Part shown: positions 1-50,633 of the stretch, in pieces
Numbering within the stretch: position 1 is the stretch's first letter
How the letters are laid out: the number at the start of each line of letters is the position of its first letter
Source of the DNA: a virus
IMG/VR virus record: IMGVR_UViG_3300042563_002243
Coordinates: 1 to 50,633 of that record
Reading direction: 5' to 3' (one strand)
DNA: 50,633 nt
Program-made: the position numbers and the translations under genes
The notes under the pieces: generated by a model
Database searches by the model: none
The model's input: only the letters and a program-made list of their open reading frames with translations
Told to the model about the DNA's origin: nothing

Positions 1-1200
1 TGAGATCCAGAAAATCTGGACCACGCCAGCCCAGTGCGCCTTGATCGTTGCTATCGCTACCAATGTCCTGTGTCAATAGATATCTAGTACCCACTGCTGG
101 CGTCAATAGTACGCTGTTGACATCCACATTCAGTGGATCAATGATGGCATCAATTGGATCCAGTGTGTTGGCCGGTAAAGTGTCGGTAAAAGGAGTATAT
201 AACAATGTGTACGGATCAGTTGGGTGTTCGGCTATGGTGCCAACGATTTCGCTGCCATTGTCCTGTCGTAGTCTCAGGCGACTGATGCCTGAAACAAATT
301 TACCATACTGGTCCAGTAACTGACGCCAGTTCAGATTACTGCCAACCACTACATATCGATCGTTGCTGATGACACCATTCTTTTTCAGTAACTTGATGTG
401 GTATGCACCAGATTCATTGTTCAATACGATGCCGTAGTCCAACAATGTCAACAAGCGTCTGCCGAATGTTCCAAAATCGGGGTCGCTTAAAAAATTACCG
501 TTGTACAGATCATCCAAGTTGGTGATCACAGTGTGTATGACACCCAGTTTCTTGACCTTGGCACTGCTGCTGATCCAGATGGGCAACTCAAAAGTCATTG
601 TGGCAATGTCTATGGGATCTTCTGAACTAGTGGGCACAGTACGACTGCTCCAACTGATGTCAGTCAACATGGCGTAGCTCAAGCTGCCCCAGTCCACATA
701 GTTGTCTGTACTCTGTATTTCCATGGCAGGGTCAAACAACTGACTCAATTGCTCAATTAATTGTAGCTTCTGCTCAGTGTTACTGGTCCAGATGTCCAGT
801 TTCAGTGTCAGCTTGTATGGCACTGGCATGATACGCTCAATGGTGTAGGCCTCGCCCTGATTGTGAGTGTAGGTGCCAGTGATGTTGTCGAACTGCCGCT
901 CACGAATATTCATTTTCTGGATCAGGGTGGGGTCTTGTACACGTTCACGATCAAACTGCAGGGCACTGACATACACGGCCATGGCTGGTACAGTATTCAG
1001 GCTGCTGGCGCTGTTGTTACGTACAATCTGTGCTGCCTGACGACTCTGATCACCGTACATAACTGGCACACGCTGTAATGTGGTCACCCCGTCACGGTCC
1101 TTGCCAAACTGCACTTCAAAGTTGGACACCATGCGAATAAACTGTGTGATGAAGCGTCTTATCTGCCCATCGTAAAAGAAATTGGAATTTTCAATACTCA
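1..1200 (-). CDS. gp15: Proximal tail sheath stabiliser/terminator, gp15-like (partial, 3' end beyond window)
   Basis: Read on the minus strand from the ATG at 1200, the frame stays open for 400 codons to the left edge, so the C-terminus is missing. The N-terminus (SIENSNFFYDGQIRRFITQF, then a VSNFEVQFG stretch and LQRVPVMYGD) follows the T4 gp15 pattern of an FRRY segment, a SNIQIKR-like segment and an RVPITY motif. In T4 gp15 caps the last sheath and tube ring and joins the tail to the neck. The ATG directly abuts the gp14 stop codon, so the two are co-transcribed. The protein is already longer than T4 gp15 (about 270 residues), so it carries extra C-terminal sequence. Confidence 0.85.
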
Positions 1201-2598
1201 TTAATTATCTGCCTTGGGACGCAATGCCTGTGATAAACTTTGTTTTTCATTGTTGACCACCACATTACCTGTGATGTCATATGTGTTGTAGGTGTTGGTG
1301 TTGTTGACGAATGTTCCACGCTGTGTCTGGTACGCAGTACTACCGCGAGTAAGGCTGGTGCGTTGTACATCTTCAATCTTGACCCAACGTGTGCTGTTGA
1401 AACGGAACAGTCGATTGGGCACATAATCAGTACGCAAACAGAAGTCGCCTTCTGCTGGATGGGTGGGGAATAATATGCCAGCCACCACTGGAAACCCATC
1501 AGGTGCCAGACCATCACCAGTCATGTATCCCGGTATAGTCTCACTGGGAGTTACTATGCCAGAGTCTGCTGTGTTGATGATGTCACTGCCGTCCAGGATA
1601 TTATTGTCAGCAGTACTCTCAGCATTGTCTACAATCAAGCCATCAGCATTCAGAGGTCTGACATATATGTGGCTGACGTCATATCCGCTTTGCGGAACAT
1701 CGGTTTCACCCTGTCGAATAATGGCGTCATTGATGGCTATTGTGGTATTGTATGTGCTGAGAATTTGTCCAATGGGTGTGTCTGCTGTACCATCACCATT
1801 GGTGTCAACTCGAATGTTATTCAAAATATCCTTGTATTCCTGACTATCCACCAGTGGATTCAATTTGACACGCCACAAGTGTGGCCACCAGGTGGGACTA
1901 AATCCTTCTGATGCAAAACTACAATCACCCACCACAAAGAATCGCTTCAATGCTGCTGGTATGTCCTGGTTCAGAGGGTCGTAATCAGTTAAATGCTCCA
2001 ACTCCAACACATCGCCTGCCATGATTTTTCTACCAACACCGTCCAACATATCATTCAGATGGAAGGTCATGAACAAGGTACCCGTGGCCAGGAACAGCCC
2101 AAATTGGCTGAGGTCAAAATCCTGATCAGCCACTTGATAGTGTCCACGCATACGATACACATCAGTGTCGTATTTGCGATCACGGTTTTCCATGAACAAC
2201 AAGTCCTGTATGTTCATTTCACTCTGATTGATGTATGCTGGTTTAGTGGCATCAGCACTGAATCCAATTGTGGCACCTGATGATATAGCACTGGTTGTAT
2301 TGGCACTGATGGTGATGACAGTGGCGTTTTTCGCTGTGACTGTGACTCCAGCAGGTATGCCTAGCCCGTATACATGATCACCGATGTTGACGTTGCTGGC
2401 ACTGGGGAATGTCAATGTGCTGCCACCAGAATTGGTTACGGCACTGGTGCTTAATGTTGCAGCCTGACTGGTGGTGCCCAGATACTTGTGCAGCAGAATT
2501 CCAGTAGCACCCAGTGTGAACATTTCTGAAATGCGACGGTCCATGAATTTATAGTCATTGCTGTGACGACCGTTCTGCCATAATGATAATCTTGCCAC
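1201..2598 (-). CDS. gp14: Neck protein gp14-like (head completion)
   Basis: 465 residues. The N-terminus (about 1-35) is followed by a Ser/Thr/Gly-rich insert (about 45-110) that looks like a small beta-domain. Conserved gp14 blocks follow: INQSEMNIQDLLFMENRDRK near 120, FDLSQFGLFLATGTLFMTFH, MAGDVLELEHLTDYDPL and WPHLWRVKLNPLVDSQEY. These match in order the T4 gp14 segments around IQDILFEANFE, SKFGFQIGDHVTFLI, PRIGDLIYWP and KLYVEKWTYNNQEF. With gp13 it forms the neck that closes filled heads and receives the tail. The C-terminal 180 residues are variable. The start has an AGGA ribosome site and a late promoter 23 nt upstream. It is oriented opposite to gp13, unlike T4. Confidence 0.85.
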   Translation of the reverse strand: MARLSLWQNGRHSNDYKFMDRRISEMFTLGATGILLHKYLGTTSQAATLSTSAVTNSGGSTLTFPSASNVNIGDHVYGLGIPAGVTVTAKNATVITISANTTSAISSGATIGFSADATKPAYINQSEMNIQDLLFMENRDRKYDTDVYRMRGHYQVADQDFDLSQFGLFLATGTLFMTFHLNDMLDGVGRKIMAGDVLELEHLTDYDPLNQDIPAALKRFFVVGDCSFASEGFSPTWWPHLWRVKLNPLVDSQEYKDILNNIRVDTNGDGTADTPIGQILSTYNTTIAINDAIIRQGETDVPQSGYDVSHIYVRPLNADGLIVDNAESTADNNILDGSDIINTADSGIVTPSETIPGYMTGDGLAPDGFPVVAGILFPTHPAEGDFCLRTDYVPNRLFRFNSTRWVKIEDVQRTSLTRGSTAYQTQRGTFVNNTNTYNTYDITGNVVVNNEKQSLSQALRPKADN

Positions 2599-2620
2599 TG
2601 TGGAATCCTTAAATATACAG

Positions 2621-2628
2621 TATTTATT
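2621..2628 (-). promoter_or_regulatory. T4-like late promoter for gp14-gp15
   Basis: Minus-strand AATAAATA, one mismatch from T4 TATAAATA. A leader with an AGGA ribosome site lies between it and the gp14 ATG. Confidence 0.65.
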
Positions 2629-2633
2629 GCCGG

Positions 2634-2663
2634 TTGACCCAAAAATATCATTAAATGTATAAT
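2634..2663 (+). promoter_or_regulatory. sigma70-like early promoter
   Basis: TTGACC (2634-2639), 18-nt spacer, perfect TATAAT (2658-2663). The expected start site is about 2670, exactly the ATG of the next gene, so its mRNA may be leaderless. It lies back to back with the gp14 late promoter. Confidence 0.7.
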
Positions 2664-2669
2664 GGTGGT

Positions 2670-2948
2670 ATGGATAAAAAAGCGCAGATTTTACAGCGAA
2701 TACGTGATGTAGAGCATCAGCTTAAAAACAATATAGCCGTTGCTACATATTCGCAGTTCCACAGATATAACGAATTACAACGTATGATGGCCAACATGCG
2801 CCTGATGTACGAGGATCTGGATCGTGAAAGCGTGGAATGTCGCAGATTGGGCAAGGAAACCACCAAGTACTTGGAACACTATGCAAAACTTAGTGACGGA
2901 CTGGATCTGCTGGAGCAGTTGGTCATGACAGCAATAATCATGGGTTGA
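2670..2948 (+). CDS. Small helical protein of unknown function
   Basis: 92 residues from the ATG at 2670 (MDKKAQILQRIRDVEHQLKN). An in-frame ATG at 2655 exists but lies upstream of and within the -10 hexamer, so it cannot be the start of a transcript from this promoter. The sequence is rich in charged and Leu/Met residues with heptad-like spacing, suggesting an alpha-helical, possibly coiled-coil protein. There is no signal peptide or membrane segment. I recognise no family. Position between divergent neck operons and an early promoter suggest an early regulatory or host-interaction role (inference). Confidence 0.6.
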   Translation: MDKKAQILQRIRDVEHQLKNNIAVATYSQFHRYNELQRMMANMRLMYEDLDRESVECRRLGKETTKYLEHYAKLSDGLDLLEQLVMTAIIMG

Positions 2949-2974
2949 CAAATAAATCACTTTAAATATATAAT
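2945..2974 (+). promoter_or_regulatory. sigma70-like early promoter
   Basis: TTGACA (2945-2950), 18-nt spacer, TATAAT (2969-2974). It overlaps the stop codon of the preceding small gene and precedes the gene at 3007, which has an AAGGA ribosome site. Confidence 0.75.
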
Positions 2975-3006
2975 GGTATATCATCTAATTCAGCACAAGG
3001 ATCATC

Positions 3007-4179
3007 ATGGCTATCAAAGTTGACGGCAAAACCATCAAAGCAAAACTTAAGGCTCCTCGCAGTACGCAGGCAGCCGACGAAAAGTATACTGGCACTGAGC
3101 CTGTATGGGATCATGAGCGTGCCTTGAAGATGGATGAGGCAGTATTTGACCATCACATGCGTAAGAGCATGAACTACTACAATTACCACTATTCCACCAA
3201 AGATCTAAAAAAATACGTGGTGGAGTGGGTGCAGACCACTGAGCTGCTGACCAAAGCAGAACTCAGTGCATTTATTCGCAGCCCAGACCGCACTCTGAGC
3301 ATGACCTCATGTGCATTGGTCATGGCACACCGTCAGGGTATGCCCATGCAGGAACGTCACATCAAGTTTATCCGCAATGCCATTCAGCACAGTATTGCAC
3401 TGGCTGGTGACGAAGTTGCAGAGGTCATCAACACTCCTGAGGCTGTGGCTTATCGGCCCACCATTCAGGATCGCATGAATGAAAAGACTGCTGACACCCT
3501 GGGAGAGTTTGAGGGCCATTATGACGAAGCAGTTAAAGGTAAGACCACTTTCAAGTTCTATGAATTTTTGGTTGCCAATGCTGTACCACAAAGTCAGCTG
3601 GGCAAGTACGAAACACTGATTGCTGCCCGTGCTGAAGAACTGTTGGATGCCAGCCAGAAGAAAGACGAGCAATTGACAGAAGGCTATCGCCATTATCGTG
3701 CAGCAGACTTCAAGCGTTTGCTGACATTTCTGACTGGTTGCATCACTGCAATTGAACAGTATCGCAGCGTCAAGAAGCAGGCGAAAAAGTTGCGTAAACC
3801 ACGTGCTGTGAGCAAAGAAAAGTTGGTGGCCAAAGTCAAGTACGCCAAAGAAGACAAAGCACTGAAACTGGTCAGCATCAATCCAGTTGACATCATTGGC
3901 GCCACAGCTCTGTGGATCTACAACACCAAAACCCGCAAGCTGGGCAAGTATGTGGCGGATGCACATGCTGGCACCCTGGGCATCAAAGGCACCAGCATCG
4001 TGGGCTATGATGAAATGAAGTCAGTATGCAAGACCCTGCGTAAGCCTGATGAAAAACTACAGGAATTCCGCAAGGCCAGCAAGGTTCAGTTACGCAAGTT
4101 TCTGGACGAGATTCGTGCTACCGACACCAAGATGAACGGACGTCTGAACGCAGACATTGTACTGCTCAAAGTGGAATAG
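3007..4179 (+). CDS. Conserved T4-like phage protein of unknown function
   Basis: 390 residues, cytoplasmic, highly charged, no signal or transmembrane segment. The start is set by AAGGATCATC before the ATG. The centre (about 245-280) is very basic (RSVKKQAKKLRKPRAVSKEK), suggesting nucleic-acid contact. The C-terminal part (about 295-390) contains TALWIYNTKTRKLGKYV and GTSIVGYDEMKSVCKTLRKP and looks like a compact domain. From memory similar proteins occur in marine T4-like phages as conserved hypotheticals, but I cannot name a function. It is read from its own sigma70-type promoter, so early expression is likely. Confidence 0.7.
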   Translation: MAIKVDGKTIKAKLKAPRSTQAADEKYTGTEPVWDHERALKMDEAVFDHHMRKSMNYYNYHYSTKDLKKYVVEWVQTTELLTKAELSAFIRSPDRTLSMTSCALVMAHRQGMPMQERHIKFIRNAIQHSIALAGDEVAEVINTPEAVAYRPTIQDRMNEKTADTLGEFEGHYDEAVKGKTTFKFYEFLVANAVPQSQLGKYETLIAARAEELLDASQKKDEQLTEGYRHYRAADFKRLLTFLTGCITAIEQYRSVKKQAKKLRKPRAVSKEKLVAKVKYAKEDKALKLVSINPVDIIGATALWIYNTKTRKLGKYVADAHAGTLGIKGTSIVGYDEMKSVCKTLRKPDEKLQEFRKASKVQLRKFLDEIRATDTKMNGRLNADIVLLKVE

Positions 4180-4182
4180 GCT

Positions 4183-4190
4183 GCTAAATA
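4183..4190 (+). promoter_or_regulatory. Late promoter for gp13
   Basis: GCTAAATA immediately after the upstream stop codon. An AAGGA ribosome site precedes the gp13 ATG at 4211. Confidence 0.6.
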
Positions 4191-4210
4191 CTGGCATAAG
4201 GATATAACTC

Positions 4211-5116
4211 ATGCCCAGTATTCCAGCCACCACCCCAGTAATTACAGGCAATCTATCTGCCCGAGGCAGTATGCCTGCCAAGAGTCTATTCAATACCATA
4301 ACAGGTACAGGACCAGGGCAGATTGCATTTGACCCCAATTCCATGTCCACTTCGGACCTTAAACGTGCTGAGATCACGGACTACATCCGTATGCGTCTAG
4401 GTGACGGCATTGTGGACGTGGAACTGGAACAAGAACACTACGAAATGGCCATCAAGCAAGCTCTGGTCAAATATCGTCAACGTGCCAGCAACAGTACAGA
4501 AGAGAGTTATGCGTTCCTGGACCTGTTGCCTGAGACACAGGAATACATCCTGCCCCCAGAAATCCAGACAGTCAAAGTCATACATCGCCGCGGTATTGGC
4601 AGTGTGACAGGAACAACTGCCAGCCAGTTCGAGCCATTTGCATCAGGTTACTTGAACACATACATGCTGACAGCAGGTCGCGTGGGCGGACTAACCAATT
4701 ACGAATTGTTTGTGGATTATCAAAAGTTAGCCATGCGTATGTTTGGCGGATTCATGGATTTTACATTCAACCCTGTGACTAAAAAATTGACCATTATTCG
4801 CAAGATGCCATTTGGCTATGCCGGCCCTGATCAGGCTGAAAGTGTATTGCTACACATATTCAACGTTAAACCCGATCAGATGATTTTTAACGATACATAT
4901 GCTTTCCCCTGGATACAGGAATATGCTTATAGTTTTGCCAAGAGAATCATTGGTGAAGCACGTAGTAAGTTTAACACCATAGTAGGCCCACAGGGCGGCA
5001 CCAGTCTAAATGGTGACGCATTGAAGTCAGAAGCACAGACTGAAATGGACAAACTGGAAGAAGATCTCAAGACATTTGTAGACGGATCCATGCCCATGAC
5101 CTGGGTAACTGGTTAA
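4211..5116 (+). CDS. gp13: Neck protein gp13-like
   Basis: 301 residues, close to T4 gp13 (309). The ordered blocks are recognisable: a helical segment with LGDGIVDVELEQEHYEMAIK (about 65-85), EYILPPEIQTVKVIHRRGIG matching the T4 YIDVPDNVIGVSRVF region, TNYELFVDYQ, NPVTKKLTIIRKMP, and a C-terminus with GGTSLNGDALKSEAQTEMDKL and SMPMTWVTG, matching T4 GGIQLNGQKIFDEATAEIEKL and SGMPLNFFMG. With gp14 it builds the neck on the portal. It has its own late promoter and is followed by the dNMP kinase gene. Confidence 0.88.
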   Translation: MPSIPATTPVITGNLSARGSMPAKSLFNTITGTGPGQIAFDPNSMSTSDLKRAEITDYIRMRLGDGIVDVELEQEHYEMAIKQALVKYRQRASNSTEESYAFLDLLPETQEYILPPEIQTVKVIHRRGIGSVTGTTASQFEPFASGYLNTYMLTAGRVGGLTNYELFVDYQKLAMRMFGGFMDFTFNPVTKKLTIIRKMPFGYAGPDQAESVLLHIFNVKPDQMIFNDTYAFPWIQEYAYSFAKRIIGEARSKFNTIVGPQGGTSLNGDALKSEAQTEMDKLEEDLKTFVDGSMPMTWVTG

Positions 5117-5123
5117 TACTAAT

Positions 5124-5151
5124 TTGACACTGGCATGGCTGTATGTAATAA
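5124..5151 (+). promoter_or_regulatory. Probable sigma70-like promoter for the dNMP kinase
   Basis: TTGACA (5124-5129) with an imperfect -10 (TAATAA at 5146-5151), spacer 16 nt. The downstream gene has a strong AACAGGAG ribosome site. Confidence 0.45.
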
Positions 5152-5172
5152 TACGGCAACAGGAGTATTTCA

Positions 5173-5835
5173 ATGATTATCGGTATTTGTGGCCTGATTG
5201 GTTCAGGCAAAGACACAGTGGCAGATTATCTAGTTAATTTTCATGAATTCCGTCGTGAAAGCTTCGCAGGAACCCTTAAAGATGCAGTAGCAGCAGTATT
5301 TGGCTGGGACCGTACTCTGTTGGAGGGTCGCACCAAACAAGCTCGTGAATGGCGTGAGCAAGTTGATGTCTGGTGGGCAGAAAAGATGGACATACCACAT
5401 CTTACACCCAGATACATCCTACAGCAGTGGGGCACTGAAGTGTGCAGAAAAGGCTTCCACGACAACATCTGGATCGCCAGCCTGGAAAATCGCCTGCGTA
5501 ATGCCACTGACTCAGTGGTGATTAGTGATTGTCGATTTCCCAATGAGATCAAGAGTATCAAAGAGTCTGGCGGTATAATCATACGTACCAGGCGTGGTCC
5601 AGATCCCGAATGGTTTAAAGCAGCTGGCATTGTCAATATAGGGCCTACCCGTAATCTCAGTTGGGCCAGCAACAAAGCAATCCTATCCAATTACAATGTT
5701 CACGTCAGCGAAACTGCCTGGGCAGGTACAGAATTTGATGTGGAATTGGACAACAATGGCAGCATAGACGATCTGTATGCACAGGTCAGAAATCTGGTAC
5801 TAGCGGGCTCCGCTTCCAGGGCAGACGACTGCTGA
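5173..5835 (+). CDS. gp1: Deoxynucleoside monophosphate kinase, T4 gp1-like
   Basis: 220 residues. The N-terminal P-loop is GLIGSGKDT (residues 7-15), typical of dNMP kinases, followed by the family segments SFAGTLKDAVAAVFGWDRTLLEG (about 31-53), LTPRYILQQWGTE, and DCRFPNEI (about 119-126), which carries catalytic/substrate residues of the T4 gp1 type. The enzyme phosphorylates dNMPs to feed phage DNA synthesis. The last 50 nt overlap tail-to-tail with the minus-strand gene at 5786-6136. An early-type promoter upstream fits a nucleotide-metabolism gene. Confidence 0.87.
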   Translation: MIIGICGLIGSGKDTVADYLVNFHEFRRESFAGTLKDAVAAVFGWDRTLLEGRTKQAREWREQVDVWWAEKMDIPHLTPRYILQQWGTEVCRKGFHDNIWIASLENRLRNATDSVVISDCRFPNEIKSIKESGGIIIRTRRGPDPEWFKAAGIVNIGPTRNLSWASNKAILSNYNVHVSETAWAGTEFDVELDNNGSIDDLYAQVRNLVLAGSASRADDC

Positions 5836-6136
5836 ATATTTCTTCCTGGCAGTTTAGACATACAGTTTTGATGTTGACCCAGTTATTATTTTTAAGGTTT
5901 CCGTCCACATAGAATACTACAGATTGTTTGGGTAGTTTGAATTTAAAGCCACAGCGTTCGCATTGTGGCTTTTTCTTGTATCCTGCCAGCTGCCAGGCTG
6001 CAGGTTTGGGTGCCAGGTTTTTGCCAGCACGTATACATACATCGCACATCTTGCGATAATATCTCACACCTTTCTTGATACTGTTTACCGCCACTGGCCT
6101 TTGATTACAGGTCGGGCAGATTCCTCTGGGCTTCAT
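5786..6136 (-). CDS. Zinc-ribbon / HNH-like small phage protein
   Basis: 116 residues starting at the ATG at 6136 (MKPRGICPTCNQRPVAVNSI). A longer frame to 6193 exists, but a late motif sits exactly between the two candidates, so the shorter start is preferred. Four CxxC motifs are visible: CPTC, CDVC, CERC and CLNC, indicating one or two zinc sites. The sequence around PAAWQLAGYKKKPQCERC and FYVDGNLKNNNWVNIKTVCL resembles small cyanophage proteins sometimes labelled HNH endonuclease. The final CLNC lies after an N-rich segment, as in degenerate HNH folds, but a complete HNH triad is not obvious. Nuclease activity is therefore unproven. Confidence 0.65.
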   Translation of the reverse strand: MKPRGICPTCNQRPVAVNSIKKGVRYYRKMCDVCIRAGKNLAPKPAAWQLAGYKKKPQCERCGFKFKLPKQSVVFYVDGNLKNNNWVNIKTVCLNCQEEIFSSRLPWKRSPLVPDF

Positions 6137-6141
6137 ATATG

Positions 6142-6149
6142 TATTTACG
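6142..6149 (-). promoter_or_regulatory. Late promoter ending 5 nt before an ATG
   Basis: Minus-strand CGTAAATA. Five nucleotides separate it from the ATG at 6136, so the A of the start codon is the expected +1. Confidence 0.55.
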
Positions 6150-6198
6150 CATAAACCATAATTATGGGCATCATAACCCCCAGAAAAATGCACATAAG

Positions 6199-6206
6199 AA
6201 TAAATA
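6199..6206 (+). promoter_or_regulatory. Late promoter for the tail sheath gene
   Basis: AATAAATA followed by a leader of about 35 nt with an AAAGGAA ribosome site before the ATG at 6248. Confidence 0.6.
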
Positions 6207-6247
6207 TCTACAAGTGCATTATAGTATTAATTTAAAGGAATATTGCC

Positions 6248-9200
6248 ATGGCATTAGTATCTCCAGGTCTACAAATCACAGTTACTGACGAAAGCCAGTA
6301 CGTATCAGCATCAGTTGGTACAGTACCTCTAGTCTTTCTAGCAACTGCTCAGGATAAAACAATCAACGGTTCATTAGCAACCGGAACAAGTGCAGCCAAC
6401 GCTGGTGTATTGCAGGTATTTGGAAGTCAGCGTGAATTAGTATCCGCACTGGGCTATCCAAGTTTCAAACAAACAGCAGCTGGTACGCCAATTCATGGTG
6501 ACGAGCGCAACGAATATGGTCTGATGGCCGCTTATTCAGCATTGGGTTTGGGCAATCGTGTTTACGCCGTTCGTGCTGATATCGATCTGGCACAATTGGC
6601 TGGTACCGCAGTTCGCCCCAGTGGTGATGTGGCTGACGGCACGTATTGGCTGGACCTGGCTGATACCGACTGGGGTATCCACGAATGGAACGCAAGTACA
6701 CAGGCATTTACAGCAAAAACTCCCATCCTGATCACATCTAGTTCAGACACCAGCAATGTAACATACGACGGCGGCTCACCATCTGGTTTGACCAATGAGC
6801 CAACACCATTGGCCAGCATCGGTCAGATTGGCAGTTACGCAGTAGTGGCCACAACCACCAGTAATCGTATTTTCTACAAGCGTTACGATAACGTTTGGTA
6901 TCCCGTGGGAACCACTGGTTGGCAGAATGCCTGGCCCACAGTCACAGGAACTGCTACTAGTCCTGCATTGACCAGCGGACAAACAATCATCATCAACAGC
7001 ACCACTACAGTAACATTGACTGGAACTACGGTTACGGCCATGGTCACTGCCATCAATGCAGCAAGCATCACTGGGGTAACCGCTCGTGTGGTCAATAACA
7101 AAGTGGAAATCTATGCTACAGAAAACAGCCAATCAGATGGATCAACCACCAATGGCCAATTGAGATTACAGGCTGGAGCCACAGGAACATTGTTGACCAA
7201 TCTGGGACTGACTGCTGGCTATTATTTTGGTCTGGGTGTTACTAGTGTCACTGGTGTAGTTTACGGATCATATGCCGAGGCTCCTCAGTGGGACACCAGT
7301 GGTGCATACCCTTCTCCAACTGGTGGTGTATGGCTAAAAACCGGAACATTGGGTGGCGGGGCCAACTTTGCATTCAAGAGATACAATAGCCTGAGTGAAA
7401 GCTGGACCACACAGTCAGTGAACGCATACTCTGGAACTGCTACTGCAATTTATGGCCTGGATCCAGCTGGCGGCGGCAGCAACATTGGTGTTGGTACAGT
7501 GGTAATGATTCAGGACCCCAACACAGGCTCGACCTTGAATTTGTACATGGGTGGTTACAGACCATGGCGTCGTACGGTATTTGGTGCAGTAAAAGCCACA
7601 GCCGCGCAAGCCCCAACCAGTGCATTTACGTCAGGAAATTATTTTACACTCAGTGCCACTGCACCCGGAAGTGCTGCATATACTGCCTATACCATCACAG
7701 TCAATGGAACAGCGGCATCAGATTTTGTTGCAGCCGTTCTAGCTGCTAATATTCCATATGTAACAGCTCAAGTTGAAAGCAATGGGGCCATCAGTATCAC
7801 ACACACCACTGGCGGTAACATACAGTTGATTGCAGTCAATGGACAACAAGATATTCCCACAGTGGCTGGTTTCGTTGCTGGAGTATCTAATGTTACTGTA
7901 ATTGGTAGCACAAGATTGGTAGCTGGTTGGTCCCTATTAACTTACACATATAGCATTACGCAGCCCACAGCTGATCCAGTTGATGGTGTGTTATGGTATT
8001 ATAACGATGCCACCACTATCGACATCCTGGTCAACAGCGGAACAGCATGGAAAGGATATCAGAGTCTAAGTCTTGATGCCCGCGGCTATCCACTGAACAC
8101 AACTGATGACGGCGGTGTTATTGTAACAGCCAGTGCCCCAACGTCACAAAGCGATGGCAGCAGCTCATTGGTGGCCGGTGATTTGTGGTTGGACACCAGT
8201 GATCTGGAAAACTTCCCCAAACTGAACCGCTACAATGGTACGAGTTGGGTAGCCATTGACAACACCGACCAGATCAGTCAGAATGGTATATTATTCGCTG
8301 ATGCACGATGGGACACTGGTGGCACAGTTGATGCTGTATCAGGTACATTACCCACAGTGGCAGATTTGCTGACCAGTGATTACACTGATTTAGATTGTCC
8401 TAATCCATTACTATATCCACGTGGTATGCTGTTGTTCAACACACGCCGTAGCGGCTACAACGTCAAACGGTGGGTTGGTGATTATTTTAACTATGCCAGT
8501 TACAACAGCGTCATGAGTACATATGCAGCTGGTACCACATACGCAGCTGGTAGTCGTGTTGTTTATGGTTCTGCATTGTATGTTGCCATCGCCGGCACAA
8601 CTGGTAATTTACCAACCAATGCCACATACTGGTCGGTATTGCAGTCAGGTGCATGGGTAACAGCCAGTGGCAACAAGACCAATGGTGCCATGTATGCAGG
8701 GCATCAGGCACAACGTGCTATGATTGTCGAGGCCATTAAATCGGCTGTTGACAGCAGTACACAAATCCGTGAAGATCAATTCCAGTACAATTTGTTGACT
8801 GCTCCTGGTTACCCAGAAGCCATCAGCAACATGGTGGCATTGAACAATGACCGTGCCAACACAGCATTCGTCATTGGCGATACACCCATGACCCTGAGCA
8901 CCAACGTTGTGGGACTGACCAATTGGAGTAATGGCGTAACAGAAGGTGGATTGACCACAGCTGACCCATACCTGGCAGTGTATTACCCCAGTGGATTGTC
9001 AAACGACGCACAGGGCAATACCATCATGGTTCCACCCAGTCACATGGCTCTGCGTACATTTATCCGTAACGATCAGCTGGCTTACCAATGGTTTGCACCA
9101 GCCGGTACACGCCGTGGATTGGTTGATAACACAACTGATCTGGGTTATCTGGATACTGCAACTGGTGAATTTCAACGCACTGGTATCAGCCAGAGCCTGC

Positions 9201-9628
9201 GTGACAGCTTGTACACCATCAACATGAACCCCATAACCATTATTACTGGTACAGGTATTGTTGTTTTTGGTCAGAAGACCCGTAATCCAGTCAGCAGCTC
9301 AATGGATCGAGTCAACGTAGCACGTCTAGTCAACTACATTCGCACCATCCTGTCCAAGGTCAGCAATGGTTTCTTGTTTGAACCCAACGACAAGATCACC
9401 CGTGATCAGATCAAGGTTATTATCGAAAGCACATTGAATGACCTGGTGGCCAAGCGTGGTATTTACGACTACTTGGTGGTTTGCGATACCAGCAACAACA
9501 CTTCGGACCGTATTGCACGTAACGAATTGTATGTGGACATTGCCATTGAGCCAATGAAAGATGTTGAGTTCATCTATATCCCAATAAGATTGTTGAACCC
9601 CGGCAGTATCGGTGGTTTGGGCAAATGA
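6248..9628 (+). CDS. gp18: Tail sheath protein, gp18-like (enlarged)
   Basis: 1126 residues against 659 in T4. The N-terminus (ALVSPGLQITVTDESQYVSA, about 2-21, then GLMAAYSALGLGNRVYAVRA near 90-110) and the last 280 residues (FVIGDTPMTLSTNVVGLTNW, MVPPSHMALRTFIRND, GIVVFGQKTRNPVSSSMDRV, NVARLVNYIRTIL) are typical of contractile sheath subunits. The long middle (about 160-740) is Gly/Thr/Ser/Ala-rich and repeats short beta-type motifs such as GTAT and SDGS; it probably forms surface-exposed inserted domains. The sheath contracts on infection and drives the tube through the host envelope. It is followed after 34 nt by the tube gene. Confidence 0.92.
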   Translation: MALVSPGLQITVTDESQYVSASVGTVPLVFLATAQDKTINGSLATGTSAANAGVLQVFGSQRELVSALGYPSFKQTAAGTPIHGDERNEYGLMAAYSALGLGNRVYAVRADIDLAQLAGTAVRPSGDVADGTYWLDLADTDWGIHEWNASTQAFTAKTPILITSSSDTSNVTYDGGSPSGLTNEPTPLASIGQIGSYAVVATTTSNRIFYKRYDNVWYPVGTTGWQNAWPTVTGTATSPALTSGQTIIINSTTTVTLTGTTVTAMVTAINAASITGVTARVVNNKVEIYATENSQSDGSTTNGQLRLQAGATGTLLTNLGLTAGYYFGLGVTSVTGVVYGSYAEAPQWDTSGAYPSPTGGVWLKTGTLGGGANFAFKRYNSLSESWTTQSVNAYSGTATAIYGLDPAGGGSNIGVGTVVMIQDPNTGSTLNLYMGGYRPWRRTVFGAVKATAAQAPTSAFTSGNYFTLSATAPGSAAYTAYTITVNGTAASDFVAAVLAANIPYVTAQVESNGAISITHTTGGNIQLIAVNGQQDIPTVAGFVAGVSNVTVIGSTRLVAGWSLLTYTYSITQPTADPVDGVLWYYNDATTIDILVNSGTAWKGYQSLSLDARGYPLNTTDDGGVIVTASAPTSQSDGSSSLVAGDLWLDTSDLENFPKLNRYNGTSWVAIDNTDQISQNGILFADARWDTGGTVDAVSGTLPTVADLLTSDYTDLDCPNPLLYPRGMLLFNTRRSGYNVKRWVGDYFNYASYNSVMSTYAAGTTYAAGSRVVYGSALYVAIAGTTGNLPTNATYWSVLQSGAWVTASGNKTNGAMYAGHQAQRAMIVEAIKSAVDSSTQIREDQFQYNLLTAPGYPEAISNMVALNNDRANTAFVIGDTPMTLSTNVVGLTNWSNGVTEGGLTTADPYLAVYYPSGLSNDAQGNTIMVPPSHMALRTFIRNDQLAYQWFAPAGTRRGLVDNTTDLGYLDTATGEFQRTGISQSLRDSLYTINMNPITIITGTGIVVFGQKTRNPVSSSMDRVNVARLVNYIRTILSKVSNGFLFEPNDKITRDQIKVIIESTLNDLVAKRGIYDYLVVCDTSNNTSDRIARNELYVDIAIEPMKDVEFIYIPIRLLNPGSIGGLGK

Positions 9629-9635
9629 TAGAACG

Positions 9636-9643
9636 TATAAATA
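9636..9643 (+). promoter_or_regulatory. Late promoter for the tail tube gene
   Basis: Perfect TATAAATA. ACAGGAG ribosome site follows, ATG at 9663. Confidence 0.75.
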
Positions 9644-9662
9644 AGTATAACAGGAGATATAT

Positions 9663-10280
9663 ATGGCAGTAGCATCCTTAACAAAAATGACAGTACCCCT
9701 GGCCGGAGGCCAGAGTGCTACCGCACAGGGTCTGTTGATGCCCAAGCTGAAGTACCGCTTTCGCGCCAGCTTCTTGAATTTTGGTGTCAGTACCAACGTA
9801 GTGGAATTAACCAAGCAAGTGCAGACTATCAAACGTCCCAGTGTGCAGTTTGGTGATATCACCATCGACGTTTACAACAGCAAAGTCAAGCTGATTGGCA
9901 AGCCAGAATGGCAAGACCTCACAATTAAATTACGTGATGATGCCGGCGGCAATGTGGCCAAGTTGGTGGGCGAACAAATGCAGAAACAGTTCGACTTCAT
10001 GGAGCAAGCATCTGCTGCTTCTGGTATCGACTATAAGTTTCAATTGAACTATGAAATGCTGGACGGTGGCAATGGTGCAAACCAACCCAACATCCTGGAA
10101 ACATGGGAAATTTATGGTGCATTCATCAGTCAGGTCGACTATGGTGAATTTGATTATTCCAGCAACGAACACGCAACAATTGATCTAACCATCAAATACG
10201 ACAACGCATTGCAGTCGCCTACTGGTACAGGTATCGGTACAGCAGTAGCCCGTACAATTGGTGCAACAATTACTGGTTAA
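9663..10280 (+). CDS. gp19: Tail tube protein, gp19-like
   Basis: 205 residues (T4 gp19 is 163). The segment KYRFRASFLNFGV (about 30-42), followed by VVELTKQVQTIKRPSVQFGD, and the downstream block PEWQDLTIKLRDDAGG are the expected tube motifs (T4 RFLVEIT... and DIT...RDD). The C-terminus contains QVDYGEFDYSSNEHATIDLTIKY-type sequence ending the beta-barrel. Hexameric rings of this subunit form the inner tube through which DNA passes. It is directly downstream of the sheath gene and followed by a strong rho-independent terminator. Confidence 0.9.
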   Translation: MAVASLTKMTVPLAGGQSATAQGLLMPKLKYRFRASFLNFGVSTNVVELTKQVQTIKRPSVQFGDITIDVYNSKVKLIGKPEWQDLTIKLRDDAGGNVAKLVGEQMQKQFDFMEQASAASGIDYKFQLNYEMLDGGNGANQPNILETWEIYGAFISQVDYGEFDYSSNEHATIDLTIKYDNALQSPTGTGIGTAVARTIGATITG

Positions 10281-10298
10281 TATCCACAGTAAAGATCC

Positions 10299-10328
10299 AA
10301 ACCCGGAGTAAAAATCCGGGTTTTTCTT
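10299..10328 (+). terminator. Rho-independent terminator after the tail tube gene
   Basis: AAACCCGGA (10299-10307) and TCCGGGTTT (10315-10323) form a 9-bp stem with a 7-nt loop, followed by TTTCTTT. Confidence 0.85.
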
Positions 10329-10331
10329 TGG

Positions 10332-10339
10332 CATAAATA
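10332..10339 (+). promoter_or_regulatory. Late promoter ending 5 nt before an ATG
   Basis: CATAAATA, then TCGAC, then the ATG at 10345. No ribosome site lies between. The predicted +1 is the A of ATG. Confidence 0.65.
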
Positions 10340-10344
10340 TCGAC

Positions 10345-12027
10345 ATGGCCAACGCAATTAATGAATTCATCTCCCAATTGGGTGCAGGGACAAACATCAA
10401 AGATGCCAAACACGCATCTAAACTGTTTGTTGACAGCAATTACCGATTGTCCCCCAAAGCCGGCTACATGTATCATGTGGCATTCGATTTCAATCCTCTG
10501 CTTAACCGCCTGAGTAATGACAGTATTCTGGAATCTGGTATGTTGGTCAAGGCAGCTCAACTGCCTAAATTCACCATTGATAACAAAACATACAACGCAT
10601 ACAATCGGCCCAATGTGGTGCAGACCAAATTAAAATACGATCCCTTGACCATCACATTCCACGACGATAGTGCCGACATCATCAGATACTTCTGGTGGAA
10701 CTATGTCAGCCATTACTACCGCGACAGTGATCACACTCAGCAGGTGTTCTCCCAGCCCAGCAAGTATACTGAACGTCAGACTCAAAGTTGGGGATACAGC
10801 CCAGCCAATTATTCCAGTAATGGCGCAGTTGAGCGTATGCTGACAGCCATCCGTGTATACAGTTTGCATCAGAGAAATTTTACAGAGTATACATTAATAA
10901 ACCCCACCATCACTTCCTTTAAGTTTGGCGACCATGCATCAAGTTCCACCGAGCTGATGGAGACCACCATGACTGTGGCGTACGAGTCAGTATTGTACAG
11001 CTACGGTCAAGTGGTACCAGGGCAGACAGTCAACGGATTTGGTGTGCTGCACTATGATAAAACTCCCAGTCCATTGACCGCTGCTGGCGGCGGCACACGC
11101 AGTATTCTGGGTCCTGGTGGATTATTTTCTGCATTGGACAGTGTGGATCATCAATTGGGCCAGGGCAATTTCTTTGGTGCAGCATTGACGGCATTCAAGA
11201 GCTTCAATAATTTTAAAGGCGCCAACTTTGGTCAGATGGCTGGCACTGAATTGAAACAAATAGGTATGAACATCCTGACTGGCAGCAACCCATTGGCCAA
11301 GATACAGATACCCACCCTGGGTGGTGGCAGCAGCAACGGTAGTAATACATTTGGTGTTGCTGGCGGCGCCAGTGCTCTGCTAATGGCGTTGAGTGCTGGA
11401 GGTCGACAGGGCCGAAATAATGCCCAGGCCATACTCCGTGCCAATCCGCAGTTCAACAGCATGGAAGAGTTGTTGGCGTCACAGGGCATTACTGGAGGGC
11501 AAGCTGGCCTGGTATCCAGCAATGGTGAACCAGTGGCTGTTGCATATCCAGAGCTGGGCAATGACATGGTGGGAGTCACAGTCACTACACTGCCTGATGG
11601 TTCCAGAATGACCAGTTATGATATAACTGCATATCAACAATCACTCAGAGTGGCTGAATATGAACGTGTGATAGCAGCCGGTGGCAGTGAGGAAGCTGCA
11701 CAAAATGCATCAGCCAGTGTGGGTAACGATGCCGGTACCAGAGCACTGGGGTCATTTAATTTAAATGACTCCATAGAAACTACCACTGTGTATGGTCCAC
11801 GTGGCACGGTACCACCGGTCAGATACCGCGAGTCAGAGTTTACTGAGTTGTATGGTGCACCAGGAGATCGTACATCACCAGCAGCCGCCACATATCTGGG
11901 CGGTGCTGAAAGTACACAGGGTGCAACAGCTTACCCAGTAGTGGACTATAATGATCCGCAATTCCAGTCAATTGAGCAAATAGATGCTGAAATTTTGGCA
12001 GAAAGAAGACTGGCTGGTGATTTGTAA
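10345..12027 (+). CDS. Tail-tube-like structural protein (gp54/gp19-fold candidate)
   Basis: 560 residues. The N-terminal 240 residues resemble tube/initiator-type tail proteins: YMYHVAFDFNPL (about 46-57), LVKAAQLPKFTIDNKTYNAY, RPNVVQTKLKYDPLTITFHD (about 93-112) and ELMETTMTVAYESVLYSYGQ near 205-225. The KLPxFxxxxxxxNxYNRxxxVQTKLxYDPLxIxFxDD pattern parallels T4 gp54 sequence (PNIRITGRELDPLVISFRMD), hence the suggestion of a tube initiator or tube-associated protein. The C-terminal 300 residues are Gly/Ser/Ala-rich and low complexity, probably flexible. Its promoter lies downstream of the tube terminator, so it is an independent late unit starting a six-gene run. Confidence 0.6.
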   Translation: MANAINEFISQLGAGTNIKDAKHASKLFVDSNYRLSPKAGYMYHVAFDFNPLLNRLSNDSILESGMLVKAAQLPKFTIDNKTYNAYNRPNVVQTKLKYDPLTITFHDDSADIIRYFWWNYVSHYYRDSDHTQQVFSQPSKYTERQTQSWGYSPANYSSNGAVERMLTAIRVYSLHQRNFTEYTLINPTITSFKFGDHASSSTELMETTMTVAYESVLYSYGQVVPGQTVNGFGVLHYDKTPSPLTAAGGGTRSILGPGGLFSALDSVDHQLGQGNFFGAALTAFKSFNNFKGANFGQMAGTELKQIGMNILTGSNPLAKIQIPTLGGGSSNGSNTFGVAGGASALLMALSAGGRQGRNNAQAILRANPQFNSMEELLASQGITGGQAGLVSSNGEPVAVAYPELGNDMVGVTVTTLPDGSRMTSYDITAYQQSLRVAEYERVIAAGGSEEAAQNASASVGNDAGTRALGSFNLNDSIETTTVYGPRGTVPPVRYRESEFTELYGAPGDRTSPAAATYLGGAESTQGATAYPVVDYNDPQFQSIEQIDAEILAERRLAGDL

Positions 12028-12398
12028 TGAGTAATCCACAAAACCTAGGCGCAGTAAACGTAAACAATACGGTCAGCAAGAATTATTTTAATAATTTTTT
12101 TGTCGTCCCCACCACTGTGTCAGCAAACCAAAACGATGCCATTGTGGGATACTTTCAACAATACTGTGGTGGTAACCGGACCGCAGCAGATGCGCTGGCC
12201 AGTGCAGTGATATACACCAGTCTGGCACAACGGATTGATCCCATGAGTGTACTGGAACAATTCATAAAATTACCCAAGGCACAGGTGGATAACTATTTGG
12301 CAATGTTTTTGAACCTGAACAGAAAGGGCACCAGCTTTTTAGGCATCAACAATCAACCCATTGTAAATAAGTATATTAGACGATCGATATTAAAATGA
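12027..12398 (+). CDS. Conserved small virion-type protein
   Basis: 123 residues. The start overlaps the preceding stop by one base (TAATG). N-terminus is low-complexity Asn/Val-rich; the body has an alpha-helical look (VGYFQQYCGGNRTAADALAS, then PMSVLEQFIKLPKAQVDNYL) and ends with KYIRRSILK. Similar short proteins with a LNxNRxGTSxLG motif and a basic RSIL terminus are, from memory, conserved in T4-like marine phages next to tail or head genes, but without a known role. The tight coupling to its neighbours argues for a structural or assembly function. Confidence 0.6.
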   Translation: MSNPQNLGAVNVNNTVSKNYFNNFFVVPTTVSANQNDAIVGYFQQYCGGNRTAADALASAVIYTSLAQRIDPMSVLEQFIKLPKAQVDNYLAMFLNLNRKGTSFLGINNQPIVNKYIRRSILK

Positions 12399-12829
12399 GC
12401 AAATACGCCAATGGGTTTTATCAATTATTGAACCCAGCCAAATACATAGGTAAAAAAGTACCGCATTATCGCAGCAGTTGGGAACATAGTGTGATGCGTA
12501 TGTGTGATAACAATCCAGCTATATTACAATGGGCCAATGAGGCCATGCACGTACCCTACCGTAATCCATTTACCAACAAGAACACCATATACATACCAGA
12601 TTTTTTCGTGGTATTTCAGGACGCACAGGGAAAAAATCACGCAGAGATGTGGGAAGTCAAACCCAGTAAAGAAACAACTCTGGAAGCAGCAGGAAATAGC
12701 AAACGCAATCAAGCACATGCAATATTAAACATGTGCAAATGGCAAGCAGCCCGAGCCTATTGTGCTGCAAACAACATCAAATTCAGGATCATCACGGAAC
12801 ACGATCTGTTTCATCAAGGTAAAAAATGA
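12395..12829 (+). CDS. gp4: Head completion nuclease, gp4-like
   Basis: 144 residues; starts within an ATGA overlap with the upstream gene. It follows T4 gp4 closely: NPAKYIGKKVPHYRSSWEHS (about 13-32), ANEAMHVPYRNPF, YIPDFFVVF (about 66-74), MWEVKPSKET (about 85-94) and ITEHDLF near the end. E30, D69 and the E87-V-K89 triplet form a TnsA/PD-(D/E)xK type nuclease site. In T4 gp4 is needed to finish filled heads and is thought to trim DNA ends. High confidence from motif order and length (T4 about 150). Confidence 0.88.
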   Translation: MSKYANGFYQLLNPAKYIGKKVPHYRSSWEHSVMRMCDNNPAILQWANEAMHVPYRNPFTNKNTIYIPDFFVVFQDAQGKNHAEMWEVKPSKETTLEAAGNSKRNQAHAILNMCKWQAARAYCAANNIKFRIITEHDLFHQGKK

Positions 12830-13542
12830 GTCCTTTAGACAGCGTTCGACAATTTATAGCTGACAACCAACACAAAACATTTGAGTACCCAGAGCCACCA
12901 GCAGGCAATGTCTGGGAACAATCGGAGTGGATGTTTCGTCACAGTCATGTGCCCTATCTACGCATGGACATAGAGTTGCCCTATGCTGAGATATTGGCTG
13001 AAGCTCGTGCTGTGCGCCACAGATTTGTCCAACACCGTGAGGGTGACGGTGAGGGATGGCTGAGTTTGTGTATACATGGTATCAGTGCTGAACAAACAGA
13101 TGCGCCCAACATGTATGGATACGATCACGAAACTGCACCGTATCGATGGACTGACATTGCTGATCTATGTCCAGTGACCACTGACTACTTTAAAAATCAA
13201 TTCCCATTTCAATTCTATCATAGACTGCGTTTTATGTTGCTGGAACCAGGTGGTTACATTATACCACATAGCGACAATCAGACCAGTAACCTGGGTGCAG
13301 CCACCAACATCAGTTTAAACAATCCTGTGGGTTGTGAATTTGTCACTGAGCGTGGTCTTATACCGTTTAGTGACACTGGCAGCGTGATGATGTTCAACAA
13401 CCACTACCAACATGTAGTGTATAATGACAGTGAAGAAGATCGTATTCATATCATTGTACACGGGGCCTGGGATGGCAGACATTGGAATCCCATCATAGCA
13501 CGTAGCTACCAACAGGCAAGAGATGGTCAGAACTCTAACTAA
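12826..13542 (+). CDS. 2-oxoglutarate/Fe(II) oxygenase, aspartyl/asparaginyl beta-hydroxylase-like
   Basis: 238 residues; ATGA overlap with gp4. The metal triad is visible as H148-S-D150 (in GGYIIPHSDNQ) and H196 (NNHYQHVVYN), with R206 (EEDRIHIIVHGAW) placed to bind the 2-oxoglutarate carboxylate. The core LRFMLLEPGGYIIPHSDNQT and NISLNNPVGCEF is typical of Asp/Asn beta-hydroxylase-like proteins in phages. Substrate is unknown; virion or host proteins, or a glycan, are possible. It is translationally coupled to a head gene and overlaps the following oxygenase gene by 20 nt, so it is probably a late product. Confidence 0.78.
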   Translation: MSPLDSVRQFIADNQHKTFEYPEPPAGNVWEQSEWMFRHSHVPYLRMDIELPYAEILAEARAVRHRFVQHREGDGEGWLSLCIHGISAEQTDAPNMYGYDHETAPYRWTDIADLCPVTTDYFKNQFPFQFYHRLRFMLLEPGGYIIPHSDNQTSNLGAATNISLNNPVGCEFVTERGLIPFSDTGSVMMFNNHYQHVVYNDSEEDRIHIIVHGAWDGRHWNPIIARSYQQARDGQNSN

Positions 13543-14191
13543 CTTCCTCAACAACGATGATATAGCATGGTTCAAGGCAGACTGGGGACAATACTTTGCC
13601 GCCCAAGACTATACAGTGGTATCATGCGATGCTGACGACACCAAAAGAAAGTACGGCTTGGACAATTGGACCATTCGTGATCGTCGTCGTGAATTAACCC
13701 CAACAGATCCGGCATGGAAGAAGTTGGCTCAGATGATACGCAGAGTCATACCATCAGATGTGAGGTTTTGGGTGGGGTATCAACGTCAGTATATTCCACA
13801 CAGTATGCATATTGATGAACCTGCTCCTGATAGTAATCCTGACTGGTTGTACAGCGTCATAGTACCACTGGATGCTGCCACCATTGATGTGGCCAAAACT
13901 ATAGTATGGAAGAAAGAGTTCGGCCGATTTAGCGAATATCTGGACTTCCAATCAAATTTCATCCACCACCCAGAAAACTACACTCCAGTCAGCAATGTGT
14001 CTGAACAATACGATGTGGACCATTGTATGCTAAACAAAAATCCAGCAGATTATTTTGAGCTGGACGGTGTGTATGACTATGCTCTGGGCACAGCTGGCAT
14101 GTTCAACAGATGCAACTTACATTGCAGCAGCAACTGGCGACGCCACGGCATCGCTGAATACAAAGACATCATAATATACCATATTGGCTGA
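13523..14191 (+). CDS. Second 2-oxoglutarate/Fe(II) oxygenase-like protein
   Basis: 222 residues; overlaps the previous gene by 20 nt. The likely metal pair is H97-I-D99 in IPHSMHIDEP, with a distal His in the FNRCNLHCSSNWRRHGI segment (about 194-210) followed by basic residues that could hold 2-oxoglutarate. The sequence between (about 115-180) is long and contains a FIHHPENYTP segment, so it differs from the neighbouring enzyme. Proteins of this kind recur in marine T4-like phages beside structural genes. Substrate unknown. Together with the previous gene it forms an oxygenase pair inserted between gp4 and the terminase small subunit. Confidence 0.65.
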   Translation: MVRTLTNFLNNDDIAWFKADWGQYFAAQDYTVVSCDADDTKRKYGLDNWTIRDRRRELTPTDPAWKKLAQMIRRVIPSDVRFWVGYQRQYIPHSMHIDEPAPDSNPDWLYSVIVPLDAATIDVAKTIVWKKEFGRFSEYLDFQSNFIHHPENYTPVSNVSEQYDVDHCMLNKNPADYFELDGVYDYALGTAGMFNRCNLHCSSNWRRHGIAEYKDIIIYHIG

Positions 14192-14196
14192 AGTCC

Positions 14197-14204
14197 AGTA
14201 AATA
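14197..14204 (+). promoter_or_regulatory. Late promoter ending 4 nt before the gp16 ATG
   Basis: AGTAAATA then CGGT then ATG at 14209. No ribosome site lies between. Confidence 0.55.
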
Positions 14205-14208
14205 CGGT

Positions 14209-14721
14209 ATGACTAAGAAACTTGAAGACATACTAAACCTCCCCAAATTTACAGACGAAGATTCCCCCACTATGGAGGAAGCCAAAGTGTTCATTGAAGA
14301 AAATCGTGTAATGATCACACAGGTGGACTCGGCTATTGACAAGCTGGACGCTGCCATGCCCGGGGTCAGAGCACTAGATGCTGCTGATGATGAAATGGAT
14401 GATCTGGCAGACATAGCCAAAAATCGTGCCGAAGATCTGCTGGATCTGGGCATGAACGTTGACCCCAGATTCGCTGGCGTCATACTACAGACAGCCAGTA
14501 CCATGTTGGGTCTGGCCATCACGGCCAAGACTGCCAAGATTGATCGCAAGCTGAGAACACTACAATTACAGATGTCCAAAGCCAAATTGGATCATCAAAT
14601 AGCCAAGGATGCTGGTAAAGAAGCCAGTAAATCCAACAGTCCTGTAGACGGTCAGGGTATTGTACTGGACCGAAATGAGTTATTGCGCCAGATTCTGAAC
14701 AATCAACAAACGCAAAAGTAG
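14209..14721 (+). CDS. gp16: Terminase small subunit, gp16-like
   Basis: 170 residues (T4 gp16 is 164). A predominantly helical protein with a central coiled-coil region (about 30-80) and the conserved block DPRFAGVILQTASTMLGLAI followed by a basic KTAKIDRKLRTLQLQMSKAKL helix. The Asn/Gln-rich tail ends in NELLRQILNNQQTQK. In T4 gp16 forms rings that select packaging substrate and stimulate the gp17 ATPase. In T4 genes 16 and 17 are adjacent; here 4.5 kb with five genes separates them. The start is fixed by the very close late promoter. Confidence 0.85.
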   Translation: MTKKLEDILNLPKFTDEDSPTMEEAKVFIEENRVMITQVDSAIDKLDAAMPGVRALDAADDEMDDLADIAKNRAEDLLDLGMNVDPRFAGVILQTASTMLGLAITAKTAKIDRKLRTLQLQMSKAKLDHQIAKDAGKEASKSNSPVDGQGIVLDRNELLRQILNNQQTQK

Positions 14722-14728
14722 TCGTCAG

Positions 14729-14736
14729 GCTAAATA
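14729..14736 (+). promoter_or_regulatory. Late promoter
   Basis: GCTAAATA followed by an ACAGGAA ribosome site and the ATG at 14759. Confidence 0.6.
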
Positions 14737-14758
14737 CTACAATATACAGGAATTAACA

Positions 14759-15349
14759 ATGTTAAAATCATTCCAATCATACATGTATGAGGCCAAGAAA
14801 GTATACGAATTTCGTATCAAAATTTGCCAACATGACATGATCAACAAGCAAGCATCTGATCGTCTACGGTCAGCATTAGAAGCTTACCAGTTAGAAACCA
14901 TTTCAGCAGTTAAGCGTCTGCCCATCCAAGAGCACCGTGATTTCCCCAAAATGGGACCATGTGAGTGTTATGTCATTGATGTGGGACTAAACTATCCCAC
15001 CATTGCGGCACAAGTTCGCCAATTGGTAGCAGAACGTGCCGGTATCAATGCTGAATGTGTGTGCGTGTATCCACTTAATCAGGATGTGTACAACGAAGAA
15101 TTTGAAGCTCATGGTAAAGACCATGAAGGTGCTGTACTGACTGATTCAGAGTTAAAGGATGCACCAGGTGCCCAGGAATTAGCAGGACAAGTTCGTGTAG
15201 GCAGTTTGCTGAAAGAACTGGAGTCACTGAAATTTGAATACGCAGCCACAGAAAAATCAGCCGGAGTACAGGGCTCAGATAAAATTGGCACAACAAGCCC
15301 TGTTGGCACAAACAAGAATAAACTCCCATCCATGGTAAAAGGAAAGTAA
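14759..15349 (+). CDS. Putative head-associated protein with a capsid-targeting-like N-terminus
   Basis: 196 residues. The N-terminus MLKSFQSYMYEAKKVYEF resembles the T4 internal-protein capsid-targeting sequence MKTYQEFIAEA (M-K-[ST]-x-x-x-[FY]-[IM]-x-E-A). The middle (about 20-120) is a compact domain (EFRIKICQHDMI, FPKMGPCECYVIDVGLNYPT, VCVYPLNQDVY). The C-terminal third is acidic then low-complexity, ending in PSMVKGK. Known: T4 internal proteins are packaged in the prohead and cleaved by gp21. Inferred: this protein may be carried in the head. It lies between the terminase subunits and directly upstream of a 1000-residue low-complexity protein. Confidence 0.6.
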   Translation: MLKSFQSYMYEAKKVYEFRIKICQHDMINKQASDRLRSALEAYQLETISAVKRLPIQEHRDFPKMGPCECYVIDVGLNYPTIAAQVRQLVAERAGINAECVCVYPLNQDVYNEEFEAHGKDHEGAVLTDSELKDAPGAQELAGQVRVGSLLKELESLKFEYAATEKSAGVQGSDKIGTTSPVGTNKNKLPSMVKGK

Positions 15350-15350
15350 C

Positions 15351-18300
15351 ATGTCATCGTCTAACATTTATAACATATTAAGCAAATTAAATGCCCTACA
15401 GCCCAAGGCTGAAGAGCCCAAGGCTCAGGCAACCAAGCCCATCTATGAGAGTGTGGAACCACGTGGCAGCATCATGTCGGGCGTCAACCGGCTGGAGAAA
15501 AAACTCAGCGAGCAATTTGCTGCCGACAAAAAAGCTCTGGACACCAATCCTAAAAATGCTGCCTGGGACGATGATGCAGGTGCCAAGCAGCGGGCTCGTA
15601 TTGCTCGTGAAAAACAAAAGATAGGCATGCAACGTAAAATCTCTGGGCAGGACACTGGTCTACCACCAGCAATGGCAGAGGGTGAAGGCTCGAATGAAAT
15701 GGACAAGGTAACAACTTCGCCTTACAAAGCAAATCAAATGCTTGGTGGCAAATATCCAGTGGCATTTGTGATTGAAGTATTGTGCCCCGATCAGTCCGTA
15801 GTTAACATGATCCAAAACAAAGTTGGAACAGCATATCAGGTAGAAAGAGATGATTCCATAGAAGGAAATGGAATAGGTATTGAGATTATATCTCAGCGGT
15901 TCGACGGCGGCCAGGCTGCTCAAGCCGCATATAATCAACTACTTAATTTTATTGAACAAAGTGGCGGCCAGTTCAACAGTTCAACACAAGTTACAATTTA
16001 CAAACAAAAGCCGGGTGTTGCAGAAGACGAAGAAGGTGATGTATGTCCCGAATGCGATGGTACTGGTTGCCCCGAGTGTTATGGTGATGAACATAGAGAT
16101 CATGCCCATGACCATGCTCAGGGTATGCAGCGTGAAAATGCTGGCATGGCAGAAAGCTCGACAAAAAATGTAACTGGGGTCATGAAAAAATATCTTCCTA
16201 AATCCATGTGGGCTCCAATTTTGAGTCATACAGGCAAGAGTAAACATGACAATGCAGATGGTAGTAAAACATCACATGTTTGGAGATTGCGTAACTTAGT
16301 TCGATCTTTCCGAGGTCGAGAATTTGATGCATGGAAACAAGCAGTAGAACAAGAATTGGGTGATGGGTACGAGGTAACTTCTGAGTGGCCAACGCCATCA
16401 GTTAGATACATTCAGATGAACGAAGCGCACATACAAACAGGTGTAACAGAAACAGCAGACGTCAAGTACGGCGTGTTTGCCAAGGGTGGCAGCATTGGCA
16501 GTCAGCGATTTAAAGATGATCCGCTAAAAACTTTTGACAGCAAAGAAGAAGCTATTGCAGATGCAAAACGCCGCAGATCTGGATTATCCAAAGGTGAGCG
16601 TGGCTACTACCGTATGGGCTATGTTGTTAAGCCTATCAAAGGTGTGGCGGAAGGCTTTGCCGACATGGAAGCTGACGTCAAACGTCGTGATGCCGAACGC
16701 CGATCAGGCAAGAAAGCCACAGCCACTGGTGTAAAACATCATGGCAAGTATGGTACGGAATATCAAGGCGATGCAGATGAAGAAGAAGCGGCCGCCAAAG
16801 CCGCGGATAAAGGTCCCAAGAAACGTGGACGCCCTGCCAAAGGCCTGGCTAAACCCAAACCAGCAGCTGATGAAAAGAAAGGTCGTGGTCGCCCCAAGAA
16901 GGCAGCAGATCCCACATACAGCGGTGCAAAAGATCTGCAGAACTACGTCGTAGGCAACCTACCCAAAGGCAAACAAGCCAAGGGCAAAGTTTACAAGATG
17001 GACGAAAGCCGAATGTTAGACGAAGCTGGCCAGCATCTAGACCATATCCTGAATCGTTTCAAGCACGAAGTGAGAAAGTTTGAAGAGACTGGTGATCTGG
17101 ATCAAGATAGCGATTTATACCATGCATTGCATGACTATTATAAAGAAACTGGATTGCTGCCATATGATATTGAGAAAGGTCGTGGCGTTGTAAGTACATT
17201 GACCTGGGTCGCTGACCAACTTGAACAACATCTGGGCATCAGTGAAGAAACAGTAGCGCCAGCAGCTGGGCAGCCGTTACCTGGTCTAGGTCAGGGTGTA
17301 TCACATATCGATGCCACACACGCAGCCCAATTTAAACCAGGATCAAATGTATTGATCGGCGGACGGATGCCAGCAGTGGTTAAATCTGTATCTGGGACCA
17401 CTGCAACTATATATGATCCTGCAAATCCTGCTGCGCCCTTCAATATTGAAACCAGTAAATTGCAAGCGGCTCCAGCCGCAGCACCAGCCGCTCCAACAAT
17501 GGAGGCAGAATTAAACGAGCTGGCCAAGTTAGCTGGATTGACAGTTGAAGCAAAAGTTAAACCAGACTACATTGATTTAGACAAAGACGGCAATAAGAAA
17601 GAACCCATGTCTCAAGCTGCTCAAGATGCAGAAGACGATGATCATGATTATGCCAATCGTCTAGATGATGAACAAATGGATGAAAACATTCCTGTACACA
17701 AGCATGTTGATGGTCCATTTGATTCAAATTCAACGTCAGACGACGATGAAGAAGGTGATGTATGTCCCGAATGCGATGGCGCGGGTTGCCCAGAGTGCCA
17801 CGGTGACGAACATCGAGATCGTGCTCATGCTCATGCTCAGGGTATGCAACGAGAAAGTGCTGTTCGAGAAGCAGAAGAGATGATCAACTTCATGCGTAAT
17901 GCTGGCCTAGACACCAGCCGTGCTGAGTCAGCATTAGCCGAAGCCTACAAGTATGGCGACACAGATGTTGAGGAAGCACCTGAGTATGCTAATAGTCCAG
18001 ACGAAGAAATTCAAAACGTCGAAGCCATTACACGTCAGGGCAACGACCTAAATCGTGAGAAGAAGCAATTTGCTGGCAAGCCCAAAGCTGGTGATAATCC
18101 CATGGCCAGTGAAAGTACTGATCCACTGGAAGCCATGGGTCGTCGACTGATGGCGGCATACGAAAGCATCAAAGTAGTCGACGAAGGCATGGTTGACAAA
18201 GTCAAAGGTATGTTTGGTAAAAAGAAAGACCCCAATGCAGTGCCCAACATTTTTGACACGGAGCCATACAAGTCTGACACCAAGGCATATTTAAAAAAGT

Positions 18301-18353
18301 CTGCCAAACAACCAGGTGGCCCGAATAACATTAAGAACATTTTTGACAAATGA
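15351..18353 (+). CDS. Very large modular low-complexity protein, putative internal or head protein
   Basis: 1000 residues. Features in order: charged N-terminus with PIYESVEPRGSIMSGVNRLE; an approx. 90-residue domain from 130; a Cys/His block (226-263) with C232, C235, C240 and C243 in CxxCxGxGCxxC spacing like a DnaJ zinc finger followed by a His/Asp-rich segment; a KYGVFAKGGSIGSQRFKD domain (about 370-425); two AT-hook-like GRP motifs (491-495 and 511-515); an acidic calcium-loop-like DLDKDGNKKE (about 745); a near-copy of the Cys/His block (799-836); LNELAKLAGL (about 720) and a basic C-terminus. No enzyme motif is seen. Zinc and DNA binding are inferred. Possibly a DNA-condensing or packaged protein. 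Confidence 0.6.
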   Translation: MSSSNIYNILSKLNALQPKAEEPKAQATKPIYESVEPRGSIMSGVNRLEKKLSEQFAADKKALDTNPKNAAWDDDAGAKQRARIAREKQKIGMQRKISGQDTGLPPAMAEGEGSNEMDKVTTSPYKANQMLGGKYPVAFVIEVLCPDQSVVNMIQNKVGTAYQVERDDSIEGNGIGIEIISQRFDGGQAAQAAYNQLLNFIEQSGGQFNSSTQVTIYKQKPGVAEDEEGDVCPECDGTGCPECYGDEHRDHAHDHAQGMQRENAGMAESSTKNVTGVMKKYLPKSMWAPILSHTGKSKHDNADGSKTSHVWRLRNLVRSFRGREFDAWKQAVEQELGDGYEVTSEWPTPSVRYIQMNEAHIQTGVTETADVKYGVFAKGGSIGSQRFKDDPLKTFDSKEEAIADAKRRRSGLSKGERGYYRMGYVVKPIKGVAEGFADMEADVKRRDAERRSGKKATATGVKHHGKYGTEYQGDADEEEAAAKAADKGPKKRGRPAKGLAKPKPAADEKKGRGRPKKAADPTYSGAKDLQNYVVGNLPKGKQAKGKVYKMDESRMLDEAGQHLDHILNRFKHEVRKFEETGDLDQDSDLYHALHDYYKETGLLPYDIEKGRGVVSTLTWVADQLEQHLGISEETVAPAAGQPLPGLGQGVSHIDATHAAQFKPGSNVLIGGRMPAVVKSVSGTTATIYDPANPAAPFNIETSKLQAAPAAAPAAPTMEAELNELAKLAGLTVEAKVKPDYIDLDKDGNKKEPMSQAAQDAEDDDHDYANRLDDEQMDENIPVHKHVDGPFDSNSTSDDDEEGDVCPECDGAGCPECHGDEHRDRAHAHAQGMQRESAVREAEEMINFMRNAGLDTSRAESALAEAYKYGDTDVEEAPEYANSPDEEIQNVEAITRQGNDLNREKKQFAGKPKAGDNPMASESTDPLEAMGRRLMAAYESIKVVDEGMVDKVKGMFGKKKDPNAVPNIFDTEPYKSDTKAYLKKSAKQPGGPNNIKNIFDK
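16026..16139 (+). repeat. First copy of an internal 38-codon duplication
   Basis: Encodes the CxxCxGxGCxxC plus His-rich block (residues 226-263). It is a close match to 17745-17858 in the same gene, with mostly synonymous or conservative changes. Confidence 0.85.
17745..17858 (+). repeat. Second copy of the internal 38-codon duplication
   Basis: Residues 799-836, with C805, C808, C813 and C816. The first 30 nt are almost identical to the copy at 16026. Confidence 0.85.
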
Positions 18354-18514
18354 AATCACTACACGATTACATTGCTGAAGTGACAGCCAAGGACAAGGCT
18401 GTGCCCATCAAGGCACAGCCCAAGTCCAAGAAAAAATCTAATCCATATAACGACGCAAATCACGCCATGAGTCGTGACGAAGAAAAACGTAGTGGTACCA
18501 ATAATGAAAATTAA
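18350..18514 (+). CDS. Small basic protein with a capsid-targeting-like N-terminus
   Basis: 54 residues, starting in an ATGA overlap with the 1000-residue gene. The first eleven residues, MKSLHDYIAEV, align without gaps to the T4 internal-protein targeting sequence MKTYQEFIAEA (identical M, K, I, A, E; conservative S/T, Y/F). The rest is Lys-rich (KDKAVPIKAQPKSKKKS) and resembles a DNA-binding tail. Known: T4 IPII and IPIII carry this leader and are injected with DNA. Inferred: a packaged internal protein. It is coupled to the next gene by a 11-nt overlap. Confidence 0.6.
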   Translation: MKSLHDYIAEVTAKDKAVPIKAQPKSKKKSNPYNDANHAMSRDEEKRSGTNNEN

Positions 18515-18854
18515 CGAAGTCATAGTGGAATCATCATTGAGAACATCCAGTGTTCACTCTTTGCCTGATGCTGAAGTATTCGACGACTTGGATAATAGCA
18601 GCCCCTATCACATGTACCGTTTCGGAGTCGCACTAGCTGGGTCACCGGACAATTTTGGTGATACTGATGGACCAACACGCAGTAATTTAGTCACAATTGG
18701 ATACACTGAAGCAGATCGAGAAATCATTGACGCCACCAAGCGTAAACAAGGCAGGACTTCGACAAAGATCAGTAAAAAACAATCACAAGAAACACCTGAC
18801 GTTAATACACAAAGTCCCATTATCACTCGTAAGAAGAACAAATACGGCATATGA
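18504..18854 (+). CDS. Unknown protein of the terminase block
   Basis: 116 residues from the ATG at 18504 (MKINEVIVESSLRTSSVHSL). An upstream in-frame ATG at 18474 would overlap the previous gene further and is less likely. The N-terminus again has the M-K-x-x-E-x-I-x-E-S shape of the short leader seen in neighbouring genes. Middle: PYHMYRFGVALAGSPDNFGD and a NLVTIGYTEADREIIDATKR helix. The C-terminus is basic (TRKKNKYGI). No known family. ATGA overlap with the next gene. Confidence 0.6.
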   Translation: MKINEVIVESSLRTSSVHSLPDAEVFDDLDNSSPYHMYRFGVALAGSPDNFGDTDGPTRSNLVTIGYTEADREIIDATKRKQGRTSTKISKKQSQETPDVNTQSPIITRKKNKYGI

Positions 18855-19294
18855 AAGCATACCGTATAACCAGTGCTGATTTTATATCTCCTGATGAATC
18901 ATTGAATCCAGATGCATTTATGGATACAGACGATCTACGCCAACTTAAAAAATTGGCTGGATTGGGTGGTGGATTATTGGAAGATTATTATACAGCTGGT
19001 GGTCATGATCCAGCATTGACTACGCCCAACGACGACAACGGCAATACAGCCAGTCCAGTGGGCAGCACCATGAGTCAAGACAGTGCAGAAAAACGCCGCC
19101 TGGAAAAAGAATTATACATCCGAGTCGGTGACCCTGAGTGGTTTAGATTGTGGTTTGCCAAGCCTTGGCTAACTGGTGAGAAACCAGTGGGTGATGCGCC
19201 AGCCAAACACCGACCCATAAAGATCGACGTTTCCAAATCACAAGACACTGACCCAGTATATGTGGGCGATGTCAACATAATAAGCAAAAAATAA
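18851..19294 (+). CDS. Unknown protein with a LKKLAGL motif
   Basis: 147 residues; ATGA overlap with the upstream gene and one base from the gp17 start. Contains MDTDDLRQLKKLAGLGGG (about 24-41), a short motif also found in the 1000-residue protein and the C-terminus of the protein at 20885. The C-terminal half has a folded look: RRLEKELYIRVGDPEWFRLW, then FAKPWLTGEKPVGDAPAKHR. Not recognised. Its place immediately before the terminase large subunit suggests a role in packaging or in the head. Confidence 0.6.
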   Translation: MKAYRITSADFISPDESLNPDAFMDTDDLRQLKKLAGLGGGLLEDYYTAGGHDPALTTPNDDNGNTASPVGSTMSQDSAEKRRLEKELYIRVGDPEWFRLWFAKPWLTGEKPVGDAPAKHRPIKIDVSKSQDTDPVYVGDVNIISKK

Positions 19295-19295
19295 A

Positions 19296-20852
19296 ATGTC
19301 TATAGATAATCAATTTATACGGTCCGCCGGATACAGTATCAGCCTGACCAATGAACAGATAACAGAATATGCCAGATGTGCTGACCCCGAAACAGGATAT
19401 CGGCACTTCATGGAAAACTACTTTTACATACAACACCCCACCCGAGGCAAGTTACTGTACAATCCCTACGAGTTTCAGGTCAGACTAATCGACAATTATC
19501 ACAGTAACAGATTCTCAGTGTCCATGATGCCTCGTCAGACTGGCAAGACCACGTCAGCCGCAGGGTATCTGTTATGGTTCGCCATGTTTACTCCTGACAG
19601 TACTATATTGATAGCTGCACACCAATACTCAGGTGCTCAGGAAATCATGCAGCGTGTGCGCTATGCATATGAGATGTGCCCCATTTGGCTCAAGGCTGGC
19701 GTGGAAAACTACAACCAGGGTAACATTGACTTTGATAACAAGAGTCGTATCGTTGCTCGTGCCACCACAGAAAAAACTGGACGTGGTATGTCACTATCAT
19801 TACTATATCTGGACGAGTTTGCCTTCGTTAGACCCACCTGGGCACGTGAGTTTTGGACAGCTATATCACCAACACTCAGCACTGGTGGTAAATGTATCAT
19901 CACCAGCACTCCCAACTCAGATGAAGATCAGTTCGCCGACATCTGGAAGCAGGCCAATAAGAAAACTGATGCATTTGGTAACCCCACACCTGTGGGCGTG
20001 AACGGATTTAGTCCATTCATGGCACACTGGTCAGAACATCCAGACCGTGACGAAGCATGGAAAACTGCTGAGATTGGTCGTATTGGCGAGGAACGTTTCC
20101 GTCGCGAACACGGTCTGGAATTTATTACAGCAGAAGAAACACTGATCCACCCGGTCACATTGGTGGAAATGGCTGGTGTAGACCCAGTTGAACGCCAGGG
20201 ACAAGTACGTTGGTACAGCAAGCCCCGGAAAAATTGCAAGTATGTGGTGGGATTAGACCCCAGCCTGGGCACTGGTGGCGATCCTGCAGCCATACAGGTA
20301 TTTGAGTTACCAGATTTTAAACAAATTGGAGAATGGCAACACAACCTGACCCCAGTTCAACGGCAAGTTACCATACTCAGAGAAATCACGCAGTATCTGC
20401 ACGATGCCACTGGCACCGACACCAGCATATACTACAGCGTGGAAAACAACACGCTGGGTGAGGCAGCTCTAGTGGAGATAGCCAATATCGGCGAAAATAA
20501 CATACACGGAATCTTCATGCATGAGCCTAGAAGTATGGGCGGTAACAAGACATATCGTAAGGGATTTACCACCACCAACAAGAGTAAAATATCAGCATGT
20601 AGCAAGCTCAAACACTTTGTAGAAAAGAAAAAGATGCATATTGCCAGTAAGAATTTGATATCAGAGCTGAAAAACTTCGTAGCCCACGGTACCAGTTTCG
20701 CAGCCAAGCCCGGGGAAACTGACGATTTGGTCATGGCCACTCTACTGGTAATCAGAATGATGCTGGTGATGAAAGAGTACGATAGTGATTTGGATGATCA
20801 GCTGCGTGATAGAACTCAGGATCTACTACCAATGCCGTTCATACTAGTGTAA
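19296..20852 (+). CDS. gp17: Terminase large subunit, gp17-like ATPase/nuclease
   Basis: 518 residues (T4 610). ATPase domain: adenine-motif region YNPYEFQVRLIDNY (about 55-68), Walker A PRQTGKTT (79-86), Walker B LLYLDE (169-174) with catalytic Glu, and coupling motif ITSTPNS near 202. Nuclease domain: first acidic residue D321 in VVGLDPSLGTGGDPAAIQVF, then SVENNTLGE near 385, and the last motif around DDLVMATLL (about 482). The motor translocates DNA into the prohead and cuts the concatemer. It is slightly shorter than T4 gp17, lacking N-terminal extension. The late promoter for the next gene follows its stop. Confidence 0.93.
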   Translation: MSIDNQFIRSAGYSISLTNEQITEYARCADPETGYRHFMENYFYIQHPTRGKLLYNPYEFQVRLIDNYHSNRFSVSMMPRQTGKTTSAAGYLLWFAMFTPDSTILIAAHQYSGAQEIMQRVRYAYEMCPIWLKAGVENYNQGNIDFDNKSRIVARATTEKTGRGMSLSLLYLDEFAFVRPTWAREFWTAISPTLSTGGKCIITSTPNSDEDQFADIWKQANKKTDAFGNPTPVGVNGFSPFMAHWSEHPDRDEAWKTAEIGRIGEERFRREHGLEFITAEETLIHPVTLVEMAGVDPVERQGQVRWYSKPRKNCKYVVGLDPSLGTGGDPAAIQVFELPDFKQIGEWQHNLTPVQRQVTILREITQYLHDATGTDTSIYYSVENNTLGEAALVEIANIGENNIHGIFMHEPRSMGGNKTYRKGFTTTNKSKISACSKLKHFVEKKKMHIASKNLISELKNFVAHGTSFAAKPGETDDLVMATLLVIRMMLVMKEYDSDLDDQLRDRTQDLLPMPFILV

Positions 20853-20855
20853 AAG

Positions 20856-20863
20856 CATAAATA
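20856..20863 (+). promoter_or_regulatory. Late promoter
   Basis: CATAAATA followed by an AACAGG ribosome site, ATG at 20885. Confidence 0.6.
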
Positions 20864-20884
20864 AGTAAACAACAGGTAAATAAC

Positions 20885-22387
20885 ATGTCACGAGAGATAG
20901 AGAGTATATCAGCCGCCTTATTTGACAAGATTCGCACCAGGTTCGACGATGTCAATCTGGGCGACGAACGTGCCAAAGCCACGACTGACCCTGAAAAGGC
21001 TCGTTATTTTAATTTTGATTATGTAGATAAATCCGGTCAAAGCCATGGAAATATCACAGTGAGCTTGATTGATGAGAACAGTCTGAAAATTTACTTTGAT
21101 AAAGACATCAAAGCAGACATGGATGACGAACAGAAAGACAATTGGTTCGAATTCCTGAAAAATATTCGCAAATTTTCCAAGAGAAATATGATGAACTTCG
21201 ACGTACGTGACATCACCAAGAGCAACTTGGATCTAAAAGACATCCAACAACAAACCAAGAGCGACAGCGTAAGTGATGTCAATGACATCAAAGTTACTGA
21301 AAGTCGCCTATGGGGCACAACCCGCAGCAGCTATCAGGAATGTGGTCCTGTGCGTATCATTGTACGCCACAGCGACAACGTAGACGAAACTAAACGTGGT
21401 GCTCGTAGTCGTAAAATTGAATCAGTATTCCTGGAAACAGAACTGGGCGAACGTCGCCTGCTGCCACATAAAAATTTAACCTATGCCCGTGCCATGGCCC
21501 AGCATTGCAGTCAGGGTGGTGCATTGGAAGATGAAATTGGTGAAAGCATTACAGCCATGTGCGAAGAAATGACCAATATGACTCATTTTTGTCGCCAGGC
21601 CAGACAGCGTGAATTTGAAGATCGTGAAACAGCCGACATGGCACAAGCAGCAGTTCATCGCTATGCAGAATTAAAACAAAAGTTACATAGTATCAGTGGT
21701 CGCCGCGGATACCAAGACTATGCTGAATGTTACATGCCAGAATCAGACGTGGAAGAAGAAATCGATGTGGATGGATTACGTGAACGATTCGTCAAAAAAA
21801 TTTACGACGACAGGTTTACAGAAGCTTTGCCCTATGTATATCGTGCATACCAACGTCAACAGCAGGAAATGGAAAGCACAATGGGCGAAGAATTCGAAAA
21901 CTGGGCCAACTCCATGACTGAAATGAATCTGGAAGAAGACCTGGTTGATCACAAAGAAGAAATTGAACAGTTAGACGGATTGATGGAAAAGCCCATTGAA
22001 GTCGGCCCCAATGGTATGAGTGCCATTGGAGCATTGCAAGATGTAATTGGCGACACCCGACTGGATGACAAACTCCGAGCTTTGGCAGATGATCAAGGCG
22101 ATGTAGCTGATGCCCGACAGTTGGTTATTGATTGGTTACAGGACCATGGTCATGCAGACCTGGCCACTCGTTATAGCCAGGCCTATACACAGCAGATGAC
22201 ACCAGCAACAGATCCCAACGCACCACCCCCAGCACCGGCTGGAGTACAAGCACCTGATCCATCGGGTGCAACATATGGTGGTGTTGGTACAGCTGAACCC
22301 AGTCCACAGGCCAACACGGCACAGATGGCCGAAGATACTGATCCATTAAGTTTGCTCAGAAGCCTGGCTGGACTACGCAAACGATAG
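20885..22387 (+). CDS. Conserved large virion-type protein downstream of terminase
   Basis: 500 residues. The central block VTESRLWGTTRSSYQECGPV, followed by a RIIVRHS segment and RRLLPHKNLTYARAMAQHCS (about 135-225), is a signature I recall in many marine T4-like phages, usually listed as structural or hypothetical. Flanking regions are strongly acidic and helical. The C-terminal 70 residues are Pro/Ala/Gln-rich and end with DPLSLLRSLAGLRKR, again a LAGL motif. No catalytic signature, no membrane segment. A late promoter upstream and a terminator downstream make it a single-gene late unit. Likely a minor virion or assembly protein (inference). Confidence 0.6.
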   Translation: MSREIESISAALFDKIRTRFDDVNLGDERAKATTDPEKARYFNFDYVDKSGQSHGNITVSLIDENSLKIYFDKDIKADMDDEQKDNWFEFLKNIRKFSKRNMMNFDVRDITKSNLDLKDIQQQTKSDSVSDVNDIKVTESRLWGTTRSSYQECGPVRIIVRHSDNVDETKRGARSRKIESVFLETELGERRLLPHKNLTYARAMAQHCSQGGALEDEIGESITAMCEEMTNMTHFCRQARQREFEDRETADMAQAAVHRYAELKQKLHSISGRRGYQDYAECYMPESDVEEEIDVDGLRERFVKKIYDDRFTEALPYVYRAYQRQQQEMESTMGEEFENWANSMTEMNLEEDLVDHKEEIEQLDGLMEKPIEVGPNGMSAIGALQDVIGDTRLDDKLRALADDQGDVADARQLVIDWLQDHGHADLATRYSQAYTQQMTPATDPNAPPPAPAGVQAPDPSGATYGGVGTAEPSPQANTAQMAEDTDPLSLLRSLAGLRKR

Positions 22388-22405
22388 TTCATTAAACGAC
22401 TAATT

Positions 22406-22435
22406 AAAGGCGAATTTATTTTGCCTTTTCTTTTG
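22406..22435 (+). terminator. Rho-independent terminator
   Basis: AAAGGC (22406-22411) and G-C-C-T-T-T (22423-22428) form a 6-bp stem, followed by a T-rich tract. Confidence 0.6.
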
Positions 22436-22441
22436 ACTCGG

Positions 22442-22449
22442 CATAAATA
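22442..22449 (+). promoter_or_regulatory. Late-type promoter upstream of gp32
   Basis: CATAAATA; an 80-nt leader follows. A TTGACT at 22433 could also serve as a -35 for a weak sigma70 promoter. Confidence 0.5.
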
Positions 22450-22454
22450 AAAGC

Positions 22455-22484
22455 GTAGACTGTATTTTAGCCTACAACATGGCT
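22455..22484 (+). promoter_or_regulatory. gp32: Possible pseudoknot in the gp32 leader
   Basis: GTAG (22455) can pair with CTAC (22472) and AGCC (22469) with GGCT (22481), interleaved; the two stems compete for one base. The position, about 40-70 nt upstream of the ATG, is that of the T4 gene 32 autoregulatory pseudoknot. The stems are short, so this is weak. Confidence 0.25.
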
Positions 22485-22522
22485 TGCATTACACATTATG
22501 GCACATTTAAGGAGAAACTATT

Positions 22523-23536
22523 ATGGCCCTAACTCTCGCAGAAATCCGCGCAAAACTTCAAGCATCAGAATCACGCAGTCAAGGTAATAACCAAAGCAAT
22601 GGCGGTGACAACACCGTATATGCACATTGGAATATTGCCGAGGGCACCACAGCCCGTATCAGATTCCTTCCCGATGCAAATCCTAAAAACAATTTTTTCT
22701 GGGTAGAACGAGCAATGATTCGTTTACCGTTTGCTGGCATCAAAGGTCAGTCAGACAGTAAGCCTGTTATTGTACAAGTACCCTGTGTAGAAATGTACAA
22801 CGACGGTTCGGCATGCCCGATCCTGGCAGAGGTACGTGCTTGGTTTAAAGACCCAGCATTGGAAGAAATGGGTCGCAAATATTGGAAGAAACGTTCATAC
22901 CTGTTCCAGGGTTTTGTTCGTGAAAATCCCATTGGCGACGATCGCACACCAGAAAATCCCATCCGTCGTTTCGTTATTAGTCCACAGATTTTCAACCTGG
23001 TCAAGAACGCATTGTTGGATCCAGAAATGGAAAATATGCCCACTGACTATCAAGCTGGTCTAGATTTTACAGTCAAGAAAACCAGCAAAGGTGGATATGC
23101 TGATTACAGCACCAGCAGCTGGGCACGTAAGGAGTCAGCATTGACTTCGGTCGAGGCAGACGCTATCGAGCAGTTTGGTTTGTATAACCTCAACGACTTC
23201 CTACCCAACAAGCCTAGCGATGTTGAGTTGAAAGTCATCAAGGAAATGTTCGAAGCATCAGTTGATGGTCAGCCTTACGATCCAGATCGTTGGGCAGCCT
23301 ATTACAAGCCCAGTGGCTTCCAGGGCGGTGCATCAAATGAATCAGCACCACGTGCCGCAGCACCAGCCGCAGCACCAGCTGCCCCTGCTCCAGCAGCACA
23401 ACATGATGATCCACCGTTTGAACCCGATGAAGATACACCAGTTGCATCAGCACCAGTTGCTGCACCTGCCGCTGCCAAACCCTCCAGCCAGAAAGCTGAG
23501 GACATCTTGGCAATGATCCGCAATCGTCAGAAGTAA
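22523..23536 (+). CDS. gp32: Single-stranded DNA-binding protein, gp32-like
   Basis: 337 residues (T4 301). The core carries typical gp32 blocks: TARIRFLPDANPKNNFFWVE (about 42-61), VQVPCVEMYNDGSACPILAE (about 87-106), KYWKKRSYLFQGFVREN, NPIRRFVISPQIFNLVKNAL and a LDFTVKKTSKGGYADYSTS segment. Only two zinc-site cysteines are evident, so the T4 His-Cys3 zinc site is reduced. A long Ala/Pro linker (about 275-320) leads to a conserved C-terminal helix KAEDILAMIRNRQK, which probably replaces the acidic T4 tail that recruits partner proteins. It coats ssDNA during replication and recombination. Strong AAGGAG ribosome site. Confidence 0.92.
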   Translation: MALTLAEIRAKLQASESRSQGNNQSNGGDNTVYAHWNIAEGTTARIRFLPDANPKNNFFWVERAMIRLPFAGIKGQSDSKPVIVQVPCVEMYNDGSACPILAEVRAWFKDPALEEMGRKYWKKRSYLFQGFVRENPIGDDRTPENPIRRFVISPQIFNLVKNALLDPEMENMPTDYQAGLDFTVKKTSKGGYADYSTSSWARKESALTSVEADAIEQFGLYNLNDFLPNKPSDVELKVIKEMFEASVDGQPYDPDRWAAYYKPSGFQGGASNESAPRAAAPAAAPAAPAPAAQHDDPPFEPDEDTPVASAPVAAPAAAKPSSQKAEDILAMIRNRQK

Positions 23537-23612
23537 TCAACTGTAGTAACCAACGGCTCGGGCCTCTGCGGAATTAATCCGTACGCCTGGGTTATCTTCA
23601 ACAAGGACTAAC

Positions 23613-24689
23613 ATGAAAAAACCTTTCGACTTGAGTAAGTTCCGCAAGGACATTACCAAATCAATCGAAGGCCTGAGCATCGGCTTTCATGATCCAACTG
23701 ATTGGATCAGCACTGGCAATTATGCACTAAATTATCTGATATCAAGCGACTTCAAGAAAGGAGTCCCACTGGGCAAAGTAACAGTATTCGCAGGCGAATC
23801 AGGCTCAGGTAAGAGTTTTATCTGTTCCGGTAACCTGGTTAAAAACGCACAAGCACAGGGCATCTACGTTGTTCTGATCGATTCAGAAAACGCACTGGAT
23901 GAAACCTGGCTACATGCTCTGGATGTAGATACATCAGAAGACAAACTGCTGAAACTCAACATGGCCATGATCGACGATGTGGCTAAAACTATTTCCACCT
24001 TTGTCAAAGACTATAAAACATTAGCTGAAGCAGATCGTCCCAAGGTCCTGTTTGTCATTGACTCTCTGGGTATGTTAATGACCCCAGTACAAGTTGATCA
24101 ATTTGAAGCAGGCGGTATGAAAGGCGACATGGGCCACAAACCACGTGCCCTGAAAAGTCTGGTCACCAATTGTGTCAACATGTTTGGTAGTCTGGGCATT
24201 GGCCTGGTGGCAACCAACCACACTTATGCCAGTCAAGACATGTACAATCCTGATCCAGTGGTCAGTGGTGGTGCTGGCTTTGTATTTGCATCCAGTATTC
24301 TGGTGGCCATGAAGAAACTCAAGCTGAAAGAAGATGAAGATGGCAACAAAGTCACTGATGTCCTGGGCATCCGAGCTGGATGTAAGATCATGAAGACTCG
24401 CTATGCCAAGCCATTCGAAGATATTCAGATTCAGATTCCTTACGAAACTGGCATGAATCCCTACTCAGGACTTTTTGATCTGTTTGAAAAACGTGAGATC
24501 ATTAAAAAAGAAGGCAACCGTTACACTTATGTCGACCTCAACGGCGAAGTACATAAGTACTACCGTAAAGAGTGGAATCGTAACGAGAACAGCATCATGG
24601 ATCTGGTCATGGATGAGTTTGCTGACAAAGAAAAACTCGTGGCTAAAACTCTTGTTATCGATGACGATTTAGAGGATGATGCAGAATGA
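23613..24689 (+). CDS. uvsX: UvsX recombinase (RecA family)
   Basis: 358 residues (T4 391). Walker A GESGSGKS (61-68), Walker B VLFVIDSLGML (about 146-156), and loop L2 region GGAGFVFASSILVAMKKLKL (about 223-242). The ATPase catalytic Glu-type segment VLIDSENALDETW (about 86-98) follows the P-loop. The C-terminus is acidic. It forms filaments on ssDNA and drives strand exchange and recombination-dependent replication, assisted by UvsY encoded 1.5 kb downstream. ATGA overlap with the next gene; gp32-uvsX-uvsY thus form a recombination cluster. Confidence 0.93.
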   Translation: MKKPFDLSKFRKDITKSIEGLSIGFHDPTDWISTGNYALNYLISSDFKKGVPLGKVTVFAGESGSGKSFICSGNLVKNAQAQGIYVVLIDSENALDETWLHALDVDTSEDKLLKLNMAMIDDVAKTISTFVKDYKTLAEADRPKVLFVIDSLGMLMTPVQVDQFEAGGMKGDMGHKPRALKSLVTNCVNMFGSLGIGLVATNHTYASQDMYNPDPVVSGGAGFVFASSILVAMKKLKLKEDEDGNKVTDVLGIRAGCKIMKTRYAKPFEDIQIQIPYETGMNPYSGLFDLFEKREIIKKEGNRYTYVDLNGEVHKYYRKEWNRNENSIMDLVMDEFADKEKLVAKTLVIDDDLEDDAE

Positions 24690-24913
24690 GTATTGAGGTA
24701 GATGTTTTGAGTGAAGTATACACTATCCTGAAGCAGTATATTCCTGCCAAGGACAGACAGGAAGCTGCTGACAATTTGTTGAGTGTCATGGTGGATATGT
24801 TGGGTGATCAAGAACTCAAGGAGTTCAGTGCAGCTGATGCAGCACTAAAAAGATCGTTTAAGCAATATGCGGATGACGAGTTGGATTCCGACGACGAAGA
24901 CGACGAATATTGA
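24686..24913 (+). CDS. Small acidic protein downstream of UvsX
   Basis: 75 residues; ATGA overlap with uvsX. Helical N-terminus (VDVLSEVYTILKQYIPAKDR), a second helix (ADNLLSVMVDMLGDQ), and a very acidic C-terminus (DDELDSDDEDDEY). From memory short proteins of this type often follow uvsX in cyanophages; no function is assigned. The acidic tail could mimic DNA or bind UvsX or gp32 (inference). The next gene starts with GTG 4 nt after its stop. Confidence 0.6.
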   Translation: MSIEVDVLSEVYTILKQYIPAKDRQEAADNLLSVMVDMLGDQELKEFSAADAALKRSFKQYADDELDSDDEDDEY

Positions 24914-24917
24914 TTCA

Positions 24918-26168
24918 GTGAAAGAAAAACGGTTCTTCCCGATCCAGTCAAGTACTGCATGCCAGAGTAAATGGGCATGGAGTTCTTTATTTCTTAATAG
25001 GGGAACCAGCCACTCGTGCCACCGCGCCAGCACCAGCAAGCTAACTGTAGACAACTTCTATAATTTTCATAATACTGATGTAAAAGTCAATGATCGACTG
25101 TTGATGCTGTCTGGAAAATGGCCCACTGGCGGATGCACTTATTGCAAAAATATAGAGACCAGTGGTGGATTTAGCGATCGTATGCTGCACAACACCATCC
25201 CTGATCTATATCCTGCAGAATTAGATGCGGACATCAACAGCACAGTGGTGTCTCCCACCATATTGGAAGTATTCTTTGATAGCACCTGTAATCTTTCCTG
25301 TGTATATTGTGGACCTGAAATCAGTTCTAAAATAGCAGACGAATATCGTAAATTTGGTGCTTTTGACCAACATGGTGTTCAGTTGATACCGGCCCCAGCT
25401 ACCAACACCGCAGAGTTACAGCAACAGTTTTGGTTATGGATGCAGACCAATTTTCGTTCATTAAAGCGGTTTCATTTTTTGGGTGGTGAACCGTTCCTAC
25501 AAAAAGAATTCGGCACTTTGTTGGAATTTATAGAAGCCAACCCTAACCCTGATTGTGAAATAAACTTTATCACCAACCTCATGTTGCCACATGGTAGATT
25601 TGCAGAGCAAATTGACAGAATTAAATCACTGGTGGCACGACGTAAATTAAAACGCCTGGACCTGACTGCCAGTATAGATTGCTGGGGACCAGAGCAGGAA
25701 TATATACGCCATGGTCTGAAGTTGGATCAATGGACACAGAATTTTGAATATTTGCTGAACCAACGTTGGATTAAGTTGCAGATCAATCAAACTATATCCA
25801 GCCTAAGCATCAAGGCCATGCCTGATTTATTGGTAAGGTTGGAACAGTGGAATAAAGTCAGACCAGTGGGACATTTCTTCAGTGTGACTGAACCAGGCCC
25901 CAGTTACCTGCGCCCCAATATATTTGGTCCTGGTGTATTTGACAAGGACTTCGATATCATATTATCATTGATGGGCAATGGTACTGACCAGGAACGCAAT
26001 GCTATTAAGTACATGACTGGTATAGCAAATGAAATTGAAAACAGCAGTATCAACGAACAAGAAATCAAGAAGTTATTTGTATTTTTACATGAAAACGATC
26101 GCCGTAGAAACACCAATTGGGAAACTCTTTTCCCTTGGTTAATGGAATTCCAACAGCATGTGGTATAA
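24918..26168 (+). CDS. Radical SAM enzyme 1 (phage type with an N-terminal Cys cluster)
   Basis: 416 residues starting at GTG 24918 (read as Met-KEKRFFPIQSSTACQSKW). The longer ATG frame would run inside the preceding gene and was not chosen. An N-terminal cysteine set (C15, C34, C73, C76) precedes the radical SAM cluster C124-x3-C128-x2-C131 (CNLSCVYC). Further motifs: FLGGEPFLQKEF (GGE motif, SAM binding) and NFITN-type beta strand. Phage enzymes of this family usually modify peptides or nucleic acids, but the substrate is unknown. The gene lies between uvsX and uvsY and overlaps uvsY by 11 nt. Confidence 0.8.
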   Translation: MKEKRFFPIQSSTACQSKWAWSSLFLNRGTSHSCHRASTSKLTVDNFYNFHNTDVKVNDRLLMLSGKWPTGGCTYCKNIETSGGFSDRMLHNTIPDLYPAELDADINSTVVSPTILEVFFDSTCNLSCVYCGPEISSKIADEYRKFGAFDQHGVQLIPAPATNTAELQQQFWLWMQTNFRSLKRFHFLGGEPFLQKEFGTLLEFIEANPNPDCEINFITNLMLPHGRFAEQIDRIKSLVARRKLKRLDLTASIDCWGPEQEYIRHGLKLDQWTQNFEYLLNQRWIKLQINQTISSLSIKAMPDLLVRLEQWNKVRPVGHFFSVTEPGPSYLRPNIFGPGVFDKDFDIILSLMGNGTDQERNAIKYMTGIANEIENSSINEQEIKKLFVFLHENDRRRNTNWETLFPWLMEFQQHVV

Positions 26169-26610
26169 CCGTGTAGTCAATGACCTGAGCACAATTCCCA
26201 ACTTCATTCAATTTTATGAAGATGAGTTGACCTCGGCTAAAAATGAAATTGCTATTCGCGGCAATGTGGAAAAGAGTCTGAGTGGACTGCCAGGAATTAC
26301 AGAACATCGGTTCAATCAACTACAGGAGATTGAAGCAGTGCTAAACTATCTTAACATTCAATTGCGTAAGATCAGACGCAAGCACTTCCAGAAATATCTG
26401 GAAGCATATGCCCGTGCCCTGACCAGCCGTGATGCTGAGAAATATGTGGATGGTGAGGACGAAGTCATTGACTTTGAGACCATCATCAATGAGGTGGCGC
26501 TGGTACGCAACAAATGGTTGGGTATAATGAAAGGTATTGAAAGCAAGAACTTTATGTTGGGCCACGTGGTCAGATTGCGTACTGCTGGCATGGAGGATGT
26601 TGTTGTATGA
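26158..26610 (+). CDS. uvsY: Recombination mediator UvsY
   Basis: 150 residues (T4 137). All-helical. The middle (NYLNIQLRKIRRKHFQKYLE) and the C-terminal block VRNKWLGIMKGIESKNFMLG with HVVRLRTAGMED match the T4 UvsY arrangement (SLQYWGILLDFCSGALDAIKSRGFAIKHIQDMRAFEAG). It loads UvsX on gp32-coated ssDNA as a heptamer. ATGA overlap with the next small gene. Confidence 0.82.
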   Translation: MWYNRVVNDLSTIPNFIQFYEDELTSAKNEIAIRGNVEKSLSGLPGITEHRFNQLQEIEAVLNYLNIQLRKIRRKHFQKYLEAYARALTSRDAEKYVDGEDEVIDFETIINEVALVRNKWLGIMKGIESKNFMLGHVVRLRTAGMEDVVV

Positions 26611-26861
26611 CGGATTGGCGTGCCCGAGCTAATGAACTACTGGACGAATACAACTCATGTTGTAAGGCACGACCGCACGAAAATACCATCGACATACAGA
26701 TAGAGAAGGACAATTGCGCCAAATGGGCCAAGCACTTGGCTACACAGCGGACCTGGGGCACTAATTTGGAAGTGGCAGAAGCCTGCAACCAGTTGGAACC
26801 CAGACTGGAACGTCTTAAATCATTAGTAATTACAGATATATTAAATAATGTCACAATTTAA
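26607..26861 (+). CDS. Small helical protein of unknown function
   Basis: 84 residues; ATGA overlap with uvsY and 14-nt overlap with the methyltransferase. Amphipathic helices and four cysteines (two adjacent, in YNSCCKARP). Trp-rich middle (NCAKWAKHLATQRTWG). Not recognised. Overlapping coding makes it a genuine member of the operon. Confidence 0.55.
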   Translation: MTDWRARANELLDEYNSCCKARPHENTIDIQIEKDNCAKWAKHLATQRTWGTNLEVAEACNQLEPRLERLKSLVITDILNNVTI

Positions 26862-27603
26862 AAATGCCGAAGCTAGTCATGCCCATAGTCTACGGACCCT
26901 GGAAATGCTGTATGAATATGACGATTTTATGGACAGCCTGCGAGTAGTTGCGGACTTCGGATGCGGGTCTGGATTGGATTTAGCATGGTGGGCCACCCGT
27001 GAATCACGTGATGATCCACCAGAGCCACATAACTACATCTGCTATGCTGTGGACCATAACGTCAACCAATTGGAACAACAAGTACTGGATCTACCCAACG
27101 TCTGGGCATTGCCCGGCAACTTTGAGGAACGTGTAGTTCCCAGGGAAGTGGACCTATTGTGGTGCCACGATGCATTTCAATACGCACTAAATCCTCTGCA
27201 AACACTGAAAGTATGGAATCAATCCATGAATCAGGATGGCATGCTGCTGATAACAGTGCCACAGTTTCAGACGTACCAATATAATCGAGCAGTTACCCGT
27301 AGCGTCAGTGGATGCTATTATCATTACAATGCCTGTAACCTCATGTACATGTTGGCAGTCAATGGCTTTGATTGCCGTGATTGTTATATCCTCAAGGATG
27401 CCAACGATCCCTGGCTCAGCATGGCAGTATACAAGAGTGACGTGGAACCCATGGATCCGGCCACCACCAGCTGGCATGATCTAGCGCAGGCAGGATTACT
27501 GAACCCCAGCGTGTTGGAATCGTTGAACAAATACGGACACGTCAGACAGGAAGAATTAATTTTTAAATGGTTCGATAAAGACTTCTATTTCGTCAAGGAT
27601 TAA
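26848..27603 (+). CDS. Class I SAM-dependent methyltransferase
   Basis: 251 residues. Motif I VADFGCGSGLDLA (34-46), acidic motif II around CYAVDHNVNQLEQ (about 70-82), and motif IV-like DLLWCHDAFQYALNPLQTL (about 107-125), followed by DGMLLITVPQ. It fits small-molecule or glycan methyltransferases of the methyltransf-11 type rather than DNA methyltransferases, since no DPPY-type motif is seen. The next gene, a sugar-nucleotidyltransferase-like fusion, starts one base after its stop, hinting at glycan or cell-surface chemistry. Confidence 0.75.
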   Translation: MSQFKNAEASHAHSLRTLEMLYEYDDFMDSLRVVADFGCGSGLDLAWWATRESRDDPPEPHNYICYAVDHNVNQLEQQVLDLPNVWALPGNFEERVVPREVDLLWCHDAFQYALNPLQTLKVWNQSMNQDGMLLITVPQFQTYQYNRAVTRSVSGCYYHYNACNLMYMLAVNGFDCRDCYILKDANDPWLSMAVYKSDVEPMDPATTSWHDLAQAGLLNPSVLESLNKYGHVRQEELIFKWFDKDFYFVKD

Positions 27604-27604
27604 C

Positions 27605-28360
27605 ATGAAGATTGTTGTTATATCAGGTGGGTTTGACCCTGTTCATACAGGACATATCGATTACTTTTACGCTGCTAGAATACTGGGTGATAAACTAATA
27701 GTTGGCGTAAACTCAGATGCCTGGCTACAGCGCAAGAAGGGGCGAGCATTCATGCCCATGACCGAACGTTTTAGCATCGTAAATTCCATGAAGCCAGTGG
27801 ACCACACATTGGAATTCAATGACGATGATGGATCAGCATGTGCCTTATTAGAGCATATAAAACGTGTACACCCAGACGACGAGATCATCTTTGCCAATGG
27901 TGGCGACCGCAGAGCAGACAACATTCCTGAAATGTCAGTGTCTGGTGTGACTTTCGCATTTGGTGTGGGTGGTGAACACAAACGCAACAGCAGCAGTTGG
28001 ATACTGGAAGAATGGAAAGCACCCCGGACTGAACGTGCCTGGGGCTACTATCGTGTGCTGCACGAGCATGAAGGCGTCAAAGTCAAAGAACTCACAGTAG
28101 AACCTGGTCAGAGTCTGAGTATGCAACGTCATCAGCACCGTGCTGAATACTGGATGGTGTCTGAGGGGGCATGTGTAGTAAACACGCAGATGCCTAGTGG
28201 ATATCGGATGGCTCCCAAACTGTTAAATAAATTCCAGGAATTCCGGATTCCGGTAGCAGAATGGCATCAGCTGACCAACCCCTTCGACAAGCCCTGTAAG
28301 ATTGTAGAGATACAGTACGGTAATCGTTGTGTCGAAGAAGATATTGAACGACAGCAATAA
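27605..28360 (+). CDS. Nucleotidyltransferase-cupin fusion
   Basis: 251 residues with two modules. N-terminal (1-135): HxGH-type cytidylyltransferase fold, GGFDPVHTGHIDYFYAAR (8-25) and ILGDKLIVGVNSDAWLQRKK, close to RfaE/HldE-type adenylyl- or cytidylyltransferases. C-terminal (about 150-250): cupin similar to the type II mannose-6-phosphate isomerase domain of ManC (LTVEPGQSLSMQRHQHRAEY, later IPVAEWHQLTNPFDKPCKIV). The pairing suggests making or tailoring an activated sugar. Whether it acts on virion, host surface or a modified base is unknown. Its 3' end overlaps the late promoter for the next gene. Confidence 0.78.
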   Translation: MKIVVISGGFDPVHTGHIDYFYAARILGDKLIVGVNSDAWLQRKKGRAFMPMTERFSIVNSMKPVDHTLEFNDDDGSACALLEHIKRVHPDDEIIFANGGDRRADNIPEMSVSGVTFAFGVGGEHKRNSSSWILEEWKAPRTERAWGYYRVLHEHEGVKVKELTVEPGQSLSMQRHQHRAEYWMVSEGACVVNTQMPSGYRMAPKLLNKFQEFRIPVAEWHQLTNPFDKPCKIVEIQYGNRCVEEDIERQQ

Positions 28361-28363
28361 ATA
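28356..28363 (+). promoter_or_regulatory. Late promoter ending 4 nt before an ATG
   Basis: AATAAATA, then CAAG, then the ATG at 28368. No ribosome site. Confidence 0.6.
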
Positions 28364-28367
28364 CAAG

Positions 28368-29987
28368 ATGCGTAACTTAATTGATCTCATCTCCAAAATA
28401 GAACTAATAGAATCCACTGGCGGCATAGCCCGACGTTGGATTGAAGTACAGTCTGGACAAAGTGTTCCATTTGTACACAACCAATCTAAAGAAGAATTTA
28501 ACTTGGTTGATCTCATACTGCTACCTCCTGATCCCGACCTTCGTTATGACGACGAGCCCGGGGGTTCCTCGGGAATAGAAATTTGTGATATAAACATACA
28601 AAATGTTATTGAAAGCCTAAATCCAGCTCCGCTTAGTGTGACACAGGTGGGCGATAAGGCTGGTCGATCGGCTATGATAGTGGTAGTGCAAGATAACAGT
28701 GGATCTATGCACGTATATGTTAAGAAAGTTCGGGCCAAACGTAGTACTGGTCCTAATAGTATTTTTTGGCAAACCAAAGAATTTGCAATACAGACCGGTC
28801 TCTGGGCTCAGACTGCACAAATGAAGAAAGCTGCTATACCCATCGAGCCCACTGATTTTATTCAAGCTCAGGTACAATATAGTATTAGTAGTCTGATCCC
28901 AGAAGTAGCAAAAGGTCTGCAACAGAGTACGATTATTCCTGATCAGATGAAAACGGGCTTACCAATATTGTTGACCAATTTATCACGCGGTTCTATGGAC
29001 ATGGTTCCAGGACTAGCAGAATTTCAACCAGCCATAGAAATTAAACTCAGTGAGTTGGCCGTTCCATTGGCTCTAGCCACTGGCAATTTTATGTCGGGCG
29101 ATTACCAAAAGGTAGAAAAAGATCTGTTGGGACCAATGGGCACTAGCTGGGGTGGAGTGACAGCAGCGAGTTTCCCAGCCAAAGCTGAAAAATTAATCGA
29201 TGCATATGTACATTTTGGTTCCGATAAACTTGACGTGAGTGTCAAGGACAGTAAAGGTGGTGGCCGCCCCAGTACTGCCACCATTGCAGAGACATTAAGA
29301 ACGTATGATTTTGGAAGACCTTTCCTTAAAAAGAATTCCGACATCATTTCTGCCATTGAAATACTCGATGCCGATTCAGCAATACAAGCACCAATTAAAT
29401 TGGCAAAACAATATGGTATATTAAATTCAGATGATATAGATTATCTACTTCAGATCTACGGCAAAGGTGCAGCTGGTGCGTCGGCAGAAATGACGCCAGG
29501 ATGGAAAAGTTTATTGGGCACTGTATCTTACAACCCAGATTCCACACATCCAGAATATCAACTGGGTTACCATCTTTTAGCAATATGTGCTAAAACTGTG
29601 GCAAGTACACTAAACAAAGACTCTGAAAGAATCACTGACTTTTTTAAAACAGTATTGAACAAAAGTAATCTGATTCAGGTATATGCCAAAACCAAGACCG
29701 ACAAAGCCGGCGGATTGGCATATACTGGATTTCAAGTGACTTGGCCGCCAGTATTTTCTGGTAGAATAGAAGTTGATGCTGACAGTTATACTGCCAGAAC
29801 ACGGCCCAGTCGTAAAATTAGTTTTAGCTTCAATACATCTAAAATCAAAGATCAGTATTCTGATTCTGCACCCAAGGCTGCATTGCCAAATGTTATCACT
29901 GGTAAAAATGTAGAATTGCGTCCCAAACGTACTGCAAAAGTTGAAAAGCCTGCTGGTGATGCTGGCGTAGGCAGAGAACGCAGGTAG
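28368..29987 (+). CDS. Large unknown protein under late control
   Basis: 539 residues. An upstream in-frame ATG (28329) lies inside the preceding gene and upstream of the late promoter, so the ATG at 28368 is chosen. N-terminus MRNLIDLISKIELIESTGG; then a mixed alpha/beta protein with VTQVGDKAGRSAMIVVVQDN, FWQTKEFAIQTGLWAQTAQM, and KKAAIPIEPTDFI (about 150-180), Gly/Ala-rich loops, and a Lys-rich end (NVELRPKRTAKVEKPAGDAG). Base use is slightly AT-richer than in neighbours. No enzymatic motif could be fixed. Late timing suggests a virion or lysis-stage product (inference). Confidence 0.6.
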   Translation: MRNLIDLISKIELIESTGGIARRWIEVQSGQSVPFVHNQSKEEFNLVDLILLPPDPDLRYDDEPGGSSGIEICDINIQNVIESLNPAPLSVTQVGDKAGRSAMIVVVQDNSGSMHVYVKKVRAKRSTGPNSIFWQTKEFAIQTGLWAQTAQMKKAAIPIEPTDFIQAQVQYSISSLIPEVAKGLQQSTIIPDQMKTGLPILLTNLSRGSMDMVPGLAEFQPAIEIKLSELAVPLALATGNFMSGDYQKVEKDLLGPMGTSWGGVTAASFPAKAEKLIDAYVHFGSDKLDVSVKDSKGGGRPSTATIAETLRTYDFGRPFLKKNSDIISAIEILDADSAIQAPIKLAKQYGILNSDDIDYLLQIYGKGAAGASAEMTPGWKSLLGTVSYNPDSTHPEYQLGYHLLAICAKTVASTLNKDSERITDFFKTVLNKSNLIQVYAKTKTDKAGGLAYTGFQVTWPPVFSGRIEVDADSYTARTRPSRKISFSFNTSKIKDQYSDSAPKAALPNVITGKNVELRPKRTAKVEKPAGDAGVGRERR

Positions 29988-30017
29988 TTGACAATTAAAT
30001 AACAATAAGTATATAAT
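29988..30017 (+). promoter_or_regulatory. sigma70-like promoter at the head of the tRNA region
   Basis: TTGACA (29988-29993), 18-nt spacer, TATAAT (30012-30017), 12 nt before the first tRNA. Confidence 0.8.
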
Positions 30018-30029
30018 ACGTACTTAGTT

Positions 30030-30105
30030 GCTCCTGTAGCTCAGTGGTCAGAGCAGAGGACTCATAATCCTTTGGTCCTTGGTTCAAGTCCAAGTGGGAG
30101 CACCA
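30030..30105 (+). tRNA. tRNA-Met(CAT) (or Ile2 with a modified C34)
   Basis: 76 nt; acceptor GCTCCTG pairs with TGGGAGC, anticodon loop C-T-C-A-T-A-A, T-loop TTCAAGT, CCA encoded. The sequence alone cannot separate Met from lysidine-modified Ile. Confidence 0.9.
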
Positions 30106-30110
30106 AATAT

Positions 30111-30185
30111 CTGGCGTTAGTTCAACGGATAGAACATAGAGCTTCTACCTCTAGAATGTGGGTTCGATTCCTGCACGCCGGACCA
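30111..30185 (+). tRNA. tRNA-Arg(TCT)
   Basis: 75 nt; acceptor CTGGCGT/ACGCCGG, anticodon stem TAGAG/CTCTA with loop CTTCTAC, T-loop TTCGATT, CCA encoded. Confidence 0.88.
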
Positions 30186-30193
30186 GTAATAAT

Positions 30194-30278
30194 GCGAGAG
30201 TGGTGGAATTGGTATACACACAAGACTTAAAATTTTGCGCCGTAAGGATTGAGGGTTCAAGTCCCTCCTCTCGTACCA
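30194..30278 (+). tRNA. tRNA-Leu(TAA)
   Basis: 85 nt, class II with long variable arm; anticodon arm CAAGA-CTTAAAA-TTTTG; CCA encoded. Confidence 0.92.
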
Positions 30279-30297
30279 AGACAGATAACAGGATAAC

Positions 30298-30588
30298 ATG
30301 AACGAAATTATAAGAGAAATATTAATCATCACGCAGGAAGAAGCTGCTGAGGTCATACAAGAGATCAGTAAAGTACAACGGTTTGGTTTTGATACAACAC
30401 ACAAGAGTGGCCAGACCAACCAGGAAGCATTGGAACAAGAGATAGGTGATTTTTTAGCAATGGTAGACTTATTGCTAGAAAACAACATAGTAACAGAAGC
30501 AGGCCTGGCCGCAGCATCAGCCAGGAAGATTGCCAAGCTTCACCAGTGGAGTAACATTTTTGGTGAAACGAAAGAATACAATGCTTGA
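30298..30588 (+). CDS. MazG-like nucleotide pyrophosphohydrolase
   Basis: 96 residues. The metal-binding helices of the MazG/iMazG fold are visible: EEAAEVIQEISK (E14, E15 and E18) and LEQEIGDFLAMVD (E48 and D51), separated by RFGFDTTHKSGQTNQEA. Small all-alpha NTP-PPases of this type cleave (d)NTPs, and in phages have been linked to clearing non-canonical nucleotides or modulating the host stringent signal. It follows tRNA-Leu by 20 nt and has an ACAGG ribosome site. Length is normal for phage iMazG proteins. Confidence 0.78.
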   Translation: MNEIIREILIITQEEAAEVIQEISKVQRFGFDTTHKSGQTNQEALEQEIGDFLAMVDLLLENNIVTEAGLAAASARKIAKLHQWSNIFGETKEYNA

Positions 30589-30614
30589 CAAGAAAGACTA
30601 AATAAACGTATAAT
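30585..30614 (+). promoter_or_regulatory. sigma70-like promoter overlapping a late motif
   Basis: TTGACA (30585-30590), 18-nt spacer containing late-like ACTAAATA (30597-30604), TATAAT (30609-30614). Confidence 0.7.
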
Positions 30615-30623
30615 TACTTTAAT

Positions 30624-30776
30624 ATGAAAACAAACACTTTTAATCCTTCGCAGATATCGCACCAGCCCAAACTAGGCACATCAGCCTATTGGTCAGTATG
30701 CGCCTTTGCGTCTGCGATTAATAGTGATCGTACACCAGAGGGCACCGTCAGGGTCCGTGGAGAACAGGATAGTTAA
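30624..30776 (+). CDS. Possible 50-residue peptide ahead of a terminator
   Basis: ATG 10 nt after the TATAAT, no ribosome site, 50 codons (MKTNTFNPSQISHQPKLGTS start, stop at 30776), ending 30 nt before a terminator. The promoter-ORF-terminator arrangement is tidy, but the same stretch could be a short structured transcript. No homology recognised. Low confidence that it is translated. Confidence 0.35.
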   Translation: MKTNTFNPSQISHQPKLGTSAYWSVCAFASAINSDRTPEGTVRVRGEQDS

Positions 30777-30805
30777 GCACACAAGCTAATATCCAAACTA
30801 CACAG

Positions 30806-30832
30806 ACCCTAGGCTAACCCCTAGGGTTTTTT
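30806..30832 (+). terminator. Rho-independent terminator
   Basis: ACCCTAGG (30806-30813) and CCTAGGGT (30820-30827), 8-bp perfect stem with 6-nt loop and a TTTTTT tail. Confidence 0.9.
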
Positions 30833-30834
30833 GT

Positions 30835-31160
30835 TTTTGGCAGTAAGTGGAGTAGGTAACGAGAACCGTGACACCACTATAATAAACGAAATGGGCGGAC
30901 AGTCGCATAAAACTCAGGGCGGTAACTTGAGGAGTCAGACAACTGGTTGGGGCTCAGACCCCATCTACAGAGTGGCAACACTCTGTATAGTAAAGCGCAT
31001 TGATGAACAGTGAGCCTGCAAAGCTCAGTCCACTTGAAACGGAATATTTGCCTAACTTGCGGCAACCCAGTGCGTTTTACTATATTCTCTGGACGAACAT
31101 GGCGCGAGCAGCTCCTTTGAAGAGTAGTCGGAACAGACCGACCACCAGAGAATTACTTTT
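30835..31160 (+). ncRNA. Candidate structured RNA region R1
   Basis: No credible gene. Several strong stems: AGTGG/CCACT near 30845-30878; ACAGAGTG-GCAA-CACTCTGT (30967-30986, GNRA tetraloop); a 16-bp stem with two G-U pairs joining 30987-31002 to 31068-31083, enclosing an anticodon-arm-like hairpin (TGAGC-CTGCAAA-GCTCA); and ATTCTCTGG/CCAGAGAAT (31084-31092 with 31145-31153) enclosing a hairpin with loop CTTTGAA. It ends right at the tRNA-Ile start. Unknown function. Confidence 0.5.
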
Positions 31161-31164
31161 TATT

Positions 31165-31239
31165 GCTCGGTTAGCTGAAATGGATTAGCAGCGTCTTGAT
31201 AAGGCGCAGATATTGGATCGTTACCAATACCGAGTACCA
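31165..31239 (+). tRNA. tRNA-Ile(GAT)
   Basis: 75 nt; acceptor GCTCGGT/ACCGAGT, anticodon loop TTGATAA, T-arm ATTGG-ATCGTTA-CCAAT (A instead of T54), CCA encoded. Confidence 0.85.
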
Positions 31240-31246
31240 TTTTTAT

Positions 31247-31322
31247 TCCGTCTTGATATTCATGGTGAGTATGCCCGGCTGTTAACCGGAGAAGGTTGGT
31301 TCGATTCCAACAGACGGAGCCA
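31247..31322 (+). tRNA. tRNA-Asn(GTT), copy 1
   Basis: 76 nt; acceptor TCCGTCT/AGACGGA, anticodon loop CTGTTAA, T-loop TTCGATT, CCA encoded. Confidence 0.92.
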
Positions 31323-31332
31323 AGTTTTTAAT

Positions 31333-31407
31333 GCTGCATTGGACTTCTGGTGAGGTCTCCACCCTTTCAAGGTGGCCAGAGGGGATCGTAACCCCTATGC
31401 AGTACCA
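31333..31407 (+). tRNA. tRNA-Glu(TTC), copy 1
   Basis: 75 nt; acceptor GCTGCAT/ATGCAGT, anticodon arm CCACC-CTTTCAA-GGTGG, CCA encoded. T-loop ATCGTAA deviates from TTCRANY. Confidence 0.85.
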
Positions 31408-31415
31408 GGTTTTAT

Positions 31416-31504
31416 GGACGAACGCCGTTAGGAAACGGCTCGTAGCATGAGTTATGCTGCCTTCGTAGCTTTGTAGTAGGTTCGAGTCCTACCTTCGTCC
31501 ACCA
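31416..31504 (+). tRNA. tRNA-like gene with abnormal D- and anticodon arms
   Basis: 89 nt; perfect acceptor GGACGAA/TTCGTCC, canonical T-arm GTAGG-TTCGAGT-CCTAC and encoded CCA, but one extra C between T-stem and acceptor. The D-arm is a 6-bp stem with a 4-nt AGGA loop (31424-31439). The anticodon arm GTAGCAT-GAGTT-ATGCTGC has 7 bp and a 5-nt loop; forced to a 7-nt loop it reads AGT with G at position 33. Not a normal elongator tRNA. Confidence 0.5.
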
Positions 31505-31512
31505 AGTTTTAT

Positions 31513-31587
31513 GGGCTGTTAGTGATAGTGGTAGCACATGTGCTTTGCAAGCATGAAGCGGGAGTTCGATTCTCCCACGGTCCACCA
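31513..31587 (+). tRNA. tRNA-Ala(TGC)
   Basis: 75 nt; acceptor GGGCTGT/ACGGTCC, anticodon loop TTTGCAA, T-loop TTCGATT, CCA encoded. Confidence 0.9.
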
Positions 31588-31593
31588 AGTTTT

Positions 31594-31667
31594 GCCCCTT
31601 TAGTTAAATGACATAACACTGGTTTTGTAATCCGGGGTCGGCAGTTTGATTCTGTCAAGGGGCACCA
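31594..31667 (+). tRNA. tRNA-Thr(TGT)
   Basis: 74 nt; acceptor GCCCCTT/AAGGGGC, anticodon loop TTTGTAA (closing pair is U-U), CCA encoded. Confidence 0.87.
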
Positions 31668-31671
31668 ACAA

Positions 31672-31701
31672 TTGACTATATAATGGTATATATAGTAGAA
31701 T
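31672..31701 (+). promoter_or_regulatory. Probable sigma70-like promoter inside the tRNA cluster
   Basis: TTGACT (31672-31677), 18-nt spacer, TAGAAT (31696-31701), 9 nt before tRNA-Gly. Confidence 0.5.
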
Positions 31702-31710
31702 AGGTTTAAT

Positions 31711-31786
31711 GCGGGTGTAGCTCAGTTGGTAGAGCACTTCCTTGCCAAGGAAGATGTCAGGAGTTCGAGCCTCCTTACCCGCTCCA
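31711..31786 (+). tRNA. tRNA-Gly(GCC)
   Basis: 76 nt; acceptor GCGGGTG/TACCCGC, anticodon arm CTTCC-TTGCCAA-GGAAG, CCA encoded. Confidence 0.92.
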
Positions 31787-31808
31787 GGTTTTGTTAGTAC
31801 AAGTTTAT

Positions 31809-31884
31809 GGGTGAGTAGTTCAATTGGCAGAATAGCGGCCTCCAAAGCCGACGGTTGTAGGTTCGAGTCCTACCTTGCCCGCCA
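31809..31884 (+). tRNA. tRNA-Trp(CCA)
   Basis: 76 nt; acceptor GGGTGAG/CTTGCCC, anticodon loop CTCCAAA, T-loop TTCGAGT, discriminator G, CCA encoded. Confidence 0.92.
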
Positions 31885-31891
31885 GTTTTAT

Positions 31892-31967
31892 CTGAGTGTA
31901 GTGTAGTCTGGTAACATACCTGGTTTGGGACCAGGCGTCCAAGGTTCAAATCCTTGCATTCAGACCA
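31892..31967 (+). tRNA. tRNA-Pro(TGG)
   Basis: 76 nt; starts with C1 as bacterial tRNA-Pro does, anticodon arm CCTGG-TTTGGGA-CCAGG, CCA encoded. Confidence 0.92.
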
Positions 31968-32007
31968 GTTTCCAGTAGTAAAGTTCGCTCAACAACGAGA
32001 GGTTATC

Positions 32008-32490
32008 ATGCGTACTATCAACATCCTTGAAGTCAAAGCATTTATTGAAGCACAAGATCCCAGTACCAAAGTGTATATCGGTGCTGACAGCAGTCGCTTC
32101 AGCCTGGATGGTCGATGGTATGCTGATTACACTCTGGCCATTGTGGTTCACATCAACGGCAACAACGGCTGTAAGATTTTTGGTGAAGTTCAACGTGAAG
32201 TTGACTATGATCAGAAGAAAGACAAGCCACGTATGCGTCTGATGAACGAAGTCTACAAGATCTCAGAACTGTACATCAAGCTGTTCGATGCATTGGAAAA
32301 TCCTGAAATCGAAATTCACTTGGATATCAACCCAAATGAACTCTACGGTAGTAGCTGTGTAGCCAAAGAAGCTGTGGGTTACATCACTGGAATGTGTAAT
32401 GTCATTCCCATGGTCAAACCCAATGCTTGGTGTGCTAGTTATGCTGCTGACCGTTTGAAGGAAATTCTGAACATGCAACAAGCGGCTTAG
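32008..32490 (+). CDS. RNase H-like fold protein (YkuK/DUF458 type)
   Basis: 160 residues from the ATG at 32008; a longer frame to 31954 would begin inside tRNA-Pro. The pattern KVYIGADSSRF (acidic D27) with a following strand-rich ADYTLAIVVHING, then EIEIHLDINPN (D106) and CASYAADRLKE (D148) fits the retroviral-integrase/RNase H fold of YkuK-like proteins. Substrate unknown; in the tRNA region an RNA-related nuclease role is attractive but only inferred. Good ribosome site (AACGAGAGG). Confidence 0.65.
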   Translation: MRTINILEVKAFIEAQDPSTKVYIGADSSRFSLDGRWYADYTLAIVVHINGNNGCKIFGEVQREVDYDQKKDKPRMRLMNEVYKISELYIKLFDALENPEIEIHLDINPNELYGSSCVAKEAVGYITGMCNVIPMVKPNAWCASYAADRLKEILNMQQAA

Positions 32491-32496
32491 AACCAG

Positions 32497-32645
32497 TTTC
32501 AGGATAGACGTTGAGTTAGAGTCCCTGCCAGTCTAACGTGACAGTCTGCCACGTGACAAAACAATATGACTGAAGTCGGTGAACAAACTTGCTCAACGAG
32601 ACAATCCTGCGAGTCCCCACAAAAGGGATAGCAGGGCTCCTGAAA
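32497..32645 (+). ncRNA. Candidate structured RNA R2
   Basis: 149 nt closed by TTTCAGGA/TCCTGAAA (32497-32504 with 32638-32645). Inside: CGTTGAG/CTCAACG (32509-32515 with 32592-32598), GTTAGA/TCTAAC hairpin near 32515-32536, and CCTGC...GCAGG (32606-32610 with 32631-32635) stacked on TCCC/GGGA with an asymmetric internal loop. It ends five bases before tRNA-Thr. Confidence 0.5.
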
Positions 32646-32650
32646 TTTCA

Positions 32651-32725
<75 letters not shown>

Positions 32726-32731
32726 GACAAA

Positions 32732-32739
32732 GCTAAATA
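32732..32739 (+). promoter_or_regulatory. Late promoter
   Basis: GCTAAATA followed by a CTGGAGA ribosome site before the ATG at 32762. Confidence 0.6.
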
Positions 32740-32761
32740 CCAGTAATCTACTGGAGATATC

Positions 32762-33064
32762 ATGTTACATTATTTAGATACATACACTCGTCCAAACACA
32801 TCAGTCGCCTGGCATTCTGCCGCATTGCCTGAACTGAACGTACCCTTTGTCTATCACAAAGTTCAGTATTACATAACACCAATGAAATTGGTAAATACAT
32901 GGACATTCAGCGAAGATAATTTGACTCTGTCAGGTCCCTGGACCTGGAGTAATCAAGCAGCACTTGATGAATATCTGGCTGACCCAGTGGTGATAGAATA
33001 CCGTGCAGCAATTGCAGCATATAATGACAGCGTGGGCATAGTAAAAACAACCGTTGCTCTGTAA
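32762..33064 (+). CDS. Small late protein of unknown function
   Basis: 100 residues. Aromatic-rich N-terminal half (HYLDTYTRPNTSVAWHSAAL, YHKVQYYITPMK), a TWTFSEDNLTLSGPWTWSNQ segment and a C-terminal helix (ALDEYLADPVVIEYRAAIAA). The shape resembles small ferredoxin-like (ABM/dimeric barrel) phage proteins, but I cannot assign it. Late promoter and strong ribosome site; it ends tail-to-tail, three bases from the minus-strand methyltransferase stop. Confidence 0.6.
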   Translation: MLHYLDTYTRPNTSVAWHSAALPELNVPFVYHKVQYYITPMKLVNTWTFSEDNLTLSGPWTWSNQAALDEYLADPVVIEYRAAIAAYNDSVGIVKTTVAL

Positions 33065-33067
33065 TGG

Positions 33068-34540
33068 TTATTTGACGCAGTAAAACGTCACAAATCCCAA
33101 TCTTGAATTGACAATCTCAATTGAACGAAACCCCAGGCGACCCAATTGTTGTATATACCATCCAGGAGTTTCGTTCAACATAACTCCTCGTAATTGTTTT
33201 TCCTTGAGGTCAATATAACTTTGGGTTACCCCGTTGTCCAGTTTAAATTTATAGTAAAGTCGTTTAGTGGCATCTGATTGTACTGTCTTGTCGGTTAATA
33301 CCAATAAACCGTGGTCAGACAGACCATGATAAACAGATTCGAGATATGATATTTTATCTTGTATGAAATGCAAAGTCCAATTTATCAGCACCATGCGAAA
33401 CTCTCCAGCAGGAAATGTACTGCTGTGAACGATACGTTCTGGATGACTACTATTGGCGATCATAACGTCACTTGATTCAACACCGTATATATTCTTAAAG
33501 CCAGCAGAATGTAATCGGTCCAGGGTGTAGCCCAGAGCACTGCCTACATCAATTATGGATTCGTGTGCCAGTACTTGTGCTTGAGCAATGTCAACGCACA
33601 AGTCAATTACCCGATGATAATCAGGTATATGTTGTTTGGCTTCGGTAGGAAATCGTTCCGCCACGGCCTGATCGAACGACCATTGATCGACCTTGGCCAC
33701 AGACGATCGTTCGATTTTTAATTGATCAAATGATACCAAATCATCAGTGGACTGACACATAATTGTTTGCTCTAGCGTCGCTGACGCAGTACTAAATTGT
33801 TTGTAATATCTGCGTATAAACCTGGCATTATGCACGATAGACGTGTTGTGACCAGTCAAAAGATCATTATATGGATCAATATGATTTTTTAGTTTATCAG
33901 GCCGCAATCGGTCTTCAGTACTTTTAAACCCATGGGCATTCATTATCATGTCAATGGCAGTTGGACTAGCAGATGCTGATGTATTTCTATAGAAATCCTG
34001 GGTATTTTCATCTTGGGCTCGTACCATTAGTTTGGGGGATATGATTATAAATCCCATTTTACCTGGCTGGAATTCCGAATGGTCTTCACTATCAATTACC
34101 ACAGTGTTTGAACTTATGGTACATATGTTTTTCAATACAGATACAACATCTAGGAATCCGTACAGGACTCCGGCTGCTAGTACGTAGTCAAAAGTTATGT
34201 TGTGTTGTACGCACTGATTTAAATATGTGGTTATATCTTGACGTACTATTCGGAATTTATTGGAATCCCAGTGGCTAGACAGCAGCATTTCGGATGTATC
34301 TGAATAGTATGGTTGAATTTCTACGCCAGTATAATGACTGGCTCCGTGTGTCAGAGCCCAGTGGCCGGCCGCACCCAGGCAGCTACCCAGATCCAGTATG
34401 GTTTTACCCTGAATTAACTCAGGTGGTAATTGTACCAGAAATTTGTTAAACAGACTTTCGGCTGATACTATATTGGTTGTACGCAATCGTCTGTTGTCTA
34501 AATCGATAAAATCTGTGGCTGTTAAAAATATGTTGTCCAT
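33068..34540 (-). CDS. Tandem-domain SAM-dependent methyltransferase
   Basis: 490 residues with two class I methyltransferase modules. First: TILDLGSCLGAAG (48-59), TGVEIQPYYS and DYVLAAGVLYGFLD. Second: IIDVGSALGYTLDRL (329-343), IYGVESSDVMIAN and a FRMVLINWTLHFI segment with a DHGLLVLTD strand. No DNA-methyltransferase catalytic motif (DPPY, PC) is seen, so small-molecule, glycan or protein methylation is more likely. The gene reads against its neighbours and has a perfect late motif ending 6 nt before the ATG. Similar two-headed enzymes occur in marine phage genomes (from memory). Confidence 0.75.
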   Translation of the reverse strand: MDNIFLTATDFIDLDNRRLRTTNIVSAESLFNKFLVQLPPELIQGKTILDLGSCLGAAGHWALTHGASHYTGVEIQPYYSDTSEMLLSSHWDSNKFRIVRQDITTYLNQCVQHNITFDYVLAAGVLYGFLDVVSVLKNICTISSNTVVIDSEDHSEFQPGKMGFIIISPKLMVRAQDENTQDFYRNTSASASPTAIDMIMNAHGFKSTEDRLRPDKLKNHIDPYNDLLTGHNTSIVHNARFIRRYYKQFSTASATLEQTIMCQSTDDLVSFDQLKIERSSVAKVDQWSFDQAVAERFPTEAKQHIPDYHRVIDLCVDIAQAQVLAHESIIDVGSALGYTLDRLHSAGFKNIYGVESSDVMIANSSHPERIVHSSTFPAGEFRMVLINWTLHFIQDKISYLESVYHGLSDHGLLVLTDKTVQSDATKRLYYKFKLDNGVTQSYIDLKEKQLRGVMLNETPGWYIQQLGRLGFRSIEIVNSRLGFVTFYCVK

Positions 34541-34546
34541 ATGGAA

Positions 34547-34554
34547 TATTTATA
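34547..34554 (-). promoter_or_regulatory. Perfect late promoter ending 6 nt before an ATG
   Basis: Minus-strand TATAAATA; ATG at 34540. No room for a ribosome site. Confidence 0.75.
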
Positions 34555-34567
34555 GATGACGTTCACA

Positions 34568-34597
34568 TTGACAACTTAACCAGATTTATGTTATACT
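34568..34597 (+). promoter_or_regulatory. sigma70-like promoter for the omega-like gene
   Basis: TTGACA (34568-34573), 18-nt spacer, TATACT (34592-34597). Divergent from the minus-strand late promoter. Confidence 0.75.
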
Positions 34598-34619
34598 AAC
34601 AGTTCAAATGGAGAACTAC

Positions 34620-34853
34620 ATGTTAAAATTAAGTCGCGGTCCTGAAATTAACACCGAATCCTGTGTGGCGCAAGCAGGTGGCAATAGATTTGACATGGTC
34701 CTCATGGCAGCAGCACGAGCCCGAGAAATTGCACAGATCCATCGCAACAGTGATGCAGCAGCAATGGTCAGTGCTCAGGCCGTGGTATCTTCTCTACTGG
34801 ACATTCAGCGAGGTCTGGTGGGTAGAGAATATCTACTGAAAGTTCGCAAATAA
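34620..34853 (+). CDS. RNA polymerase omega subunit-like protein
   Basis: 77 residues from the ATG at 34620, which has a GGAGA ribosome site five bases upstream; the in-frame ATG at 34608 lacks one. The segment GGNRFDMVLMAAARAREIAQ (about 21-40) aligns with the bacterial RpoZ signature IGNRFDLVLVAARRARQMQ, and the later helix VVSSLLDIQRGLVGREYLL corresponds to the RpoZ VIALREIEEGLI helix. Omega wraps the beta' C-terminus and aids RNA polymerase assembly and ppGpp response. A phage version could replace or compete with host omega during infection (inference). It is transcribed from its own sigma70 promoter, so probably early. Confidence 0.72.
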   Translation: MLKLSRGPEINTESCVAQAGGNRFDMVLMAAARAREIAQIHRNSDAAAMVSAQAVVSSLLDIQRGLVGREYLLKVRK

Positions 34854-34861
34854 AGATTACT

Positions 34862-34939
34862 GGACGGTTGGCAGAGAGACCCAATGCAAGCGCCTGCAAA
34901 GCGTTAAAACCGTAGGTTTGAATCCTACACCGTCCTCCA
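34862..34939 (+). tRNA. tRNA-Cys(GCA)
   Basis: 78 nt; acceptor GGACGGT/ACCGTCC, anticodon loop CTGCAAA, T-loop TTTGAAT, CCA encoded. Confidence 0.87.
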
Positions 34940-34943
34940 TATT

Positions 34944-36104
34944 ATGAATGATATCAAATCCATTGGGTTCGCACTGGACCCCACCAGTTCTCCCAGTTTT
35001 TTATTGGACTGGGAGTTGACCAGACTCTGTAACCTAAACTGCACTTATTGTGGTGATGGTCCTGAGGGAGGCCACGACAACAGCACACAACATCCACCAT
35101 TGGCTGAGTGCCTGGCATCAATTGATTTTATGTATCAATATGTATCAGAATACATGCGATACAAGCGGCCCACTCAGCGTAAAGTGGTGTTAAATGTTTA
35201 TGGTGGAGAAAGTTTATTCCACCCTGACATTGTGCAGATACTGCAGGCATGTCGTGATCGACATGCACAATACAAAGATGCATGGCATCTGACCATCACC
35301 TGCACCACCAATGGCATAGTGGGAACCAGACGTTGGACTGAGATTGTGCCGCTGATAGACGAATTTACAGTGAGTTATCATGCTGAGAGTTTGCCTAAAC
35401 AACAGCAACAGTATCGTGACAATGTGCTGTATTTGAAACGGCAGGATCGTCGATTTAAATGTGTCATCATGATGCATAATAATCCAGTACACTGGCAGGC
35501 TGCCATGCAGACAGTGGAATTTTGTCAGACCCATGGACTGCGTCACATACTCAAACCTCTGGACAATTGGACACCAGGTTGGGAATACTCTCCCGATCAA
35601 TTTGATGTTTTGAAGAATCAGTGGACTCAGGGAGTAAGTCCCCTGAGACGATTGGATTACAAGAAGTCCATGTCAGACGTAGGTCAAGATTCCAAGCTCA
35701 GTATACAGGAAGGTCGTCCTTGCTGTGGCGGCAGAAAGTTATCACTGAATAATGATTTAAAATCCAGCGTGACGTTCGTGCCGCGACAGGGATTTACTGG
35801 TTGGAGTTGCAGTGTCAATTGGTTCTTTCTGTTTGTGCATCAACAGACTGGATTGGTATATACCAATAAAGACTGTAAGATGAGTACAACAAATCGCATG
35901 GAACCATTGGGTTCATTGACTGATGCTGATGTTATCATTAATACTGTATCTCAGCAGTTATCCACTGGCACCATGCCAGTTATAATCTGCGCCAAAGATA
36001 TATGCAGGTGTGGATTTTGCGCTCCCAAGGCAGAAAGTTCAGAAGATTTTTTTAATTTGATCGACAGACACGTCACTTCAGACGTATTTGCCAGATCCAA
36101 ATAA
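34944..36104 (+). CDS. Radical SAM enzyme 2
   Basis: 386 residues; ATG 4 nt after the tRNA-Cys CCA. The cluster C29-x3-C33-x2-C36 (CNLNCTYC) is close to the N-terminus, followed by VVLNVYGGESLFHPDIVQIL (GGE motif, about 74-90) and a CTTNG strand (about 116-120). The C-terminal part has many cysteines (GRPCCGGRK, GWSCSVNW, NKDCK, CAKDICRCGFC), like a SPASM/twitch region that binds auxiliary iron-sulfur clusters. Substrate unknown. SPASM-type enzymes often modify peptides. tRNA-like genes flank both sides. Confidence 0.82.
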   Translation: MNDIKSIGFALDPTSSPSFLLDWELTRLCNLNCTYCGDGPEGGHDNSTQHPPLAECLASIDFMYQYVSEYMRYKRPTQRKVVLNVYGGESLFHPDIVQILQACRDRHAQYKDAWHLTITCTTNGIVGTRRWTEIVPLIDEFTVSYHAESLPKQQQQYRDNVLYLKRQDRRFKCVIMMHNNPVHWQAAMQTVEFCQTHGLRHILKPLDNWTPGWEYSPDQFDVLKNQWTQGVSPLRRLDYKKSMSDVGQDSKLSIQEGRPCCGGRKLSLNNDLKSSVTFVPRQGFTGWSCSVNWFFLFVHQQTGLVYTNKDCKMSTTNRMEPLGSLTDADVIINTVSQQLSTGTMPVIICAKDICRCGFCAPKAESSEDFFNLIDRHVTSDVFARSK

Positions 36105-36105
36105 T

Positions 36106-36200
36106 AGTAGCGAGCATTGGTATGCGGCTGGGTTTTATAAACCCGGGAGAGTGGTCAGATGGGCTGCAACGATAGAGTTCGAATCTCTACGCTACTACCA
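36106..36200 (+). tRNA. Atypical long tRNA-like gene (TAT by position)
   Basis: 95 nt; acceptor AGTAGCG/CGCTACT, T-arm TAGAG-TTCGAAT-CTCTA in canonical 7/5 spacing, CCA encoded. The D-hairpin GCAT-TGGT-ATGC has only a 4-nt loop, the anticodon stem is 6 bp (CTGGGT/ACCCGG, loop TTTATAA, anticodon TAT) and the variable region is about 26 nt. A TAT anticodon in a class II body is abnormal. Confidence 0.5.
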
Positions 36201-36206
36201 GACAGT

Positions 36207-36283
36207 TGGGATATCGCCTAGTTGGCCTAAGGCACTGGTCTTTGAAATCAGTATCGTTGGTTCGAATCCAACTATCCCTGCCA
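36207..36283 (+). tRNA. tRNA-Gln(TTG)
   Basis: 77 nt; U1 start as in bacterial tRNA-Gln (U1-U72 here), anticodon arm CTGGT-CTTTGAA-ATCAG, T-loop TTCGAAT, CCA encoded. Confidence 0.92.
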
Positions 36284-36289
36284 TACAAC

Positions 36290-36364
36290 GGGTTGTAAAC
36301 TTTAGTGGTGAAGTACCCGGCTCTTACCCGGACGAACGGAGTTCGAGCCTCCGACAACCCACCA
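36290..36364 (+). tRNA. tRNA-Lys(CTT)
   Basis: 75 nt; acceptor GGGTTGT/ACAACCC, anticodon loop CTCTTAC, T-loop TTCGAGC, CCA encoded. Confidence 0.88.
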
Positions 36365-36372
36365 TAACACAA

Positions 36373-36449
36373 CGGTCCTTAACTCAGCTGGATAGAGTGC
36401 CAGTCTTCGAAACTGGTGGTCGGCGGTTCGAATCCGTCAGGGCCGGCCA
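36373..36449 (+). tRNA. tRNA-Arg(TCG)
   Basis: 77 nt; acceptor CGGTCCT/AGGGCCG, anticodon arm CCAGT-CTTCGAA-ACTGG, CCA encoded. Confidence 0.92.
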
Positions 36450-36464
36450 TTTTAGGAGAGTCCA

Positions 36465-36641
36465 ATGAAACCCACAGTATACGAAAATCCACGCAATCAT
36501 GAACGTGTGGTATGCCCAGATGTTCGCGATGTTCGTGTCATAGACGGTGTCGAGTACTTGTCAGTACATCGTCCGGGCGAAATGCGAACTTTTCTTATTC
36601 GTCGTGATGCTGTACGCAGAGTCGACACAAAAATCATTTAA
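36465..36641 (+). CDS. Small unknown protein
   Basis: 58 residues with an AGGAGAG ribosome site (MKPTVYENPRNHERVVCPDV start). Beta-rich, basic: VRVIDGVEYLSVHRP, then TFLIRRDAVRRVDTKII. The last codons and stop lie inside the conserved spacer of the sigma70 promoter at 36622-36650. Not recognised. Confidence 0.6.
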   Translation: MKPTVYENPRNHERVVCPDVRDVRVIDGVEYLSVHRPGEMRTFLIRRDAVRRVDTKII

Positions 36642-36650
36642 TTGTATAAT
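36622..36650 (+). promoter_or_regulatory. Conserved-spacer sigma70 promoter, copy 1
   Basis: TCGACA (36622-36627), 17-nt spacer ending CATTTAATTG, TATAAT (36645-36650). Confidence 0.7.
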
Positions 36651-36676
36651 AAGTACTTGGTAATAAGGAGCAGTAG

Positions 36677-36805
36677 ATGAAAGCATACGGATCCAAGCGT
36701 TGCCTCCACGATTGCCGTGTTGTGCAAGCTGGAAAAGGCAAGAAAATCAAGTTTACCATTGGCGTGAAATCACGCAAAAACGGCCGCAAAGCAGATAAGG
36801 AGTAG
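36677..36805 (+). CDS. Very small basic protein
   Basis: 42 residues with an AAGGAGCAG ribosome site, from the promoter just upstream. Lys/Arg-rich (KKIKFTIGVKSRKNGRKADK) with two cysteines in KRCLHDCRV. Possibly nucleic-acid binding. Next gene starts four bases after its stop, using the AAGGAG within its own 3' end. Confidence 0.6.
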   Translation: MKAYGSKRCLHDCRVVQAGKGKKIKFTIGVKSRKNGRKADKE

Positions 36806-36808
36806 TAA

Positions 36809-36964
36809 ATGAAGTCGAAACTGACCGTACCCAAACGTAACCCCTTCGTTTGCCTGGTACTAAAAAAGACAGGGGCAGGCAGTCACCGCAAGCCCAACAA
36901 GGCTTTGCGTCGGCAAGACAAGCAGCGGGGGTATAATTCAACGGCTAGAATATCCGGCTTTTAA
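36809..36964 (+). CDS. Small basic protein whose 3' end overlaps tRNA-Lys
   Basis: 51 residues (MKSKLTVPKRNPFVCLVLKK start), AAGGAG ribosome site. The RNPFV...GAGSHRKPNKALRRQDKQR part matches my memory of a short conserved family in T4-like phages. The reading frame continues into the tRNA-Lys gene and the TAA stop is formed by the anticodon loop bases (36962-36964), a 38-nt overlap on the same strand. Confidence 0.6.
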   Translation: MKSKLTVPKRNPFVCLVLKKTGAGSHRKPNKALRRQDKQRGYNSTARISGF

Positions 36965-37001
36965 CCGGTCTATCAGAGTTCGATTCTCTGTGCCCCTACC
37001 A
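36927..37001 (+). tRNA. tRNA-Lys(TTT)
   Basis: 75 nt; acceptor GGGGGTA/TGCCCCT, anticodon loop CTTTTAA, T-loop TTCGATT, CCA encoded. The last two bases belong to the left arm of the 20-bp stem that follows. Confidence 0.92.
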
Positions 37002-37085
37002 TCGTTATATTGAAGCACATTTAGGTAGGCATGCCAACGCTGTGTCTTATCGGGCATAGCCAGAGTGTGCTTCAATATAACGATG
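37000..37085 (+). ncRNA. Long-stem RNA element A
   Basis: Perfect 20-bp inverted repeat, 37000-37019 with 37066-37085, enclosing 46 nt that can form small inner hairpins (GGCATGCC, GGCAT..AGCC). The core TATATTGAAGCACA/TGTGCTTCAATATA is a covarying relative of the stems at 41882-43514. Confidence 0.75.
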
Positions 37086-37086
37086 T

Positions 37087-37185
37087 CATTATATTAAAAC
37101 ATACTAACCGGTGTTGGTATCGCACGTCTTACTTCCCTGATCAGCAGGTAGTCGTTTGAAGGTACTAGTATGTTTTAATATGGTG
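37087..37185 (+). ncRNA. Long-stem RNA element B
   Basis: 20-bp stem (two G-U pairs), 37087-37106 with 37166-37185, one base after element A. Core ATATTAAAACATACTA/TAGTATGTTTTAATAT. The right arm includes the first four bases of tRNA-Met, so elements A and B exactly fill the gap between two tRNAs. Confidence 0.7.
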
Positions 37186-37258
37186 ATGTAGCTCAGTTGG
37201 TTAGAGCAGGTGCTTCATACGCACAAGGTCAGTGGTTCGAATCCACTCTTCACTACCA
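37182..37258 (+). tRNA. tRNA-Met(CAT), copy 2
   Basis: 77 nt; anticodon arm GTGC-TTCATAC-GCAC, T-loop TTCGAAT, CCA encoded; one acceptor mismatch (T-T at position 6). Confidence 0.85.
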
Positions 37259-37276
37259 CGAAACAAGGAGCATGGT

Positions 37277-37711
37277 GTGAGTACTTTTAACAACTTAGTG
37301 GGAAAGCGCATCAACGGCATTTTCCTGGGCAACGATAACTGGACATTGGTGATCCGTACCACAGATGGCCAATGGTTTCGTTATGATACTGAAAAAGATT
37401 GCTGTAACTCAGTCTGGGTCAACCACATGACTGGGGTTGGTGTAGCTGGGGACAACAACAGTTTTGATCTGTTGCGTGGAGCTCTGGTGCTGGAGACAGA
37501 AGACAAGGGCTGGGGCGATAATCGAGACGATGCTGACTATGAGGTAGTGCAGGATGGTTTTTGGACTATACGCACTGATCGTGGCTACATAGATATAGAA
37601 GTACGCAACAGCCACAATGGTTATTATGGTGGAAGTTTTAACGAAGCAGACACTGACAAGTATCCCGTATCTAAAGTAAAGGATTTGCAACAGGTGTTTG
37701 AAGATTTTTAA
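37277..37711 (+). CDS. Conserved phage protein (DUF7448-like)
   Basis: 144 residues starting at GTG 37277, seven bases after an AAGGAG; the ATG at 37232 lies within tRNA-Met. Pattern LVGKRINGIFLGNDNWTLVI, then FRYDTEKDCCNSVWVNHMTG, resembles a family I recall as DUF7448, with paired cysteines CC and an acidic C-terminal half. Function unknown. It ends seven bases before tRNA-Ser. Confidence 0.6.
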   Translation: MSTFNNLVGKRINGIFLGNDNWTLVIRTTDGQWFRYDTEKDCCNSVWVNHMTGVGVAGDNNSFDLLRGALVLETEDKGWGDNRDDADYEVVQDGFWTIRTDRGYIDIEVRNSHNGYYGGSFNEADTDKYPVSKVKDLQQVFEDF

Positions 37712-37717
37712 AGACAT

Positions 37718-37810
37718 GGGTGGTAATGCAGCGGGGATGGTCCTGCGACTGGCCTTGAAAACCAGGTTCTCTGTAATGGGGATGGGGTTCGACTCCTCTG
37801 CCGCCCGCCA
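37718..37810 (+). tRNA. tRNA-Ser(TGA)
   Basis: 93 nt, class II with long variable arm; acceptor GGGTGGT/GCCGCCC, anticodon loop CTTGAAA, CCA encoded. Confidence 0.9.
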
Positions 37811-37826
37811 ATTTTTAGGAGCAGTT

Positions 37827-37865
37827 ATGAAGTTATTTACAGAAAAGGCATATTTCCGATCGTAA
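37827..37865 (+). CDS. Possible 12-residue leader peptide
   Basis: ATG after an AGGAGCAG ribosome site, peptide MKLFTEKAYFRS, stop at 37865, 18 nt before the next ATG. May couple translation of the following gene, or be chance. Confidence 0.3.
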   Translation: MKLFTEKAYFRS

Positions 37866-37883
37866 AACTACGAGGAGAAATAC

Positions 37884-38201
37884 ATGAGCAGAACATATCG
37901 TTTCAGACATGACGAGTACATGATCCGTGATGGACTTTATGAATGGGTGCGAGTTGATGAACGTCACTACACACATCATAAATCCTTTCTAGATCCCAAG
38001 AGTAAACAAGGTAAGAAAGAAGCTGCAATATGTCGTTCAGGAAAGCATATCATGCACTGGAATGGTCCAGCCTGGTTTCGCCGTGAATGTTCGCAAGCAC
38101 CATACCGTGCTCGTGCAAGAAGATTGATTCACAATTACATGCACGGACGGATCGAAGATGTCATACTGGAGGACAAGCCGCACCTGCCCTACTGGTATTA
38201 A
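37884..38201 (+). CDS. Basic unknown protein
   Basis: 105 residues, GAGGAGA ribosome site. Rich in His, Arg, Tyr and Trp (MSRTYRFRHDEYMIRDGLYE, HYTHHKSFLDPKSKQGKKEA, RARARRLIHNYMHGRIEDV). One CR.. and one EC.. cysteine only, so no zinc site. The basic and aromatic composition suggests RNA or DNA binding. Not recognised. Confidence 0.6.
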   Translation: MSRTYRFRHDEYMIRDGLYEWVRVDERHYTHHKSFLDPKSKQGKKEAAICRSGKHIMHWNGPAWFRRECSQAPYRARARRLIHNYMHGRIEDVILEDKPHLPYWY

Positions 38202-38252
38202 AGTAGCTCGCCCTTGCATAGGGCGTATAATGTGATAAGTTCTATGCAATTT

Positions 38253-38326
38253 AGGTTCTTAGTTCAATGGGAGAATGGCTGGTCGACATCCAGCAGACAA
38301 AAGTTCAATTCTTTTAGAACCTACCA
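38253..38326 (+). tRNA. tRNA-Val(GAC) with C33
   Basis: 74 nt; acceptor AGGTTCT/AGAACCT, anticodon arm GCTGG-TCGACAT-CCAGC, T-loop TTCAATT, CCA encoded. Base 33 is C instead of the near-universal U. A TATAAT (38225-38230) lies just upstream. Confidence 0.82.
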
Positions 38327-38332
38327 AACAAT

Positions 38333-38408
38333 GCACCTTTAGCTGATGTGGTCATAGCGGCGGTTTGAAGAACCGTTGAAGTTGGTTCGATTCCGACAGG
38401 GTGTACCA
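38333..38408 (+). tRNA. tRNA-Phe(GAA)
   Basis: 76 nt; acceptor GCACCTT/AGGGTGT, anticodon loop TTGAAGA, T-loop TTCGATT, CCA encoded. Confidence 0.9.
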
Positions 38409-38438
38409 ATCAATTCAAACGTGATGAGAAAAAGATAG

Positions 38439-38666
38439 ATGTATAAAGTATATTGGACTGCACCAGACGGTGCTGCATGTAGTGAAGATTATGCAGAAAT
38501 GATCGACGCACTAACACAAGCAAATCACTTACGCACTATAGGCCGTGCTTATGTTGCAATGGTGGGCGAACTTCCCAACCAAGTGGGCAAGATGGGTGTG
38601 GATAGCGTAGAAGATGGTCGACTTCCAAGTGGTGAAGCATACACTTGGAAGATGCGAAGAACATAA
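38439..38666 (+). CDS. Small unknown protein
   Basis: 75 residues (MYKVYWTAPDGAACSEDYAE start), alpha/beta with a YVAMVGELPNQVGKMGVDSV segment. It fits between tRNA-Phe and tRNA-Leu with its stop two bases before the tRNA. No family recognised; no strong ribosome site (AAAAAGA). Confidence 0.55.
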   Translation: MYKVYWTAPDGAACSEDYAEMIDALTQANHLRTIGRAYVAMVGELPNQVGKMGVDSVEDGRLPSGEAYTWKMRRT

Positions 38667-38667
38667 T

Positions 38668-38745
38668 GCCCTGGTGGACAAATTGGTAAAGTCGACTCTC
38701 TCAAAAGGAGTAGTTCTGTCAGTTCGAATCTGACTCAGGGTACCA
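38668..38745 (+). tRNA. tRNA-Leu(CAA) with a short variable loop
   Basis: 78 nt; acceptor GCCCTGG/TCAGGGT as in the phage tRNA-Leu(TAG), anticodon arm ACTCT-CTCAAAA-GGAGT, T-loop TTCGAAT, CCA encoded. The variable region is only about 6 nt, whereas bacterial leucine tRNAs are class II. Confidence 0.78.
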
Positions 38746-38769
38746 AGCATAAGTATTATTGAGAATTCA

Positions 38770-39732
38770 ATGAAACTTTCCCTATCAACAGCTCACGGTG
38801 AGATCGTATTAGATCTGATCGACAATAGATTTACCAGACAATGGCTGGACCATTGGGTTTGGATGTACAATCATTTCCCCACACGTAGTCTGTTCCATCC
38901 CTATCCGGGATTCATGAGTGTTGATCGCATGACTGACCAACAGCGTCAGACCATGGAGATGAATATACAACTGCTCACAGACAGCGTTCAGGTACTACAA
39001 GATATTGGTACTGGATTCCCCTATATAGTGGATGTCATTGCATTAAGAGCTGGCGGCGAAGCTGGGCAGCAAGTATTGAATGTCATGCATCGCGCCTTTA
39101 CCAACAGTTTCCGTTGTGAAAGTTTCGGCTTGCCCTATAGTTGGCACAGCGATGATCGTGACACATTCACTGTGGCGCCTGAGCATAAGAAACTGTTCCT
39201 GGACAACAGCGCCAACATCAACACCGCAGTACACAATTTAGAAATGTATATGATCTCAGATCATAAACGTGCAGCCAGTATGACACCCTGCAGCCGGTTC
39301 AGTCTGTATTTTGACGCATACAATGTCAGTGCTGACAGCCAGATACTGGCACGTGAGGCTGCAAAAGTTATACAGCCTGAAGATGCAGAATTTTACAGCG
39401 ACAGTACAGCATATGATGTCTGGGTAGGCAAAGACATACTGGGCAAAGATTACATGACAGGATTTCTGGAAAACGATGATCCTGCTGAATGGGACATTAC
39501 CGAAATACTGTATTACACAGGGCGCATGGAGATTGATCTCACGCCCTATACATTTGTCAACAGAATACGCAGTACAGAATTTGCCCACTGGCTTGCTGAG
39601 CACCATGTAGAGTATACTACACGTATGGCAGGAATACCACTGGGCAACATCACACAAGGCCGTGAGATATTACAGCAAATACTGGACCATCAATCAGTTC
39701 CAGTAATCAAAGGATTTCAAATCAATGAATAA
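38770..39732 (+). CDS. Unknown phage protein (paired with the next gene)
   Basis: 320 residues, soluble, no signal peptide. Aromatic-rich N-terminus (RQWLDHWVWMYNHFPTRSLF), then helical segments, CSRFSLYFDAYNVSADSQIL, and an acidic GKDYMTGFLENDDPAEWDIT segment followed by a EIDLTPYTFVNRIRSTEFAH helix. From memory proteins with this DYMTGFLENDDPxEWD pattern occur in marine phages without a function. The start overlaps no feature; the stop overlaps the next ATG by 8 nt, implying translational coupling. Confidence 0.6.
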   Translation: MKLSLSTAHGEIVLDLIDNRFTRQWLDHWVWMYNHFPTRSLFHPYPGFMSVDRMTDQQRQTMEMNIQLLTDSVQVLQDIGTGFPYIVDVIALRAGGEAGQQVLNVMHRAFTNSFRCESFGLPYSWHSDDRDTFTVAPEHKKLFLDNSANINTAVHNLEMYMISDHKRAASMTPCSRFSLYFDAYNVSADSQILAREAAKVIQPEDAEFYSDSTAYDVWVGKDILGKDYMTGFLENDDPAEWDITEILYYTGRMEIDLTPYTFVNRIRSTEFAHWLAEHHVEYTTRMAGIPLGNITQGREILQQILDHQSVPVIKGFQINE

Positions 39733-41110
39733 TGTATTGGTGATATACGACGATTTAGTTATTGACAATCAATTGGTCCGTGAACGGTTGGAGGATCTAA
39801 CCAACTTCTATTATAATCAACCTGACTGGCGAGTCATAACTACAAAAAATATTGATAGCACTCTGGAGAAAATCTGCCTGAGTGGTGCCACTGATTATGT
39901 AGTGGTCAATGCCCTGGGGCATTTCTTCCGTCACGGTAGTCACAGCGAGATGGTGCAATTGGCACGTGACACTGGAGCACCATTGGTGGGACACCTGTTG
40001 GACCGACATGGTTATTACAGTTTTGATCCACAGTATTTTTGCCTGGACATGCGGGCGTATCAACAACTGGGCAGACCCAGTCTGTTGCCCACTACTGCAC
40101 CTGAAACATTTGCCAGCATCACAGTGAAACGTAGCCAGGAGAATTTTCATGATGACTATACTCCATTCTGGCTCAGAGCCGGTGTAGGTACACAGGAATA
40201 CTCAGTGCCATTCAGAGAATTTGGCAGCGTGTTGGTGCAGGCTTTGATAGAGTCGGGCCGCACTCTGCAGAATATTCCGCAAGACATGCGCGACCGCAAA
40301 CATTATCTATATCCCAATGCATATACGGCAGAATTGGAATCTTTTTTTACTGATTGCAATTACCAGACTGACGCCATACCATTGCGTGGATACTTTGATG
40401 CCATACGCAGGTACTTTCAGGACGAAGGCAGAAACATTTACATACTCAGCACTGAGCCTGTGCCCACCAAAACCATGCAACCCGGCGGATTTCATGGTGC
40501 GAATTTTACCGAAGTCACTGTGGGGCCACTGGATACATACGTGGGTGTATGTGGGGCACTCAAGACCATCCCTATACTATTTACCAACGGTTTCAGTACA
40601 GAAACACGCATAAATCTAATAGATATCAGCACGGCAGCACTGGATTACCAGCGTTATCTACGTGACAATTGGGACGGGGACCTGGACACATATCAGGCGG
40701 TATTTGACGCCTTCCGTGACCGATATCCCAGGGATTACATCTATTGTTGGAAAAGTTGGAACGGCTGGGACGCCGAACTGGCCAGCTTCATCAATGGCTG
40801 CGGTATGACCCACGCAGAGTTTAAATCAGCCTGGCAGACCTATCTGCAATGTACGGTAAAATACCACGTGGTTAATTTATTGGATCACGTGCAAGTGGCT
40901 GACATGATTCGCAGCGTGGACTATCAGGGCACCAGTTACACCTGGGTTAGCAATGCTTTCAACATGGAACATACCACAGCCGCATACGGTGCTGAATTTA
41001 TGAGCCGGTGCTATCTACAATTGTTACGACAATTGAAGGCACAGCCGGGCCGTGTGTTTATTGAACAGAATAATACAGTGGAATTACTTGCTGGGCCAAG
41101 ACAGCGTTAG
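39725..41110 (+). CDS. Unknown phage protein
   Basis: 461 residues; 8-nt overlap with the previous gene. The N-terminal 110 residues look like a Rossmann-like alpha/beta fold (VLVIYDDLVIDNQLVRERLE, YVVVNALGHFFRHG, LVGHLLDRHGYYSF), which could suit a transferase. The middle has YLYPNAYTAELESFF and IYILSTEPVPTKTMQPGGFH; the C-terminus has a VFIEQNNTVELL strand. No catalytic motif is certain. A glycosyltransferase-like role is possible but unproven. The 3' end overlaps the convergent oxygenase gene by 27 nt. Confidence 0.6.
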   Translation: MNNVLVIYDDLVIDNQLVRERLEDLTNFYYNQPDWRVITTKNIDSTLEKICLSGATDYVVVNALGHFFRHGSHSEMVQLARDTGAPLVGHLLDRHGYYSFDPQYFCLDMRAYQQLGRPSLLPTTAPETFASITVKRSQENFHDDYTPFWLRAGVGTQEYSVPFREFGSVLVQALIESGRTLQNIPQDMRDRKHYLYPNAYTAELESFFTDCNYQTDAIPLRGYFDAIRRYFQDEGRNIYILSTEPVPTKTMQPGGFHGANFTEVTVGPLDTYVGVCGALKTIPILFTNGFSTETRINLIDISTAALDYQRYLRDNWDGDLDTYQAVFDAFRDRYPRDYIYCWKSWNGWDAELASFINGCGMTHAEFKSAWQTYLQCTVKYHVVNLLDHVQVADMIRSVDYQGTSYTWVSNAFNMEHTTAAYGAEFMSRCYLQLLRQLKAQPGRVFIEQNNTVELLAGPRQR

Positions 41111-41695
41111 AGCAATCATTATGCTGTAACGATCTTGCTGGGTGGCATTATGTCCACCATGCCAACTGTCACCGTCATTGACGTGCCACCAGCCATCACA
41201 AAAATCGGTTGTAATACGGGTGGGATTATTTCCTGCCCTGTCATCGTAGAAGCTGGTGCTGAATCCTGGATCATCACTGGCGCACAGAAACACCATACCT
41301 GTCGCTACTAACAGTCTATAGTCTGTATGTATGTCCTGGTGGAATCCCGGTTTATCACAAATAAAGTCGCCGTGCGCGAATGTCCGCTGGATCATCGTTT
41401 CCCTGTCCATGCCCCAGCGACTCTGGAACATGGGCACTGTGTCATAAAAATAGTTCACCAGATTGGTTCTATGTTCTGTACTACACAAATTATGATGTAT
41501 GTCACGGAGTATGGGATTGTCAAACGGTGGATTCAAACGTAGACGTCGATCCTGCCAGCTGGCCGGACTACCTGGTGTAACTGCCCAGGGCTGTGTGGCC
41601 AATGCTGTGATAACTTGTTCTCGGGTGTAGGGTAAGTGCAGATGTACTTGCCAAACCTGTGCTCGTACCTGTTGATATGTTAGTGGATATGCCAT
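41084..41695 (-). CDS. Third 2-oxoglutarate/Fe(II) oxygenase
   Basis: 203 residues from the ATG at 41695; the frame continues upstream to 41884, but that part would cross two promoters and a repeat, and a perfect late motif sits five bases before 41695. Core: GFHQDIHTDYRLLVATGMVF with H-x-D (HTD), DDPGFSTSFYDDRA, then WWHVNDGDSWHGGHN (distal His) and DRYSIMIALTL (Arg for 2-oxoglutarate). This is a complete double-stranded beta-helix motif set. Substrate unknown. Confidence 0.78.
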   Translation of the reverse strand: MAYPLTYQQVRAQVWQVHLHLPYTREQVITALATQPWAVTPGSPASWQDRRLRLNPPFDNPILRDIHHNLCSTEHRTNLVNYFYDTVPMFQSRWGMDRETMIQRTFAHGDFICDKPGFHQDIHTDYRLLVATGMVFLCASDDPGFSTSFYDDRAGNNPTRITTDFCDGWWHVNDGDSWHGGHNATQQDRYSIMIALTLSWPSK

Positions 41696-41700
41696 ATGAA

Positions 41701-41708
41701 TATTTATA
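41701..41708 (-). promoter_or_regulatory. Perfect late promoter ending 5 nt before an ATG
   Basis: Minus-strand TATAAATA; ATG at 41695 is the expected +1. Confidence 0.75.
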
Positions 41709-41714
41709 GAGCAT

Positions 41715-41743
41715 TCGACTGATAAATCGTTTAATTGTATAAT
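41715..41743 (+). promoter_or_regulatory. Conserved-spacer sigma70 promoter, copy 2
   Basis: TCGACT (41715-41720), 17-nt spacer, TATAAT (41738-41743). First copy of a 44-nt direct repeat (41724-41767). Confidence 0.7.
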
Positions 41744-41859
41744 AGTTGTATAGTAAGAAATGCAGTAGAAGCAGGTGTTGTTAAAAACACACATTGAACT
41801 AAGCGGTAGACAGTAAAATCGTTTAATTGTATAATAGTTGTATAGTAAGAAATGCAGTA
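41724..41859 (+). repeat. 44-nt direct repeat carrying a promoter
   Basis: 41724-41767 and 41816-41859 are identical over 44 nt at a 92-nt offset, covering the spacer, TATAAT and the first 24 nt of the transcript. Confidence 0.85.
41807..41835 (+). promoter_or_regulatory. Conserved-spacer sigma70 promoter, copy 3
   Basis: TAGACA (41807-41812), 17-nt spacer, TATAAT (41830-41835). Second copy of the 44-nt repeat (41816-41859). It leads straight into RNA element C. Confidence 0.7.
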
Positions 41860-41881
41860 AACGCTCTTTAAAAACTAGACG

Positions 41882-41970
41882 CAATATTGAAGTACATTAT
41901 CTAACCTGTAGTGCGGTCACAGGGCACCCGGATATTGGTGTGTTAGCCGTGTTAGTGTATTTCAATATTG
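41882..41970 (+). ncRNA. Long-stem RNA element C
   Basis: 18-bp stem (two G-U pairs), 41882-41899 with 41953-41970. Inside: CTAAC/GTTAG enclosing two hairpins, CCTGT...ACAGG and CACC...GGTG. Confidence 0.75.
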
Positions 41971-42047
41971 TGTTAAGCACAATAGCAGTACCGGGTTCTA
42001 ATTATACTGGGAAGTATAGGCCTGCCGTGAGGCACTCCCTAGAACCA
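41971..42047 (+). ncRNA. Structured spacer between elements C and D
   Basis: GGGTTCTA pairs with TAGAACC and encloses ATACT-GGGA-AGTAT and GCCTGCCGTGAGGC. The flanking arms TTCAATATTGTG/CACAATATTGAA could alternatively close this spacer instead of elements C and D. Confidence 0.5.
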
Positions 42048-42170
42048 CAATATTGAAGTACATTACCCTTAGACTGGATAGTGATTCTAGGCAGCCTAGA
42101 ATTGCAATGATATAGCCAAACGTTTGGCGTGAGTCATAAAAAGCCAGAGCTGTAGTGTATTTCAATATTG
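42048..42170 (+). ncRNA. Long-stem RNA element D
   Basis: Same 18-bp stem sequence as element C (42048-42065 with 42153-42170). Different interior: ATTCTAGG-CAG-CCTAGAAT and GCCAAA-CG-TTTGGC hairpins and CTGG/CCAG. Confidence 0.75.
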
Positions 42171-42180
42171 TGTTGTTATT

Positions 42181-42364
42181 AGTTGTATTGTTTTGGAAAA
42201 ATTGGTGTATCCGATAAGGCACTCTCACTGTCGTCACTGTCTGCAGACACACGATACGAGTTGGACTATGACGAGATAAGGTTTGATCACCTGTACAGTA
42301 AGCATAGGCCCGATAAAAGCCAACGGATGGGGTTGGGCCCATTCCATAACAAGACAATACAACT
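42181..42364 (+). ncRNA. Long-stem RNA element J
   Basis: 15-bp stem of unrelated sequence (42181-42195 with 42350-42364, one G-U) enclosing about 155 nt with GTCTGCAGAC and GCCAAC...GTTGGGC hairpins. It ends 9 nt before tRNA-His. Confidence 0.6.
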
Positions 42365-42373
42365 AATGACAAT

Positions 42374-42449
42374 GGTGTAGGTAGATCAATGGTAGATCCC
42401 AGGATTGTGATTCCTGTCGCTGCGGGTTCGAGTCCCGTCCTACACCCCA
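42374..42449 (+). tRNA. tRNA-His(GTG)
   Basis: 76 nt with encoded G-1 and C73 (8-bp acceptor GGTGTAGG/CCTACACC), anticodon loop TTGTGAT, CCA encoded. Confidence 0.93.
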
Positions 42450-42460
42450 GTAAAAGTTTT

Positions 42461-42545
42461 GGAGGAAATGGAACAATGGTGTTCTAGCCGGCTGTAACCC
42501 GGGGGTCCTTTGGACAGGTAGGTTCGATCCCTACTTCCTCCACCA
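42461..42545 (+). tRNA. tRNA-Tyr(GTA)
   Basis: 85 nt class II; acceptor GGAGGAA/TTCCTCC, anticodon loop CTGTAAC, variable arm GTCC-TTT-GGAC, CCA encoded. Confidence 0.92.
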
Positions 42546-42811
42546 AGTACATAAGATAGCGACCAGTAAGGCACGTGACTGAAAAATCGCCGTAAAGTCG
42601 AGGTGGGGCCGGTAGATAACCTCGTGAAACACCGGCCAGAAATTTAGTAGCCTGAGGTGTGGCAGGTCTAGGCCACACAGTCCTTCCCCAAGGATCACTG
42701 ACCCCAGAAGGTCAGGCCGATGAGGATCTTTGCCTGACCACAGGTGCAGATTGACGGGAAATTGGGGAGCAGTTGTAAGCAGTGGAAGGTCGAAAGACCG
42801 ATATGAGCGAT
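42546..42811 (+). ncRNA. Candidate complex structured RNA R3
   Basis: No gene. Stems: GGCCGG/CCGGCC near 42610-42642, GTGTGGC...GCCACAC near 42656-42677, CTTCCCCAA/TTGGGGAG, CTGACC...GGTCAG near 42699-42717 and GGTC-GAAA-GACC (GNRA) near 42788-42799. GAGGT near 42600 may pair with ACCTC inside a hairpin loop, forming a pseudoknot. It runs straight into element E. Function unknown. Confidence 0.5.
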
Positions 42812-42888
42812 CATATTGAAGTACATTTATATGCGATGAAAGTCAAAAGCGCAACTGGACGTAGACCAGTGTAGTGTATTTCAATATG
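42812..42888 (+). ncRNA. Long-stem RNA element E
   Basis: 16-bp stem 42812-42827 with 42873-42888 (CATATTGAAG family). Interior hairpins TGCG...CGCA and ACTGG-ACGTAGA-CCAGT. Confidence 0.72.
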
Positions 42889-42976
42889 GTTACTAACCAT
42901 AGTCGGCCCGTGTTCCCACCGTGCGGCAACCGAGTTTAAATAAAGCCAGGACGAATGCTGTCGTTAACGGTGGGGT
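42889..42976 (+). ncRNA. Structured spacer between elements E and F
   Basis: CCCACCGT and ACGGTGGG close a region of about 65 nt; ATGGTTA-C-TAACCAT precedes it. No gene. Confidence 0.4.
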
Positions 42977-43058
42977 CATATCGAAGTGTATTGTACGAAC
43001 TAGTCCCGAATCAGCAATAGCATTGCAGAGGTCATATCGTGTAGTATATTTCAATATG
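42977..43058 (+). ncRNA. Long-stem RNA element F
   Basis: 16-bp stem 42977-42992 with 43043-43058, one C-A mismatch. Interior GCAAT-AGC-ATTGC hairpin. Confidence 0.68.
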
Positions 43059-43184
43059 GTTTGAGTGTAGATCGGGCGGGAGGTCGTTGCTAGTCACATT
43101 GGACCCCAAACAGAATCGCATGAGTCCCACAATAGACGAAGGGCTGTGGCTTGACCGCCAATTGCTCGGAAACGACGATAGGAC
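43059..43184 (+). ncRNA. Structured spacer between elements F and G
   Basis: GGCGG/CCGCC and CCACA...TGTGG stems; no gene in any frame that I can support. Confidence 0.4.
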
Positions 43185-43293
43185 GCCATATTGAAGTGCA
43201 TTAAACGCTCCACCTGCGTCGAGGGGCGGTCTAGCGTCAACTAGGCGAAACTGTACTTGACGGTACAGAAGATTTAGTGTATTTCAATATGGC
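43185..43293 (+). ncRNA. Long-stem RNA element G
   Basis: 21-bp stem 43185-43205 with 43273-43293 including G-U pairs. Interior of three hairpins: CGCTCC...GGGGCG, CTAG...CTAG and CTGTAC-TTGACG-GTACAG. Confidence 0.75.
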
Positions 43294-43295
43294 AT

Positions 43296-43436
43296 GTTTG
43301 TGACGTATAAGAGAAGGGTATATACGGTTGGGTGAAAGGTGGAACTACTCGAAGGTGCGGCCGCACTGGTTGAGACTATCACCCGGTAGTTTAGGACAAC
43401 CGTGGAGTGGGGTGCGAATCCCCACCACAAACGCCA
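43296..43436 (+). ncRNA. tRNA-like, pseudoknotted RNA with CCA end
   Basis: 141 nt. GTTTGTG (43296-43302) pairs with CACAAAC (43426-43432), followed by G and an encoded CCA (43434-43436). T-arm GTGGGG-TGCGAAT-CCCCAC directly stacks on it. The 104-nt body has no anticodon arm but ACGGTTG/CAACCGT, GGGTGA/TCACCC with AACTAC in its loop pairing to GTAGTT outside (pseudoknot) and the hairpin GTGCGGCCGCAC. The CCA overlaps the left arm of element H. Confidence 0.55.
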
Positions 43437-43514
43437 TATTAAAGTACATTTTTTTCCTTGAATGCGTGACGTTCACGGTCGGATGCTAGGGAATTTAGTG
43501 TATTTCAATATGGT
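43433..43514 (+). ncRNA. Long-stem RNA element H
   Basis: 18-bp stem 43433-43450 with 43497-43514, one A-C mismatch. Interior CGTGA-CGT-TCACG hairpin. It ends 12 nt before tRNA-Asp. Confidence 0.7.
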
Positions 43515-43526
43515 AATAAAGAATTT

Positions 43527-43601
43527 GGCTCGTTAGTATAATGGTCATTACACGGGATTGTCTATCCTGTTATGGGAGTTCGATTCTCCCACGAGTCGCC
43601 A
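43527..43601 (+). tRNA. tRNA-Asp(GTC)
   Basis: 75 nt; acceptor GGCTCGT/ACGAGTC, anticodon loop TTGTCTA, T-loop TTCGATT, discriminator G, CCA encoded. Confidence 0.92.
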
Positions 43602-43606
43602 AAGTT

Positions 43607-43701
43607 TTGCACCTGGCGTAATGGTAGCGTTACAGGTTAGTATCGAAAGATATACCCGAGAGGCGATGCGGGAGGTGCAGGTTCGAATCCTGCGGTGCAA
43701 A
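43607..43701 (+). ncRNA. tRNA-like element with no anticodon loop
   Basis: Acceptor TTGCACC/GGTGCAA and canonical T-arm GCAGG-TTCGAAT-CCTGC in 7/5 spacing, D-arm GTAA-TGGTAGCG-TTAC. In place of the anticodon arm is a longer helix capped by a GAAA tetraloop (GTATC-GAAA-GATAT), then a CCCG/CGGG hairpin. CCA is not encoded (AAAA follows). Confidence 0.55.
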
Positions 43702-43709
43702 AAAGTTTA

Positions 43710-43788
43710 TGGGTTGGGCCTTGACGGGCAAAGCGTGATGTTTTCGGTAAACAGCGTGATGGGGAACCGATCCTCAGCAACCCACCCA
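43710..43788 (+). ncRNA. Degenerate tRNA-like element (CGG by position)
   Basis: 79 nt; TGGGTTG/CAACCCA acceptor, C73, CCA encoded, D-like hairpin GCCT-TGAC-GGGC, anticodon-like loop TTCGGTA (Pro CGG by position), but T-loop AACCGAT is non-canonical and one extra G separates T-stem and acceptor. Confidence 0.45.
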
Positions 43789-43790
43789 GT

Positions 43791-43978
43791 TTTGCAAGTG
43801 TAGATGTTGAGAAAGTCAAGCCTCGAAAACTTGATGAGGACGGCAGCGAGATCTGTTGAGAGCCAAGTATCAACTGTCACTACGTACCTCTAACCTGCCC
43901 GGGCTTGTCAGCACAGGTAAAATGATAGCGAATGAAGGAGGCGCTGTTACTTGCAAATTCAATTCCTTCTCTACCCAC
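43791..43978 (+). ncRNA. Candidate structured RNA R4
   Basis: TTTGCAAGT (43791-43799) pairs with ACTTGCAAA (43949-43957). Inside, TCAAG/CTTGA with CCTC in its loop pairing to GAGG outside forms an H-type pseudoknot; CCTG...CAGG near 43900. It ends in CTCTACCCACCA, i.e. with a CCA, but no proper T-arm. Confidence 0.4.
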
Positions 43979-43986
43979 CAAACAAT

Positions 43987-44061
43987 GCAGCTATCGTCTA
44001 TCGGTTAGGACACCGCCCTTTCACGGCGGGAAGAGGAGTTCGATTCTCCTTAGCTGTGCCA
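43987..44061 (+). tRNA. tRNA-Glu(TTC), copy 2
   Basis: 75 nt; acceptor GCAGCTA/TAGCTGT, anticodon arm CCGCC-CTTTCAC-GGCGG, T-loop TTCGATT, CCA encoded. Confidence 0.92.
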
Positions 44062-44066
44062 AATAT

Positions 44067-44142
44067 GTCTCTGTAGTGAAACTGGATATCATTAGAGTCT
44101 ACGAAATTCTCGTTTCAGGTTCGAATCCTGACAGAGGCACCA
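44067..44142 (+). tRNA. tRNA-Arg(ACG)
   Basis: 76 nt; acceptor GTCTCTG/CAGAGGC, anticodon loop CTACGAA, T-loop TTCGAAT, CCA encoded. Its end abuts the minus-strand gene's 3' end. Confidence 0.9.
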
Positions 44143-45228
44143 TCATTTAATTAAATCACCGACTCGACTCAGAGTCGTTCTCCAATCAGTACCACGTATT
44201 ACGTCCAGTTGATCCAACCAGGCGATCCAACGAACATTACCACCAGTGATATGGTGGCTGAGGTTGATCAAAGAGTCCTTGGCATCTGAATTTGGTAAGC
44301 CGTGCAGATAATCCATGAGCAGTGGCTTGTGTTGTATGGGAAAATTCAACAAGCTCAGTTGATTGGTGCCCAGAGTGTCGCCCTGTATCACCACATGATA
44401 TTCATGATCCTGTGCCCATTGGCATAGTTGATCAAAATACAACACGTTATGTAAGCCAATGGTGACCTGTATGCTTTGTGTAAAGCGGTCGCTGGCATGT
44501 TGTTGATATTCGATCAAATTGGCACTGACTTCGGCCCAGCTGGCCGGATGGCGCACCAGTTCATATACTTCATGAGCAGCATCAATGCTGAACCCTATGT
44601 TTACTTTACGAAATTGGCTCCAGATGGATTTTAGTTCGTCTGTGATGCCAATTGTACCATTGCTGCTGTAGTTTACGGCCACCTGGTGGGCATTGCCTGT
44701 CTTGATGATGTGGTTCAACACATTTATGTGATCCCTGGTCATCAGGGGCTCGCCACCATTGAAGTACAGATTGTGTATACTGTTGGCGTCCATGGTGTAG
44801 ATCAAATTGTTATGCTTGGTGGGTTTAATTCTGAGATCGACCTTTTTGCCCAGTTGAATCTCATCTTCGATCCAGGCACTGCTGTAGTAACTGCTGCACA
44901 TGATGCATTTGAGATTGCAGATGTTGTCACAGTTATAGTCCAGATTTCTCAGCCGAAATTCCACAGGATGCCAGTCGGCCTTGAGATGATTGATGCGCCG
45001 ACTGGACAGGCCAATGCCTTCGGCTCTGATGCAATGTGAGCAGGCAGCCGGCAGTTCTTGTGTATGCAGATATTCCTGACGATTTTTTTCTAAGAATTCG
45101 TGCTGGAAATCAATCTGGTCAGTGGGTTCACTCAGATGGCTGACACAACAATGGCCCAACTGTACTTGATTCTCGTTGACTTTTTGAACGAACAGATTTT
45201 GATATAAATCTGGACAATAGTTTTTCAT
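44143..45228 (-). CDS. Radical SAM enzyme 3
   Basis: 361 residues. N-terminal cysteines (C5, C27, C28, C63, C66) precede the radical SAM cluster C104-x3-C108-x2-C111 (CNLKCIMC). SAM-binding GGE motif in NLYFNGGEPLMTRDHI (about 155-170); VNYSSNGTIGI and IGFSIDAAHEVYELVRHP follow the usual twitch-type pattern. The N-terminal cysteines resemble those of enzyme 1 and the partial enzyme at the right edge, so these are paralogues. Late motif five bases before the ATG. Substrate unknown. Confidence 0.83.
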   Translation of the reverse strand: MKNYCPDLYQNLFVQKVNENQVQLGHCCVSHLSEPTDQIDFQHEFLEKNRQEYLHTQELPAACSHCIRAEGIGLSSRRINHLKADWHPVEFRLRNLDYNCDNICNLKCIMCSSYYSSAWIEDEIQLGKKVDLRIKPTKHNNLIYTMDANSIHNLYFNGGEPLMTRDHINVLNHIIKTGNAHQVAVNYSSNGTIGITDELKSIWSQFRKVNIGFSIDAAHEVYELVRHPASWAEVSANLIEYQQHASDRFTQSIQVTIGLHNVLYFDQLCQWAQDHEYHVVIQGDTLGTNQLSLLNFPIQHKPLLMDYLHGLPNSDAKDSLINLSHHITGGNVRWIAWLDQLDVIRGTDWRTTLSRVGDLIK

Positions 45229-45233
45229 GCCAA

Positions 45234-45241
45234 TATTTATT
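45234..45241 (-). promoter_or_regulatory. Late promoter ending 5 nt before an ATG
   Basis: Minus-strand AATAAATA; ATG at 45228. Confidence 0.6.
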
Positions 45242-45256
45242 CAGCAATTGTCCAGT

Positions 45257-45264
45257 CATAAATA
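45257..45264 (+). promoter_or_regulatory. Possible late promoter for the TctC-like gene
   Basis: CATAAATA on the plus strand, 143 nt before the ATG at 45407. Confidence 0.35.
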
Positions 45265-45310
45265 TCTCTAGCAGCGCCAGGTTCTTCTGACGCCGGATTT
45301 TCCCAGACGC

Positions 45311-45339
45311 TTGACATCGTAATGTCTTTACTGTAGTAT
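45311..45339 (+). promoter_or_regulatory. sigma70-like promoter for the TctC-like gene
   Basis: TTGACA (45311-45316), 17-nt spacer, TAGTAT (45334-45339); leader of about 60 nt with AAGAGA before the ATG. Confidence 0.6.
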
Positions 45340-45406
45340 TGCTACAGAACGCCGCCCGTGTACAGACATCAGTCTGTTAGCTCAAAAACACAATTAAGAG
45401 AACACT

Positions 45407-46309
45407 ATGAGAAAAATAATCGCGACTCTATTGGTCGCACTGACCTTTTCGGCCCATTCGGCTGAGTATGAATTTGTTATCGCCAATCCACCAGGCAGTG
45501 CTGCCGACACTGTGGGTCGCACTATTGCTGAAGAATACCATCGCCAAACTGGTAATTCCTTGATTTTGGAATATGCACCTGGTGCTGATCACGTAATCGC
45601 AGCCACTAAATTTAAAACCAAAAAATTGGCAGTGAGCTTGGGATCCACCACCATGCACGTCTTCAATCATGTGTATCGTGACAGTATCCCGTATGCAGAT
45701 TCTGATTTCAATATTGTGGGATTTTTGGGTTGGATACCAGCAGTATGGTACACCGCAGCAGACAGTCCGTATAACACCATGCAAGACATTCTGGATTCCA
45801 TGGCCAGTAATAAAAATGTTTTTGTAGGTGTTGATGCATTTGCTGTAGAAGTCAATGTCACCAGTCTGGTCAAGAACAATCCCCATGGCAAACAAATCAA
45901 CATCATCAAATACAAAGGCAGTGCCCAGACATTGACTGATGTGCTGGGCAGACATGTTGATCTGGCCATTGCCAGTGTCAGTGAGTCGATTGTCAGCAAT
46001 GCTGCGGCGGGACGTATCCGCATATTGTCCACATCCAATGATCACCCCATTATGATAAATGGTCGTAGTGTGCCTACATCTGACAAGTTACTGAATGTTC
46101 CACAATTCAATGGAGGATTCATACTGGCTGTTACGCCAGGCGAGTCAGCAGAATTGCAACAATTGCGTAGAGATTTATTAAAAACCATGGCCAGCGATGC
46201 TGTTCGCAACAAGCTCAAGGCCATCAATATCGAGGTCGAGGCCGGAGACACCAGCCAGGCTCGTGAGAAGATATTACAATACCGCCAGCAATTGAGATTG
46301 TTAAAATAG
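45407..46309 (+). CDS. Periplasmic substrate-binding protein, TctC/Bug family
   Basis: 300 residues (family usually 320-330). N-terminal signal peptide MRKIIATLLVALTFSAHSA (1-19), then the mature start EYEFVIANPPGSAADTVGRT, the family glycine-rich binding loop (PGSAADTVGR replaces the usual PGGxxDxxxR). LILEYAPGADHVIAATKF corresponds to the ENRPGAGGxxG segment, IIKYKGSAQTLTDVLGRHVD to the YKGxAPAxxDLxGGxVD segment. Bug proteins bind carboxylates for tripartite tricarboxylate transporters in the periplasm. Phage-encoded copies would be an auxiliary metabolic gene. No transporter membrane genes are nearby, so it must pair with host TctAB or act otherwise. Confidence 0.82.
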   Translation: MRKIIATLLVALTFSAHSAEYEFVIANPPGSAADTVGRTIAEEYHRQTGNSLILEYAPGADHVIAATKFKTKKLAVSLGSTTMHVFNHVYRDSIPYADSDFNIVGFLGWIPAVWYTAADSPYNTMQDILDSMASNKNVFVGVDAFAVEVNVTSLVKNNPHGKQINIIKYKGSAQTLTDVLGRHVDLAIASVSESIVSNAAAGRIRILSTSNDHPIMINGRSVPTSDKLLNVPQFNGGFILAVTPGESAELQQLRRDLLKTMASDAVRNKLKAINIEVEAGDTSQAREKILQYRQQLRLLK

Positions 46310-46320
46310 AACATTGAACA

Positions 46321-47421
46321 ATGACACTTACTTGGATTAATCCTGATTATCATTATGTCGTGGACGGCATAAAGGTTGGTAGCAAGAACCAGGCATTATT
46401 GATGTCAGGTGGGGACTACAGCCGAATACATTTCTATAACATGGAACATGTCTGGGACACAGTGGATTGGGCTGAGCCCACCGAGTCATTTGACGAATTA
46501 TGTGTGGCACGGTGTCGTCAACTACGTGAGCAATATGACTATCTATGCTTGTGGTTAAGTGCAGGGTATGACAGTAATACCATACTGGCCAGTTTTATCC
46601 GTGCAGGTGTAAAGATTGATGAATTGGCATTCATGAATCGCAACTATTACACAGATCCTGAAATGCCGTTTGTTTTGGCCGCCATGGAGGATTATAAGAA
46701 AAGTCATAATCCCAACGTGCGTATACAAATTGCTGAAATTGATTATCAGTATACACAGGACTTGTATATGCAATTGAAGGAGAACTGGATATTGGAACCC
46801 ACTGATGGTAGTCTGCGATTTAGCAAGAGCATTGCCAGCTTTATTCAACGTTTCCATACCGGAATATTGCGTAATCGAGACAATTCGCCTGCCAAACGAG
46901 TAGATATCTACGGCAAGGAAAAACCCAAGCTAAACCTATATGCTGACCACTGGTATCTACAGAGCAATGATGCTGCTGTGCGTGATGTCATGGCCGCACC
47001 CATTGTGCAGTTTTACGTCAGCGGTGATATGCCTGCGTTGCACATCAAGCAATGCCATATGGCTGCTGAATATTTTGAAAGTTTGCCCGGTATCGACCAT
47101 GACATGGTGCATGATATACAAAGTATGAATCGCAGCTACTACCAATCCTGGAATTTGGCCCTGGGTAGATCAATATTAGCGTCACCGCTGAGTCGTGATG
47201 CAACCACCAAGACCTATTACACACAGCAGCCGGATAGTTGGGATGGTCGCCGAGCATTAAATCATTTTCAGGTTACTGATGATCCTGTCAACCGCTATTT
47301 CCAGGCAGGGATTGACCTAATGAAATATACCTTGCCTGAGGGCAGTAATCTACACCCTACTATACTGGGCAAACAGTGGTGCATAAGGAGATTTATTCAT
47401 GCAGAAAAAATTCCTACATAG
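46321..47421 (+). CDS. PP-loop ATP pyrophosphatase (asparagine-synthetase-like)
   Basis: 366 residues. The pyrophosphate loop appears as LWLSAGYDSNTILASFIRAG, with S80-A-G-Y-D-S85 matching SGGxDS (one Gly replaced by Ala). The rest lacks an N-terminal glutaminase domain, so it resembles the synthetase half only. Such enzymes adenylate a substrate, then transfer N or S. Similar proteins occur in marine T4-like phages. Substrate unknown; protein or nucleic acid thiolation and amidation are options. ATG 11 nt after the TctC-like gene stop, so likely one transcript. Confidence 0.72.
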   Translation: MTLTWINPDYHYVVDGIKVGSKNQALLMSGGDYSRIHFYNMEHVWDTVDWAEPTESFDELCVARCRQLREQYDYLCLWLSAGYDSNTILASFIRAGVKIDELAFMNRNYYTDPEMPFVLAAMEDYKKSHNPNVRIQIAEIDYQYTQDLYMQLKENWILEPTDGSLRFSKSIASFIQRFHTGILRNRDNSPAKRVDIYGKEKPKLNLYADHWYLQSNDAAVRDVMAAPIVQFYVSGDMPALHIKQCHMAAEYFESLPGIDHDMVHDIQSMNRSYYQSWNLALGRSILASPLSRDATTKTYYTQQPDSWDGRRALNHFQVTDDPVNRYFQAGIDLMKYTLPEGSNLHPTILGKQWCIRRFIHAEKIPT

Positions 47422-47506
47422 AAACAGTATTGTGGCACAATGGTATATTGAGAAATTGCAGTCGTTCGTACTGGAAAAAGCCGGAATTGACAGTAAAATC
47501 ATTTAA
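47399..47506 (+). CDS. Small overlapping gene, 35 residues
   Basis: ATG six bases after a strong AAGGAG site; overlaps the end of the PP-loop gene by 23 nt in another frame. Peptide begins MQKKFLHRNSIVAQWYIEKL and ends in IDSKII within the promoter spacer, as the 58-residue protein at 36465 ends in VDTKII. The good ribosome site supports translation; no known family. Confidence 0.5.
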   Translation: MQKKFLHRNSIVAQWYIEKLQSFVLEKAGIDSKII

Positions 47507-47515
47507 TTGTATAAT
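47487..47515 (+). promoter_or_regulatory. Conserved-spacer sigma70 promoter, copy 4
   Basis: TTGACA (47487-47492), 17-nt spacer, TATAAT (47510-47515). Drives the metallophosphatase gene. Confidence 0.8.
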
Positions 47516-47554
47516 ACAATTTATATTAGTAAATAAAAAAATAAGGAGGCAATT

Positions 47555-48160
47555 ATGCCAGCAGTATTTCTTGTAAGTGACACACATTTTGGTCACGCTG
47601 GCGTATGTCGCTTCATGCGTAACGACGGTGAGACCAAGCTCAGACCCTGGACTGATGCAGCAGAGATGGATGAAGCCATGGTCGAGCGTTGGAATGAACG
47701 TGTGGGTAAGAACGACAAAGTGTATCACCTGGGTGATGTTGTGATCAATCGCAAGAGCCTGGGTATCATGCGGCGTCTCAATGGCGACAAAGTTCTTATC
47801 CGCGGCAACCATGACATCTTCCGTGATGATGAGTACAGACAGCACTTTCGTGAACTTCGTGCATACCATGTTCTCAACGGCATGATCCTGAGTCATATCC
47901 CGCTACACGAAGCCAGCCTGGGTCGCTTTGGGGTCAACATCCATGGTCACCTGCATGCCAATCGTGTGATGAAGGCCAAGGGCATCAATTATCCCACTGG
48001 CGAAATCATCTACAGTGAAACAGAGATTGACCCACGATATCATTGTGTATGTGTGGAGACCACAGACTTTGCACCTATCCTTTTTGAAGATGTCATCAAG
48101 CGTATTGAAGCAGAAGGTGGTGCAGTGGGATTTAAGAACGGTAACGGACCCACAATGTAA
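47555..48160 (+). CDS. Calcineurin-like metallophosphoesterase
   Basis: 201 residues. All family motifs present: D9-T-H11 (SDTHFGHAGV), G60-D61, G84-N-H-D87, H114 (SHIPLH) and H130-G-H132 followed by a third His (GHLHANR). Two metal ions are expected. Phage members act as nucleotide or polynucleotide phosphatases; the exact substrate is unknown. Strong AAGGAGG ribosome site and an early-type promoter. Length is typical of small phage members. Confidence 0.85.
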   Translation: MPAVFLVSDTHFGHAGVCRFMRNDGETKLRPWTDAAEMDEAMVERWNERVGKNDKVYHLGDVVINRKSLGIMRRLNGDKVLIRGNHDIFRDDEYRQHFRELRAYHVLNGMILSHIPLHEASLGRFGVNIHGHLHANRVMKAKGINYPTGEIIYSETEIDPRYHCVCVETTDFAPILFEDVIKRIEAEGGAVGFKNGNGPTM

Positions 48161-48163
48161 TGC

Positions 48164-48193
48164 TTGACAGCAGTGTAGCAGAAATGCTATACT
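48164..48193 (+). promoter_or_regulatory. sigma70-like promoter for RNA element K
   Basis: TTGACA (48164-48169), 18-nt spacer, TATACT (48188-48193). Predicted start about 48200, just before the left arm of element K. Confidence 0.78.
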
Positions 48194-48206
48194 GTTGTTT
48201 AGTTAG

Positions 48207-48498
48207 TTAGTATTAAAGTTTGAGCACAAGCCAGGGCAGCTTCTGTTACCTGTGGTAGATTGAGTACAGACAGCCCTGAAAGGGGATTGCATCATACCGC
48301 CGTAAAATTTTAATTTCGGATACTTCCGAGGCGGTTGGGATATTTTATAGTCTGGAAAGAGTGCGAGATTCCCGGGAGAGGAACATCTAATGCCTGATGC
48401 AGGTGTAGTGGATGTTCACCATTAGACACTATGACGATAGTGTCGTGCAAGGGTCCACGGTTGAAAAACAGATTTATGTGCTCAATCTTTAGTACTAA
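48207..48498 (+). ncRNA. Large structured RNA element K
   Basis: 292 nt closed by a 22-bp stem with one mismatch (48207-48228 with 48477-48498). Interior: CAGGGC/GCCCTG enclosing TCTGT/ACAGA and TACC-TGT-GGTA; ACCGCC/GGCGGT enclosing TCGGA-TACT-TCCGA; GAACATC/GATGTTC with TAATG in its loop pairing to CATTA outside (pseudoknot); GACACTAT-GACG-ATAGTGTC. Own promoter upstream, tRNA-Leu 12 nt downstream. No coding frame. Does not show RNase P, tmRNA or 6S signatures. Confidence 0.65.
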
Positions 48499-48510
48499 GT
48501 AATAGGTAAT

Positions 48511-48594
48511 GCCCTGGTGGTGGAATGGTAGACACGCTAGTCTTAGGAACTAGTGGAGAAATCCGTGGGAGTTCGAGTCTCCCCTGGGGTACCA
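48511..48594 (+). tRNA. tRNA-Leu(TAG)
   Basis: 84 nt class II; acceptor GCCCTGG/CTGGGGT, anticodon arm CTAGT-CTTAGGA-ACTAG, CCA encoded. Confidence 0.92.
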
Positions 48595-48605
48595 AAGTTT
48601 TAATT

Positions 48606-48693
48606 GGGTAGTTGGCTGAGAGGTCGAAGGCAGCGGCTTGCTAAGCCGTCCACCCGAAAGGGTGCATAGGTTCGAATCCTATACTACCCGCCA
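48606..48693 (+). tRNA. tRNA-Ser(GCT)
   Basis: 88 nt class II; anticodon arm CGGC-TTGCTAA-GCCG, variable arm CACCC-GAAA-GGGTG, CCA encoded. Confidence 0.93.
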
Positions 48694-48789
48694 AGTACGT
48701 GCTGTATAGTTAACGGCTAGTCTGGTCCCGGATGATATAGAAACGACGTGACAGTCGTAGGGCACTAATTTAACATAAAAGGAAATACA

Positions 48790-48978
48790 ATGACATCGCA
48801 TCAAGCAATAGTAGACGCAGTAGACGCATACACAGCAGAACAGAACAAGTTCGAATCAGGTAATAGTGCAGCAGGTACTCGCGCTCGCAAGGCTCTGGCA
48901 GAATTGGCCAAGGCCGTAAAAGCTCGTCGTACAGAAATTACCGATACCAAGAACGCACGTAAAGAAGCCAAAGCGTAA
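48790..48978 (+). CDS. Small histone H1-like protein
   Basis: 62 residues, AAAGGAA ribosome site. Ala/Lys/Arg-rich helical protein: HQAIVDAVDAYTAEQNKFES, then GTRARKALAELAKAVKARRT and a Lys-rich end. The AAGTRARKAL.ELAK pattern is one I recall from small phage and bacterial histone-like proteins annotated as Hc1/H1-like. Probably binds nucleic acid (inference). It ends 8 nt before tRNA-Asn. Confidence 0.65.
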   Translation: MTSHQAIVDAVDAYTAEQNKFESGNSAAGTRARKALAELAKAVKARRTEITDTKNARKEAKA

Positions 48979-48986
48979 AGTTTTAT

Positions 48987-49062
48987 TCCTCAGTAGCACA
49001 GCGGTAGTTGCGCTTCACTGTTAATGAAGATGTCGTACGTTCGATCCGTACCTGAGGAGCCA
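48987..49062 (+). tRNA. tRNA-Asn(GTT), copy 2
   Basis: 76 nt; acceptor TCCTCAG/CTGAGGA, anticodon arm CTTCA-CTGTTAA-TGAAG, CCA encoded. Confidence 0.92.
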
Positions 49063-49063
49063 A

Positions 49064-49125
49064 AATTCATATCATAGAGCTAAATAAAGATATTATACTT
49101 TAATAAGGACTCTATGATATGAATT
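49064..49125 (+). promoter_or_regulatory. Start-codon hairpin with internal late promoter (HNH gene)
   Basis: Perfect 16-bp inverted repeat 49064-49079 with 49110-49125. The right arm contains the HNH start codon (49119-49121). The loop holds GCTAAATA (49079-49086) and the AAGGA site (49105-49109). Read-through RNA would sequester the start; late RNA starting about 49092 lacks the left arm. Confidence 0.75.
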
Positions 49126-49559
49126 ACAAAGGCATTAAAGATCAGAAATTTAATTGTGTAAATTGTAATATAGAATTTCCGTTCAAGGGACATAGCTATA
49201 ATCATAAATTTTGTACTCTTCCTTGTTCACATGAATTTACAAAGAAAAATACAAAATCTAAAGAAGATGTTATCTATGAAACTTGGTTATCTGGACAAAA
49301 CATTGAAAAATTATCGAGGAAGCTGGTTAGAAAATTTTTAACCAAATTGTCTGGATATAAATGTAGTGTTTGTAGTATAGATTCACATATGGGAAAACCT
49401 ATAACATTATGGGTAGATCACATTGATGGAGATGCATCAAATAATACCTACACTAATTTTAGACTAATATGTCCTAATTGCGATAGTCAGTCTGACACGT
49501 TTGGTGCTAAGAATTATGGTAACGGTAGAAAATCGAAAGGTCTATCGCAGTATGGATAG
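49119..49559 (+). CDS. HNH homing-type endonuclease
   Basis: 146 residues. Three zinc-type CxxC sets: C13/C16 and C32/C36 in the N-terminus, then C82-SV-C85, the catalytic D100-H101 (WVDHIDGDASNN) with N109, and C118-PN-C121: a classic HNH beta-beta-alpha-metal arrangement. The gene is clearly richer in A+T than its neighbours, which suggests recent acquisition. It is free-standing, not in an intron as far as seen. Known analogues insert between tRNAs in T4-like phages. Expression is probably restricted to late transcripts by the hairpin described at 49064-49125. Confidence 0.85.
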   Translation: MNYKGIKDQKFNCVNCNIEFPFKGHSYNHKFCTLPCSHEFTKKNTKSKEDVIYETWLSGQNIEKLSRKLVRKFLTKLSGYKCSVCSIDSHMGKPITLWVDHIDGDASNNTYTNFRLICPNCDSQSDTFGAKNYGNGRKSKGLSQYG

Positions 49560-49566
49560 TAATATA

Positions 49567-49666
49567 GTAAGATGTTTTGATGCGGGGTAGGAAAGTTGGC
49601 AATCCGCCAGGCTCATAACCTGGAGACCACTGGTTCGAGTCCAGTCTCCGCTTCAAAACATCTTAC
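49567..49666 (+). repeat. 14-bp inverted repeat clamping tRNA-Met
   Basis: GTAAGATGTTTTGA (49567-49580) and its complement (49653-49666) directly flank the tRNA acceptor stem and continue it coaxially. Confidence 0.85.
49581..49652 (+). tRNA. tRNA-Met(CAT), copy 3, possible initiator
   Basis: 72 nt; acceptor TGCGGGG/CTCCGCT with a T1-T72 mismatch as in initiators, anticodon arm CCAGG-CTCATAA-CCTGG (not the full GGG/CCC of initiators), T-loop TTCGAGT. CCA is not encoded. Confidence 0.8.
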
Positions 49667-49678
49667 ACAAGGAATATA

Positions 49679-49921
49679 ATGTTTATTCAATTAACCAACG
49701 CAAGTCCACTACATCGCGGTAGACCATTGCTACTCAGAGCCGATATCATTTTGACGGTATATGAGGGCATTGCAGTCAGAGAAGATGGTTCAGTTGATGA
49801 CCCAGTGACTTTTATTTTCAGTCCTGATCACGGGACCTGGGAAGTAGTGGACAGTGTGGCAGACGTACTGCAAAAATTACACGCAGCAGAAGAACTTACT
49901 CTGCAAAATGCCATCATTTAA
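49679..49921 (+). CDS. Small conserved phage protein
   Basis: 80 residues, CAAGGAA ribosome site (MFIQLTNASPLHRGRPLLLR start). Beta-rich with ILTVYEGIAVREDGSVDDPV and FSPDHGTWEVVDSVADVLQK. I recall this pattern as a widespread small phage protein distantly like FlbD; function unknown. Overlaps the next gene by 14 nt. Confidence 0.6.
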   Translation: MFIQLTNASPLHRGRPLLLRADIILTVYEGIAVREDGSVDDPVTFIFSPDHGTWEVVDSVADVLQKLHAAEELTLQNAII

Positions 49922-50633
49922 TTGCCCAGCACCCTGGACCAACGGTCATTTTACCTTCAAGGAGCAGGGTATTTGTTGTGAGTATCAGCCTACACCGGGC
50001 ACCAGCCCTGTGGCTTTTCTCAATGGGCCTGTTGTCAAAGATATCAAACAAAGATTGATCAGTGGCGATATAACTGATGGATGTCTACGTTGCCAGCAAC
50101 AAGAGCAAAATGGATTCCACAGTCTCAGACAGCGATTAACTGACACAGCTATTAAATTGGATTCTAATTGGCAATTTGATGCCGATCAACCCAGTTTGCC
50201 AGATCATGTGGAAATAAGATTTGGTAATTTATGTAACTTCAAATGCCGTATGTGTGTGCCAGCATGGAGTAACCTGATTGGTCATGAAATACAACAAACT
50301 CCCAAATTGGCCAGATGGTATGGCAATGGCGATAATTATCGCCATGACGCTGATGATGAATTTGTTGATGATTTAAAACAGTTGCTACCAGGGTTCAAGA
50401 AGATATACATAACTGGAGGCGAGCCCATGGTCAGCAAACAGGCCATGGATTTTATTGATCACGCCATCAATCAAAATTATGCAGCTGGTATTGAACTGCA
50501 ATTTGCCACCAATGTTAGTGTGATAAATCCAGGGTTTTTAAAACGATTGGCTAGTTTTCGTCGGGTCTCTATCATATTAAGTATAGATGCAGTGGGCGCC
50601 ATTGCGGAATATCAACGTCACGGTACCGTTTGG
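49908..50633 (+). CDS. Radical SAM enzyme 4 (partial, cut by right edge)
   Basis: 242 codons to the window end, no stop. N-terminal cysteines C6, C23, C24, C59 and C62 (PSFNCPAPWTNG, CLRCQQQEQNG) precede the cluster C109-x3-C113-x2-C116 (CNFKCRMC), then YITGGEPMVSKQAM (GGE motif, about 170) and LSIDAVGAIAEYQRHG. It is a close organisational relative of the enzyme at 44143-45228. Start is the ATG at 49908, in overlap with the upstream small gene. Confidence 0.8.
   Translation, partial: MPSFNCPAPWTNGHFTFKEQGICCEYQPTPGTSPVAFLNGPVVKDIKQRLISGDITDGCLRCQQQEQNGFHSLRQRLTDTAIKLDSNWQFDADQPSLPDHVEIRFGNLCNFKCRMCVPAWSNLIGHEIQQTPKLARWYGNGDNYRHDADDEFVDDLKQLLPGFKKIYITGGEPMVSKQAMDFIDHAINQNYAAGIELQFATNVSVINPGFLKRLASFRRVSIILSIDAVGAIAEYQRHGTVW

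Follow-up and report, generated by a model that had tools for sequence, protein, structure and literature searches.

The stretch of viral DNA analysed here (hereafter the window) comprises the 50,633 nucleotides of IMG/VR record IMGVR_UViG_3300042563_002243, in which ARAGORN finds 31 tRNA genes and whose terminase has jumbo phages, Pseudomonas phage PA5oct and relatives, as nearest named isolates (54% identity). Towards its 3' end a region without a gene lies between a sigma70-type promoter and two tRNA genes (Table 1). A phosphoesterase gene at 47555 lies upstream, with a perfect sigma70 consensus promoter ahead of it (TTGACA-17-TATAAT, 12/12, 47487–47515), and a 62-aa histone H1-like protein (Hc1, 48790–48978; >570 relatives in IMG/VR) is encoded after the tRNAs.

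Table 1. Features of the RNA element, its surroundings and tmRNA* loci of related phages (window positions unless a contig, L number, is given).
Feature	Position	Strand	Observations
sigma70-type promoter	48164..48193	+	TTGACA-18-TATACT, TG before -10; 11/12 match
Structured non-coding RNA, whole element	48207..48498	+	fold z = -6.9; homologues in 23 other contigs; covariation
H1, closing helix, 5' strand	48208..48228	+	20 pairs with 48477-48497; 9/11 counted core pairs changed on both sides
H1, 3' strand	48477..48497	+	pairs with 48208-48228; same both-sides changes
H2 hairpin	48230..48240	+	6-7 nt loop (GUGGCG / UUGACA / CAGGGCA across members); stem covaries
H3 and H4, 5' strands	48242..48255 (H3 48242-48246; H4 48248-48250, 48252-48255)	+	partners in 48455-48472
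GAGUA strand	48262..48266	+	opposite GAAA 48355-48358; AGUA in 13/16 A1 rows
H5, 5' strand	48267..48271	+	pairs with 48350-48354; 5/5 pairs changed on both sides among relatives
H6 around H8, the most conserved hairpin	48297..48334 (H6 48297-48301/48330-48334; H8 48316-48329)	+	H8 is UCGGAUACUUCCGA
H9 and variable domain inside	48371..48453 (H9 48371-48373/48451-48453)	+	6/6 columns changed on both sides among relatives
Putative H-type pseudoknot	48381..48424 (48381-48387/48411-48417 and 48388-48392/48420-48424)	+	in variable domain closed by H9
Hairpin GACACUAU/AUAGUGUC	48425..48444	+	in variable domain; folding prediction; sequence not conserved
tRNA-Leu(UAG)	48511..48594	+	first tRNA downstream, probably same transcript; Rfam scan/ARAGORN; same order in L106, L282, L292, L294
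tRNA-Ser(GCU)	48606..48693	+	
tmRNA* loci in related phages	L056:1450-1874, L061:1471-1855, L069:1369-1790, L081:1039-1460		ARAGORN

A preliminary description of this DNA had read the region as a structured non-coding RNA outside the known families, with its own promoter and possibly in one transcript with the tRNA, a reading that the present analysis supports. The promoter is strong, as stated there: a score this high occurred in none of 500 shuffles of the 62 bases upstream of the element. No open reading frame of 50 aa or more lies inside it (the longest have 26 aa on the plus and 46 aa on the minus strand), in agreement with the absence of a gene noted before, and comparison of family members did not reveal a long conserved frame. 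The predicted fold has an energy of -108.4 kcal/mol, compared with -75.4 +/- 4.8 for dinucleotide shuffles, none of 200 being as stable. The two ends do pair, over 20 pairs with one mismatch instead of the 22 bp originally given. An Rfam scan and covariation among homologues had been named beforehand as checks. The scan gave no match to Rfam 15, either at the gathering cut-off or at E up to 10, in line with the earlier remark that signatures of RNase P RNA, tmRNA or 6S RNA could not be recognised. A group I or group II intron was discarded, there being no Rfam match and the element sitting between complete genes.

The window RNA had no BLASTN match among 50,697 phage records, and two relatives used as queries gave either none or short weak matches in coding regions of Staphylococcus phages. 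With the single window sequence, nhmmer retrieved L106 (E = 4.7e-5) and L105 (E = 2.7e-4) over nearly the full length; both repeat the window order of phosphoesterase, promoter, RNA and tRNA-Leu(UAG). Conserved stretches employed as search patterns (GTCCRCGGTTGRAAARCAGATTT, AATWTCGGRTRYTYCCGARG, GGTCCACNGTCGAAAAGCAGATTTT and RGTTGTAAAGYAGATTTT) together with profile searches produced a family on 24 IMG/VR phage contigs, several of them 100–350 kb long, with 19 distinct full-length sequences of 265–304 nt and a core identity to the window copy of 59–84%. Members that had not contributed to building the profile also obtained high scores (L302, E = 1.9e-51; L265, 6.5e-41; L314, 4e-38), and shorter or divergent relatives containing the H6/H8 module occur at L033:4670-4870, L035:4650-4865 and L277:2010-2375. 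The 80 loci reached through the neighbouring phosphoesterase gene gave no homologue by BLASTN; the profile later found L033 and L035 there, at the same position. In these two contigs the RNA directly follows the phosphoesterase gene, behind a terminator-like hairpin and with no adjacent tRNA.

Several candidates were rejected. The initial DNA pattern, GRGAGGAACATCTAATG, was taken from the variable domain, and its 23 matches were due to chance; L278, L283, L288, L290, L293, L297 and L299 matched a pattern and lacked the rest of the RNA; and L304–L313 were chance matches of a scan in which L314 was the sole new member. Across 84,980 bacterial and archaeal genomes, pattern scanning yielded two chance matches only. 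Among 50 related phage records a covariance model (R1) found copies in at least 2, with effectively a single copy in each family-bearing record; these counts are lower bounds, as R1 was built from trimmed cores and scores the long-insertion clade poorly, and as the records are fragments. The same search detected no copy in four named isolates (PA5oct, Phosso, Atu_ph07 and Vibrio phage 2.275.O). Given its presence in 2 of the 50 related records, the gene for this RNA belongs to the accessory complement of large, uncultured phages. No description of the family was found in the open literature, and one may exist elsewhere.

To derive the consensus fold, members were cut at conserved, hand-placed anchors, variable loops were removed and pairs were counted in the resulting alignment of 16 sequences (A1). 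The core comprises 50 pairs in 9 helices, with 95.3% of cells paired and both-sides changes at 33 pairs. When the 3' letters were shuffled (500 times) 80.5% of cells were paired and 19.3 pairs showed both-sides changes, and when partners were slid by 1–3 columns these values were 33–41% and 5–11 pairs; the covariation score of the core was 0.488, against 0.203 in 500 shuffles. Because the anchors of A1 had been placed by hand, RNAalifold was also applied to the full sequences in their unedited MAFFT alignment, where it independently gave H1, H2, H3, H4, H8 and H9; of 47 pairs, 31 were compensated. The top matches of an unguided column scan fell chiefly in H1, H2 and H9. Covariation among homologues is thus very strong, both by the A1 count and by RNAalifold, and indicates that the fold is kept by matching mutations while the sequence has changed. 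That this is a real structured RNA family can be regarded as virtually certain. A chance fold in a spacer, hard to reconcile with the z value of the window copy, is refuted by the covariation over 16 sequences and deserves practically no credit.

One position of H4 (A1 columns 34/124) occurs in all four Watson–Crick types (UA, AU, CG, GC), H3 changes from GC to AU in L279 and L314, and H5 is rewritten in most members. In H6 4/5 pairs covary, and in H8 nothing varies apart from a single pair, altered on both sides. H4b, of three pairs, is the least secure helix, with weak support (62.5% paired). Long conserved unpaired stretches are also present (GUCGAAAAGCAGAU, AUCUGAUAC and UUGCUAGAUU), and the GAGUA/GAAA pair of strands resembles, and may form, a bulged-G (sarcin-ricin) motif. 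An apparent, passing resemblance of GAUAC..GGUAG..GUCCAC to the 790 loop of 16S rRNA was set aside. The internal helices announced in the preliminary description hold as far as a multi-helix core is concerned, with 9 helices counted; several of the minimum-energy helices, such as CAGGGC/GCCCUG, are unsupported by covariation. By the energy model alone the window copy would adopt another inner fold (-108.4 vs -96.7 kcal/mol with the consensus helices forced) and H2, which has only 2–3 pairs there, is not favoured; the minimum-energy fold of the window core is misleading.

The pseudoknot described earlier has both of its pairings in place, GAACAUC/GAUGUUC and UAAUG/CAUUA, and its evidence is weaker than was claimed, so that it is plausible only. 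The arrangement was matched or beaten in 5 of 200 shuffles of the window domain. Similar arrangements formed by unrelated sequences occur in L276 (9/200 shuffles) and L282 (5/200 shuffles), the same search and shuffling gave no conspicuous result for L294, L106 or L292, and most members with a short domain have nothing resembling a pseudoknot. From these comparisons a pseudoknot appears likely in the window copy; as a feature of the whole family it is not proven.

The members occupy several genomic settings. Promoters matching at 11–12 of 12 positions lie 16–24 nt before the 11-bp core of H1 in the window and in L106, L292, L282, L294 and L265, so that transcription should begin at the extended H1 or immediately ahead of it. 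In L284, L286, L291, L295, L296 and L298 the RNA begins 1–3 nt past a tRNA-Ser. A tRNA follows the RNA after 1–15 nt in eight members; it is tRNA-Leu(UAG) in the window, L106, L282, L292 and L294 and tRNA-Thr in L284, L291 and L296. In the window the interval to tRNA-Leu(UAG) is 13 nt and contains no terminator, which, with the recurrence of the order RNA–tRNA-Leu(UAG) in the other four contigs, supports the shared transcript proposed at the outset. Altogether 13 of the 19 full-length members have a predicted tRNA no more than 110 nt away. For L279, L280, L301, L302 and L303 the 1.5 kb read to each side revealed no tRNA, and the tRNA is therefore a frequent, not an obligatory, neighbour. The genes directly downstream vary (tRNA-Leu, tRNA-Thr, a DctP-like gene and others), and no partner gene is strictly linked to the RNA.

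The position between promoter and tRNA-Leu(UAG) in the window, L106, L282, L292 and L294, with no terminator in between in the window, is what would be expected of a cis-acting 5' leader of the tRNA operon, whose fold protects, times or antiterminates the transcript and has no role after cleavage. However, in the other clade the RNA follows tRNA-Ser and occupies a mid-operon or terminal position, L279, L280, L301, L302 and L303 have no tRNA in the 1.5 kb read to each side, and the same elaborate core is present in every setting; a leader is thus unlikely. A stand-alone RNA is favoured over a leader or cis-regulator because several settings share the fold, the downstream genes differ and H1 closes the element. 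Judged from the sequences, the RNA probably acts in trans as such a stand-alone molecule, freed by tRNA processing.

Starting from the observed family, fold, promoters and placement in or near tRNA clusters, the following course may be proposed. The window transcript would start at its own sigma70 (host-type) promoter, a few bases before H1, and continue into tRNA-Leu(UAG) and tRNA-Ser. Host RNase P, in cleaving the 5' end of the tRNA, would then leave a compact RNA of about 290–310 nt closed by the 20-bp H1, and where a member lies inside a tRNA operon, processing at the 3' end of the tRNA-Ser ahead of it would define its 5' end instead; we infer these processing events, and with them both ends of the RNA, from the positions of the genes. 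Once folded, the RNA would most likely have a structural role in trans, being produced alongside the phage tRNAs during the takeover of translation, and its candidate partners are a protein, the ribosome, the RNA itself as an oligomer, or another RNA. A more far-reaching version, in which the family is a class of phage RNA that is itself active (as a catalyst, by binding ribosomes or by self-assembly) and is expressed together with the phage tRNAs to remodel host translation, is tentative and somewhat doubtful.

A compact fold, the long conserved unpaired stretches and the adjoining tRNAs could also be those of a ribozyme or tRNA-processing RNA, for instance a strongly diverged RNase P-like RNA of the phage with the phage tRNAs as its substrates. 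Against it, no RNase P model of Rfam matched at E up to 10, inspection by eye does not reveal the universal sequence elements of RNase P, and a gene for the RNase P protein is present in 0 of 17 family-bearing records (the search was positive in 10 control genomes), although a host protein could serve; such an RNA is quite improbable. The same absence from the 17 records led to the rejection of a phage RNase P protein as partner. Own promoter and intergenic position would equally suit a small RNA pairing with host or phage mRNAs; what is conserved, however, is the whole multi-helix fold and not a short seed, and so much structure is unusual for RNAs of that kind, which makes this possibility very improbable.

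Returning to the stand-alone RNA, it can be compared with RNAs already known. The stable RNAs C and D of T4 (species 1 and 2) are likewise non-tRNA RNAs of a phage tRNA cluster and differ in size, at ~120–140 nt; the BLASTN result for the window RNA, with no sequence match in the 50,697 phage records, bears on this comparison. Stable housekeeping RNAs (tmRNA, RNase P RNA and 6S RNA) are of similar size and have paired ends, whereas the new RNA, in the window and in relatives, has no match to them at any threshold used. For tmRNA, with its tRNA-like domain and tag ORF, both ARAGORN and Rfam were negative at the window element, and ARAGORN does report a tmRNA in some related phages.

By context rather than by model match, the RNA resembles most closely the phage tRNA-island RNAs GOLLD and ROOL. 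ROOL is much larger than 265–304 nt. At gathering the GOLLD and ROOL models had no match in the window and 12 relatives, and in four members none at E<=10, 5 or 1. Both are structured RNAs of phages and prophages: GOLLD, of unknown function, is often found near tRNA islands, is often >800 nt long and forms a 14-mer cage, and ROOL, with no known function, lies near tRNA islands and has multiple pseudoknots (PMC12286853). The likeness consists in phage genomes, tRNA islands and an elaborate fold (PMC12286853, compared with the new RNA); the new RNA does lie on phage genomes beside tRNA genes, with a fold backed by covariation. It differs from GOLLD in having about a third of its size and no match to its model, and from ROOL in the latter's size and multiple pseudoknots and, again, the lack of a model match.

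As GOLLD and ROOL illustrate, phages retain large RNAs of unknown function next to their tRNA genes. The present family, a real and previously unlisted non-coding RNA gene of large uncultured phages that is usually found beside tRNA genes, adds one that is absent from Rfam 15. It offers a defined core backed by covariation, transcription that in part starts from recognisable host-type promoters, and diverged sequences on about two dozen contigs. Its small size permits routine probing, mutagenesis and structure determination and thereby brings the question of what tRNA-island RNAs do within easier reach of experiment.

Some neighbouring genes carry hints on the hosts. A TctC-type solute-binding (receptor) protein is encoded by the phage in the window (45407-46309), genes of DctP type adjoin the RNA in relatives (L280:6124-7080 and L280:4176-5183) and a Porin_4 (Gram-negative porin) gene lies near it on another phage contig (L291:8330-9499); these genes may point to Burkholderiales-like hosts. 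The tmRNA* genes of related phages, so flagged by ARAGORN, have a tag ending in VKAESFAV and lie a few kb upstream of the same phosphoesterase gene. Three radical-SAM-like genes occur among or near the tRNAs of the window (44143-45228, 34944-36104 and 24867-26168), one of which, when scanned, matched Radical_SAM just below the curated cut-off. In several relatives a gene whose product starts with MNQ/MSQ..KIxWLIAHEP is found about 300 nt downstream of the RNA.
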